47,816 nucleotides of DNA from assembly GCA_014376765.1 (NCBI GenBank), contig JACMQX010000261.1, positions 1 to 47,816 on the forward strand. Reading direction: 5' to 3'. Numbering within the stretch: position 1 is the stretch's first letter; every line of letters begins with the position of its first letter. Shown here one piece after another: positions 1-47,816 of the stretch. The notes under the pieces are model-generated. The model was given only the letters and a program-made list of their open reading frames with translations, had not been told where the DNA came from and made no database searches. Source of the DNA: Ramlibacter sp. Lineage in GTDB: Bacteria; Pseudomonadota; Gammaproteobacteria; Burkholderiales; Burkholderiaceae_C. A program made the position numbers and the translations under genes.

Positions 1-486
1 AAAGGTGCTGCCTGACTTCAGGTTGATCGCTGCCGATGCGCCATTCACAGCCACGTTGCCGGCCTGGTAGCTCACCGTGCCGCTGTTCACATCCCACGCG
101 CGGTTGGCAAGCGAGATGTAGCCCTGCAGCGCAACTGCGCCCGTGCTGCCCAGCGTGCCGGTACCGGTGATCTGTCCGCCGCTCCAGTTGAAGTTGCCGG
201 CAATGTTCAGGGCGCCTGCGCCGTCAATCGCGCCTGAAGACAGCAGCAGCGTCGTGCCCGAGCCCAGGGACGAGGCGTTGGCCAGCACCAGCGTGCCGCC
301 GTTGATGTTCAGCGTGTCGTCAGTCGTCACCTGAAGGGACCTCACGTTCTGCGTGCCGCTGGACAGCGTGATGACCTGCGTGCCCAGCGGGCTGATGCTG
401 GCGTCTTCCAGCGCGTTGGGCACGTGGCCGCGCGTCCAGTTGCTGGCGTTGGTCCAGAGACCGCTCTGGTTGTCTTTCCAGCGGTT
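1..486 (-). repeat. Trp-motif long repeat, unit 3, cut by the window edge
   Basis: The unit starts at NRWKDNQSGLWTNASNWT (first codon 486) and follows unit 2 closely for the 162 residues visible, including the ALNIAGNFNWSGG segment whose DNA (181-228) nearly matches unit 2. It runs out of the window while still in frame, so more units may follow. Confidence 0.75.
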
Positions 487-3400
487 GGTGACCGCCGTGG
501 CGCCGGCTTGTAGTGTGCCGGCGGGGTTGCTCAGGGCCATCGTCACATCGGTGATGCTGGCTGACAGGGCCGGGGTAGCGAAGCCCGAACCCCCGAAGCT
601 CACCAGATCGAAGGTGTCGCCTGCGGCAATGAACGGCGTGGTCTCCACCAGCGCGATCGTGCCGCCCCTGGTGAAGTTGCCGCTGACGATCAGCTTGTCA
701 TAACTGGAAGGGCCGGCGAGATCGAACTGCACGTTGCCCAAGGTGATGTTGAGGCCACCGGTCACTGCCAGGGTGCCGACACTACCCGAACCACCCGGCC
801 TGAGCGTGCCGGACGAGACCAGCGTTCCCACGCCCAGGTCCACCAGCCCGCTCGCATTGAAGATGCCGGAGTTGCCTACCGCGCCGCCGCCGGTGGCGAT
901 GGTCGAATTGACCAGGTTCATCGTGCCGGAGTTGGTGACGGCGCCCCCACCCGAGGTGAAACTGATACCGTGCGCCCCGGTGTTGGCGACGGTGAGCACG
1001 CCGGTGGGCTGGTTGTCCAGCAACGCGCTGCCGGTGAGCAGCAAGGTGTCGCCGCTGTCGATACTGAGCAAGACGGAGTTGCGCAGCGTCTTGCCCGACA
1101 GCGTCACGGTGTTGTCGAGGTTGACCGAGCCGTTGGTTGACAGGGTGCCGCCGCCCGAAACGGTGCCGCCGTTGCGCCAGTCGAAGGCGCCTGACACCGA
1201 GACGTTGGCGCTACCGGCCAGGGTGCCGCCGCTCACCGTCAGGTTGGTCAGTGAATGCCCGGTGCCGCCCAGGCTGAGTGTGCCGCCTGAGACCCGCACA
1301 TCGGGCACGCCAAGCGTGCCTGCCAAGGTGACCGTGGGCGTATCAAAAATCTCGAAGTAACCGGCGCCGCTGATGCTGGAGCCAGCGCCGAACACATGCG
1401 TGACGTCCGCGTCGCGCACCCGCAGCGCCTTGCCGGCGCTGACGGCAAAACTGCCGCTGTGCGTATTGCCACGGTGCAGATCCAGCAGGCTGTTCTGGAT
1501 GTTGACCGCGCCCTGGTTGGCAAAGAACGAGAGCATGGTGACGTCTGAGGCCGTGGCGGCTGCCGTCACGTTGAAGGTAGCGCCCAGGGCGTTGGTCAGC
1601 GTGCCGTTGCCGCTGAAGCCATCGGCAGCGCCGTTGGTGATGTTGACGTTGAACACCCCACCGCCCTGGTTGTTGAGGTTGCCCGTGAGTTGAAGGTCGC
1701 CGCTGTTGAAGGCGATGGTGCCGGTGTTGTTCCAGTTGCGGTTGAGCGCCAATGCACCGGTGCCGCTCAAGGTGACTTGCGACGTGGTGGACAGCGTGCC
1801 GCCGCTGCCCAGAGTGCCACCGCTCCAGTCGAAGTTGCCGGCAATGTTCAGGGCGCCTGCGCCGTCAATGGTGCCGCCCTGCAACTTCAGCGACGTACCG
1901 GCGCCAACGCTTGACAAGGTCGACAGGCTCAGCGAGCCGCCGCTCACGATCAGCGTGTCGTCGCCGCTGAGGGTCAGGGACTTGGCTGCCTGCGAGCCGC
2001 TGGACGAAGTGACGGTCTGCGTGCCGGTGGGCGCGATGATCACATCTTCAAGGTTATTGGGCACATGATTGCGCGACCAGTTGGCCGCGACGTTCCATAA
2101 ACCAGTGAGGTTGTTCCAGCGGTTGGTCACCGCGGCTGCGGTGAGGCGCCCGGTTCCCCCGGCGACCGTGCTGTAGTTGAGCGTGACGTCGGCATTGGGC
2201 TGAACCAGGGTGTAGGCACCGCTTTGGCTACCGCCATAAGTCTCAATGTCGAACGTAGCGCCGCCGGCAATCAAAGGCGCCGTCTCCCGGATGACAAGCG
2301 TGCCGCCCGCCGTGATGCTCTGGCTGACGATCATCTTGTCAAACGATGCAGCGCTTGCCAGGTCGAACTCGTACGTGCCCAAGTTGGACACACTGCCGGT
2401 GACCGCCAGGGTGCCAATGCCTGCGCCGCCGGGCGACATGGTTCCGCTATTGATCAGCGTATTGCCGATGCCGACCTCTATGGTGCCGCTGCCGTCAATA
2501 CGTCCAGCATTGGTAAACCCGCCAGTGCGCTTGAAGGTGGCGCCAGATGTCAGCGACAGCGTACCTGCCTGCGTGAAGCCGCCACCGGATGCATCCATTG
2601 TTCCGCTCGCCACGCTCAACTGTGCGCCGATCGAATTGGTAAGGGTTGATGTAGTCAAGCTGACACTGCTGGCGTTGGAAGTGATCGTGCCCTGGTTGAC
2701 CCAGGTCATGCCGCTGAATGTATCGAGCGTGCCGTTCAGCGTGGTGTTACCGGTTGTCGTGAGTGTTCCGCCACTCACGGTACTGTTGACGACCGACAAC
2801 GCGCCTTGAACCACCTTGTTGCCGTTGCCGGCAAGTGTGGCGTTGGTCGAGAGGTTCAAACCAGCTGCGAAAGTCGCGCCGTCGTTGGGGCGAAGGTTGC
2901 CGCCGCCGCTGAGACTCACCAGGTTCGCAAATGTAACGGCGCTGCCGAGGTTCAGGTCAAGCGTGCCGCCTGTCATTGCCACTGTGCCCGTGCCTGCAAT
3001 GTTGAAACCTGAAGCTGAAGATACCGAGACGTTGCCGCCATTGACCTCCAACCTGCCGGCGCCCTGCACGCCCCCACCGGCGGTCAAAGTGCGAACGCCA
3101 GATCCAAATTGCAGTCTGCTGCCGCTGGCTACATTCCAGACGCCGTTATCCGTTCCGCCCGCCTGAATGTTCGCTGTGCCACCGTTAGCCACATTCACGT
3201 TGCCATTGTTGTTGAAGCTGGTCAGCAGGCCGCTGTTGCGCGTGGGCAGCGTCCCGTTGAAGTTGAGCGTACCGGTGGCGGTGTTGTTGAAGATACCCGT
3301 ACCGGCCCCGGGAGTAAACAGATCGCCGCTGGTGGCGTTGTCGGTCAGGACGCCGGTATTGTTGAAAGTGCTCGTGCCGGACGACAACGCGAACAGGGTG

Positions 3401-6400
3401 CCGCTGGTGGCGTTGTTGATAAAGATGCCCGCGTTGTTGATCGTCGAGCCGGTGAGGCTGTAATTGCCTGCGGAGTGTGTCACTGTGCCGGTGCTGGTGT
3501 TGTTCCAGGTCACGCTGGACAGCTGATGGGAGACGCTGCTCACGGAGGTCACGCCCGACGTGGCCAGGACGCCGCCAGTGAACTGGCCACCGGACCAGTT
3601 GAAAGCACCTGTAGCGTTCAGCGTGCCTCCGCCGGCGATCAGGCCGGCTGAAAGGTCTATCGATGCCAAATTGACCGAGCCCGTATTGGACAGCGTGCCG
3701 CCCGAAATCAAGAGCTTGTTGATCGCCTGCCCTACGTTGGCATTGGTCAGCGTGCCGACGGTGATGCTGAGCGTGCCGCCGAGCGTGGCCAATGTCGGCA
3801 GTGTCAGCGTGGCGCCAGTGCTGAACAAAAAGATGTCACTGTTGTCGGTGCTGAAGTTCAGTGATGCGAGGCCGTTCGCCGCAGCCGAAGTGAGTGTGAC
3901 GGTGCTGTTGCCCGCCGGATTGATAACGACCGTGTCACCAGCGATCGGTGCTCGACCCAGCGACCAGTTTGTCGTGGTGCTCCAGTTACCTGTAGTGCCA
4001 ATCCACGTGTTCACAACAACCGGCGTGCCCAGAATCAGGCTTGTTGCGCTGTAGCTTGGTGCCAGCGTCACCCCATTAGCGATGCTGATCACCGAGAACG
4101 TGCCGGACAGCGCCGTCCCCGTGACTGGCGTATACGCCTGGCTGGCCGCGATGGTGAAGGCCCCCAGCCCGCTGACATTCAAGGTACCGCCCAGCGTGCC
4201 GTTGCCATTGATATTCAGCACGTCGCTCACAGAGTTGGCCGACGCATCAATCTGCAGCTTGCCCGCCGAGCCCTGCGAGAAGCCGCCCAGAATCGTCAGC
4301 GTGCCAACGGCGGCGGCGGTACCGGGGTCAATCACGCCGTTATTCGTCAGCGAGCCGACTGTCACGTCGATCGTGCCGCCGCCTGAGATGGTGCCGGTCG
4401 TGTCGTTCGTCACAGTCCCTGACCCCACCACGAGCGTAGAACCTGTGCCCACGTCAAGCCGCCCGGCCTGGGTGGTCACGGTGGTGGCTTGTACGGAAGT
4501 CGACGCGCCTGAGAGCGCCACAGTGCCGCCGCTCGCATTGCTGAGGGTGGAGAGCGTCGCGCTTCCAGCAAAACTCAGCGTGCCGCCAGAGCTCACCGAC
4601 AGTGTGCCCAGCGTCGCGGACGCAAACTCGGTTTTGCCCGCGTTGGTCTCGATCGTCCATGAATCCGGAGCGTCAACAGCCCCGTTGAACTTGTACGCAG
4701 TCTTTGAGACCACCGGGCCATTGAGCTTCAGCGCGTAGCCGGCGCTGGAAATAGTGCCGCCGCCCGCCTTGTTGAACTCGATGCCTCCACCCATGGTGTC
4801 GAGCGTGACCAGGTTGTTGACACCAATGTCGGAGTTGACGGTCACCACGCCGCCGCCTGTGATGGATATCGCCTGGTTGCCCGCCACCGCCAGGGTGAGG
4901 TTGCTGGTGCTGAAGTTATCCGTCAACCGCAAATAGGCGCCGCCCGAGTTGGTTGTGACGCCAACGGTGCCGGTGCCAGTTGACAACCACAAGGCATCGG
5001 TCGCACTGCCGATGGATTGGGCGTTGAGTCTGAGGCCACCGGTTGTCGCCAGCGCGGCACCCGTTGCTTCAGACGGGCCGATGATCGTGCCTGAGGTTGC
5101 AGTCAGCGTCGCGGAGTTAGCACTGATCTTTCCGGTGCCGCCGATCAGGATATTTCCGGACGTTGAAGCAAGGGTCCAGTTGTCGTTGGTCAAGCTTTGC
5201 CCGGCTACTGTCAGTGTGCCGGCGGACAACAGATTGACGGTGCTCGCGCCCGTTCCTGTCGAGATCGTTCCGATGGACAGATTGGTACCTTCAAGCCAGA
5301 CGTTCCCGCTGCCTGCGCCGGCGGAGACGGAGTACCCTGGATTTGCCACGATACGGATGCGGCCGTCTGCAGCGCTGGTGCCGACTCCGCCTGCGGCAAT
5401 GAGCTGAATATCACCGGAGCTTGCGACAGTTTGGGTGGTGGAGGTGCCGGCGTTCTGGATGCTGGAGCCCGCACCTGAGCTGGTCAACATGACGCTGTTG
5501 CCGCCATAGACGCCGGTGTCACCGATGCGGATACCCGCTGCGCCTACCGAGTTGAAGACAAATGCGCCTTCGGATGCGGTCCTGCCTTCCAGCACGCCAG
5601 TCGTGAGGGCATTTGCGCCGGTCAGGTCAACGAAATTCCCTTTGACGTTCAAACTGCCAGCAGCAATGCTGGCGGTACCTGCGACGGAACCGCTTGCCTC
5701 CAGAAAAAGCTTCGCGGTACCAACGTCGATGGATGCATCGACGGCAATACCGTTAAATGAAGCGCCCCTGTCACTCGTGCCAAGCTTCAACGTGTTGAAG
5801 TTCTGCAGTTTGGAAACGTTACTGTCAAGAGTAAAAAAGCCAAGGGGCCCGATGGAGAAATCAGTTGACGACGTCGATGGGTTCATCGAGATCCCGCTCC
5901 CGCCAGCGTCAACAACCGCCGTACCGTTCAGGTTGAGGTCGCTCGCAGTGATCCTCACGCCATCAGAGCCGTCGCTGCGTCCAGAAAGCGTTGCGCTGTT
6001 GACAGCAAGCAACCCTGAGGTCTTGAGCGTCAAGACATTGGGTGAGCTGGCCATAGACCCCGCTTTGACGTCGGAGTTGATCGCCAGGTTGCCGGTCGTC
6101 TGGATGGTGACGTTGGAGCCCACGCCTGACGAGACACCCGTGATACCGCCGTAGGCCCCAACCGTGAGAGTTCCAGCAGGCGACAGGTTCGAATAAAAAT
6201 CAACCGTGCCATTAGCCTTGGCCGCGATAGCGTTAACCGAGTTGCCGGTATTGTTGAGGGTGATGTCCAGGCCGGATTTCGCAATCAGCGTATCGACGAC
6301 CAATGCGTTTGTCTGCGAAATCGCGCCACCCGAGAACAGTGCCAGCGTTCCGACGCCAAGGCTTGAAAGCGAGTCGACCACAGTGATCGCGCCGCCGCTG

Positions 6401-9400
6401 AGGTCGATGTTTCCGATCTGCAAGGTGCCCGCATAAATGTGTTGAAGGTCAGCTTCGAGCAGGCTCAAGCGGCCACCGGTCGCGTTTGCGAGCGTGCCGA
6501 TGAACTCGACAGCCTTGTTCGTCGTCTTGGGCAGGATGGCCACGGTCGAGCCGGCTGCCGTCGCGGTCACGGAGCCAGTTGACGTGATCTGCAAAGCGTC
6601 ACTGATAAACACGATGGCTGGTGCCGTACCCGTATTGCCGCTGCTGACCTGCTTCTCTATAAAAATGTCCGCTGCTGAAATCGTGACAAGTCCTGAAGTC
6701 GAAGCCACGGTACCGGAGTACGGAAGGATGTCCGCCTGAGTACCTGCCGCAATGCTGATGTTCCCGGAATCTGCGAGCACCAAGCCCCCGATGTTGACCG
6801 CGCCGCCCGAAGACGCCAGGCTCAGATTGCCGGTGCCCCTGGCTTGAACAGTCGACCCGACGGTTACGCCGACAGCGCCGGACAGACTTACGCCCACGTT
6901 GCCAGTACCGGTGCCACCGGTGATGCCAGTGAACACGTTCAGCAGCGCGCCCGAATAGACACTGACCGTGCCGGCGCTTGCCGTGTTGACCTGCACTGTG
7001 TTGAGAGAAAGATTTGAGGGGCTGGAGATCCAGACTGAACTGTCGCCCCAAGCCGTCAAGCCGCCGGAATCGGTCAGCTGTACTCCCACGGGTGCGCCGC
7101 CGGTGCCGATGTTGCCTCGCGAACCAGACAGACCCAGCGTCGCATTTTTGCCAGTGAGATTGATAATGCCTGCCATTGCGCTGGTGATGGTGGGCGCCAC
7201 CACTCTCATGTAGCGCGCGCCGATCTGCCCGAGTTCCAGCTTTTGAAATGCGTAGAGCCTGGCCTCGGAATAGCCATCCGACAGGCTGCCAACCAATCGC
7301 GATGGCACATCCATAACCAGATCGCCCGCGTTTGCCGCAAGCGACATATAGGAGCCCGACAGGTAGCTGTTGACCAGGCTTATGCTGCCTTCGGATGTGA
7401 TGTAAAGGTCGCCATCGCTGCCCGCCGCACCCATTGCAGAACTCCTGTCAGTACCTGGCGATCCGGCCACGCCTGGCACGAGGCCAAAGCCGCCGCGCCC
7501 GCCGGTGCCGGCGATGCCACCCACACCACCAGCGCCTGCGGCTGCGGAAATGGTGGCGCCGGACAGGGTCATCACATCGCCAACGTAGTTCGTCTCCAGT
7601 GAGATGTAGCGGCTGTTACCGCCGCTGCCAGCGCTGCCGCCGTTGCCGCCCTTGCCGCCGTTCGTGCCCGCGCTACCGCCGTCCTCGCCCGCGCCACCGG
7701 CGCCACCGGCGCCGCCCGCTCCCCCCGTGCCGCCCAGGCTCAGGAGGCTGCCGTAAATGGAAAGCGTCCCCGGTTTGTTGTAGGTTCCGGCGCCGATATT
7801 GACCTGCCCACCCCTGCCCCCCTTGCCGCCAGCGCCACCGTCGTAGCCCACCTCGCCGTCGCCGCCATCCGCCCCGACTCCACCGGCGCCACCGCTGGAG
7901 CCGGTGCCACCGCTGCCGCCATACGAAGCAACTGTCACATTGAGGCCCACGCGCAAAAGCCCTGAGCTTGCTGTCAACTCGACGGTGCCTCCATCTCCTC
8001 CAATGCCGCCCGATGTGCCTGCGCCCGCCCCGTCCAGACCGTTACCACCCCGGCCACCTTTTGAATAGATGACGGTTGCAGCAGTCCCGCCGCCTACGGA
8101 GATCGTCTTGCCGGCATTGATCGTGACATAGGCACCACCGCCCCCGTTCATCTGATTGCTGGGGTAGGAAAGATCAAGCCCATTGCCGCCCTGAGAAGAG
8201 ATCTGCACGCCGTTGCCAACAGAGACGCTGCCCGTGTCGGCCGACACATAGACGTTGCCGCCATAAGTGTCGCTATAGCTGCTGCGCCCGGTGGAGCTGA
8301 GCGTCACGTTGTCACCAATGGTGAGGTCTCCCTGGCTCACTACGATCGAAAGGGACCGTCCGGAGATGATGCTGTTGTCAAGGCTCTGACTGCCAACCGA
8401 GTCGGTCCGAACGCCGTTGCCGTTGCCGGCGTAGGGACCATCCGTGCTGTTGTCCTGGCCTGCACTGCCGTTCGGGCTGCCGCCGCCTGGTCCACCGAGG
8501 CCGCCAGGGCCACCGGCGCCCCCTGCGCCACCGAACTGACCTGCACCGCCGGCTGAGATGATCGTGGCCCCTGACAAGGTCAGCGCATTCGCACTGCTGG
8601 TCATGGTCATGCGGATCTGGCCGCCATCGCCGCCGTCGCGGGAATAGCCGCCATTTCCGCCCGTGCCGCCGCTGGTGGAGTAGATCGGGCCGGTTCCATT
8701 CAGGCCAGCGCCGCCAGTGCCGCCAGCGCCACCGGCGCCAGCCTGCCCGCCAAGACTCAGGACGCTGCCGTAGACGGAAAGCACAGGCGCGCTGAAGATC
8801 AAGTTGCCTGCAGCGCCACCCGAGCCACCCCAGCCGCCGTTGTAGCCCGTTGCACCGTCAAGGCCCGTTGAATCTGCTCCCGCTGCGCCTGCTGAGCCGG
8901 ACCCGCCCTGGCCACCGTACGATGCCACCGTCACGTTCGCACCAATGCTCAAAGACCCCGTGCCTGTCGACAGGGTGACATTACCCCCGCTGCCGCCGCC
9001 GCCACCGAAGGTGCTGTAGCCGCCCGCAGCGGCAAGCCCGCTGCCGCCACGACCACCGCGCGAATAGATAGCCGTTGCCGTCACCCCGCCGCCGACCATC
9101 AAGGTGGCGGCGGCGCTGATCTTCACGCTTCCGCCCCTGCCGCCCGAACTGGCATAGTTGGCCGGGTTGGATACGTCGGTGGCATCCCCGCCCTGCGAAT
9201 AGATCTGGACGCCGTTGCCGATCGATAGGTTGCCAGTCACGCCGGACAGGCTGGACAAGGAAATACTGCCGCCGTCGCTGGGGTAGATGCCACTGCTACC
9301 CACCGAGCTGATGGTGACGTTGTCAGATACCGACAAGGTGCCCAAGGTGCTTGATAGCTGAATGTTGCCGGGCGTGCCTGGGCCAGAACTCAACAGGTTC

Positions 9401-12400
9401 CCGCTGACAGTGACGGTCGAACCGGAGGCGGTGATGTTGCGGGCAGCCCGAACGGAGCCCAAATTGAGTACGCCACCGTTGATCGTCAAGTCCTCGATGA
9501 GCTGAGCTCCGGCGGCCACGGGTTGCCCAATTTTCAGCAGAGACGTATTGACGATGCCTGCGGTACCACCCTGCAGCTCAAGGCTCATGCCCGGCACGGC
9601 TCCGTCCATGAAACCGGCCAGCGTGATGTTGACGTTGCCCGTACCTGAAGCACTGCCGAATACAGTCACGTTGCCGGAGTTTGTAAATAGCAGGCCCGAT
9701 CCTTTGACGTTGACGGTGCCGCCTGTGGCATCACCAACCAGGATGTCGTTGTAGATATGAATCTGCCCGCTGTCCAGGATGTCTGCCGCGCTGGAGTCGA
9801 TCTGAACCGATCCAGGCGCCGTGGTCCCGGTCCGGCCAAACTCGCCCGCGATTTCGATCTTGCCGCCGCTCCGGCTGGCAGTGGTTGTACTGGTGTCGAT
9901 CTTCAGCCCAATGCCCGTGGTACTCGCTTTCACATAGTCGATGTCCAACATCACACCACCGCCGTTGCCCGCTCCGAGCAGCGTGTCGAGCACGATGGTG
10001 CTTCCTGAGGTGCCATTCAGCTGGAGGTGGCCACCGGTAATGCTGAGTGATGAATCCTGGCCCACTGCAGCCTGGTCAAGCTGGATGTTGCCGTACAGCT
10101 GAATGTTGCCGTCATTGATGATGTTTGCCGTCCTCGCATCGATAAAAAGCTTGCGAAGGGCGAAGCCGGACCCCACCCCAACCTCATTCAACCGTACATT
10201 TCCGCCCGTAAGCAAGGTGCCGGTGCCCTTTGGCGTTGTGTCTATAAACAGCGTGAGGCCGGCCGCGTTGGCGTAAACGTTGCTGTTGTAGACCGATCCG
10301 ATCAACACATCGCCGGCGCCAGTAGATGTCGCTCCTGCCGAGGTCGACAAGGTCGCGTTCGCATGCACGACGACACCGCCCTGCGCATCGAGCTTGATGT
10401 CGCCCGTCGCGGTGCCGATGGCGTCAACTTTCTGCGTGCTCACGTCGCCATAAAGCTGCACCTTGCTGTCGGTGCCGCCCGCTGTGGCTGTGAATGCTCC
10501 GAGGTATCCGAGGGGCGCATAGCCGACCCTACCCAACTTGATGACCCCGCCCGCGCCCACGCCCGCGCCGCCGCCAGCGATGGAATTGAGTGTCAGGACC
10601 CGGTTGGTCGTTGAGCCAACCGTGGCGAGGCTGAAGTCAATCGTGCCGCCGTACGTGCTCGCGCTCAGGCCTGTGTTGGTGTCAATCAACAGGTTGTCGG
10701 CGACATTCAGCGTCGCATTCTTGACCGAGAACATAGCCGCGTCGGTTGCAGCGATTCCGCCGGCCGCCAGATACAAGGCGCCGCCGTTCAGGGTCACGGT
10801 GCCGTAAGAGATGGCTGGACTGTCAGCCTCGATCATCAGCTTCTGCAGATAGAAGCCGCCGCTGTTATTGGCCACGGTAGAGCCAGCGCCCAAAGAAATG
10901 GTGGAGCTGTTCGCGTTCGAGCTGTTGGCTTTGATAGCCAGCGAGCTCTTCGCTGCAGCGCCGGACAAGACGCCGTCAAGCGAAATAGCACCGCTCGATC
11001 CCCCAAGGTCAGAGTTGGAATTCACCGTCAGCGTGCCGCCCGGCTTGTCCACGCGAATCTGGCTGCCGGTCAGCGTGATGTCCCCGCCTCCGGTGATGAC
11101 GTCGTGGGCCAGCGTCAGGACATTGGTACCGGCAGAAATATTCAGGTTACCGCCATTGGTAAAGCTGGAGTTCAGCACCCAGACGTCGCCGACGGTCAGC
11201 GCCGTGGAGTTTCTGAACAGGACACCGTTATCGGTGCTTTGGGCAGCGATCCTGCCAACGGCGTTGCTGATGCTGAACAGCGTGACGCCGGTTTTGCCCT
11301 GTACCCCGAGTTCACCCGCTGTGATGGAGCCTGCCAACTGATTCACAGCGCCCAGGCTGCTGCTGAGAAGCAGGGTCGTGCCTGTGGGAGCGAGGCTGAT
11401 CGAGCCGTCCAGGGTAATGGAGCCGCCGCTGTCGAACCTGAGGTAGGGCGTGGTGATCCGGAGCAGCTCCGCCGCAGTGACACCCAGCGTGCCCGCACTG
11501 TCGTCAAACGTGCCACCTACGCGTACCTTGGTCGTGCTGGACGTGGGCGCAAATTGCACCACGCCTGCCGAGACACTGGCCAGCGTCTGGATGTTGACGT
11601 GATCGATGTTGAAGTTCACCGAGTCCAGCAACAGCAACGAACTGTTGGCAATGTTCACGGTGCCACTGCCGCGAAAGGCGATGCCACTGCCCAGCGTGCC
11701 GGTGATGCTCTTGCTGCCCGCGAGGGTTGCCACAGAGGCGGTGATGTCCGCGCCGCCCGTTCCCAGGATGACGTTTTCAGCAAAGGTCAGCGAACCGCCC
11801 GCCGCACTGACCGACAGGCTGCCGCTCCCATTGATCACGACCTTGCCCAGCTTGACATCTCCGTACAGGCTGCCTGCGGTAAGGACGTTGATGGAGCCGC
11901 CACCGCTGGCCGCGACGACCAGGGTGGGCGTATTGGTGTACAGGTCAATGCCCGAGCCGCTTCCGGTCGCGGTGGCATCAGTGACCTGAAGCGTGAGACT
12001 CCTGCCGCTTGCCGCTTGCAGCGTACCGTCAGTAAAGGTTCCCGAGGTCGTGATGCCGTGCAGCGCCTGCAGAACAATGTTCGCGTTGGTCCCTTCTATT
12101 TCCGACTCATAGACGGTGAAGATGCCCGTCGTGCCCAGCGCGGTGGCGGAGCCCAGCGTGCCCGCGTCGCTGAGGGTGGTCTGGCTGCTATCGGGGCTGT
12201 CGCTACCCTCCCCGGTGCCGCCGGATATGACAATGGCGTCCGGGTCCAGAAGCAGCGTTCCAGTCGCGCCTCGCGGAGCCGACAGGTCGGCCCGGCCGCG
12301 GAAGTACAGATTGTGTTTTCCGGATGTTTCGGCAAAGCCTCCGTTGCCGCCCAGAGCGCCTCCACGCGCGCTCAAGGTACCCGAGAAATGCAGGTCGTTG

Positions 12401-13815
12401 TCGGCCCAGACGATGATTTTTCCACCGTCGCCCACGGCTCTGCCGTCGGCGGTGATGGTGACGCCAGGCGCCACGCCGGTGTTAAGCGCATTCGGCACGG
12501 CAGCGTTCCTGCCCTGCAAGTCACCGCCAATCAGGATGACACCGCCGCCGCCGTCGCCCGAAGCGTCGACCTGTGCGCCGGCATCAAGCCGCACCTCTTT
12601 GCCCAGCACTTCGACCTTGCCGCCAACAGCCAGGGCAATGGGTTCGATCTGCGTGCCGGAGTCACCGCGCACCGGGGAGGTAGCCTGCACCACGCCCGCC
12701 ACGCTCGCCTGCACTCCGCCAAAAAGACGCACCTCGCCCCCAGGGAAACCGTTGGCTGAGATCACGGCTGCCTGCTCCACCAGCAGCTTGCCCTGGTCGG
12801 CCGAAACGTTCACTGCGCCGCCTGAAGCTCCCGCTCCGCCATTGGCCGTGAGCTTTGCGCCGGTGCCGATCAGCACATCGCCCGTCGCGGAGCTGATCGT
12901 GATCTGGCCGCCGGCCTTGCCAGCCGCGCCGTCCGCGCTGATGGTTGCGCCCGGGCCTGAAATCTCCACGTCCTTGATCGCCCGCAGGACGACCCTGCCA
13001 CCTTCCATCGTGACGGCCTGCGCCTTGATGGCGCCGCTATGGCGCAGCGTACCGGCGAACACGCCCACGGCACTGCCTTCAATCCTGCCGAGGTTGACTG
13101 CCTTGTTGTCAGCTGACTGGATCTCAAACCGGATGCCTTCCAGCCCGCGGCCCGTGACTTCAACCTTCTGCCCCGCACCAATGATGACGTTGCCGTCTTC
13201 GGCCTTGACCAGGGCGTTGCTTCCCACCGAGACATTGGGCGCGAACAGCATGATGTCCCCGTTGGCGGAACGGATCACACCGTCCACCTTGACGTCGCCG
13301 CTCAGGGCGTTGCCCTCAAAGCGCAGCTTGCCGGCAGCCCAGTCCTTGTCGGTGATGTTGAGGGTGGAGGCCGTGAAACCGGCCGTGTCGACAGCCGCGC
13401 CCCGGCCTACGGTGATGCCGAACGGATTGATCAGCACGACCTTGCCGTTGGACGTCAGCTTGCCGAGCAGCTCTGAAGGATTGTTGTTGACGACGCGGTT
13501 GAGCACCGAGCTGGCGGAATTGGCCTGCTGGAAATGCGTCGTCTCATTGGCCTTGATGGAAAAGCTCTGCCAGTTGATGGCCGCACCCGGCGAGTTGGTC
13601 ACCGTCAATACGCTGCCGTTGGACTGGAACGCTGCCTGCCCGCGCACGACCTGCTGGCCTTGCGGGTTGGCCCATGCGAGTGGCGCGGGCAACACAACGC
13701 TGGCTACGCCCCCGGCAAAAGCCGAGTAGAGTGCCATTGAAAGAATGCGGGGTGCAGCGCGCTGGTATTGCACGGTTGCAGTCGCAGGTCGACGGCTCTT
13801 ATTCATCCTGGGCAT
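1..13815 (-). CDS. Giant two-partner-secretion (filamentous haemagglutinin-like) exoprotein, C-terminus beyond window
   Basis: I read the frame codon by codon from the ATG at 13815 to base 1 and found no stop, so at least 4605 residues are encoded and the end lies outside the window. GGAGGA at 13821-13826 is the ribosome site. A signal peptide (about 1-49) ends in Ala-Trp-Ala. A TPS/haemagglutination-activity domain follows (about 50-300), with INWQSFSI (80-87), NRV (106-108) and LINPFGI (128-134), a variant of the usual NPNGI. Residues about 420-530 hold the module often found after TPS domains (GDGGK..VWA, GGNGGF.ETSGK, TLLLDP). Then come Ser/Thr/Gly/Asn-rich beta-helix sequence, a glycine-rich duplicated section (about 1530-2130) and long repeats from about residue 3270 on. 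By family, such proteins cross the outer membrane through a TpsB/FhaC-type partner and act as surface or released adhesins. No TpsB gene is in the window. The exact function is unknown. Confidence 0.93.
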   Translation of the reverse strand, partial: MPRMNKSRRPATATVQYQRAAPRILSMALYSAFAGGVASVVLPAPLAWANPQGQQVVRGQAAFQSNGSVLTVTNSPGAAINWQSFSIKANETTHFQQANSASSVLNRVVNNNPSELLGKLTSNGKVVLINPFGITVGRGAAVDTAGFTASTLNITDKDWAAGKLRFEGNALSGDVKVDGVIRSANGDIMLFAPNVSVGSNALVKAEDGNVIIGAGQKVEVTGRGLEGIRFEIQSADNKAVNLGRIEGSAVGVFAGTLRHSGAIKAQAVTMEGGRVVLRAIKDVEISGPGATISADGAAGKAGGQITISSATGDVLIGTGAKLTANGGAGASGGAVNVSADQGKLLVEQAAVISANGFPGGEVRLFGGVQASVAGVVQATSPVRGDSGTQIEPIALAVGGKVEVLGKEVRLDAGAQVDASGDGGGGVILIGGDLQGRNAAVPNALNTGVAPGVTITADGRAVGDGGKIIVWADNDLHFSGTLSARGGALGGNGGFAETSGKHNLYFRGRADLSAPRGATGTLLLDPDAIVISGGTGEGSDSPDSSQTTLSDAGTLGSATALGTTGIFTVYESEIEGTNANIVLQALHGITTSGTFTDGTLQAASGRSLTLQVTDATATGSGSGIDLYTNTPTLVVAASGGGSINVLTAGSLYGDVKLGKVVINGSGSLSVSAAGGSLTFAENVILGTGGADITASVATLAGSKSITGTLGSGIAFRGSGTVNIANSSLLLLDSVNFNIDHVNIQTLASVSAGVVQFAPTSSTTKVRVGGTFDDSAGTLGVTAAELLRITTPYLRFDSGGSITLDGSISLAPTGTTLLLSSSLGAVNQLAGSITAGELGVQGKTGVTLFSISNAVGRIAAQSTDNGVLFRNSTALTVGDVWVLNSSFTNGGNLNISAGTNVLTLAHDVITGGGDITLTGSQIRVDKPGGTLTVNSNSDLGGSSGAISLDGVLSGAAAKSSLAIKANSSNANSSTISLGAGSTVANNSGGFYLQKLMIEADSPAISYGTVTLNGGALYLAAGGIAATDAAMFSVKNATLNVADNLLIDTNTGLSASTYGGTIDFSLATVGSTTNRVLTLNSIAGGGAGVGAGGVIKLGRVGYAPLGYLGAFTATAGGTDSKVQLYGDVSTQKVDAIGTATGDIKLDAQGGVVVHANATLSTSAGATSTGAGDVLIGSVYNSNVYANAAGLTLFIDTTPKGTGTLLTGGNVRLNEVGVGSGFALRKLFIDARTANIINDGNIQLYGNIQLDQAAVGQDSSLSITGGHLQLNGTSGSTIVLDTLLGAGNGGGVMLDIDYVKASTTGIGLKIDTSTTTASRSGGKIEIAGEFGRTGTTAPGSVQIDSSAADILDSGQIHIYNDILVGDATGGTVNVKGSGLLFTNSGNVTVFGSASGTGNVNITLAGFMDGAVPGMSLELQGGTAGIVNTSLLKIGQPVAAGAQLIEDLTINGGVLNLGSVRAARNITASGSTVTVSGNLLSSGPGTPGNIQLSSTLGTLSVSDNVTISSVGSSGIYPSDGGSISLSSLSGVTGNLSIGNGVQIYSQGGDATDVSNPANYASSGGRGGSVKISAAATLMVGGGVTATAIYSRGGRGGSGLAAAGGYSTFGGGGGSGGNVTLSTGTGSLSIGANVTVASYGGQGGSGSAGAAGADSTGLDGATGYNGGWGGSGGAAGNLIFSAPVLSVYGSVLSLGGQAGAGGAGGTGGAGLNGTGPIYSTSGGTGGNGGYSRDGGDGGQIRMTMTSSANALTLSGATIISAGGAGQFGGAGGAGGPGGLGGPGGGSPNGSAGQDNSTDGPYAGNGNGVRTDSVGSQSLDNSIISGRSLSIVVSQGDLTIGDNVTLSSTGRSSYSDTYGGNVYVSADTGSVSVGNGVQISSQGGNGLDLSYPSNQMNGGGGAYVTINAGKTISVGGGTAATVIYSKGGRGGNGLDGAGAGTSGGIGGDGGTVELTASSGLLRVGLNVTVASYGGSGGTGSSGGAGGVGADGGDGEVGYDGGAGGKGGRGGQVNIGAGTYNKPGTLSIYGSLLSLGGTGGAGGAGGAGGAGEDGGSAGTNGGKGGNGGSAGSGGNSRYISLETNYVGDVMTLSGATISAAAGAGGVGGIAGTGGRGGFGLVPGVAGSPGTDRSSAMGAAGSDGDLYITSEGSISLVNSYLSGSYMSLAANAGDLVMDVPSRLVGSLSDGYSEARLYAFQKLELGQIGARYMRVVAPTITSAMAGIINLTGKNATLGLSGSRGNIGTGGAPVGVQLTDSGGLTAWGDSSVWISSPSNLSLNTVQVNTASAGTVSVYSGALLNVFTGITGGTGTGNVGVSLSGAVGVTVGSTVQARGTGNLSLASSGGAVNIGGLVLADSGNISIAAGTQADILPYSGTVASTSGLVTISAADIFIEKQVSSGNTGTAPAIVFISDALQITSTGSVTATAAGSTVAILPKTTNKAVEFIGTLANATGGRLSLLEADLQHIYAGTLQIGNIDLSGGAITVVDSLSSLGVGTLALFSGGAISQTNALVVDTLIAKSGLDITLNNTGNSVNAIAAKANGTVDFYSNLSPAGTLTVGAYGGITGVSSGVGSNVTIQTTGNLAINSDVKAGSMASSPNVLTLKTSGLLAVNSATLSGRSDGSDGVRITASDLNLNGTAVVDAGGSGISMNPSTSSTDFSIGPLGFFTLDSNVSKLQNFNTLKLGTSDRGASFNGIAVDASIDVGTAKLFLEASGSVAGTASIAAGSLNVKGNFVDLTGANALTTGVLEGRTASEGAFVFNSVGAAGIRIGDTGVYGGNSVMLTSSGAGSSIQNAGTSTTQTVASSGDIQLIAAGGVGTSAADGRIRIVANPGYSVSAGAGSGNVWLEGTNLSIGTISTGTGASTVNLLSAGTLTVAGQSLTNDNWTLASTSGNILIGGTGKISANSATLTATSGTIIGPSEATGAALATTGGLRLNAQSIGSATDALWLSTGTGTVGVTTNSGGAYLRLTDNFSTSNLTLAVAGNQAISITGGGVVTVNSDIGVNNLVTLDTMGGGIEFNKAGGGTISSAGYALKLNGPVVSKTAYKFNGAVDAPDSWTIETNAGKTEFASATLGTLSVSSGGTLSFAGSATLSTLSNASGGTVALSGASTSVQATTVTTQAGRLDVGTGSTLVVGSGTVTNDTTGTISGGGTIDVTVGSLTNNGVIDPGTAAAVGTLTILGGFSQGSAGKLQIDASANSVSDVLNINGNGTLGGTLNVSGLGAFTIAASQAYTPVTGTALSGTFSVISIANGVTLAPSYSATSLILGTPVVVNTWIGTTGNWSTTTNWSLGRAPIAGDTVVINPAGNSTVTLTSAAANGLASLNFSTDNSDIFLFSTGATLTLPTLATLGGTLSITVGTLTNANVGQAINKLLISGGTLSNTGSVNLASIDLSAGLIAGGGTLNATGAFNWSGGQFTGGVLATSGVTSVSSVSHQLSSVTWNNTSTGTVTHSAGNYSLTGSTINNAGIFINNATSGTLFALSSGTSTFNNTGVLTDNATSGDLFTPGAGTGIFNNTATGTLNFNGTLPTRNSGLLTSFNNNGNVNVANGGTANIQAGGTDNGVWNVASGSRLQFGSGVRTLTAGGGVQGAGRLEVNGGNVSVSSASGFNIAGTGTVAMTGGTLDLNLGSAVTFANLVSLSGGGNLRPNDGATFAAGLNLSTNATLAGNGNKVVQGALSVVNSTVSGGTLTTTGNTTLNGTLDTFSGMTWVNQGTITSNASSVSLTTSTLTNSIGAQLSVASGTMDASGGGFTQAGTLSLTSGATFKRTGGFTNAGRIDGSGTIEVGIGNTLINSGTMSPGGAGIGTLAVTGSVSNLGTYEFDLASAASFDKMIVSQSITAGGTLVIRETAPLIAGGATFDIETYGGSQSGAYTLVQPNADVTLNYSTVAGGTGRLTAAAVTNRWNNLTGLWNVAANWSRNHVPNNLEDVIIAPTGTQTVTSSSGSQAAKSLTLSGDDTLIVSGGSLSLSTLSSVGAGTSLKLQGGTIDGAGALNIAGNFDWSGGTLGSGGTLSTTSQVTLSGTGALALNRNWNNTGTIAFNSGDLQLTGNLNNQGGGVFNVNITNGAADGFSGNGTLTNALGATFNVTAAATASDVTMLSFFANQGAVNIQNSLLDLHRGNTHSGSFAVSAGKALRVRDADVTHVFGAGSSISGAGYFEIFDTPTVTLAGTLGVPDVRVSGGTLSLGGTGHSLTNLTVSGGTLAGSANVSVSGAFDWRNGGTVSGGGTLSTNGSVNLDNTVTLSGKTLRNSVLLSIDSGDTLLLTGSALLDNQPTGVLTVANTGAHGISFTSGGGAVTNSGTMNLVNSTIATGGGAVGNSGIFNASGLVDLGVGTLVSSGTLRPGGSGSVGTLAVTGGLNITLGNVQFDLAGPSSYDKLIVSGNFTRGGTIALVETTPFIAAGDTFDLVSFGGSGFATPALSASITDVTMALSNPAGTLQAGATAVTNRWKDNQSGLWTNASNWTRGHVPNALEDASISPLGTQVITLSSGTQNVRSLQVTTDDTLNINGGTLVLANASSLGSGTTLLLSSGAIDGAGALNIAGNFNWSGGQITGTGTLGSTGAVALQGYISLANRAWDVNSGTVSYQAGNVAVNGASAAINLKSGSTF
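487..2124 (-). repeat. Trp-motif long repeat, unit 2 (546 residues)
   Basis: The unit starts at NRWNNLTGLWNVAANWS (first codon 2124) and contains HVPNNLEDVIIAPTGTQTVT and LSGDDTLIVSGG. The next unit repeats these as HVPNALEDASISPLGTQVIT and TTDDTLNINGG. Within it, 1822-1869 is nearly identical in DNA (47 of 48 bases) to 181-228 of unit 3, which points to a recent duplication or to gene conversion. Confidence 0.75.
2125..4011 (-). repeat. Trp-motif long repeat, unit 1 (about 629 residues)
   Basis: The unit opens with an N-x-W...G.W....NWS motif (Trp codons at 4003-4005, 3982-3984 and 3964-3966), followed by a P....D.V.I strand and a long run of GTL/SGG/LNI-type beta-strand repeats. Two later units open the same way (NRW at 2124 and 486). 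The motif resembles the start of repeat blocks in autotransporter-type and other beta-helix surface proteins. Confidence 0.65.
7430..8223 (-). repeat. Glycine-rich (PGRS-like) module, copy 2, inside the giant exoprotein
   Basis: This is the second copy of the module at 8224-9231. Its landmarks are GNGVQI..SQGG, IYSKGGRGG, NVTVASYGG, LSIYGSLLSLGG and TLSGATI. The longest uninterrupted Gly/Ala runs of the window are here (coding strand of about 7490-7735 and 7800-7920). On the plus strand this shows as dense gcc/acc/gcg triplets, and it creates spurious Arg/Pro-rich antisense reading frames. Confidence 0.8.
8224..9231 (-). repeat. Glycine-rich (PGRS-like) module, copy 1, inside the giant exoprotein
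   Basis: This copy encodes many GG-x-GG tripeptide runs separated by hydrophobic beta-strand segments. Landmarks in order are GNGVQI..SQGG, IYSRGGRGG, NVTVASYGG, LSVYGSVLSLGG and a Thr-Leu-Ser-Gly-Ala-Thr-Ile strand. The same landmarks recur in the same order about 1.0 kb further on (NVTVAS codons begin at 8937 and 7941, 996 bp or 332 residues apart). It looks like an internal tandem duplication that has since diverged, mainly in the glycine-rich stretches. Confidence 0.8.
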
Positions 13816-13931
13816 CGTGATCCTCCGTGTTTCTTGCGCGGAAACATGGGCATGATCCGGGCGCAAAAGAACATCAGGCGTAACAATGGTTACACCTTTT
13901 TGCAATATAGCCCAAGGACAAAGTCACGACC
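13816..13931. promoter_or_regulatory. Divergent intergenic region between exoprotein and aat, with a GTAAC-N4-GTTAC palindrome
   Basis: This 116-bp gap separates two divergent genes. It contains the exoprotein ribosome site (13821-13826, minus), an AAGGA at 13914-13918 upstream of aat, and a perfect palindrome GTAACAATGGTTAC at 13880-13893 in an AT-richer patch. The palindrome could be an operator controlling one or both genes. I cannot assign it to a known regulator, and no convincing -35/-10 pair stands out. Confidence 0.35.
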
Positions 13932-14690
13932 ATGAAGTCGCCCGCTTTTTCGCTCCCCTGGTTGACGCCCGGTGAGCCCTTTCCGGACCCTGCGCGAGCG
14001 TGGGGCTTGAGCGACCCGGTTCCCGGACTGCTGGCGGGCGGCGGCGTGCTGGACACGCCAACGCTCAAGCGTGCCTACTCATCGGCCATCTTTCCCTGGT
14101 TCAGCGATGACCAGCCGGTGCTGTGGTGGAGCCCGGACCCGCGCATGGTGTTGCAGATGGTTGACTTTCGACTGCATCGCTCCTTTCGCAAGACCATCGC
14201 GCGATTCATGCTGGATGAACGCTGCGAGATCCGTTTTGATACTGCCTTTGCCCGCGTGATCCAGGCCTGCGCAACCGGCGAGCGGCCTGGCCAGGCAGGC
14301 ACCTGGATCGTTCCGTCCATGGTGCAGGCCTATGAGGAATTCCATTCAGCCGGATACGCCCACAGCATTGAAACCTGGATCGACGGCGAACTGGCAGGCG
14401 GGCTTTACTGCGTAGCCATCGGCAAGGCGGTGTTCGGCGAGTCGATGTTCACGCGGGTGCCCGACGCCTCAAAAATTGCCTTGGCCGCTCTTGTTTCGTT
14501 CTGCAGGGCCAGCGGCATTACCACTATCGACTGCCAGCAGAACACCCGCCATTTAGCCTCGCTGGGCGCGGGCGAAATCGACAGGGGCCGTTTTGTGGAG
14601 CAAGTCGCAGTTGACGCGCTGCGCCAGGGTCCGCAGTGGATTTTTCAGCCCGTATACTGGAATGAACTCGTGAATCCGACGTCAGCGTGA
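13932..14690 (+). CDS. aat: Leucyl/phenylalanyl-tRNA--protein transferase
   Basis: Aat transfers Leu or Phe from aminoacyl-tRNA to N-terminal Lys or Arg of proteins, marking them for ClpS/ClpAP degradation (bacterial N-degron pathway, cytoplasm). The 252 residues carry the family signature: IFPWF (53-57), WWSPDPR (65-71), TWIVPSM (124-130), HSIETW (144-149), GGLYCVAIG (156-164), GESMFTR (169-175), SKIAL (180-184), DCQ (200-202) and HLASLGA (207-213). The length is somewhat above the roughly 235 residues of the E. coli protein. Its stop overlaps the GTG start of bpt (GTGA, 14687-14690), so the two are probably translationally coupled and cotranscribed. Confidence 0.97.
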
Positions 14691-15439
14691 CCCACCTCAA
14701 GGATCTCCCTCTTCAGACATTGCAGTTTTATGCAACGGCCCCCTACCCCTGCAGTTATCTGCCCGGGCGGCAGGCCCGCTCTCAGGTGGCCACGCCCAGC
14801 CACCTCATCCACAACGACACTTATTCCGACCTGGTGACCAGCGGTTTCCGGCGCAGCGGCATGTTCACTTACCGGCCATATTGCGACGGTTGCCGGGCTT
14901 GCGTGCCGCTTCGCGTAAAAACGACGGACTTTGTGGCCGACCGGAGCCAGCGCCGGGCCTGGAGCCGTCACCAGGACCTGCAGGCCCGGGTGCTCAAGTT
15001 GTGCTTTGTGCCGGAGCACTACCAGCTCTACCTGCGCTACCAGAACGGGCGGCATGCAGGGGGCGGCATGGACCACGACAGCATCGACCAATACACCCAG
15101 TTTCTCTTGCAAAGCCGCGTGAATTCGCGTTTGGTGGAGTTCAGGGAGACGCTGCCAGACGGCTCTGCCGGCACGCTGAAAATGGTCTCGATCCTGGACG
15201 TTCTCAATGATGGCATCTCGGCCGTCTACACCTTCTATGAGCCTGACGCCGGCGCCAGCTACGGCACTTACGGCGTGTTGTGGCAAATCGCCCAGGCACG
15301 TGAGCTCGGCCTGCCACACGTGTACCTTGGCTACTGGATCGGCGAGAGCGCCAAAATGAACTACAAGGCCAGGTTTGTGCCGAACGAGGTGCTTGTCAAC
15401 GGCGCCTGGTTGTCGCCCGAAGTCGCATCCGCGAGCTGA
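14687..15439 (+). CDS. bpt: Aspartate/glutamate leucyltransferase (Bpt/ATE family)
   Basis: Bpt transfers Leu to N-terminal Asp or Glu, creating a ClpS-recognised N-degron that complements Aat. The 250-residue protein has the ATE N-terminal domain: CSYLPGR (22-28), GFRRSG (53-58), and [16 protein letters not shown] (62-77) with Cys22, Cys66, Cys69 and Cys72. The ATE C-terminal domain includes [16 protein letters not shown] and YLGYWI. The GTG start at 14687 is supported by the 4-bp overlap with aat and by the family N-terminus. Bacterial members (Bpt) add Leu, whereas eukaryotic ATE1 adds Arg. I assign the Leu form by phylum and by the aat neighbour. Confidence 0.95.
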
Positions 15440-15519
15440 TGCGTTGCTGGATCGCATGCAGCAATGCGCGAGCGCATTTCACCAGATAAAATCCGGGCAC
15501 TGCAATCTCAAAGCGCTCA

Positions 15520-16302
15520 ATGCGAAAGACTGACCCCAACGTCAAGGCCAAGCCTGCCATCCAGGTCATCGAGCGGATGTTCACGCTGATCGACGTGCTG
15601 GCCTCGCGGGAAGACGCGGTATCCCTCAAGGAAATAAGCGCCAAAACGGGACTGCACCCTTCCACTACGCACCGCATATTGAATGATCTGGCCACTGGCC
15701 GATTTGTTGACCGGCCGGAGGCTGGCAGTTACCGGCTTGGCATGAGGCTGCTGGAACTGGGCAATCTGGTCAAAGGCCGCCTCAACGTTCGCGACGCCGC
15801 CCTGTTGCCCATGCGGGAGCTGCACAAACTGATCCAGCAACCGGTCAACCTCAGCATGCGCCAGGGCGACGAGATCGTCTACATCGAGCGGGCCTTCAGC
15901 GAGCGCTCGGGCATGCAGGTGGTTCGCGCCATCGGCGGCCGCGCGCCACTGCACCTCACATCGGTCGGCAAGCTGTTTTTGTCAGCGGACGATCCGCAGC
16001 GCGTGCGGGCTTACGCCACCCGCACCGGCCTGGCCGGCCACACCAAGAACAGCATTACCCAGTTGCCCATGCTGGAGCGAGAACTGGCGCGCACCAAACA
16101 GCAAGGCATTGCGCGCGACAACGAGGAACTGGAGTTGGGGGTGCGCTGCATGGCAGCAGGCATCTATGACGACCAGAGCAAGCTTGTCGCGGGCCTGTCC
16201 ATTTCAGCCCCGGCAGACAGGCTGGATGAAGGCTGGCTTATCAAGTTGCAGACGACGGCGGCTGAAATCTCAAGCGCGCTGGGCTACAAAACAACCGCCT
16301 GA
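15520..16302 (+). CDS. IclR-family transcriptional regulator
   Basis: This is a 260-residue protein with an N-terminal winged helix (about 12-75: AIQVIERMFTLIDVLAS, LKEISAKTGLHPSTTHRIL, GSYRLGMRLLELG) and a C-terminal IclR effector-binding domain (about 80-255: GRAPLHLTSVGKLFLS, ELELGVRCMAAGIYDD, GLSISAPADRL). IclR proteins usually control neighbouring catabolic genes by binding a small metabolite. Here no catabolic operon is adjacent: bpt is upstream on the same strand and pbpG is convergent. The target is therefore not evident, and it may be distant or autoregulatory. The ATG at 15520 lacks an obvious Shine-Dalgarno sequence. Confidence 0.9.
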   Translation: MRKTDPNVKAKPAIQVIERMFTLIDVLASREDAVSLKEISAKTGLHPSTTHRILNDLATGRFVDRPEAGSYRLGMRLLELGNLVKGRLNVRDAALLPMRELHKLIQQPVNLSMRQGDEIVYIERAFSERSGMQVVRAIGGRAPLHLTSVGKLFLSADDPQRVRAYATRTGLAGHTKNSITQLPMLERELARTKQQGIARDNEELELGVRCMAAGIYDDQSKLVAGLSISAPADRLDEGWLIKLQTTAAEISSALGYKTTA

Positions 16303-16311
16303 AGTACTGCA

Positions 16312-16394
16312 ATTCGGGAGTGCGTGGAACCGGCTTTGCCGGGCCACTGCATTGCCCCCAGTGGGGGAGGCGCCGAAGGCGCTTCTGGGGGCGT
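16312..16394. repeat. Intergenic palindromic repeat (family A, copy 1) at a convergent gene junction
   Basis: This 83-bp unit fills the gap between the ends of the IclR gene and pbpG. It has a CCGGC-TTT-GCCGG hairpin (16330-16342), the core CCACTGCATTGCCCCC, and a larger hairpin with arms 16354-16361 and 16385-16392 enclosing an inner GCGCC-GAA-GGCGC stem. A second copy with the same order lies at 29325-29415, also at a convergent junction. It probably acts as a bidirectional transcription stop or mRNA-end structure, like REP elements. Confidence 0.75.
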
Positions 16395-16399
16395 CTTAC

Positions 16400-17485
16400 C
16401 TAGCCGCCCAAGTGCCGAACCAGTGTCGGCTCGGCATGAGGGTGCGCCTCAACCCACCGGCGGACGCGTTCGGCATCGCCAATCCGGCTGAGTTTGCCGG
16501 CGGAGTCCAGAAACACCATGATGAGCTTGCGCCCGGCAATCTTGGCCTGCATCACCAGGCACTGCCCGGCTTCCGAGATGTACCCAGTCTTTTGCAGGCC
16601 GATGTCCCATTCAGGATTTTTCACCAGGCGATTGGTATTGTTGTATTGCAAAGTGCGGCTTCCCACCTCAACCTGGTAGCCATGCGAAGTGGACAAGGCA
16701 CGCAACTGTGGATCGTTGTAGGCAAAAGTCACAAGCGTCGCCAAATCTTTGGCGCTGGACTGGTTGCGGCTGGACAGGCCGGTGGGCTCCACATAGCTCG
16801 TGTCGCGCATGCCAAGCGTCCTGGCCTTGGCATTCATCATGCCGACAAAGGCAGTCAGACCACCAGGATAGGTCCGCCCCAGTGCATGGGCAGCCCGGTT
16901 CTCGCTGGACATCAGCGCCAGGTGCAGCAATTCGCCACGGGTCAGCGCGGTACCCACCTTCAAGCGCGAACGGCTGCCCTTTTCAGTGTCGACGTCATCC
17001 TGCGTAATGGTGATGACTTCAGCTGAAGGCAGCTTGGCCTCGCTGATGATCACGCCGCTCATGAGTTTGGTGATGGAGGCAATTGGCAGAACCGCTGTGT
17101 CGTTCTTGCTGAACAGCACTTCGCGCGTGTCCTGGTCCATGACCAGAGCCACACTGGACTTCAGGTCCAATTCGTCGGCTGTTGAATGGAGTCCGGCGAG
17201 TTGGCCGAATGACGGCTTGGCGGGCACAGCGGCCAGGCGAACGACAGAGTGGCGGCGGGCAACCAGGTCGGCCTTGCGCGCGTTGCGGGCAAACGTGACC
17301 GACTTGGCCACCGAGCGCCGCTTGGCAGCAGCTGAAGAAGACGCTTCTTTCTTGAATGTGACGCGAACCCGCTCTGCAGCTTGTGCTGAAGGACTCAGTA
17401 CAACCACCAAAAAGGTGCAGATTGCCGCAGATTGCAGTGTCTTGTTCAACACACTGCTGACTTGCCTGATCAGACGATAGGACAT
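16400..17485 (-). CDS. pbpG: D-alanyl-D-alanine endopeptidase (PBP7/8 type)
   Basis: This is a periplasmic low-molecular-mass penicillin-binding protein of family S11 that cleaves peptidoglycan cross-links. I place the start at 17485 (MSYRLIRQ..., 361 residues) rather than at 17530, because GGAG lies just upstream and a signal peptide follows directly (about 1-36, ending Ala-Gln-Ala). A basic Ala/Ser/Arg-rich linker (about 37-90) precedes the catalytic domain with all three penicilloyl motifs: SITK (137-140), SEN (194-196) and KTG (299-301). It lacks the long C-terminal domain of PBP5 carboxypeptidases, hence the PBP7 assignment. A D,D-carboxypeptidase activity cannot be excluded. It lies downstream of leuA on the same strand, convergent with the IclR gene. 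Confidence 0.9.
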   Translation of the reverse strand: MSYRLIRQVSSVLNKTLQSAAICTFLVVVLSPSAQAAERVRVTFKKEASSSAAAKRRSVAKSVTFARNARKADLVARRHSVVRLAAVPAKPSFGQLAGLHSTADELDLKSSVALVMDQDTREVLFSKNDTAVLPIASITKLMSGVIISEAKLPSAEVITITQDDVDTEKGSRSRLKVGTALTRGELLHLALMSSENRAAHALGRTYPGGLTAFVGMMNAKARTLGMRDTSYVEPTGLSSRNQSSAKDLATLVTFAYNDPQLRALSTSHGYQVEVGSRTLQYNNTNRLVKNPEWDIGLQKTGYISEAGQCLVMQAKIAGRKLIMVFLDSAGKLSRIGDAERVRRWVEAHPHAEPTLVRHLGG

Positions 17486-17604
17486 GCATTCATCTCCGGT
17501 AAAGCGCCATGCGATGGCTTGAGTGTACACAAATGAAAAAGTCGCGCAAGATCAAAGACTTACGCGACGTTCTTCACCTGACAGATAAATTATAGGGTTG
17601 GACC

Positions 17605-19143
17605 CTAGCCCTGCGCAGCAACCCGGTCAGCTTTACTTTGCAACTTGTTGAGCGCACTGAGATAGGCCTTGGCAGACGCGACGACGATATCCGGGTCCGC
17701 CCCGACCCCGTTCACAACTCTTCCGGAGTTTTGAAGCCGCACGGTCACTTCGCCCTGGCTCTCTGTAGAACCGCTGATCGCGGTGACGGCATACAGCACC
17801 ATTTCGGCGCCGCTGTTCACATGGGACTCGATGGCTTTGAGCGAGGCATCCACTGGCCCGTTACCGTCCGAGTCGCCCCTGACCTCCCTGCCTTCGACCG
17901 TGAACACCACGGACGCATGGGGCCGCTCGCCGGTTTCGCTGTGTTGCGAGAGGGAGACAAACGCGTACTGCTCATTGTCCTTCGCAACGCTTTCATCACT
18001 CACGAGTGCCAGGATGTCTTCATCAAAAATATCGCTCTTGCGGTCGGCCAGTTCCTTGAAGCGCGCAAACGCCGCGTTGACGTCGGCCTCGCTTTCCAGC
18101 GCCACACCCAAGTCCTGCAGGCGCTGCTTGAAGGCGTTGCGCCCGCTGAGCTTGCCCAGCACGATCTTGTTGTTGCTCCAGCCCACGTCTTCGGCGCGCA
18201 TGATTTCGTAGGTGTCACGCGCCTTGAGCACACCGTCCTGGTGGATGCCTGACGCGTGGGCAAAGGCGTTGGCCCCCACCACAGCCTTGTTGGGCTGCAC
18301 CACGAACCCGGTAGTCTGGCTGACCATGCGGCTGGTTGCCAGGATGTGTTTGGTGTCGATATTGAGGTCCAGGCCGAAATAGTCTCTGCGGGTCTTCACC
18401 GCCATCACGATTTCTTCCAGCGAACAGTTGCCTGCCCGCTCGCCCAGGCCGTTGATGGTGCACTCCACCTGCCGCGCGCCGCCGATCTTGACCCCCGCCA
18501 GGGAGTTGGCCACCGCCATGCCCAGGTCATTGTGGCAATGGACTGACCAGATCGCCTTGTCTGAGTTGGGAATGCGCTCGCGCAGCGTCTTGATGAAATT
18601 GCCGTAGAGCTCGGGTACCGCATAGCCCACGGTGTCGGGCACGTTGATGATGGTCGCGCCCTCTTTGATGACCGCCTCGAGCACGCGGCAGAGAAAGTCC
18701 ACATCACTGCGGTAGCCGTCCTCGGGGCTGAACTCGACATCGGCTACCAGGTTGCGGGCGAAGCGCACGGAGAGCTTGGATTGCTCAAACACCTCGTCGG
18801 GCGTCATGCGCAGCTTCTTTTCCATATGGAGCGCGGAGGTCGCAATGAAGGTGTGAATGCGCGGATGAGCCGCGCCCCTGAGCGCTTCAGCAGCGCGGGA
18901 AATGTCGCGGTCGTTCGCCCGCGCCAGCGAGCAGATGCTTGATTCGCGGATGGCGTCGGCAATCGACTTGACCGCCTCAAAGTCGCCATTGGAACTGGCA
19001 GCAAAGCCGGCCTCGATCACATCCACCTTGAGCCGTTCAAGTTGCCGGGCGATGCGCAGCTTCTCATCGCGCGTCATGGACGCGCCGGGGGACTGTTCGC
19101 CATCGCGAAGGGTGGTGTCAAAAATGATGAGTTTGTCGGTCAT
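17605..19143 (-). CDS. leuA: 2-isopropylmalate synthase, short (E. coli-like) type
   Basis: LeuA condenses acetyl-CoA with 2-oxoisovalerate in the first committed step of leucine synthesis. This 512-residue copy has the HMGL-like TIM barrel with [12 protein letters not shown] (9-20), the metal-binding VHCHNDLG near residue 200, the [13 protein letters not shown] segment, ASGIHQDG and a C-terminal LeuA regulatory domain (about 380-500) that normally senses leucine. It starts 12 bp after the stop of a second, longer leuA (19156-20847), so the two form one transcription unit under the attenuator at 20884-20994. Paralogy is clear. Which copy is the main biosynthetic enzyme, or whether one makes citramalate or a longer homologue, cannot be told from sequence alone. 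Confidence 0.93.
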
Positions 19144-19155
19144 GTCACTCTCCTG

Positions 19156-20847
19156 TTATTTGGCGGCTGCGTACACGGCAGACGTCATGTCCACCCTTGA
19201 CCGCTGGATACCCGAAACGATGGCTTTAAGCGAAGCAGAAACGATGTTGGCATCCATGCCCACGCCAAACACCGTCTGCGATTCATCGATGCGAAGCTCC
19301 AGGTAGGCAACCGCCTGCGCATTGGCGCCAGAACCTACTGCATGCTCATGGTAGTCAAGTACCCGCACGTTGTGCCCTGTCGCCTCGTTCAAGCCATTGA
19401 TGAACGCGTCGATGGGGCCGGTGCCCTTGCCCGCGACATGCAGCAAATGGCCGGCCAGTTTCACGTCGGCCAAGAGGCTCACCCGCTTGGAATTCGCCGA
19501 CTCCTCAAGCACCTGGTGTTGTGGCGCTTCAACGGAGGCCAAGGCGTATTCCCGTTCAAACAACTGCCAGATATCGTGGGCGGTCAGTTCCTTGCCTTGC
19601 GCATCCAACACGCGCTGCACCACCTGGCTGAACTCGATCTGCAGGCGGTGCGGCAACTCGATGCCGTATTCGCTCTCCAGCAAATACGAAATACCGCCCT
19701 TGCCCGACTGGCTGTTCACGCGGATCACTGCTTCATAGCTGCGCCCCAGATCCTTGGGGTCAATCGGCAGGTACGGCATGTCCCAGATGTCACCGTCCTT
19801 GCGGGCAGCGAATGCTTTCTTGATCGCGTCCTGATGCGAGCCGGAAAACGAGGTGTAGACCAGATCACCCACATAAGGGTGCCGCGGGTGAACCGGCAAC
19901 TGGTTACAGAACTCCACCGTGCTGCGGATTTCGTCGATGTTCGAAAAATCGAGCCCTGGCGACACGCCCTGCGAGTACAGGTTGAGGGCGATATTGACGA
20001 GGTCCACATTGCCGGTGCGCTCGCCGTTGCCAAAGAGGCAGCCTTCGATGCGGTCAGCACCGGCCATCAAGGCGAACTCACCTGCGGCTGTGCCGGTGCC
20101 GCGGTCATTGTGCGGGTGCACCGACAACACAATGGCGTCGCGGCGGGCCAGGTGCCTGTGCATCCACTCGATCATGTCGGCAAAGATATTGGCCGTTGAA
20201 TGCTCGACGGTTGAAGGCAGGTTGACGATGCACTTGTGCTGCGCTGTGGGTTGCCAGACGGCCGTCACCGCATCCACCACGCGCTTTGAAAATTCCAGCT
20301 CGGTGCCGGAAAACATTTCGGGTGAATACTCAAAGGTCCAGTGCGTTGCCGGCTGCAGGGCGGCCAGGTCCTTGATGAGTTGCGCGTTGCTCGTCGCAAG
20401 CTCGACGATCTCATCGTCATTCATACCCAGAACCACGCGGCGCATCACCGGCGCCGTCGCGTTGTAGAGGTGGACCACGGCTCGTTTGGCGCCCTCCAGT
20501 GACTCGAAAGTCCGGCGGATCAAGGGCTCACGAGCCTGCGTGAGGACCTGGATCGTGACGTCGTCCGGCACCAGGTTTTCATCAATCAATTGACGTACGA
20601 AGTCGAATTCTGTTTGCGAGGCTGAGGGAAAGCCGATCTCGATTTCCTTGAATCCGATTTTCACCAGCGCGTTGAACATCTTCAGCTTGCGCGCCGCGTC
20701 CATGGGCTCGATCAGGGCCTGGTTGCCGTCCCGCAGGTCCACGCTGGCCCAGATTGGGGCGCTCCGCAGCACCGCATCAGGCCAGGTGCGGTCGGTCAAT
20801 CGGACCGGCTCGAACGCGCGGTACTTGCTTGCGGGATGCTTCAACAT
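19156..20847 (-). CDS. leuA: 2-isopropylmalate synthase, long type
   Basis: This is a LeuA of the longer actinobacterial/Burkholderia type (563 residues). It has DLRDGNQAL (37-45), [38 protein letters not shown] and a C-terminal regulatory domain (about 430-555). I choose the ATG at 20847 ([10 protein letters not shown]) because AAGGAAG sits 7-8 bp upstream; an in-frame start at 20880 would lie between the attenuator and this ribosome site. It is the first gene after the Leu leader peptide and attenuator, so its expression should rise when charged tRNA-Leu is scarce. The downstream short leuA is separated by only 12 bp. Confidence 0.94.
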
Positions 20848-20873
20848 GGTCACACTTCCTTGAAAATTAAAAA

Positions 20874-20906
20874 CCAGCAACCCAAAACAAAACGGCCCGT
20901 TGCTGG
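20874..20906 (-). promoter_or_regulatory. Second, alternative hairpin in the leuA leader
   Basis: On the minus strand CCAGCAAC (20899-20906) can pair with GTTGCTGG (20874-20881), a perfect 8-bp stem followed by TTTTTAATTTT. It uses the loop and part of the 3' arm of the attenuator at 20884-20921, so the two structures exclude each other. It might be a backup terminator or a competitor that tunes the attenuator. This is inference from base pairing only. Confidence 0.4.
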
Positions 20907-20921
20907 TGCATACGGGCCGTT
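20884..20921 (-). terminator. Transcription attenuator of the leuA-leuA operon
   Basis: A perfect 10-bp stem AACGGCCCGT / ACGGGCCGTT (plus-strand arms 20891-20900 and 20912-20921) with an 11-nt loop is followed on the minus strand by TTGTTTT (20884-20890), a typical intrinsic terminator. It lies between the leader ORF stop (20941) and the leuA start (20847), so it must be bypassed for leuA to be transcribed. Confidence 0.85.
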
Positions 20922-20958
20922 GAAAGGGTTCGCGCGTGCGCTACCGTCTCCGCCCGTA
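20911..20958 (-). promoter_or_regulatory. Antiterminator pairing in the leuA leader
   Basis: TACGGGC inside the leader ORF (codons Tyr13-Gly14-Arg15; plus-strand 20952-20958) is exactly complementary to GCCCGTA in the 5' arm and loop edge of the attenuator (20911-20917). A ribosome stalled on the upstream Leu codons would leave TACGGGC free to capture the attenuator arm and allow read-through. A ribosome reaching the stop would cover TACGGGC and let the terminator form. This matches the classical attenuation logic of his, leu and trp leaders. Confidence 0.75.
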
Positions 20959-20994
20959 GGGGATTAGCAGTAGTGCCAGCGAAATTTGATTCAT
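20941..20994 (-). CDS. Leucine-rich leader peptide of the leuA operon
   Basis: This 17-codon ORF encodes MNQISLALLLIPYGRRR. Leu is at positions 6, 8, 9 and 10 with codons CTG, CTA, CTG, CTA, flanked by Ile4 and Ile11. CTA is rare in the GC-rich genes around it, which suits a sensor of charged tRNA-Leu. The rare AGA codon occurs near the end. It sits about 95 bp upstream of leuA and directly before the antiterminator/attenuator elements. No Shine-Dalgarno is visible upstream of the ATG, and a possible extended -10 (21002-21007) places transcription start at or next to the AUG, so translation may be leaderless. Confidence 0.8.
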   Translation of the reverse strand: MNQISLALLLIPYGRRR

Positions 20995-21001
20995 ATGAGG
21001 G

Positions 21002-21030
21002 AGCTTAGCACAGGCTGCGATGTACGAAAA
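21002..21030 (-). promoter_or_regulatory. Candidate promoter of the leuA leader transcript
   Basis: On the minus strand an extended -10 (TGC-TAAGCT, hexamer at 21002-21007) lies 17 bp downstream of a weak -35 (TTTTCG, 21025-21030). Its expected start site is within a base or so of the leader ATG at 20994. The match to consensus is modest, but the placement in the pssA-leader gap is suitable. Confidence 0.4.
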
Positions 21031-21062
21031 CCCGGTTTGCCCTGAAGGCCCGGGCGCGCGCT

Positions 21063-21896
21063 TCACCTGTGCATGCCACGCTCTTCCGGCTCCTCGGTCG
21101 ATGTGCTGATGACGCTGGTGCGCTGGCCTTTGGCCTTGCGCCAGCCATAAACCGCATAACCGCTCAGGCCATAAATCACAAACATGCCGAACAGAACCGT
21201 TGGCGGATGGATGTTGATCACGGCAATGCCCAGGGCAATCAGGACGATGGCGGCAAATGGCACGCTCTTTTTCATGCTCACATCCTTGAAGCTGTAGAAC
21301 GGCACATTGGTCACCATGGTGAGGCCCGCATAAAGCGCCAGGCCAAACATGATCCAGGGGATGCTCACACCCAGCAGGTAGTCCGTGCCGCGGATGCCGC
21401 TGTCCGTGACGATCCAGATCAGTCCGGTCACCAGCGCAGCGGCAGCGGGCGATGGCAGGCCCTGGAAAAAGCGTTTGTCCACCACGCCGGTGTTGACGTT
21501 GAACCGGGCCAACCGCAGCATCGCGCACGCGCAATAAACAAAAGCGGCAATCCAGCCCCAGCGGCCCAGACCCTTCAGTGCCCACTCGTACGCGATGAGC
21601 GCTGGTGCAGCGCCGAACGACACCATGTCGGACAGTGAATCCATCTGCTCGCCAAACGCACTTTGGGTGTTGGTCATCCGCGCCACGCGACCGTCCAGGC
21701 TATCGAGCACCATCGCGCAGAAAACACCGACTGCAGCTTGGTCAAAGCGCCCGTTCATGGCCATCACCACCGCATAAAAGCCACCGAAAAGAGCAGCCAG
21801 CGTGAACAGGTTGGGCAGGATGTAGATGCCCTTGCGGCGCTTGCGGATCACGACCTCCTGGCCGTCATCAGAGCTCAAATCGTTGCCGTCATGCAT
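21063..21896 (-). CDS. pssA: CDP-diacylglycerol--serine O-phosphatidyltransferase
   Basis: PssA makes phosphatidylserine, the precursor of phosphatidylethanolamine, in the inner membrane. The complete CDP-alcohol phosphotransferase motif is present: Asp65, Asp68, Gly69, Ala72, Arg73, Gly82, Asp86 and Asp90 with correct spacing, followed by several hydrophobic segments (about 25-260). This is the integral-membrane type, not the peripheral E. coli type. The frame extends up to 21983, but that ATG lies right after the T-tract of the ilvC terminator, so I take MHDGNDLSS at 21896 (277 residues). Either start lacks a good ribosome site. It sits between ilvC and the leu leader, and pssA next to ilv/leu genes is common in betaproteobacteria. 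Confidence 0.92.
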   Translation of the reverse strand: MHDGNDLSSDDGQEVVIRKRRKGIYILPNLFTLAALFGGFYAVVMAMNGRFDQAAVGVFCAMVLDSLDGRVARMTNTQSAFGEQMDSLSDMVSFGAAPALIAYEWALKGLGRWGWIAAFVYCACAMLRLARFNVNTGVVDKRFFQGLPSPAAAALVTGLIWIVTDSGIRGTDYLLGVSIPWIMFGLALYAGLTMVTNVPFYSFKDVSMKKSVPFAAIVLIALGIAVINIHPPTVLFGMFVIYGLSGYAVYGWRKAKGQRTSVISTSTEEPEERGMHR

Positions 21897-21983
21897 GGGG
21901 AAGAAGCCTGTTGTGAGTAAAGGGTGAATGCCATGGGGCCCAAGCGGGCAGTGTAAGGCAGCAGCTTGTTGGCGAGGCTTCAT

Positions 21984-22008
21984 AAAAAAGGGCCACCGCA
22001 GTGGCCCT
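21984..22008 (-). terminator. Intrinsic terminator after ilvC
   Basis: On the minus strand the stem AGGGCCAC / GTGGCCCT (plus arms 22001-22008 and 21989-21996) with a 4-nt loop is followed by a T6 tract (21984-21989). It lies about 40 bp after the ilvC stop and separates ilvBNC from pssA. Confidence 0.92.
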
Positions 22009-22045
22009 CTGGCATGAAAGCGGGCGCAGCGCGCCCTGCTTTCGA

Positions 22046-23101
<1,056 letters not shown>

Positions 23102-23593
23102 TTAAACGCGAAGGATTCTCTCACCCCTACCGATGCCGCTGGCGCCGGTTCGGACCGTCTCCAGGATCGCGCTGCGATCGATCGCCTCAAGGAAGGCGTC
23201 GTTCTTGACCTGGTCCCCGGTCAATTCGATGGTGTAGCTCTTCTCGGTCACGTCGATGATGCGGCCCCGGAAAATGTCGGCCATACGCTTCATCTCTTCG
23301 CGCTCCTTGCCCACCGCGCGCACCTTGACCATCATGAGCTCGCGCTCGGTGTAGGCGCCCTCTGTCAGGTCCACTACCTTGACGACCTCAATCAGCCGGT
23401 TCAGGTGCTTGGTGATCTGCTCGATCACGTCGTCAGAGCCGGTGGTCTGGATGGTCATGCGCGACAGGCTGGGGTCTTCAGTGGGCGCAACCGTCAGTGA
23501 CTCGATGTTGTAGCCGCGGGCCGAAAAAAGGCCCACGACACGGGACAGAGCGCCGGGCTCGTTTTCCAGCAGGACTGCAATGATGTGTTTCAT
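23102..23593 (-). CDS. ilvN: Acetolactate synthase small (regulatory) subunit
   Basis: This is the regulatory subunit (163 residues) that activates the large subunit and confers valine feedback inhibition. It has an N-terminal ACT domain (about 3-75: HIIAVLLENEPGALSRVVGLFSARGYNIESL) and a C-terminal small-subunit domain (about 80-158). The frame opens at 23701, but the conserved family start MKHIIAVLLENEPG is at 23593. It follows ilvB by about 120 bp and precedes ilvC in the same direction. It could equally be called ilvH. Confidence 0.97.
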   Translation of the reverse strand: MKHIIAVLLENEPGALSRVVGLFSARGYNIESLTVAPTEDPSLSRMTIQTTGSDDVIEQITKHLNRLIEVVKVVDLTEGAYTERELMMVKVRAVGKEREEMKRMADIFRGRIIDVTEKSYTIELTGDQVKNDAFLEAIDRSAILETVRTGASGIGRGERILRV

Positions 23594-23712
23594 AAGATCT
23601 GATTTCTCTTTTCGCCGCCCTCCCCCTCGCACGGTAATGCGCAGGCTCGGCGGACAATAGATTTTTCGGTGGGTGTCATGGCGGGCCGGGCCTGCCATCA
23701 CACTGAAAGTGG

Positions 23713-25503
23713 CTAGAGGTCTTCGGACCCCAGCAGCATCTCGGTGATGCCCTTGCCGGCCTGGACCATCGGGAACACGTTCTCGGTCGGGTCCGTACGG
23801 AAGTCCATGAACACGGTGCGATCCTTGAGCTTGCGTGCTTCGCGCAGCGCCGGCTCCACGTCTTGTGGACGTTCGATCAACATACCGACGTGCCCATAAG
23901 CCTCTGCCAGTTTCACGAAATTAGGCAGCGCATCCATGTAGCTGCTGCTGTAGCGGCCGGCATATTCCACTTCCTGCCACTGACGGACCATGCCGAGGTA
24001 ACGGTTGTTCAGGGAAATGATCTTGATCGGCGTGTTGTACTGCAGGCAGGTCGACAGCTCCTGGATGCACATCTGCACCGAGCCTTCGCCGGTGATGCAA
24101 TACACCTCGCTGTCGGGCTTGGCCAGCTTGATGCCCATGGCGTAGGGAATGCCCACGCCCATGGTGCCCAGACCACCGGAATTGATCCAGCGGCGCGGCT
24201 CGTCAAAACGGTAGTACTGAGCAGCCCACATCTGGTGCTGACCCACATCAGACGTGATGTACGTGTCAGCGTCCTTGGTCATGTTCCAGAGCGTTTCCAC
24301 CACGTACTGCGGCTTGATCACGTCCGGCGAGCCCATGCTGTACTTCAGGCAGTTGCGCTTGCGCCAGCCCTCAATCGTTTCCCACCAGCCGCCCAGGGCG
24401 CCCGAATCGGGCTTGAGGCCCGACTCGCGGATCATGCCGATCAGCTCGGTCAGCACGTCCTTCACATCGCCGACGATCGGGATGTCAACCTTCACGCGCT
24501 TGGAAATGCTCGACGGGTCGATGTCGATGTGGATGATCTTTCGCTCGTTCTGGGCAAAATGCTTGGGGTTACCAATGACGCGGTCATCAAATCGCGCGCC
24601 CACGGCCAACAGAACGTCACAGTTCTGCATGGCGTTGTTCGCCTCGATGGTGCCGTGCATGCCCAGCATGCCGAGGAATTTCTTGTCGCTGGCCGGGTAG
24701 GCGCCCAGACCCATCAAGGTATTGGTGCAGGGGTAACCCAGCATATCGACCAGGGTGCGCAATTCGGCCGAAGCATTGCTCAGCAACACACCACCGCCGG
24801 TGTAGATGTAGGGACGCTTGGCATTCATCAGCAAATGCAGCGCCTTGCGGATCTGCCCGCCATGGCCCTTGCGCACCGGGTTGTACGAGCGCATGGTGAC
24901 GGCCTCAGGGTAGCCGGTAAAGGCCGCCCTCTTGAACGACACGTCTTTGGGAATGTCCACCACGACCGGACCCGGGCGGCCGCTGCGCGCAATGTGGAAG
25001 GCCTTCTTCATGGTCTCGGCCAGATCGCGCACATCCTTCACCAGGAAGTTGTGCTTGACGATGGGCCGGGTGATGCCAACGGTGTCGCACTCCTGAAAGG
25101 CGTCAAGCCCGATCGCGTGGGTTGGCACCTGCCCGGTGATGATCACCATCGGGATGCTGTCCATGTACGCCGTGGCAATACCCGTCACGGCATTGGTCAC
25201 GCCCGGGCCCGAAGTGACAAGCGCCACACCGACGTCACCCGTCGCACGGGCGTAGCCGTCAGCGGCGTGAACGGCCGCCTGCTCGTGGCGCACCAGAACG
25301 TGCTGGATGGTGTCCTGCTTGTAGAACGCGTCGTAAATATAGAGAACTGCGCCGCCCGGGTAGCCCCAGACGTGCTTGACGTTTTCAGCCTGGAGACACT
25401 TCACCAGGATTTCTGCGCCCATGAGTTCTTCGGGGTTTGCGGCGTTGGCTGCTGCGCTGGAGGCAGCGGCTGCCGAGATGAGTTCGGCCTTTGTAATTTC
25501 CAT
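23713..25503 (-). CDS. ilvB: Acetolactate synthase large (catalytic) subunit
   Basis: This ThDP-dependent enzyme joins pyruvate with pyruvate or 2-oxobutyrate in the first common step of branched-chain amino acid synthesis. From the ATG at 25503 (AAAGG 7 bp upstream) it has 596 residues. The catalytic Glu74 is in RHEQAA; the FAD/central domain and the ThDP/Mg motif (GEGS at 472-475 to Asn500) are intact. An Ala-rich N-terminal extension (about 8-28) precedes the usual start of the fold. The reading frame continues upstream to 25596, but that part has no family similarity I recognise. The gene leads the ilvBNC operon from a promoter divergent to the sigma-factor gene. ilvI is an equally valid symbol. 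Confidence 0.97.
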   Translation of the reverse strand: MEITKAELISAAAASSAAANAANPEELMGAEILVKCLQAENVKHVWGYPGGAVLYIYDAFYKQDTIQHVLVRHEQAAVHAADGYARATGDVGVALVTSGPGVTNAVTGIATAYMDSIPMVIITGQVPTHAIGLDAFQECDTVGITRPIVKHNFLVKDVRDLAETMKKAFHIARSGRPGPVVVDIPKDVSFKRAAFTGYPEAVTMRSYNPVRKGHGGQIRKALHLLMNAKRPYIYTGGGVLLSNASAELRTLVDMLGYPCTNTLMGLGAYPASDKKFLGMLGMHGTIEANNAMQNCDVLLAVGARFDDRVIGNPKHFAQNERKIIHIDIDPSSISKRVKVDIPIVGDVKDVLTELIGMIRESGLKPDSGALGGWWETIEGWRKRNCLKYSMGSPDVIKPQYVVETLWNMTKDADTYITSDVGQHQMWAAQYYRFDEPRRWINSGGLGTMGVGIPYAMGIKLAKPDSEVYCITGEGSVQMCIQELSTCLQYNTPIKIISLNNRYLGMVRQWQEVEYAGRYSSSYMDALPNFVKLAEAYGHVGMLIERPQDVEPALREARKLKDRTVFMDFRTDPTENVFPMVQAGKGITEMLLGSEDL

Positions 25504-25814
25504 GATCAACCTTTGTGAATTTCTCTGACGAAAGACCTTGGGTGCCCCTTGGACGCTCTCTTGTGAAGCCGCTTCGGGACTTTGGGTCAAAACCATGGGC
25601 GAGATGATTGCTGCGCCGGACCTTGACCTGTTTGCTTTTTAAATTGCAGGGAAGATTATCGCACTGCAATGACTCAAGGCGCCCAACAGCGTTGGTTCGT
25701 GCGCGAAAAGCACTTTTTACGGTGCGATAATCCAGCGCGTAGGATAAAAACAAGACTTCAAACGCGTTCGCGAGACACGCTTCCACAGCTTTCTGCCACC
25801 AGCGGCCTTCACCT
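25504..25814. promoter_or_regulatory. Divergent promoter region ilvB / sigma factor with an 11-bp inverted repeat
   Basis: This 311-bp gap holds two mirror-image extended -10 elements. TGC-GATAAT reads leftwards toward ilvB (plus-strand ATTATC 25655-25660) and rightwards toward the sigma gene (25726-25731). The flanks make GATTATCGCAC (25654-25664) and GTGCGATAATC (25722-25732), a perfect 11-bp inverted repeat 57 bp apart. Neither has a clear -35 at 17 bp. No Ile/Leu/Val-rich leader peptide or attenuator terminator is visible before ilvB. The rest of the gap shows nothing I can name. Confidence 0.55.
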
Positions 25815-26381
25815 TTGGCAACCGAAAAAGAACTCTCCGACTTCCTTAAAAGCGTCGAAAAGCGGGCATTCAAGCGCTCCAAGTATCACGTGCGGGACGA
25901 CGAAGCGGCGCTGGACATCGTGCAGGACAGCATGATGAAACTGGCCGAGCATTACGGCGACAAGCCGCCGGCCGAGTTGCCGATGCTGTTTGCCCGGATT
26001 TTGTCCAACTGCACGCTGGACTGGTTCCGGCGCCAGAAGACCCGGCGGGCCCTTTTTTCGAATATGAGTGAATTTGAATCCGCGTCAGAGGACGGGGATT
26101 TCGATTTGCTTGAAACTTATGCCTTGCAAGACGACTCACAACGTACCGAGAGCGCCGAGGACTCCACGAGCCGGGCCCAGATCTTGCAAGAAATCGAACT
26201 CGAGATCCAGGAGTTACCGACACGTCAACGAGAGGCCTTCCTGATGCGTTACTGGGAAGAGATGGACGTTGCCGAGACGGCGGCGGCCATGGGCTGCTCT
26301 GAAGGCAGTGTCAAAACACACTGTTCCAGGGCTGTCCAGGCTCTCAGTAAGGCACTGAAGGCAAAGGGAATAAAACTATGA
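25815..26381 (+). CDS. ECF-like RNA polymerase sigma factor
   Basis: This is a 188-residue sigma-70 family protein. Region 2 spans about 10-80 (DEAALDIVQDSMMKLAEHY, LFARILSNCTLDWFRRQK); an acidic linker lies at about 86-120; region 4 lies at about 125-185 (LPTRQREAFLMRYWEEMDVAETAAAMGCSEGSVKTHCSRA) with the C-terminal helix-turn-helix. The start is a TTG codon at 25815 without a clear ribosome site, which suggests low or regulated translation. Its ATGA overlap with the next gene implies coupling to the DUF3619 protein. Related genes sit beside ilvB in other Burkholderiales. The regulon is unknown to me. Confidence 0.85.
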   Translation: MATEKELSDFLKSVEKRAFKRSKYHVRDDEAALDIVQDSMMKLAEHYGDKPPAELPMLFARILSNCTLDWFRRQKTRRALFSNMSEFESASEDGDFDLLETYALQDDSQRTESAEDSTSRAQILQEIELEIQELPTRQREAFLMRYWEEMDVAETAAAMGCSEGSVKTHCSRAVQALSKALKAKGIKL

Positions 26382-26857
26382 CGAACTCGATCACGCATTC
26401 AACGCTGCACACCTTCACGATGCAGCCGCACCATATTCAGGCCGGCATCCAGCATGAGCGCTTTGGAATGTTGGTAGCTGCGCGCCTGTCCGATGCTACC
26501 GGTGCCCTGCCTTACGACATTTCCGAGCGGCTGCGTGCAGCCCGCGTCCAGGCGCTGTCCAAGCGCAAGATGGCGGTGCGCAACGCTTCTGCAGTCATCT
26601 CCAACGGTTCCTCTGCCGCCCTGACGCTCGGGGGTGACGAGTCGCCCGGTTTCTGGGGCCGCATCGCGTCGGTATTGCCGCTGGTGGCGCTTGTCGCCGG
26701 CTTGGTTGCCATCAACCTGGTGCAAAACGAAACCCGTGCCAACGAGCTGGCTGAAGTCGACACCGCGCTTTTGACCGACGACCTCCCCCCTGCAGCTTTT
26801 GCGGACCCGGGCTTTGTGCAGTTCCTGCGCACGGGTAGCGAACAAGGCAAACCCTGA
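26378..26857 (+). CDS. DUF3619 membrane protein, candidate anti-sigma factor
   Basis: This 159-residue protein overlaps the sigma gene by ATGA (26378-26381). Residues about 1-90 are soluble and polar. One transmembrane helix follows (about 92-112, IASVLPLVALVAGLVAINLV), then a short acidic tail with ELAEVDTALLTDDLPP. One membrane span, a cytoplasmic N-terminus and coupling to an ECF-like sigma gene are what one expects of an anti-sigma factor. No zinc-binding HxxxCxxC motif is present, so it is not a ZAS-type anti-sigma. The DUF3619 assignment is from recognition of the family and context; the anti-sigma role is inference. Confidence 0.75.
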   Translation: MTNSITHSTLHTFTMQPHHIQAGIQHERFGMLVAARLSDATGALPYDISERLRAARVQALSKRKMAVRNASAVISNGSSAALTLGGDESPGFWGRIASVLPLVALVAGLVAINLVQNETRANELAEVDTALLTDDLPPAAFADPGFVQFLRTGSEQGKP

Positions 26858-26874
26858 CCCGGATTGTTGCTGGC

Positions 26875-27642
26875 ATGACGCGGTTCACTAACAGCAACGC
26901 CTTCGCACGCCCATGGCTGGCGTGCATTTCAGGCCTGCTCATTCTTGCCGCGTCTGGCACCACCATTTGCCTTGCGCAGCCGGCGAATCCCGCGTCTGCT
27001 GCAGCATCTGCTGCAACTGCCGGTGCGATCGCATCCGCTCCCTTGAAACCAGCCGCAGTTGCCGCCTCAGCCGCAGCATCGTCGCCCCGCCCGCTGGCCT
27101 CCAAACCGCAAACAGGGCCCCGGATGCCAGCGGCCAACACGGGCTGGAACGAACTGACGCCGCCCCAGCAGCAAGCGCTCAAGCCGCTGCAATCGATCTG
27201 GGGCACTTTGACTCAAGGCCATAAACGCAAATGGCTCGCGGTGTCGCAGACCTACCCAAAGATGGCGCCTGCCGAACAGGCCACGCTGCACAGCCGCATG
27301 ACGGAATGGACCGGTTTGAGCACCAGACAGCGAAGTGAGGCACGCCTTAATTTTGCTGAGGTCAAGCAACATTCACCTGACGAAAAAAAGGCCAAGTGGG
27401 AGGCCTACCAGGCCTTGAGCCCGGAAGAGCGACAAAAGCTGGCTGCTGGCGCCATGGCCAAGCCTCAGGGCGCTGCCCCGGCGGTCAAGCCGGTACCACC
27501 CCAGAAGCTTGCCTCAGTGCCCCCGGGCCAGTCCACCCACAAACACCCCTCGATTGCCGGAACCTCGGGCAAGCTGGATCAGAACACCTTGCTGCCGCAG
27601 CCGGCTCTCGCGCCGACCGACGCACCTGCGCGCAGTAACTGA
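26875..27642 (+). CDS. DUF3106 exported protein
   Basis: This 255-residue protein has an N-terminal signal sequence or anchor (about 12-35), a low-complexity Ala/Ser/Pro stretch (about 36-88), and a helical DUF3106 core (about 90-190). The core has repeated Trp/Leu-Thr/Ser-Pro-type turns (GWNELTPPQQQAL, MTEWTGLSTRQR, YQALSPEERQKL) rich in Lys, Arg and Gln. A Pro-rich tail follows. It is probably periplasmic. The pattern recalls small helical periplasmic stress proteins, but I see no motif that proves a function. It starts 17 bp after DUF3619 and is followed after 16 bp by the RDD gene, so the four genes form one unit. Confidence 0.75.
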   Translation: MTRFTNSNAFARPWLACISGLLILAASGTTICLAQPANPASAAASAATAGAIASAPLKPAAVAASAAASSPRPLASKPQTGPRMPAANTGWNELTPPQQQALKPLQSIWGTLTQGHKRKWLAVSQTYPKMAPAEQATLHSRMTEWTGLSTRQRSEARLNFAEVKQHSPDEKKAKWEAYQALSPEERQKLAAGAMAKPQGAAPAVKPVPPQKLASVPPGQSTHKHPSIAGTSGKLDQNTLLPQPALAPTDAPARSN

Positions 27643-27658
27643 AAGCCTTGTCCGTCCC

Positions 27659-28246
27659 ATGACCGCAGAGCAGCAGGGCACCGCGCCCCAGGGGCCAGCT
27701 GGCCCGTCGTCGCCTACCTCGCGCATTTCACCGCCCACCTTGCCGCCCGCCCCATCACCCTCCCTTGTGGCCCCAGGCCTGGCGCGCCGCATGGCTTGCT
27801 GGTTGTATGAGGGCATGTTGATGTTCGGGGTGGTTTTCATCTCGGGTTACCTCTTCGGCACGCTAAGCCAGACCCGCAACGCGCTAGATAACCGCCACCC
27901 ACTGCAGGCATTCCTGTTTGTGATCTTCGGAATCTACTTCACCTGGTTCTGGGCCAAAGGCCAGACCCTTGCCATGAAAACCTGGGACATCCGTGTGGTG
28001 GATCGCGCGGGGCTTGCGGTTTCGCAATCTCGCGCCCTGGCACGCTATGCGCTGAGCTGGCTCTGGTTCCTGCCCGCGCTGGCTGCGCTTGCGCCCTTCC
28101 AGGTGTCTGTTGGCGAATCGGTCACGATCATCATTGGCTGGGTGGCTGTATGGGCCCTGCTCAGTCGCTTCCACCCCCAAAGGCAATTTCTGCACGACGC
28201 GTTGGCCGGCACACGGCTGGTCACTTCGAAGCCTCTCAGCCGCTAA
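27659..28246 (+). CDS. RDD-family inner-membrane protein
   Basis: This is a 195-residue protein whose start I place at MTAEQQGT (27659), 16 bp after DUF3106; the frame extends further upstream only inside DUF3106. After a Pro/Ser-rich N-terminus (about 1-38) it shows the RDD domain: APGLARRMACWLYEGML with the conserved Arg, several hydrophobic helices, KTWDIRVVDRAG, and the closing FHDALAGT-like element (FLHDALAGTRLV). RDD proteins are membrane proteins of mostly unknown, perhaps transport, function. Last gene of the sigma/DUF3619/DUF3106 block. Confidence 0.85.
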   Translation: MTAEQQGTAPQGPAGPSSPTSRISPPTLPPAPSPSLVAPGLARRMACWLYEGMLMFGVVFISGYLFGTLSQTRNALDNRHPLQAFLFVIFGIYFTWFWAKGQTLAMKTWDIRVVDRAGLAVSQSRALARYALSWLWFLPALAALAPFQVSVGESVTIIIGWVAVWALLSRFHPQRQFLHDALAGTRLVTSKPLSR

Positions 28247-28300
28247 GCACCCGGGCTCCTGGCCAGCGGCAGTGTCACGAGGCTCGGCGACAATCCGCGT

Positions 28301-28720
28301 ATGAGCTCTCCCGAAATCGTGCCTCCCGCCAAGATCCTGCCGGACGCCAATCCTCAAAAAAGCCGCACTGGGCTCAACCGCGTTGTTCACGCCGCTGGTT
28401 ACTCTCTGGCCGGCCTGCGCGCCGGTTGGCATGAGACGGCGTTCCGCCAGGAGGCCATTTTGGCCATCGTCCTGGTTCCGTTGTCGTTCTGGCTGGGGCA
28501 CAGCTGGGTCGAGACGGCGCTGCTGGCTGGCTCTGTGTTGATCGTGTTGATTGTCGAGCTGCTCAATACCGGCATAGAAACAGCCATTGACCGGATCGGC
28601 CCTGAATGGCATGCCTTGTCCAAGCGTGCAAAAGATATGGGCAGTGCCGCCGTCTTGCTGAGCCTGCTGCTGTGCGCCGGCATCTGGGTCGCAGCCATTG
28701 CGCAGCGGGTGGCCAAGTGA
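28301..28720 (+). CDS. dgkA: Diacylglycerol kinase
   Basis: DgkA phosphorylates diacylglycerol to phosphatidic acid in the inner membrane and recycles lipid released during envelope glycan synthesis. The 139 residues carry three hydrophobic helices and the family signature ELLNTGIETAIDR (86-98) and KRAKDMGSAAV (108-118). An extra 20-30 residue polar N-terminus precedes the usual start. Its stop overlaps the GTG start of the LOG gene (GTGA, 28717-28720). Confidence 0.95.
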   Translation: MSSPEIVPPAKILPDANPQKSRTGLNRVVHAAGYSLAGLRAGWHETAFRQEAILAIVLVPLSFWLGHSWVETALLAGSVLIVLIVELLNTGIETAIDRIGPEWHALSKRAKDMGSAAVLLSLLLCAGIWVAAIAQRVAK

Positions 28721-29301
28721 CACCCGCATTCTCGGTTTGCGTCTATTGCGGCTCCCGCACAGGCGAATCGCCCTTGCACGCCGATGCTGCGCGAGACGTC
28801 GGCCACTGGATAGGCCGGCACAGCGGTCAGCTGGTCTACGGCGGAGGCAAGAACGGGTTGATGGGCGTAGTGGCCGCTGCGACGCTGGAGGCCGGAGGCC
28901 GCGTTGTGGGCATCATCCCGCTGGCGCTGGTTGAAAAGGAATGGGCCAACGACTACTGCACAGAGCTGCATGTGGTGGACACGATGCACGACCGCAAGCG
29001 CATGATGGCCGAGCGAGCCGACAGTTTTCTGGCCTTGCCCGGTGGCATCGGCACGCTGGAAGAGCTGTTTGAAGTGTGGACCTGGCGCCAGCTCGGCTAC
29101 CACGACAAGCCGGTGGGCCTGCTCAACGTAGACGGCTACTACGACAGCCTCATCGCCTTCCTGCAAGGCAGTGTGAAGCAGCAGTTCATGACAGAAGGCC
29201 TGATGAACCTGATCCGCATCAGCAGCGACCCGCAAACGCTGCTGCAGGAACTCGTGCAAGCCGCCGGAACAGCACCGCCCCCGCACCTTGAATCAATTTA
29301 G
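28717..29301 (+). CDS. LOG-family nucleotide phosphoribohydrolase (TIGR00730 type)
   Basis: This is a 194-residue Rossmann-like protein with YGGGKNGLMG (41-50) and PGGIGTLEE (108-116), the two signatures of LOG enzymes that release the base from nucleoside 5'-monophosphates (cytokinin riboside monophosphates in plants and associated microbes; AMP or similar in many bacteria). HDRKRMM (91-97) supplies the conserved Arg. The start is the GTG at 28717, overlapping the dgkA stop. The upstream in-frame extension lies inside dgkA and is not conserved. Sometimes annotated as a lysine decarboxylase, which the motifs do not support. Confidence 0.92.
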   Translation: MTPAFSVCVYCGSRTGESPLHADAARDVGHWIGRHSGQLVYGGGKNGLMGVVAAATLEAGGRVVGIIPLALVEKEWANDYCTELHVVDTMHDRKRMMAERADSFLALPGGIGTLEELFEVWTWRQLGYHDKPVGLLNVDGYYDSLIAFLQGSVKQQFMTEGLMNLIRISSDPQTLLQELVQAAGTAPPPHLESI

Positions 29302-29324
29302 CGGCGTAACCCGCGTGGGCCCCC

Positions 29325-29415
29325 ATTCGGGAATGCGTCGATCCGGCTCCGCCGGTCCACTGCATTGCCCCCCAGTGGGGGGAGGCGGCCGGCAGGCCGC
29401 ATCGGGGGGGGCGTC
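29325..29415. repeat. Intergenic palindromic repeat (family A, copy 2) at a convergent gene junction
   Basis: This 91-bp unit sits between the ends of the LOG gene and glnB. It shares with 16312-16394 the opening attcggg-a/g-tgcgt, the hairpin CCGGC-TCC-GCCGG (29343-29355), the core CCACTGCATTGCCCCC and the following G-run. Its inner stem is GCGGCC-GGCA-GGCCGC instead of GCGCC-GAA-GGCGC, so the loop stem has changed sequence while keeping pairing. Confidence 0.75.
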
Positions 29416-29420
29416 CATTT

Positions 29421-31453
<2,033 letters not shown>

Positions 31454-31472
31454 TAGCAAGGTGCCAGGGCCA

Positions 31473-32684
31473 GTGAAAAGCGATTCAAACGATTATGTCA
31501 TCCGGGTGCTGAAATCACCGGACGAGGTCGATGCCGCCGCATGGAACGCGCTGCTGGCAAACCAGCCGCATGACAGCCCCTTCATGCGCCACGAGTACCT
31601 GGCTGCAATGCACGACAGCAAAAGCGCCATCCCCAAAACCGGCTGGACGCCGCGCTTCATCACCCTGTGGCGCGGCGATGTGCTGCAGGCGGCCTGCGCG
31701 CTGTACCGCAAGAGCCATTCCTACGGCGAGTACGTTTTCGACTGGGCCTGGGCCAACGCCTACGAGCAGCACGGCCTGCCCTACTACCCCAAGGCCCTGG
31801 TGGCGCCGCCCTTCACGCCGGTGCCAGGTGCGAGGCTGCTGGCGCGCGATGCACATGCCCGCGTGGCTCTCGTTCGTGCGCTGATTGAATGGTGTGGCGA
31901 TGAGGAGCTGTCGTCGCTGCACCTGCTGTTCTGCAGTGATGAAGATGTGGCGGCCTGCACAGAAGCTGGGCTCATGCTCCGCCACACAGTCCAGTTCCAT
32001 TGGACCAACACCACACCGACTTACGCCAGCTTCGACGCATTCCTCGCCTCGCTCAACCAGGAAAAGCGCAAGAAGATCCGCCAAGAGCAGCGCAAGGTGT
32101 CTGAAGCCGGCGTGAGTTTTCGCTGGGCGCTGGGCGCTGACATCAGAGCGCAGGACTGGGTGTTCTTCTACCGGTGCTACGAGCGCACCTACCTCGAACA
32201 CGGCAATGCGCCCTACCTCACACCCGCCTTCTTTGCCCGCATGGCGTCCACCATGCCTGAGAACTGGCTGCTGTTCATCGCCGAGCGGGGCGGCAAGCCG
32301 ATTGCCTCCAGCCTCATTGCGGTGCAGGCGGGGCCAAGCGCATCAACCGGCCCGCAAGCGGCAACTGGCAAGCAGTCTTTCGAAAAAGTAGCCTTCGGCC
32401 GCTACTGGGGCGCTCTGGAGCGGGTCGACTGCCTGCACTTTGAGGCCTGCTACTACCAGCCTCTCAAGTGGTGCATCGAGCACGGCTATAGCCGCTTCGA
32501 AGGCGGCGCGCAGGGTGAGCACAAAATGGCTCGAGCCCTGCTGCCCGTCAAAACCACCTCGGCTCACTGGCTGGCCCACCCCTCTTTTTCCGACGCGGTG
32601 GAGCGCTTTCTGGAGCGCGAAGGCCAGGGCATAGGAAATTACCTGGAACACCTGGAACACCGCACGCCGTACAAGCAAAGCTGA
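31473..32684 (+). CDS. FemAB-like GNAT acyltransferase (PF04339, formerly DUF482)
   Basis: This protein is about 404 residues long with a fold related to FemAB/GNAT acyltransferases. Typical family segments are NALLANQPHDSPFMRHEYL near the N-terminus, KRKKIRQEQRKV in the middle and EGGAQGEHKMARALLPVKTTSAHW near the C-terminus. The substrate is unknown. The frame is open from 31395, but that would overlap nadE. GTG at 31473 (or GTG at 31461) is the most reasonable start, only 19 bp from the nadE ATG. A short Gly/Ser/Pro/Gln insertion near residue 290 looks like a variable loop. Confidence 0.85.
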   Translation: MKSDSNDYVIRVLKSPDEVDAAAWNALLANQPHDSPFMRHEYLAAMHDSKSAIPKTGWTPRFITLWRGDVLQAACALYRKSHSYGEYVFDWAWANAYEQHGLPYYPKALVAPPFTPVPGARLLARDAHARVALVRALIEWCGDEELSSLHLLFCSDEDVAACTEAGLMLRHTVQFHWTNTTPTYASFDAFLASLNQEKRKKIRQEQRKVSEAGVSFRWALGADIRAQDWVFFYRCYERTYLEHGNAPYLTPAFFARMASTMPENWLLFIAERGGKPIASSLIAVQAGPSASTGPQAATGKQSFEKVAFGRYWGALERVDCLHFEACYYQPLKWCIEHGYSRFEGGAQGEHKMARALLPVKTTSAHWLAHPSFSDAVERFLEREGQGIGNYLEHLEHRTPYKQS

Positions 32685-32703
32685 TGAGGCACGCGGAGGC
32701 TGC

Positions 32704-32725
32704 TTCAACAGCAGCGCCTGCGGCG
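32704..32725 (+). repeat. Intergenic short repeat (family B, copy 1)
   Basis: TTCAACAGCAGCGCCTGCGGCG lies in the 225-bp gap after the FemAB-like gene. It matches the reverse complement of 38587-38608 with one difference, and both are close to a TGAGGCACGCGG sequence (near 32688 and 38514). The rest of this gap shows only the ribosome site AGGAGA (32895-32900) of the next gene. Confidence 0.5.
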
Positions 32726-32909
32726 CCGGAGCAACGGGTAGAGCGTTGAGGTCAGTCACCGGTCGCGGTCTTCAAGCATGGTGGTTCCGGCCCGGTTGCG
32801 GTCCTCCTGCACCGCCAAAGGCTGCCAGCAAGGCGGGCGTCCATCCTTCTAAACCCTATGGCGGCCCCCCAGGCGCCGGGCTACGCTGGATTCCAGGAGA
32901 CACAACAAC

Positions 32910-34583
32910 ATGAAATCCCTAAGCGGCCTGGACGCCACCTTCCTCTACCTGGAAGCGCCCGAGATGCCCATGCATGTGGGCTCGCTCAACCTCTATGAGC
33001 TGCCGCCGGGTTTCAAGGGCAGCTTTCACAAAGAGGTCAAAGCGCACATCGGCCGGCGCATGCACCTGGCGCCGATCTTCAGCCGCAAACTGGCCTTCAT
33101 GCCGCTGAACATCGGCCACCCGCTCTGGGTCGAGGCTGACGAGGTGGATCTGGCCTACCACGTGCGCAAAGTCGAGGGCAAGTCGTTCACCGTCAAACAG
33201 ACAGAAGCCATGGCAGCGCAACTGCACGGCCAGCTGATTGACCGCAGCCGGCCGCTGTGGGAGTTCTATGTCTTTGACAACGTCACCCACCCCAGCGGCA
33301 AAAAGTGCGCAGCCTTTTATTCCAAGGTGCACCACGCAGCGCTGGACGGCAAAGGCGGCATGGTACTGGCCAACGCCATGCTGGACGTCACCCCCGTGCC
33401 CCGCGAAGTGCCGCCGCCCGACCCTGCGCGCCAGGGCCGAAGGCGCGGTGACCTGAAAATCGGCGAAATGATCGGCGCGGTGTTTTCCAACTCCATCGCG
33501 CAGTACGTCAAGCTGGCCAGGGCCTTGCCATCGGCCGTGTCCACGCTGGGCGGCACAGTGGCCCGGCAGTCGCTCAAAGGCAAAGGCACAAAGATGCGGC
33601 CCAAGCTGCCGGTAACCCTGGCGCCCAAGACCCTCTTCAATGCAGCTATCACGCCGCAGCGAATCTTCACCACGGCCAGCATTCCGTTTGCCGAATGCCG
33701 TGTCATGGCCAAGGCGGTGGGTGGCAGTTTCAATGACATCGTGCTGTGGATCTGCTCGACCGCCTTGCGCAGCTACCTGGCCAGGCACGGCAGCATCCCG
33801 CGCAAGCCCCTGATCGCCGCCATGCCGGTGAGCCTGCGTGAAGAGAACAACAAGGAGCTGAACAACCAGGCGTCCATGAGCCTGGTCGACCTGGGCACCC
33901 AGTACGCGCACCCGGGCAAACGCATGCAGGCCATCATGGCCTCCACTGCCAAGGTCAAGGACGCGCTCGTGAGTTTGAAGAGCGTGTTGCCCACCGACTA
34001 CCCCTCGCTGCTGGCGCCGTGGATCGTGGGCGGCGTGGCCAAGGCGGCCTTCAAGACCTACAGCGCGACTGGCCTGGCCGAGCGCCTGCCGATGATGGCC
34101 AACCTGGCAATCAGCAATGTGCCCGGACCGCAGGTGCCGTTGTACATGGCCGGTGCGCGGATGTTGACCTTCCATCCACTGTCTATCGTCACGCACGGCC
34201 TGGCGCTCAACATCACGATCCAGACCTACGCAGGCAGCGTGGACTTCGGCGTGATTGCCGACAAAAAAGCCGTGCCCCACGCGCAGGAGCTGGCGGACGC
34301 ACTGGTTGCAGCTTTTGAAGAAGCCAGGCGCCTGTATGCGATGACCCAGCCATCAGCGACACCAGCCTCGGTAGTAACCCCAGCCAGGGCCGTCGCCAAA
34401 GCGACGCAAAGCAAGACGCCCGCCCCTAAAGTCGCAGTCAAGGCACCGGTCAAAACCACAAAAGCTGCTACCGTGAAGCGCACAAGAACCGCTGCAAAGA
34501 AAACACCAAATGCTCATGGCAACCAAGAGTCCGGCAAGCAACCACGATCTCAAACCGCCAAACCTCGCCCTGCTCGCGCTTGA
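32910..34583 (+). CDS. Wax ester synthase / acyl-CoA:diacylglycerol acyltransferase (WS/DGAT)
   Basis: This family esterifies long-chain alcohols or diacylglycerol with acyl-CoA, making wax esters or triacylglycerol storage lipid at the membrane. The 557 residues include the catalytic HHAALDG (141-147, HHxxxDG), PLWE (115-118), GGSFNDIVLW and NLAISNVPGPQVPLYMAGA. Residues about 485-557 form an unusual Lys/Ala/Thr/Pro-rich tail like histone H1 or AlgP/phasin tails, which is not part of the catalytic fold. The last 74 bp overlap the next gene in another frame. AGGAGA (32895-32900) is a good ribosome site. Confidence 0.92.
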   Translation: MKSLSGLDATFLYLEAPEMPMHVGSLNLYELPPGFKGSFHKEVKAHIGRRMHLAPIFSRKLAFMPLNIGHPLWVEADEVDLAYHVRKVEGKSFTVKQTEAMAAQLHGQLIDRSRPLWEFYVFDNVTHPSGKKCAAFYSKVHHAALDGKGGMVLANAMLDVTPVPREVPPPDPARQGRRRGDLKIGEMIGAVFSNSIAQYVKLARALPSAVSTLGGTVARQSLKGKGTKMRPKLPVTLAPKTLFNAAITPQRIFTTASIPFAECRVMAKAVGGSFNDIVLWICSTALRSYLARHGSIPRKPLIAAMPVSLREENNKELNNQASMSLVDLGTQYAHPGKRMQAIMASTAKVKDALVSLKSVLPTDYPSLLAPWIVGGVAKAAFKTYSATGLAERLPMMANLAISNVPGPQVPLYMAGARMLTFHPLSIVTHGLALNITIQTYAGSVDFGVIADKKAVPHAQELADALVAAFEEARRLYAMTQPSATPASVVTPARAVAKATQSKTPAPKVAVKAPVKTTKAATVKRTRTAAKKTPNAHGNQESGKQPRSQTAKPRPARA

Positions 34584-35304
34584 GTGCCGCGCCCCCTGGG
34601 AATTTGGCTCCCTGCTTTTGTCCTGGCCGCTGCTGGCCAGGGCGCCAGCCGGCGATGGCCACAGCGTGATCATCTTCCCCGGTTTCAGCGCAAGCGACGT
34701 CACGACGGTGCCGCTGCGCAAGTACCTTGACCATCTGGGCTACCGCTCAGAGGGCTGGAGCCAGGGCTTCAACTTCGGGCCCCGCGCAGGGGTGCTGGAA
34801 CTGGCCAGGGAGCAACTGCTCAAGGCCTTCAAGACCAGTGGCAAGAAGGTCAGCCTGATCGGCTGGAGCCTGGGCGGCGTCTATGCGCGCGAACTGGCCA
34901 AGGAATTGCCGCAGATGGTGCGCGGCGTGATCACACTGGGCTCGCCCTTTGCCGGACCGGCCAGATCCACCAACGCCTGGCGCCTCTACGAACTGGCCAG
35001 CGGCCGCAATATCGAGCGTGAAGCCGAAAAGTACAACCTGACCGAAGCGCCACTGGTGCCAACCACGAGCCTGTACTCACGCTCGGACGGCATCGTCGCC
35101 TGGCAGGGCAGCATCCAGGCGCCAAGCGCGGGCAATCCACACACGGAAAACGTGGAGGTCATCGCCAGCCATGTGGGCCTGGGACTGAACCCGAGCGCCT
35201 GGTGGGTCGTAGCGGACCGGCTGGTTCAACGTCAGGGGGGGTGGAAACCTTTCGAACGCAAGAAAGGCCTGCACGGATTGATCTTCCCCGACCCGCAGCG
35301 ATGA
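34510..35304 (+). CDS. Alpha/beta hydrolase (lipase/esterase-like)
   Basis: This 264-residue protein has a nucleophile elbow GWSLGG (Ser120), a plausible acid Asp193 (YSRSDGIV) and His221 (ASHVGLG), giving a complete catalytic triad. No signal peptide is evident. It starts inside the WS/DGAT gene (overlap 34510-34583) at MLM, so it is likely cotranslated and may act on the same lipids, for example hydrolysing neutral lipids or activated acyl esters. The family is broad; the substrate is inference from the neighbour only. Confidence 0.85.
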   Translation: MLMATKSPASNHDLKPPNLALLALECRAPWEFGSLLLSWPLLARAPAGDGHSVIIFPGFSASDVTTVPLRKYLDHLGYRSEGWSQGFNFGPRAGVLELAREQLLKAFKTSGKKVSLIGWSLGGVYARELAKELPQMVRGVITLGSPFAGPARSTNAWRLYELASGRNIEREAEKYNLTEAPLVPTTSLYSRSDGIVAWQGSIQAPSAGNPHTENVEVIASHVGLGLNPSAWWVVADRLVQRQGGWKPFERKKGLHGLIFPDPQR

Positions 35305-35343
35305 CCTCTTGCTCCCTCCTCCACTGAGGGAGGGAAAAGGAAG

Positions 35344-35883
35344 TCAGGCTTTGTGGGCGTTTTCGTAGTTGGCAATACCGTCCATGATTTCCTTCATGGC
35401 CGCCTCGGGGCCGGCCCAGCCCAGGATCTTGACCCATTTGCCCTCTTCCAGGTCCTTGTAGTGCTCAAAGAAATGGGCAATGGTCTTCAGGCGCAGCGGG
35501 TTCAGGTCTTCAGGCTTTTGCCACTGCGTGTAGATCGACAAGATCTTGTCCGTCGGCACCGCCAGCACCTTGCCATCCTGCCCGGCTTCGTCTTCCATCT
35601 GAAGGATGCCGATCGGGCGGCAGGTCACCACCACGCCGGGAATAAGCGGCACCGGCGTGATCACCAGCACGTCCACCGGATCGCCGTCACCGCTGATGGT
35701 GCGGGGCACATAGCCGTAGTTGGTCGGGTAGTGCATGGACGTGCTCATGAAGCGGTCCACGAAGATCGCGCCGGACTCCTTGTCCACTTCGTACTTCACG
35801 GGGTCGGCATTCATCGGGATCTCGATGATCACATTGAAGGAGTGGGGAACATTTTTGCCGGGGGAGACTTTGTCGAGTGCCAT
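35344..35883 (-). CDS. ppa: Soluble inorganic pyrophosphatase (family I)
   Basis: Ppa hydrolyses pyrophosphate to phosphate in the cytoplasm with Mg2+. The 179-residue protein shows the family I signature DGDPVD (66-71) and surrounding conserved segments (KYEVDKESG, YPTNYGYVP, and a Lys/Tyr-rich C-terminal half). It is divergent from hppA, the membrane pyrophosphatase, across 227 bp, and convergent with the hydrolase gene. A CTCCCTC/GAGGGAG hairpin (35312-35332) lies at the convergent junction but lacks a T-tract. Confidence 0.97.
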   Translation of the reverse strand: MALDKVSPGKNVPHSFNVIIEIPMNADPVKYEVDKESGAIFVDRFMSTSMHYPTNYGYVPRTISGDGDPVDVLVITPVPLIPGVVVTCRPIGILQMEDEAGQDGKVLAVPTDKILSIYTQWQKPEDLNPLRLKTIAHFFEHYKDLEEGKWVKILGWAGPEAAMKEIMDGIANYENAHKA

Positions 35884-36110
35884 GGTTCTTACTTGGGTTA
35901 CTGATGGATTCTGGGCTTGGTCAGGATTAACCCTGATTTTACTGACGTGGCTCTTGCTTTGCGGGCATTTGGCCGGGAATGGCCCCTTATTCGGCTACCA
36001 TCCGCCCGTTGGCCAATCGTCTCTGCGGAGCAACGAGGAAGCAACGCAGCGGGGGTAACCAGTGTGCTGCGTGGCACCCCCTCCAAGCGAAACAACCGAG
36101 GAGAATTTTC

Positions 36111-38423
36111 ATGACAGGCAACTCAGCGCTGATTCTTGCGCTCGTATGCGGGCTGGTGGCCGTGGGTTACGGCATCTGGGCTCGCGGGTGGATTCTTTCC
36201 CAGGACGCAGGCAATGCCCGCATGCAGGAAATTGCAGCGGCCATCCAGACCGGCGCAGCGGCTTACCTCGCACGCCAATACAAGACGATCACCATCGTCG
36301 GCGTCGTGCTCGCCATCCTCATCGGTATCTTTCTTGACGGCATGACAGCCGTCGGCTTTGTGATCGGCGCGGTGCTCTCGGGCGCTTGCGGCTTCATCGG
36401 CATGAACGTGTCCGTGCGCGCCAATGTGCGCACGGCGCAAGCTGCCACACACGGCATCGGCCCGGCACTGGACGTGGCCTTTCGTGGCGGCGCCATCACC
36501 GGCATGCTGGTGGTTGGCCTCGGCCTGTTGGGCGTTACCGGGTTCTACTGGTTCCTCACGGGCAACGGCAATTTCACGCCGGATCGCACCCTGGCCAGCC
36601 TGCTGAACCCGATGATTGGCTTTGCCTTTGGCTCCTCGCTGATCTCGATTTTTGCGCGCCTGGGCGGCGGCATCTTCACCAAGGGCGCTGACGTCGGCGC
36701 TGACCTGGTGGGCAAGGTGGAAGCCGGCATTCCTGAAGACGACCCGCGCAACCCCGCCGTGATTGCCGACAACGTCGGCGACAACGTGGGCGACTGCGCC
36801 GGCATGGCCGCCGACCTGTTCGAGACCTACGCCGTCACGCTGATCGCCACCATGGTGCTGGGCGCCCTGCTGCTGTCCGGTGCCGGCGCCACGGCCGCTG
36901 TGTACCCGCTGGCACTGGGCGGCGTGTCCATCATCGCCTCCATCATTGGCTGCTTCTTCGTCAAGGCCTCGCCCGGCATGAAGAACGTGATGCCGGCCTT
37001 GTACAAGGGCCTGGCGATTGCCGGTGTGCTCTCCCTCATCGCGTTTTACTTCGTGACACTGTGGCTCATGCCTGACAACGCCGTCACCGCCACCGGCACG
37101 CAAATGCGCCTGTTCGGCGCCTGCGCTGTGGGTCTGGTGCTGACCGGTGCGCTGGTCTGGGTGACCGAGTACTACACCGGCACACAGTACGCGCCGGTGC
37201 GCCACATTGCGCAAGCATCCACGACCGGCCACGGCACCAACATCATTGCGGGCCTGGGCGTGTCAATGCGCTCGACGGCCTGGCCGGTGATTTTTGTCTG
37301 CATCGCCATCCTCTGCTCCTTCAAGCTGGCTGGCCTCTACGGTATTGCCATTGCGGCAACGTCCATGCTCAGCATGGCGGGCATTGTGGTCGCGCTGGAC
37401 GCCTACGGCCCCATCACCGACAACGCCGGTGGCATTGCCGAGATGGCCGACCTGCCCGCCAGCGTGCGCGACGTCACCGACCCGCTGGACGCGGTGGGCA
37501 ACACCACCAAGGCCGTGACCAAGGGCTACGCCATCGGCTCGGCGGGCCTGGCCGCGCTGGTGCTGTTTGCCGACTACACCCACAAGCTGGAGAGTTATGG
37601 CCGCGCCATCAGCTTTGATTTGTCTGACCCGATGGTGATCGTGGGCCTGTTCATTGGCGGCCTGATCCCCTACCTGTTTGGCGCCATGGCAATGGAGGCC
37701 GTGGGCCGCGCTGCCGGCGCTGTGGTGGTGGAAGTGCGCCGCCAGTTCCGCGAAATCAAGGGCATCATGGACGGCACGGGCAAGCCCGAGTACGACACTG
37801 CCGTCGACATGCTGACCACGGCTGCCATCAAGGAAATGATGATTCCGTCGCTGCTGCCGGTGGTGGTGCCTATCGTGGTGGGCCTGGTGCTCGGCCCCAA
37901 GGCGCTGGGCGGTTTGCTGATGGGCACCATCGTCACCGGTCTGTTCGTCGCCATTTCCATGTGCACCGGTGGCGGGGCCTGGGACAACGCCAAGAAGTTC
38001 ATTGAAGACGGCAACCACGGCGGCAAGGGCTCTGATGCCCACAAGGCTGCTGTGACCGGCGACACGGTGGGCGACCCTTACAAGGACACCGCCGGCCCGG
38101 CAATCAACCCGCTGATCAAAATCATCAACATCGTGGCGCTGCTGATCGTGCCGCTGATGATGAAGTTCCATGGCGGCGACATGGCTGACGCGCACGCTGC
38201 GCCTGTGACCGCGCCTGCCAGCATGAGCGCGCCAGCCGCCAAAAGCGCACCGGCCGCCGTGCCGATGAGCTCAGCGCCTGCGGCTTCCATCCCTGACCCC
38301 TTGAAGACCACGCCCACGGTCATGCCGCCCGCCGGTATGCCCGCAGCGTCGGCGTCAGGCGCGATGTCTACCGGCGAGCCCAATGCTGCCGTGGCCATGC
38401 CCGCTTCTGCGGCCAAGAAGTAG
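36111..38423 (+). CDS. hppA: K+-insensitive pyrophosphate-energised proton pump
   Basis: This membrane-bound pyrophosphatase couples PPi hydrolysis to H+ export. I start at MTGNSALIL (36111), with GAGGAG 7 bp upstream; the frame further up is not membrane-like. The 770 residues have many transmembrane helices, the substrate motif [12 protein letters not shown] (about 219-230) and [14 protein letters not shown]. Lys467 in GNTTKA (463-468) is the diagnostic residue of the K+-independent H+-pumping subfamily. The roughly 80-residue C-terminal tail rich in Ala, Met, Pro and Ser is beyond the normal family end. It is divergent from the soluble ppa. Confidence 0.96.
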
Positions 38424-38438
38424 GCCTGCAGCCCCCAC

Positions 38439-38466
38439 AAAAAAACCCGCCTCCGGCGGGTTTTTT
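38439..38466 (+). terminator. Intrinsic terminator after hppA
   Basis: The stem CCCGCC / GGCGGG (38446-38451 and 38455-38460) with a 3-nt loop is flanked by A7 and T6, so it can work in both directions. It begins 16 bp after the hppA stop. Confidence 0.95.
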
Positions 38467-38586
38467 CATGCTGCTTTCAGGCCCCGCTTATCGCAGCACT
38501 GGTTTAAGCGCTGAGGCACGCGGCGGCCAACGCCTCCGGCGCGACGGGCGTAGCTTCGAATGACGCCCTTACTCCCACAGGCAGGA

Positions 38587-38608
38587 CGCCGCAGGCGCTG
38601 CTATTGAA
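38587..38608 (-). repeat. Intergenic short repeat (family B, copy 2)
   Basis: This is the inverted copy of 32704-32725 (21 of 22 bases match). It lies in the 230-bp gap between hppA and the phospholipase D gene, downstream of the hppA terminator. Nothing else in 38467-38653 could be named. Confidence 0.5.
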
Positions 38609-38653
38609 AAGACCAGCAGCCTGGACGCGTGAGACAGGGCCTTGGCGCCGCGG

Positions 38654-40246
38654 TCACAAAAGCATCTCAGGCACGAATGGCGCAATCACCCGGTTGTACA
38701 GCCGCTTAAAAAACCCCGATTCCGGCTCGGTCGTCAAAATCACTTCCTTCTCGCCGTCATTGGTCAGCCACTCGATCACCTCGCTGTCCTTTTGCAGGCG
38801 CAGCCGGTAGGAGTTTTGCAGCTTGCTGATATTGATGACCCGGAGCATCTCGCGGGCCAGCTGCGGGCTATCGACCACCACGCCCATCTCGGTGTTCTGC
38901 GTGGCCGAGCGCGGGTCCAGGTTCATGGAGCCGATGAATATCTTCTGGCGGTCAATGGCGGCGGTCTTGGCATGCAACCGGCCCAGCGACTTGCCAAAGC
39001 TGCCAAAGCGGCTGCTGGCCGTGGTGCGCTCCGGGCTGAGCTCATACAGATCCGCCCCGCTTTGCAGCAAGCGCGTGCGATAGCGTACGTAGCCCGTGTG
39101 CACCAGGGGCTCATCATTGGCTGCCAGTGAATTGGTCAACAAGGTGAGCTTGACGTTGCGGCGCGCCAGGTCGTTGAACGCGGCCATGCCACCTTCGCCG
39201 GGCACCAGGTAGGGCGAGGTGATGTCCACCTCCGACTTGGCCTCCATCAGCAGGCCCCAGACCTTCATGGTCACGCTGGTGGACAGCGCCTCCTCGGGGG
39301 TCATGGTGGCCGGCTTGGTCGGCGGGTCGGCAATCGCGCGGGCCTCACCCCAAAGCAGGCCCAGACGGCCCGCGTCAAGCTCCTCGGCAACGGGGCCATA
39401 ACCCAGGATGTCGGCAGGCGGCAGCACGATTTTTGGCACTGGCGCGGCCATGCCGACCCAACGGTCAAACTCGGCCGCGCCAGGCGGCCGGCCGGACGGA
39501 CCCTCTTTCGAACGCACGATGTCCTGAACTGGCCAGACCTGCTCGCTGTTCCAGTAGCTGAAAAAGATGGACTCCAGCTGGGGCACGACCTTTCCCACCA
39601 CCAGGGCATCCATATCGATAAAGTTCTGCGTGGCGTTCAGGCTGAAGTACTCGTCCGCAATATTGCGCCCGCCCACCACCGCCATGACACCATCGGCCAT
39701 GAACAGCTTGTTGTGCATGCGGTGATTGAGCCGCCCGATCTCCGACGGTGAAGCAAGAAACCGCGACAGAAAACCGTCCCGCCCGCAACAAAACGGGTTG
39801 TACAGCCGCACGTCCACGTTGGGCGTGTTCGACAGCGCCAGCAGCAGGTCCTGGCTGTGTGCGGTGTAGAGATCGTCCACCAGAATGCGCACCTTGACAC
39901 CCCGGCCCGCCGCCTCCCGCAGCGAACGCAACAGCAGCCGGCCAGTGGCGTCGTTTTCAAGCTGGTAGTACTGGACTGCGAGGGAATGTTCGGCGCGCTG
40001 CGCGAGCTGGATCCGCGCGTCCAGCGAATAAACACCCAGCGGCATGAGCCGGAAGCCCGAGTGCTCGCCCGGCGGCGTGGAGGCAGCCGCGGTGCGCGCG
40101 AGCTTGCCCGTGGCGTCTGCTGCGGCGGGGCGGTCCAGCGGGCGTTCACGCGGCATGGGCAGGGTGCCGCAGGCAGACAGCAGCAGCACCAGCGCGGCGA
40201 CTGCGGCCGCGCGCACCAGATGGATGAATGGTTTCATGGGGGTCAT
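38654..40246 (-). CDS. Phospholipase D-family lipoprotein (cardiolipin synthase-like)
   Basis: This 530-residue protein has two HKD motifs, HNKLFMAD (178-185) and HAKTAAID (425-432), each followed by a conserved Gly/Asn segment (VVGGRN, IGSMNLD). This is the active-site pair of the PLD superfamily, close to the ClsC (YmdC) type of cardiolipin synthase. The start at 40246 has AGGA 6 bp upstream. A signal sequence ends in a lipobox LLSAC with Cys26, so the protein should be lipidated and face the periplasm. It could be a cardiolipin synthase or a phospholipase; no YmdB-like partner is adjacent. Confidence 0.87.
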   Translation of the reverse strand: MTPMKPFIHLVRAAAVAALVLLLSACGTLPMPRERPLDRPAAADATGKLARTAAASTPPGEHSGFRLMPLGVYSLDARIQLAQRAEHSLAVQYYQLENDATGRLLLRSLREAAGRGVKVRILVDDLYTAHSQDLLLALSNTPNVDVRLYNPFCCGRDGFLSRFLASPSEIGRLNHRMHNKLFMADGVMAVVGGRNIADEYFSLNATQNFIDMDALVVGKVVPQLESIFFSYWNSEQVWPVQDIVRSKEGPSGRPPGAAEFDRWVGMAAPVPKIVLPPADILGYGPVAEELDAGRLGLLWGEARAIADPPTKPATMTPEEALSTSVTMKVWGLLMEAKSEVDITSPYLVPGEGGMAAFNDLARRNVKLTLLTNSLAANDEPLVHTGYVRYRTRLLQSGADLYELSPERTTASSRFGSFGKSLGRLHAKTAAIDRQKIFIGSMNLDPRSATQNTEMGVVVDSPQLAREMLRVINISKLQNSYRLRLQKDSEVIEWLTNDGEKEVILTTEPESGFFKRLYNRVIAPFVPEMLL

Positions 40247-40405
40247 GTTTTTTCCTGGCTGTGCCACAAGGGATACGTACCTTGTGGCGCTACGGTTTCA
40301 ACAACACCCGTTAATTTCCCTGTTGCCCGCTCAGGGCCATGGCTCAGACCTTTGCCGTCTCGATAGCAGTGATAAAGTCGTGCCAGCAACCGGGGGGCTT
40401 ACAAA

Positions 40406-40951
40406 ATGGCACCATTGTCCACACTTCGAAACTTTTCAATTCTCGCAGCCGCCTGTGCACTGATGGCGCCAGCGTACGCCGCCCTCGACATTGGCGAGGC
40501 AGCGCCCAGGTTCACCGCCAACGCAGCCGTAGCGGGCAAGACGTTTCGCTATTCACTGGCCGACGCGCTGGCCAAGGGGCCTGTGGTGGTCTATTTCTTC
40601 CCCGCCGCAGACTCAGCTGATTGCTCGATCGAGGCGCACGCCTTTGCTGAAGCCATTGACCAGTTCACCGCATTGGGGGCCACCGTGATTGGTGTGTCGG
40701 CAGACGACATCGGCACTTTGACGAAGTTCTCGGTCAGGGCCTGCAATGGGAAGTTTCCGGTGGCCTCTGATGAGTCAAAATCCGTCATCCGCAGCTTTGA
40801 CGCGCTGATGCAAACCCGGCCGGACTTTGCGAACCGGCTCTCGTATGTGATCGCAAGCGATGGCCGCATCGCCTATTTCTACCAGAACCTCAACCCCGAC
40901 CGCCATGTGGAACGCATGCTGGGCGCAGTCCGCGCCTTGCAAAAGCCCTGA
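40406..40951 (+). CDS. Exported peroxiredoxin (AhpC/TSA-type thiol peroxidase)
   Basis: This 181-residue protein has a signal peptide ending Ala-Tyr-Ala (1-25) and a thioredoxin-like peroxiredoxin domain. Cys73 lies in FFPAADSADCSIEAHAF, matching the peroxidatic PxxxT/SxxC motif with Ser in place of Thr. A second Cys113 (RACNGKF) could resolve the sulfenic acid. It should reduce peroxides in the periplasm. It is divergent from the phospholipase D lipoprotein (159-bp gap) and followed after 37 bp by the PF10118 gene. Confidence 0.87.
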   Translation: MAPLSTLRNFSILAAACALMAPAYAALDIGEAAPRFTANAAVAGKTFRYSLADALAKGPVVVYFFPAADSADCSIEAHAFAEAIDQFTALGATVIGVSADDIGTLTKFSVRACNGKFPVASDESKSVIRSFDALMQTRPDFANRLSYVIASDGRIAYFYQNLNPDRHVERMLGAVRALQKP

Positions 40952-40988
40952 AGGCTGGCGACACCGGCCAACATCTGACTGACCACGC

Positions 40989-41813
40989 ATGACCGACCTT
41001 GTAATACGCCGCCTGCTGATCGACCTCGAAGCGCCAATCGAGCGCCACTGGTGCGGGGGCGACGCCTTTCGCACGGCCCTGTTCAACGCCCTCTCGATGA
41101 GCTTTCCGGTGGGTGAACAGTTCTTCATCGACTCCGTACGCAACGGCTACAAAGCGCTGCCCGAAGAGCGGCAGGCCCGCTTCAAGGAAGAAGTCCAGGG
41201 TTTCATTGGCCAGGAGGCCACCCACCGGCGCGTCCATGCCATGTTCAACGGCCACCTGGAGCGCCAGGGACTGGTCAACGACTGGGCGCCGCGTGCGCAA
41301 CAGCGCATGAAGCTGATGGACGGGCTGGACCCGCGCCACCACCTGGGCATCACCGCTGCCAACGAGCATTTCACCGCCATCATGGCCGAGTGGATGCTGC
41401 GCAACGGAGACCTGCTGGGCAGCAGCGACACCCGGCTGCAGACCATGTGGTTGTGGCACAGCGCCGAAGAGGCGGAACACAAGTCCACCGCGTTTGACCT
41501 CTACCAGGCCCTGGGCGGCAGCCATGAGTGGCGCATCACCTGGTTCCGCCGCATCACCACCATCTTTCTGGTAGACACCTTGCGCCAGACTGTCAACAAC
41601 CTGCGGCGTGACAGGACGTTGTGGAAGTTGAGCACCTGGCGGAGCGCGGCCAGCTACCTGTTTGGAAAACGCGGCCTGGTGCGCCAGACATACCGCCCCT
41701 GGCGCGAATACCTGCGCCGGGACTTCCACCCGGCGCAGCAGGAAAGCGGGTTGTCGAGCCGCTGGTTGGCGGACAACAGCGGCCAGTATTCAGTGGTGGG
41801 CGCTGCGGCCTGA
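40989..41813 (+). CDS. Predicted metal-dependent hydrolase (PF10118)
   Basis: This 274-residue protein is of the PF10118 family. His and Glu-rich helices resemble a di-metal four-helix site: FPVGEQFFI (about 39-47), GQEATHRRVH (about 74-83), ANEHFTA (about 118-124) and HSAEEAEHKSTAFD (about 158-171). The family is called a metal-dependent hydrolase, but its reaction is not established to my knowledge; a ferritin-like oxidase is an alternative reading. It probably shares a transcript with the upstream peroxiredoxin gene. Confidence 0.85.
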   Translation: MTDLVIRRLLIDLEAPIERHWCGGDAFRTALFNALSMSFPVGEQFFIDSVRNGYKALPEERQARFKEEVQGFIGQEATHRRVHAMFNGHLERQGLVNDWAPRAQQRMKLMDGLDPRHHLGITAANEHFTAIMAEWMLRNGDLLGSSDTRLQTMWLWHSAEEAEHKSTAFDLYQALGGSHEWRITWFRRITTIFLVDTLRQTVNNLRRDRTLWKLSTWRSAASYLFGKRGLVRQTYRPWREYLRRDFHPAQQESGLSSRWLADNSGQYSVVGAAA

Positions 41814-41868
41814 CGCGCACGTTCGCGCCACCACGGATCCCAAATCGGGTCGGGGATGACAGGCTGCC

Positions 41869-42390
41869 TCAACCCTGCAGCGTCTCCGGCAACCTCACCG
41901 GACCGACCCGCGCCTCAATGGCTGCTTGCACTTCCAGCCGCAGTTTGAGCGCAAACCCCGCTTCCGCAATCACAAACAGCGGCCCTATCAACAAGCCCAC
42001 CATGTCGTCCACAAACGCGGGCTTCTTGCCCTCGTAATAGTGGCCGATGAACTGGATCACCCAGCCCACCACGAACAGGCCCACACCGGCTGTGAGCCAC
42101 ACGGCTGTGCCCTGCATTGCAAACCACTGGCCCACAGCGAGGTTCAGCGCCATCTGCAAGGCCATGGCGATGCCCAATCGAAAGTCGAGGCGGAAATAAA
42201 ACACCGCAGCAGCCAGGGAGGCCAGCAGCGCCAGGCTGAGCGGCAGGTTGCCCACCATCAAGCTGGGCCGCGACAGCATTGTGGTGACGGCCAGCATGAT
42301 CATCGGCACGCCGACAAAGTGGCTGGCGATATTGCGCGGGTCGCGGTGGCAGGCGCCGTATTGCGCAAGCTGATCGATCAGGGTTTTCAT
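41869..42390 (-). CDS. DUF962 (Mpo1-like) membrane protein
   Basis: This is a 173-residue integral membrane protein with four to five hydrophobic segments and the family motifs HRDPRNIASHFVGVP (near 15-30) and QFIGHYYEGKKPA (near 115-127), whose His residues bind Fe(II) in yeast Mpo1. Mpo1 is a dioxygenase that shortens 2-hydroxy fatty acids. The bacterial role is not known to me. The start at 42390 has AAGGAG 7 bp upstream. It is divergent from the aldehyde dehydrogenase gene with only 40 bp between. A fatty-aldehyde or acid link between the two is possible but unproven. Confidence 0.85.
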   Translation of the reverse strand: MKTLIDQLAQYGACHRDPRNIASHFVGVPMIMLAVTTMLSRPSLMVGNLPLSLALLASLAAAVFYFRLDFRLGIAMALQMALNLAVGQWFAMQGTAVWLTAGVGLFVVGWVIQFIGHYYEGKKPAFVDDMVGLLIGPLFVIAEAGFALKLRLEVQAAIEARVGPVRLPETLQG

Positions 42391-42430
42391 GGTGTCTCCT
42401 TCATAACCACTGTCCATAATAATCTTTCAC

Positions 42431-43864
42431 ATGCAACTCAACTACATTGCCAACGCATCGCTGCCCTCGTCTTCGGGCCGCACCATCCCCGTGATCGATC
42501 CGTCGGACGGCCAGGTCTTTGACGAGCTGCAACGCAGCAACGCGCAGGACATCGACAACGCCGTACGTGCCGCGCGCCAGTGCTATGACGCGGTGTGGAG
42601 CAAGCTCAGCGCGGCCGAGCGGGGGCGCCTGTTGATGCGCCTGTCTGCCAAAATCGCCGAGCATGCCGAAGAGCTGGCCATGATCGAACAGCGCGACTGC
42701 GGCAAGCCCACCAAACAGGCGCGGGCAGACTCCGCCGCGCTGGTGCGCTACTTCGAGTTTTATGCGGGCGCCTGCGACAAGTTCCATGGCGAGACCCTTC
42801 CCTACCAGGACGGCTACAGCGTCTTCACCTGGCGCGAGGCGCATGGCGTTACCGGGCACATCATTCCCTGGAACTACCCGATGCAGATCTTTGGCCGCAG
42901 CGTGGGCGGTGCGCTGGCGGCGGGCAATGTGTGCGTGGTCAAGCCGGCCGAAGACGCCTGCCTGTCGCTGCTCCGCGTGGCGCAACTGGCCGCTGAAGTG
43001 GGCTTTCCGGCGGGCGCGATCAACATCGTCACCGGCTATGGCCACGAGGTCGGGGACGCCCTGGCGCGGCATGAGGGCATTGACCACATCAGCTTTACCG
43101 GCAGTCCCAAGGTCGGCACGCTGATCCAGCAAGTGGCGGCCGAGCGGCATTGTCCGGTCACGCTGGAGCTGGGCGGCAAGAGCCCGCAGATCGTGTTTGG
43201 CGATGCCGACCTGGACGCGGTGATCCCCGTTGTCATCAACGCCATCGTGCAGAACGCCGGCCAGACCTGCTCGGCCGGCTCGCGCCTGCTGGTGGACCAC
43301 ACGATTTATGAGCCGCTGCTGGAGCGCCTGGGCAAGGCTTTTGAAAACCTGCGTGTCGGCCCCGCCGTGATGGACCTGGACGTGGGCCCGCTGATCCGCG
43401 CCAGCCAGCAGCAGCGGGTGTGGGATTTTTTGAGCGATGCGCAGGTTGCCAACATCCCCATGGTGGCGCAGGGCCAGGTGGTGGACGAGGCGCCAGACAC
43501 CGGCTTCTACCAGGCCCCCACGCTGCTGCGCGATGTGCCGGTGATGCACCGGCTGGCGCAGGAAGAGGTCTTTGGCCCGGTGCTGGCCGCCATGAGCTTT
43601 CGCGATGAAGACCAGGCGGTGGAGTTGGCCAACGCCACCCAGTTCGGCCTGGTAGCGGGCATCTGGACACGCGACGGTGCGCGCCAGTTCCGCATGGCCA
43701 AGCGGGTGAAGAGCGGGCAGGTGTTCATCAACAACTACGGCGCAGGCGGCGGTGTGGAGCTGCCGTTTGGCGGCGTCAAATCGTCTGGCTATGGGCGCGA
43801 AAAAGGCTTTGAGGCTTTGTACGGGTTCACCACGCTCAAGACGGTGGCAGTGCGCCACGGCTGA
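42431..43864 (+). CDS. NAD(P)+-dependent aldehyde dehydrogenase
   Basis: This is a 477-residue ALDH-superfamily protein with the oxyanion Asn148 (PWN), general base Glu246 (LELGGKSP), nucleophile Cys280 (GQTCSAG) and the C-terminal PFGGVKSSGYGREKG segment. It is close to betaine-/gamma-aminobutyraldehyde-type dehydrogenases in motif pattern, but the substrate cannot be assigned. It is followed after 39 bp by an SDR dehydrogenase on the same strand. An alcohol-to-acid oxidation pair is a reasonable inference. Confidence 0.93.
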   Translation: MQLNYIANASLPSSSGRTIPVIDPSDGQVFDELQRSNAQDIDNAVRAARQCYDAVWSKLSAAERGRLLMRLSAKIAEHAEELAMIEQRDCGKPTKQARADSAALVRYFEFYAGACDKFHGETLPYQDGYSVFTWREAHGVTGHIIPWNYPMQIFGRSVGGALAAGNVCVVKPAEDACLSLLRVAQLAAEVGFPAGAINIVTGYGHEVGDALARHEGIDHISFTGSPKVGTLIQQVAAERHCPVTLELGGKSPQIVFGDADLDAVIPVVINAIVQNAGQTCSAGSRLLVDHTIYEPLLERLGKAFENLRVGPAVMDLDVGPLIRASQQQRVWDFLSDAQVANIPMVAQGQVVDEAPDTGFYQAPTLLRDVPVMHRLAQEEVFGPVLAAMSFRDEDQAVELANATQFGLVAGIWTRDGARQFRMAKRVKSGQVFINNYGAGGGVELPFGGVKSSGYGREKGFEALYGFTTLKTVAVRHG

Positions 43865-43903
43865 CACCAAACAACAACCCCAACAAATTCAAGGAGACAC
43901 ATC

Positions 43904-44665
43904 ATGCGGGTGAAAGGCAAATCCATCATCGTCACAGGTTCCGGCGGCGGCATTGGCGAGGGCATTGCCCGGCGCCTGGCTGAAGAAGGCGCCCAGGTCA
44001 TCGTCAACGACATCAACGCGGCCATGGGCGAGAAAGTCGTGGCCGATATCGTGAAGGCCGGCGGCACCGCCTCTTTCTTTGCGGCTGACGTGACGAAATC
44101 TGCCGACGTGAAAGCGCTGGTAGATGCCGCAGTACAGCGCTACGGCAAGCTGGACGTCATGGTCAACAACGCCGGCTGGACGCACCGCAACCGGCCCGCG
44201 CTGGAAGTGACCGAAGAGGACTTTGACAAGTGTTACGCGGTGAACATGAAGAGCATCTACCTGTCCACGATCCACGCGGTGCCGGTGTTCCGCGCCAACA
44301 AGGGCGGCTCGTTCATCAACATCGCGTCAACCGCCGGTGTGCGGCCCCGGCCGGGTCTCACCTGGTACAACGGCTCCAAGGGCGCGGTCATCATCACCAG
44401 CAAGTCGCTGGCCGCTGAACTGGGCCCCGACAACATCCGCGTGAACTGCCTGAACCCGGTGTTCAACCCCGACACCGGCCTGTCGGCCGAATTCGCCGGC
44501 GGCCCGGTTGATGAAGAACGCAAGGCAAAGTTCCGCGCCTCGATTCCGCTTGGCCGTTTTTCAACCGCACTCGACGTGGCCAACGCCGCGCTGTACCTGG
44601 CCAGCGATGAAGCGGCCTTCATCAGCGGCGTGTGCATCGAGGTGGACGGGGCGCGCTGCGTTTGA
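43904..44665 (+). CDS. Short-chain dehydrogenase/reductase
   Basis: This 253-residue classical SDR has the cofactor motif TGSGGGIG (11-18), NNAG (88-91), active-site Asn114, Ser142, Tyr155 and Lys159 (YNGSK). Asp36 in IVNDIN suggests NAD(H) preference. AAGGAGA at about 43891-43897 is the ribosome site. It is downstream of the aldehyde dehydrogenase and probably acts in the same catabolic or detoxification step; the substrate is unknown. Confidence 0.93.
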   Translation: MRVKGKSIIVTGSGGGIGEGIARRLAEEGAQVIVNDINAAMGEKVVADIVKAGGTASFFAADVTKSADVKALVDAAVQRYGKLDVMVNNAGWTHRNRPALEVTEEDFDKCYAVNMKSIYLSTIHAVPVFRANKGGSFINIASTAGVRPRPGLTWYNGSKGAVIITSKSLAAELGPDNIRVNCLNPVFNPDTGLSAEFAGGPVDEERKAKFRASIPLGRFSTALDVANAALYLASDEAAFISGVCIEVDGARCV

Positions 44666-44763
44666 TCGTAGCCCCGGTGCATCGTCCGTGAGCCGGTTTA
44701 CCCGGCGGCACTGCGCCCGTCATGGGCGTTACAAGGGCATCACTTAACTGGGACAATCATGTC

Positions 44764-45879
44764 ATGTCCGAACGCGTCATCCCTCTCATAGACTACCGAA
44801 TCGCCTCGCTGGCAGCCAGGCTGCCGGCGCAGCCGGTTGGGGCGACAGGGCTGTTGGTCGACACACTGGGCCGACCGTTGAATGACCTGCGCAACAGCGT
44901 TACTGACCGCTGCAACTTTCGCTGTAGCTACTGCATGCCAAAAGAGGTGTTCGACAAGGACTACCCCTACCTGCCGCATTCGTCCCTGCTGAGTTTTGAG
45001 GAAATCACCCGCCTGGCGTCGCAGTTCGTGGCCCATGGCGTGCGCAAGATCCGCCTGACCGGCGGTGAGCCGCTGCTGCGCAAAAACCTGGAAGTGCTGG
45101 TGGCGCAACTGGCCGCGCTGCGCACCTTAGACGGCGCGCCGCTGGACCTTACCCTCACCACCAACGGCTCGCTACTGCAGCGCAAGGCCAGGGCCCTGAA
45201 AGACGCCGGCCTGCAACGCGTCACAGTCAGCCTGGACGGGCTGGACGACGCCGTGTTCCGCAGCATGAACGATGTGGACTTTCCGGTGGCTGAAGTGCTC
45301 AAGGGCATTGACGCTGCGCAGGCTGCGGGGCTGCAGTCCATCAAGGTGAACATGGTGGTCAAACGCGGCACCAATGATCATGAAATTTTGCCGATGGCCC
45401 GCCATTTCAAGGGCACCGGCGTGACGCTGCGCTTCATCGAGTACATGGACGTTGGCGCCACCAATGGCTGGCGCATGAATGAGGTCATGCCGTCTGCCGA
45501 GGTGGTGCAGCGCATCAGCGCTGAACTGCCGCTGGTCCAGCTGGAGCCGTCTGCGCCCGGCGAAACGGCCCAGCGCTGGGGTTACGCCAACGGCGGCGGC
45601 GAAATCGGCGTCATCAGCAGCGTGACGCAGGCTTTCTGCGGCGACTGCAACCGCGCCCGCCTGTCCACTGAAGGCAAGCTCTACCTGTGCCTGTTCGCCT
45701 CCCAGGGCCACGACCTGCGCGCCTTGCTGCGAGGCGGCGCGTCTGATGCAGACCTGGCCTCCGCCATCGGCCACATCTGGCAGGGCCGCAGCGACCGCTA
45801 CTCGGAGTTGCGCGCCAGCCTGCCTGCGGAAGCAGGTGGCGGCGCGCGGCGGGTTGAGATGAGCTACATCGGCGGCTAA
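44764..45879 (+). CDS. moaA: GTP 3',8-cyclase MoaA
   Basis: This radical SAM enzyme starts molybdopterin synthesis by cyclising GTP. From MSERVIPL (44764) it has 371 residues, with the N-terminal cluster Cys50, Cys54 and Cys57, the C-terminal cluster Cys292, Cys295 and Cys309, the SAM-binding LTGGEPLLR and the essential C-terminal Gly-Gly. An upstream in-frame ATG (44722) is possible, but its codons are not conserved. It is the first gene of the moaA-mobA-moeA operon. The 98-bp leader is too short and lacks the pattern of a Moco riboswitch. Confidence 0.97.
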
Positions 45880-45901
45880 AGCACATGGCATACAAGACAA
45901 G

Positions 45902-46522
45902 ATGAACGACACGATTGACCCGCAAGAGATCACCGGCCTTGTCCTGGCGGGCGGCCGCGGCTCGCGCATGGGCGGCGTGGACAAGGGCCTGCAGAACTTC
46001 AACGGCCTGCCGCTGGCCCTGCACACTCTCATGCGCTTGCAGATGCAGGTGGGCCACACGATGGTGAATGCCAACCGCAACCTCTCGGCCTACGAGGCGT
46101 TTGGCGCCCCCGTCTGGCCCGATGTGCTGGCCGACTATGCCGGGCCGCTGGCCGGCTTTCTGACAGGGCTGGAGCGTTGCGAGACGGCCTTCCTTGCCAC
46201 CGTGCCCTGCGACACGCCCCTGTTCCCGCTGGACATGGTCGACCGGTTGAGCGAGGCTTTGCTGCGCGAGCATGCCGACATCGCCATGGTGTCCGCGCGC
46301 GAGGAAGATGGCAGCCTGCGTGCCCAACCCGTGTTCTGCCTGCTGCGCGTGGAACTGCTGGAAAGCCTGGTTCAGTTCACCCACGGCGGCGGCCGGAAGA
46401 TTGATGCGTGGACCGGCCGCCACAAGACGGTGCTGGTGCCCTTTGAGCCGCCCGCCACCGACGCGCGCGCCTTCTTCAATGCCAACACGCTGGCGGAGCT
46501 GCACTCGCTGGAGCAGCCGTGA
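45902..46522 (+). CDS. mobA: Molybdenum cofactor guanylyltransferase
   Basis: MobA attaches GMP to molybdopterin to form the MGD cofactor of DMSO-reductase-family enzymes. The 206 residues have the nucleotidyltransferase loop [18 protein letters not shown] (13-30), DYAGPLAG and VPCDTP (metal-binding Asp). It is 22 bp after moaA and overlaps moeA by GTGA (46519-46522). Confidence 0.95.
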
Positions 46523-47811
46523 AAAGCATTGCCGAGGTTGCGGCGAGCCTTGAGGGCTATGACCCGCAGGCCCTGAGCGCGCAGGGAGTGGGGCAATTCC
46601 TTTCCCGGCTGATAGAGCCCGTCACCGAATCTGAAGACGTCGCCATCCACGATGCATTGGATCGGGTGCTGGCGGCCGATGTGATCTCCCCCGTCAATGT
46701 GCCGCCGCACGACAACTCTGCCATGGACGGCTATGCGTTTGACGGCGCGCAGCTTGCTGGCGGCGCGGCCCTGTCGCTCAAGGTGGTGGGCACGGCGCTG
46801 GCTGGCAGAGCCTGGCAGGGCACGGTGCAAACGGGTGAGTGCGTGAAGATCATGACGGGCGCGATCATGCCCGCCGGGCTCGATACGGTGGTGCCGCAGG
46901 AGTTCACCAAAGGTGTCCCGGATCAAAGTGGCGAGCGCATCACCCTCCCCGCCGGCCTTCTGCAGCCCGGCGACAACCGCCGCTTCAAAGGCGAGGACGT
47001 AATGCAAGGCCGGCCCGCGCTGCGCCGTGGTGAGCGTCTGGGCCCCGCCGCGCTGGGGCTGGCGGCCAGCCTGGGCATTGCCAAAGTCCGGGTGGTGCGC
47101 CGCGTGCGGGTGGCCTGCTTTTCAACAGGCGATGAGATTCTGAGTCTGGGCGATGCGCCGCGCGAAGGCGCCGTCTACGACAGCAACCGCTACACCCTGC
47201 TCGGCCTGCTGACACGCCTGGGCTGCCAGGTCATCGACATGGGCGTGGTGCGTGACGAGCCGGCGCTGCTTGAAGCGGCCTTCACGCAGGCAGCGGAACA
47301 AGCCGACGTCATCATCTCCAGCGGCGGCGTCAGTGTCGGCGAGGCGGACTTCACCAAAGCGATGATGAAGAAGCTTGGCGACGTAGCGTTCTGGAAAGTC
47401 GCGATGCGGCCCGGGCGGCCGATGGCTGTGGGGCGCATTGGCACTCCAGGCGGCCGCGACGCGATCCTGTTCGGCCTGCCGGGCAACCCCGTGGCTGTGA
47501 TGGTGACCTTTCTGGCGTTCGTTCGCCCTGCCCTGCTCCAGCTCATGGGCAGCACGGCCGCGCCGCTGCCATTGCTCAAGGCCACCAGCAAGGAAGCCAT
47601 CCGAAAAAAGCCGGGCCGCACCGAATACCAGCGCGGCACGGTCAGCAGCGCAGCTGACGGCTCACTGCAGGTCGCCATCACCGGCAACCAGGGCTCGGGC
47701 GTGCTCAGCTCCATGGTACAGGCCAATGGCCTCATCGTTCTGCACCACGGTCAGGGCAATGTGGCGGCCGGTGAGGCGGTGGATGTGATGATGTTTGACG
47801 GGGTGATCTGA
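46519..47811 (+). CDS. moeA: Molybdopterin molybdenumtransferase
   Basis: MoeA inserts molybdate into adenylylated molybdopterin. The 430-residue protein is complete: [15 protein letters not shown] near residue 70, the MoeA central beta domain, the MoCF-binding domain ([27 protein letters not shown]), and the C-terminal domain ([17 protein letters not shown]). It begins with GTG at 46519 overlapping the mobA stop and ends 5 bp before the window edge. With moaA and mobA it gives a Moco/MGD operon, implying molybdoenzymes elsewhere in the genome. Confidence 0.96.
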
Positions 47812-47816
47812 CGCCA

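Follow-up and report, generated by a model that had tools for sequence, protein, structure and literature searches.

A probable leucine attenuator upstream of leuA in Ramlibacter and its relatives, with a predicted loop-tail helix in the read-through RNA

The DNA analysed here is a stretch of 47,816 nucleotides from Ramlibacter sp. (hereafter, the window). On its minus strand, pssA (21983-21063) is separated from the first of two leuA genes (20847-19156) by a gap containing a leader element that is best read as a ribosome-mediated leucine attenuator of the leuA unit. The element is predicted to have its own extended -10 promoter, to encode a leader peptide that is translated from a leaderless start, and to form an additional helix, P3, in the read-through RNA. 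From the comparison of related sequences and from simulated ribosome positions, we put the probability of this reading at about 0.85. The attenuation proposed in an earlier, sequence-only reading of the region is well supported. The element is also more than a chance arrangement, as the open reading frame (ORF), the terminator core and most of the antiterminator recur before leuA in relatives. The sensing of leucine by ribosome stalling is a textbook principle; new here is the combination of a leader ORF with a predicted leaderless start, a very strong contrast in the use of CTA codons and a putative loop-tail pseudoknot, in a family without an Rfam match.

Leader peptide, terminator and antiterminator

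The leader region lies downstream of ilvC, ilvN and ilvB, with pssA, which encodes CDP-diacylglycerol-serine O-phosphatidyltransferase (21063..21983, minus strand), as its immediate upstream neighbour. The two tandem leuA genes that follow on the same strand (20847-17605) both encode 2-isopropylmalate synthase, and they are of two different types: the first copy (19156..20847) belongs to the PRK03739 or leuA_yeast type and the second (17605..19143) to the PRK00915 or leuA_bact type. In some genomes of the family (L119, L122, L123, L126 and L127) the leader is found directly before the second leuA type instead. The sole Rfam match in the window is an ilvH RNA (RF02993; 23667-23600, minus strand) directly upstream of ilvN, which is present too in L036, L054 and L076.

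Relatives were collected by a scan with the first leuA protein, from which the best 80 of 576 named loci were kept. Two of these end at the gene start, and the alignment consists of the other 78 together with the window, giving 79 rows. All 78 relatives with enough DNA carry the leader, as does the window. The records bearing it include ones named as Rhodoferax, Polaromonas, Ramlibacter, Variovorax, Comamonas and Delftia, and further as Hydrogenophaga, Limnohabitans, Roseateles, Piscinibacter, Rubrivivax and Lautropia. The gene directly upstream is pssA in 75 of the 78 named relatives; the exceptions are L082, for which there is too little DNA, and the Lautropia loci L108 and L113, which keep the leader without pssA upstream.

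The leader ORF of the window, MNQISLALLLIPYGRRR followed by a stop codon (20941..20994, minus strand), comprises 17 codons and has no Shine-Dalgarno sequence; an ORF of this kind is present in 79/79 rows. Its Leu codons at positions 6, 8, 9 and 10 are CTG, CTA, CTG and CTA, and direct reading thus bears out the earlier description of a 17-codon ORF with four Leu codons in five positions, two of them CTA. Across the alignment the ORF is 17 codons long in 50 rows, 18 in 17, 19 in 10, and 20 and 21 in one row each. Every row has at least three Leu codons (mean 4.35 per leader) and at least one CTA. In total, CTA accounts for 191 of 344 leader Leu codons (55%). The leuA genes that follow the leaders have 3 CTA among 3634 Leu codons (0.08%), and the window's ilvB, ilvN, ilvC, pssA and two leuA genes have none among 202; the comparison set consists of the downstream leuA genes and these six window genes. 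This contrast provides a sharp comparative case of control-codon choice. Replacing the three CUA codons of the Salmonella leu leader by CUG is reported to have made it less sensitive, and it has been argued that in Escherichia coli no leu control codon is better suited than CUA (PMC1183508). A putative protector hairpin could form between GCACTAC over the Leu codons (20970..20976, minus strand) and GTAGCGC, which includes the stop codon (20938..20944, minus strand); its CUAC/GUAG core is frequent among the rows, but it is fixed by the CTA and TAG codons and is therefore weak evidence.

Downstream of the ORF, the terminator consists of a 5′ arm AACGGCCCGT (20912..20921, minus strand), a 3′ arm ACGGGCCGTT (20891..20900) and a T-rich tail, TTGTTTT (20884..20890), so that the perfect 10-bp attenuator stem with its T-rich tail described earlier is readily seen in the letters. 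The cores GGCCCG and CGGGCC are invariant in 79/79 rows, the loop between them measures 12-14 nt in 79/79, and at least five T occur among nine bases of the tail in 79/79. A simple terminator scan of the window did not list the hairpin, probably because it allowed loops of 3-8 nt and the outer loop here is 11 nt.

The antiterminator pairs TACGGGC, located within codons 13-15 of the leader ORF (20952..20958, minus strand), with GCCCGTA, the loop-proximal part of the terminator 5′ arm (20911..20917); this exact 7-bp pairing had also been recorded in the sequence-only reading. It is mostly kept across the 79 rows, with a few compensatory changes. The covariation is thin: double changes occur in 2/7 pairs, the inner pairs are nearly invariant, the outermost pair is unpaired in 54/79 rows, and a strand-swap test gave 12/2000. 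The leader stretch as a whole has a folding z-score of -2.78, with 2 of 200 shuffles equally good. The earlier reading had called for a covariation analysis of the pssA-leuA gap, and had named a lack of conservation of the peptide and stems among relatives as what would speak against it. The analysis finds P3 strong and the antiterminator with a few compensatory changes, and both peptide and stems are conserved (ORF 79/79, terminator core 79/79).

The classical logic of sensing Leu-tRNA is supported by simulated ribosome positions, which resemble those of the E. coli trp attenuator. The simulation, in which the ribosome footprint extended to 13 nt from the A-site codon, covered 78 of the 79 rows (L110, with no CGGG in its ORF, was set aside). 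Before the terminator 3′ arm emerges, the antiterminator has a mean probability of 0.98 if the first CTA occupies the A site, 0.77 for a ribosome at the first Leu codon, 0.49 for one at the last CTA and 0.00 for one at the stop codon; without a ribosome the mean is 0.27, and the probability exceeds 0.5 in 26% of rows. The edge of a ribosome at the first CTA falls short of the antiterminator strand by a median of 4 nt. At the stop codon the ribosome covers this strand in 78/78 rows, and at the last CTA it leaves the strand free in only 39/78, the window not being among them. When E. coli trp was treated alike as a control, the corresponding values were 0.99 stalled, 0.00 at the stop codon and 0.09 free. 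The window's own untranslated leader departs from both the mean of 0.27 and E. coli trp, forming the antiterminator at 0.72-0.75.

After the 3′ arm has emerged, the terminator prevails at equilibrium whatever the ribosome state (probability about 1.0), as it likewise does in E. coli trp (0.94-0.97). The persistence of the antiterminator must therefore be kinetic. The antiterminator would hold the loop-proximal half of the 5′ arm, and the base-proximal bases that it leaves have partners that are transcribed last.

A helix between the terminator loop and the downstream tail

P3 is the part of the element that is best supported by covariation. Its 5′ strand, ACCAGCAAC, comprises the terminator loop and the first two bases of the 3′ arm (20899..20907, minus strand), and its 3′ strand, GTTGCTGGT, is a tail downstream of the U-tract (20873..20881). 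On alignment A1 this helix is 90.6% paired, with double changes in 6/9 pairs and 50 double-change cells as against 13.3 in shuffles (0/500); in slid controls the pairing drops to 12-59%. When only the bases between the invariant stem cores are considered, the loop and tail pair at -7 kcal/mol or better in 76/79 rows, that is, in 75 of the 78 relatives and the window. The energy of loops with their own tails is -14.07 versus -11.68 with swapped tails (0/5000), or -17.75 versus -14.34 when three more stem bases are included (0/2000), and the own tail beats the mean of tails from rows with other loops in 71/79 rows. Placed on the tree of the leuA proteins, P3 pairs change type at least 28 times, by one- or two-sided changes.

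The sequence-only reading had recognised this helix as an 8-bp stem between 20874-20881 and 20899-20906 and had cast it as a competitor of the attenuator. The stem exists, with a length of 9 bp rather than 8, but competition is not what the comparison suggests, since the helix ends where the attenuator stem begins and the compensating change lies on the tail side. The telling position is column 174, the base shared by both helices. It is G instead of A in 29 rows, and the matching change of U to C is seen in the tail in 21 of them and in the terminator in one. Within these 29 rows, G174 thus faces C in P3 in 21, whereas its terminator partner is C in one and a wobble U in 26. Pair 176/207 is G-G in 60/79 rows, and P3 stops at columns 174/175. 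Moreover, P3 abuts the terminator core without a gap in 66 of the 76 rows that have it. The arrangement resembles an H-type pseudoknot in which P3 stacks on the terminator and probably coexists with its stem. We therefore consider it unlikely that P3 is a competitor of the terminator stem, given where the helix stops and where compensation occurs. Some overlap is left, as in 64/79 rows the first invariant base of the stem could join P3 in a ninth pair. A role for P3 as a second terminator was also considered and rejected: a T-run, TTTTTAATTTT, follows P3 in the window, but none is seen by eye in most rows.

The tail lies beyond the U-tract and is transcribed after it; any action of P3 is therefore confined to read-through RNA, and P3 should not decide termination. 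This raises the question of why an intrinsic terminator would keep a partner that exists only after its failure. P3 more likely has effects in cis, with the stability of the leuA mRNA, the access of Rho to it or its translation as the first choice, than in trans, where pairing is the minority view. It is not essential to the device, since it is missing or weak in some leaders: three rows lack it (L039, L045 and L047, metagenome-assembled genomes of Comamonadaceae) and retain ORF, terminator and antiterminator, and L031 lacks it as well.

These properties invite two other readings of the element. One of them, rather unlikely in our view, places control mainly in the action of the P3 pseudoknot on leuA translation or mRNA decay and makes termination secondary. 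P3 is the best covarying helix and forms only in read-through RNA, a leuA leader with a pseudoknot has been published for Actinobacteria (PMC1262725), and in 14/76 rows the best duplex of loop and tail extends to 9-19 nt from the leuA start. In 62/76 rows, however, P3 ends at least 20 nt before that start (at 20-33 nt in 50 of them), and it is the terminator core that is kept without exception, in 79/79 rows versus 76/79 for P3.

The other reading, which we regard as improbable, makes the terminated leader RNA a trans-acting, autoregulatory small RNA whose loop pairs with the tail on other leuA mRNAs or with different messages. Such pairing would give the same covariation, and a precedent is reported in rnTrpL of Sinorhizobium meliloti (PMC7298713); in addition, the complement of the loop occurs nine times in the window's own genome, one of the nine being the loop itself, versus twice for the reversed pattern. 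Nevertheless, the tail starts 13-26 nt after the terminator core (76 rows), which is close enough for a pseudoknot in cis and explains the covariation without a second molecule.

A promoter-like box and a probable leaderless start

Two features additional to the sequence-only reading, a promoter-like box and the missing Shine-Dalgarno sequence, bear on how the attenuator would be transcribed and translated. An extended -10-like box, TGCTAAGCT (21002..21010, minus strand), lies 7 nt before the leader ATG in the window, and takes the form TGnTAnAnT in relatives. In 76/79 rows TGNTANANT is found 6-10 nt before the leader ATG; as the picking of leader ORFs required a TANNNT box and so selects for the box, control positions were counted separately, with no occurrence at 8292 other upstream positions. 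The spacer between box and ATG is 6 nt in 10 rows, 7 in 32, 8 in 13, 9 in one and 10 in 23. For this type of box, to which the count was confined, there is no occurrence inside the leader or between hairpin and leuA in any of the 79 rows, and no conserved -35 motif is found in the 79 rows. The sequence-only reading had also named a transcription start downstream of the hairpin as a refuting condition, and the absence of such a box there speaks against it. The window's own box is one of the three rows that depart from TGNTANANT: its hexamer TAAGCT (21002-21007) is off the consensus TAnAnT, possibly reflecting a weak promoter or an assembly error in this genome of 336 contigs.

Extended -10 boxes set the transcription start about 6-9 nt downstream, and this spacing predicts a start at the leader ATG or a few bases before it. 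Before the leader ATG, the mean anti-Shine-Dalgarno energy is -0.65 versus -2.89 for random coding 19-mers, and a value of -5 or below is found in one of 79 leaders versus 19% of those 19-mers; the mean at leuA starts is -3.84. Taken together, a box 6-10 nt before the ATG and the lack of a Shine-Dalgarno sequence make it probable that the leader is translated leaderless, and we regard this prediction as a strong one. With ATG and box too close for a Shine-Dalgarno sequence to fit, the leader would allow leaderless translation to be tested cleanly within a regulatory circuit.

The attenuator reading may then be drawn up as follows. Transcription would begin from the extended -10 promoter at the end of pssA, and the RNA would start with the leader ATG or a few bases away from it; ribosomes would thus load on a leaderless 5′ end. 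If Leu-tRNA is sufficient, the ribosome would pass the CTA and CTG codons, reach the stop codon and cover ACGGGC; the terminator hairpin would form and RNA polymerase would stop. If Leu-tRNA is short, the ribosome would halt at the early Leu codons, chiefly at the first CTA, just upstream of ACGGGC. This strand, left free, would then engage the loop-proximal half of the 5′ arm of the terminator, and transcription would continue into leuA. As soon as the tail has been made, the loop of the terminator would pair with it to form P3 as an H-type pseudoknot in the read-through RNA, which more likely shapes the stability, Rho access or translation of leuA mRNA.

It is very improbable that the hairpin merely ends an ilvBNC-pssA unit and is followed by an unregulated leuA promoter, with the short ORF incidental: a terminator would be sensible behind a gene that stands directly upstream in 75/78 relatives, but the ORF is present in 79/79 rows with its CTA bias of 55% versus 0.08%, the box precedes both ORF and hairpin in 76/79 and in no row lies between hairpin and leuA, and Lautropia L108 and L113 retain the leader where pssA is not upstream.

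Finally, a more far-reaching proposal, which we consider doubtful, treats the terminator loop as a conserved docking site for a tail that exists only upon read-through, either as a cis pseudoknot that controls the fate of the leuA mRNA or in trans silencing by the terminated RNA, and adds to this a promoter-specific switch. If the docking site were real, the released and the read-through RNA would differ by the loop-tail interaction. If leaderless initiation acted as a promoter-specific switch, RNA arriving from ilvBNC-pssA would be free of ribosomes on the leader and would be terminated. A leaderless start, as in the attenuator reading above, should by itself lead to this outcome, since ribosomes would be absent from the leader on RNA that comes in from pssA. 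The simulated termination of ribosome-free RNA agrees with this for most rows, and not clearly for the window; as the window's free leader forms the antiterminator at the high values given above, the promoter-specific part of the proposal is weakened.

Distribution and comparison with known systems

A covariance model of the element, R1, was built from 48 sequences. In a sample of the family, R1 matches (E 1e-5) occur in 328 of the 399 genomes, representing 120 of the 141 genera. In a sample of the order, 15 of 399 genomes had matches at E < 1e-15, comprising 11 of the 12 own-family genomes listed and four genomes from one genus of another family; all 15 adjoin a leuA, ten of the first type and five of the second. 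The class sample yielded matches in 3 of 369 genomes, all from the own family. The window's own genome has a single copy, its next best match having an E value of 0.08, and no plasmid copies of the element were found. Weak R1 matches outside the family (15 loci, E 4e-6 to 5e-4) were put down to chance, with no leuA, pssA, ilvB, ilvN or ilvC nearby.

Of the 71 unmatched family genomes, five were inspected (L184-L188), and all five show by eye a promoter-like box 7-8 nt before a Leu-rich ORF that precedes leuA. Their terminator region differs from that of the R1 element; their loop-tail energies range from -5.6 to -11.1, and L188 alone has a clear contiguous helix. Among the leaders before the second leuA type (n=7, five of them found via the R1 model), box and ORF are present in 7/7 and P3 in 6/7.

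Other leucine leaders may exist in the order. A further sample of 80 genomes, 71 of them with a match, gave 30 loci around the second leuA type, or 29 without the window's own. In 19 of these 29, a count made without a proper look at L203 and L213, a TANNNT box stands 6-10 nt ahead of the ATG of a short ORF that contains Leu codons; in L220 a similar peptide is seen by eye, with its ATG about 30 nt after the box. Fifteen of the 19 ORFs, from other Burkholderiales families (L197, L200, L201, L205-L211 and L215-L219), lie about 260 nt upstream of leuA and end in LLLRPAR, LLLRVRAH or similar before the stop codon. They use mostly CTG codons and have no terminator by eye. As the search rule demands a box, these ORFs are a lead rather than a count of leaderless leaders; they may represent a second class of leucine leaders that works by a different mechanism. 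A different arrangement is seen upstream of leuA in L196 (G111) and L199 (G066), where leader ORFs with CTA codons, MLMNFSPLTGLLLLALSLKLGAGKA before the stop codon and similar, accompany a clear terminator, CCCCAGC..GCTGGGG with a T-run, in a sequence unlike the R1 element.

Rfam 15 gives no match up to E 10 for positions 20800-21100 of the window, leucine operon leaders included, and at gathering scores only ilvH RNA for 15 related loci, eight of them of the LLLR-tail kind. The element thus adds a defined RNA without an Rfam 15 match that is found in 328 of the 399 family genomes sampled. Among open-licence papers, no title or abstract on this leader in Burkholderiales was found. Vitreschak and colleagues reportedly dealt with proteobacterial attenuators in 2004, and an earlier mention of the leader there is possible. 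The accessible portion of PMC2965389 contains neither 'leuA' nor 'leucine'.

A close counterpart is the attenuation of the enterobacterial leu operon, as described in PMC1183508. The leader peptide leuL of E. coli has 28 codons with four CTA; the leaders described here are shorter, at 17-21 codons, and CTA-rich too. Unlike leuL, they have no Shine-Dalgarno sequence, are preceded by a box 6-10 nt before the ATG, and are followed by a terminator whose loop has a predicted pairing partner in the tail further downstream. The trp attenuator of E. coli is alike in its simulated ribosome behaviour and in that the antiterminator strand copies the terminator 3′ arm (CGGGC). It responds to another amino acid, however, and its antiterminator strand comes after the stop codon, whereas here the strand is inside the ORF.

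With respect to the pseudoknot, there is a likeness to the LEU element of Actinobacteria, which is described as comprising an upstream ORF with Leu codons before leuA, a conserved pseudoknot, and a base stem that pairs the Leu codons with the leuA Shine-Dalgarno sequence (PMC1262725). Both systems share a pseudoknot upstream of leuA and a Leu-codon ORF, the loop-tail helix being present here in 76/79 rows, but the layout differs, as the present pseudoknot is built on an intrinsic terminator. The two are compared by description, and the element is not filed as a member of LEU. The leaderless start has its parallel in trpL of S. meliloti, where the 5′ end of the attenuator RNA rnTrpL is reported to coincide with the leader ATG, the peptide is leaderless and the attenuator RNA is reported to act in trans (PMC7298713). 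That system belongs to tryptophan and to the Alphaproteobacteria, and its 5′ end is reported, whereas the 5′ end of the leucine leader described here is a predicted one.
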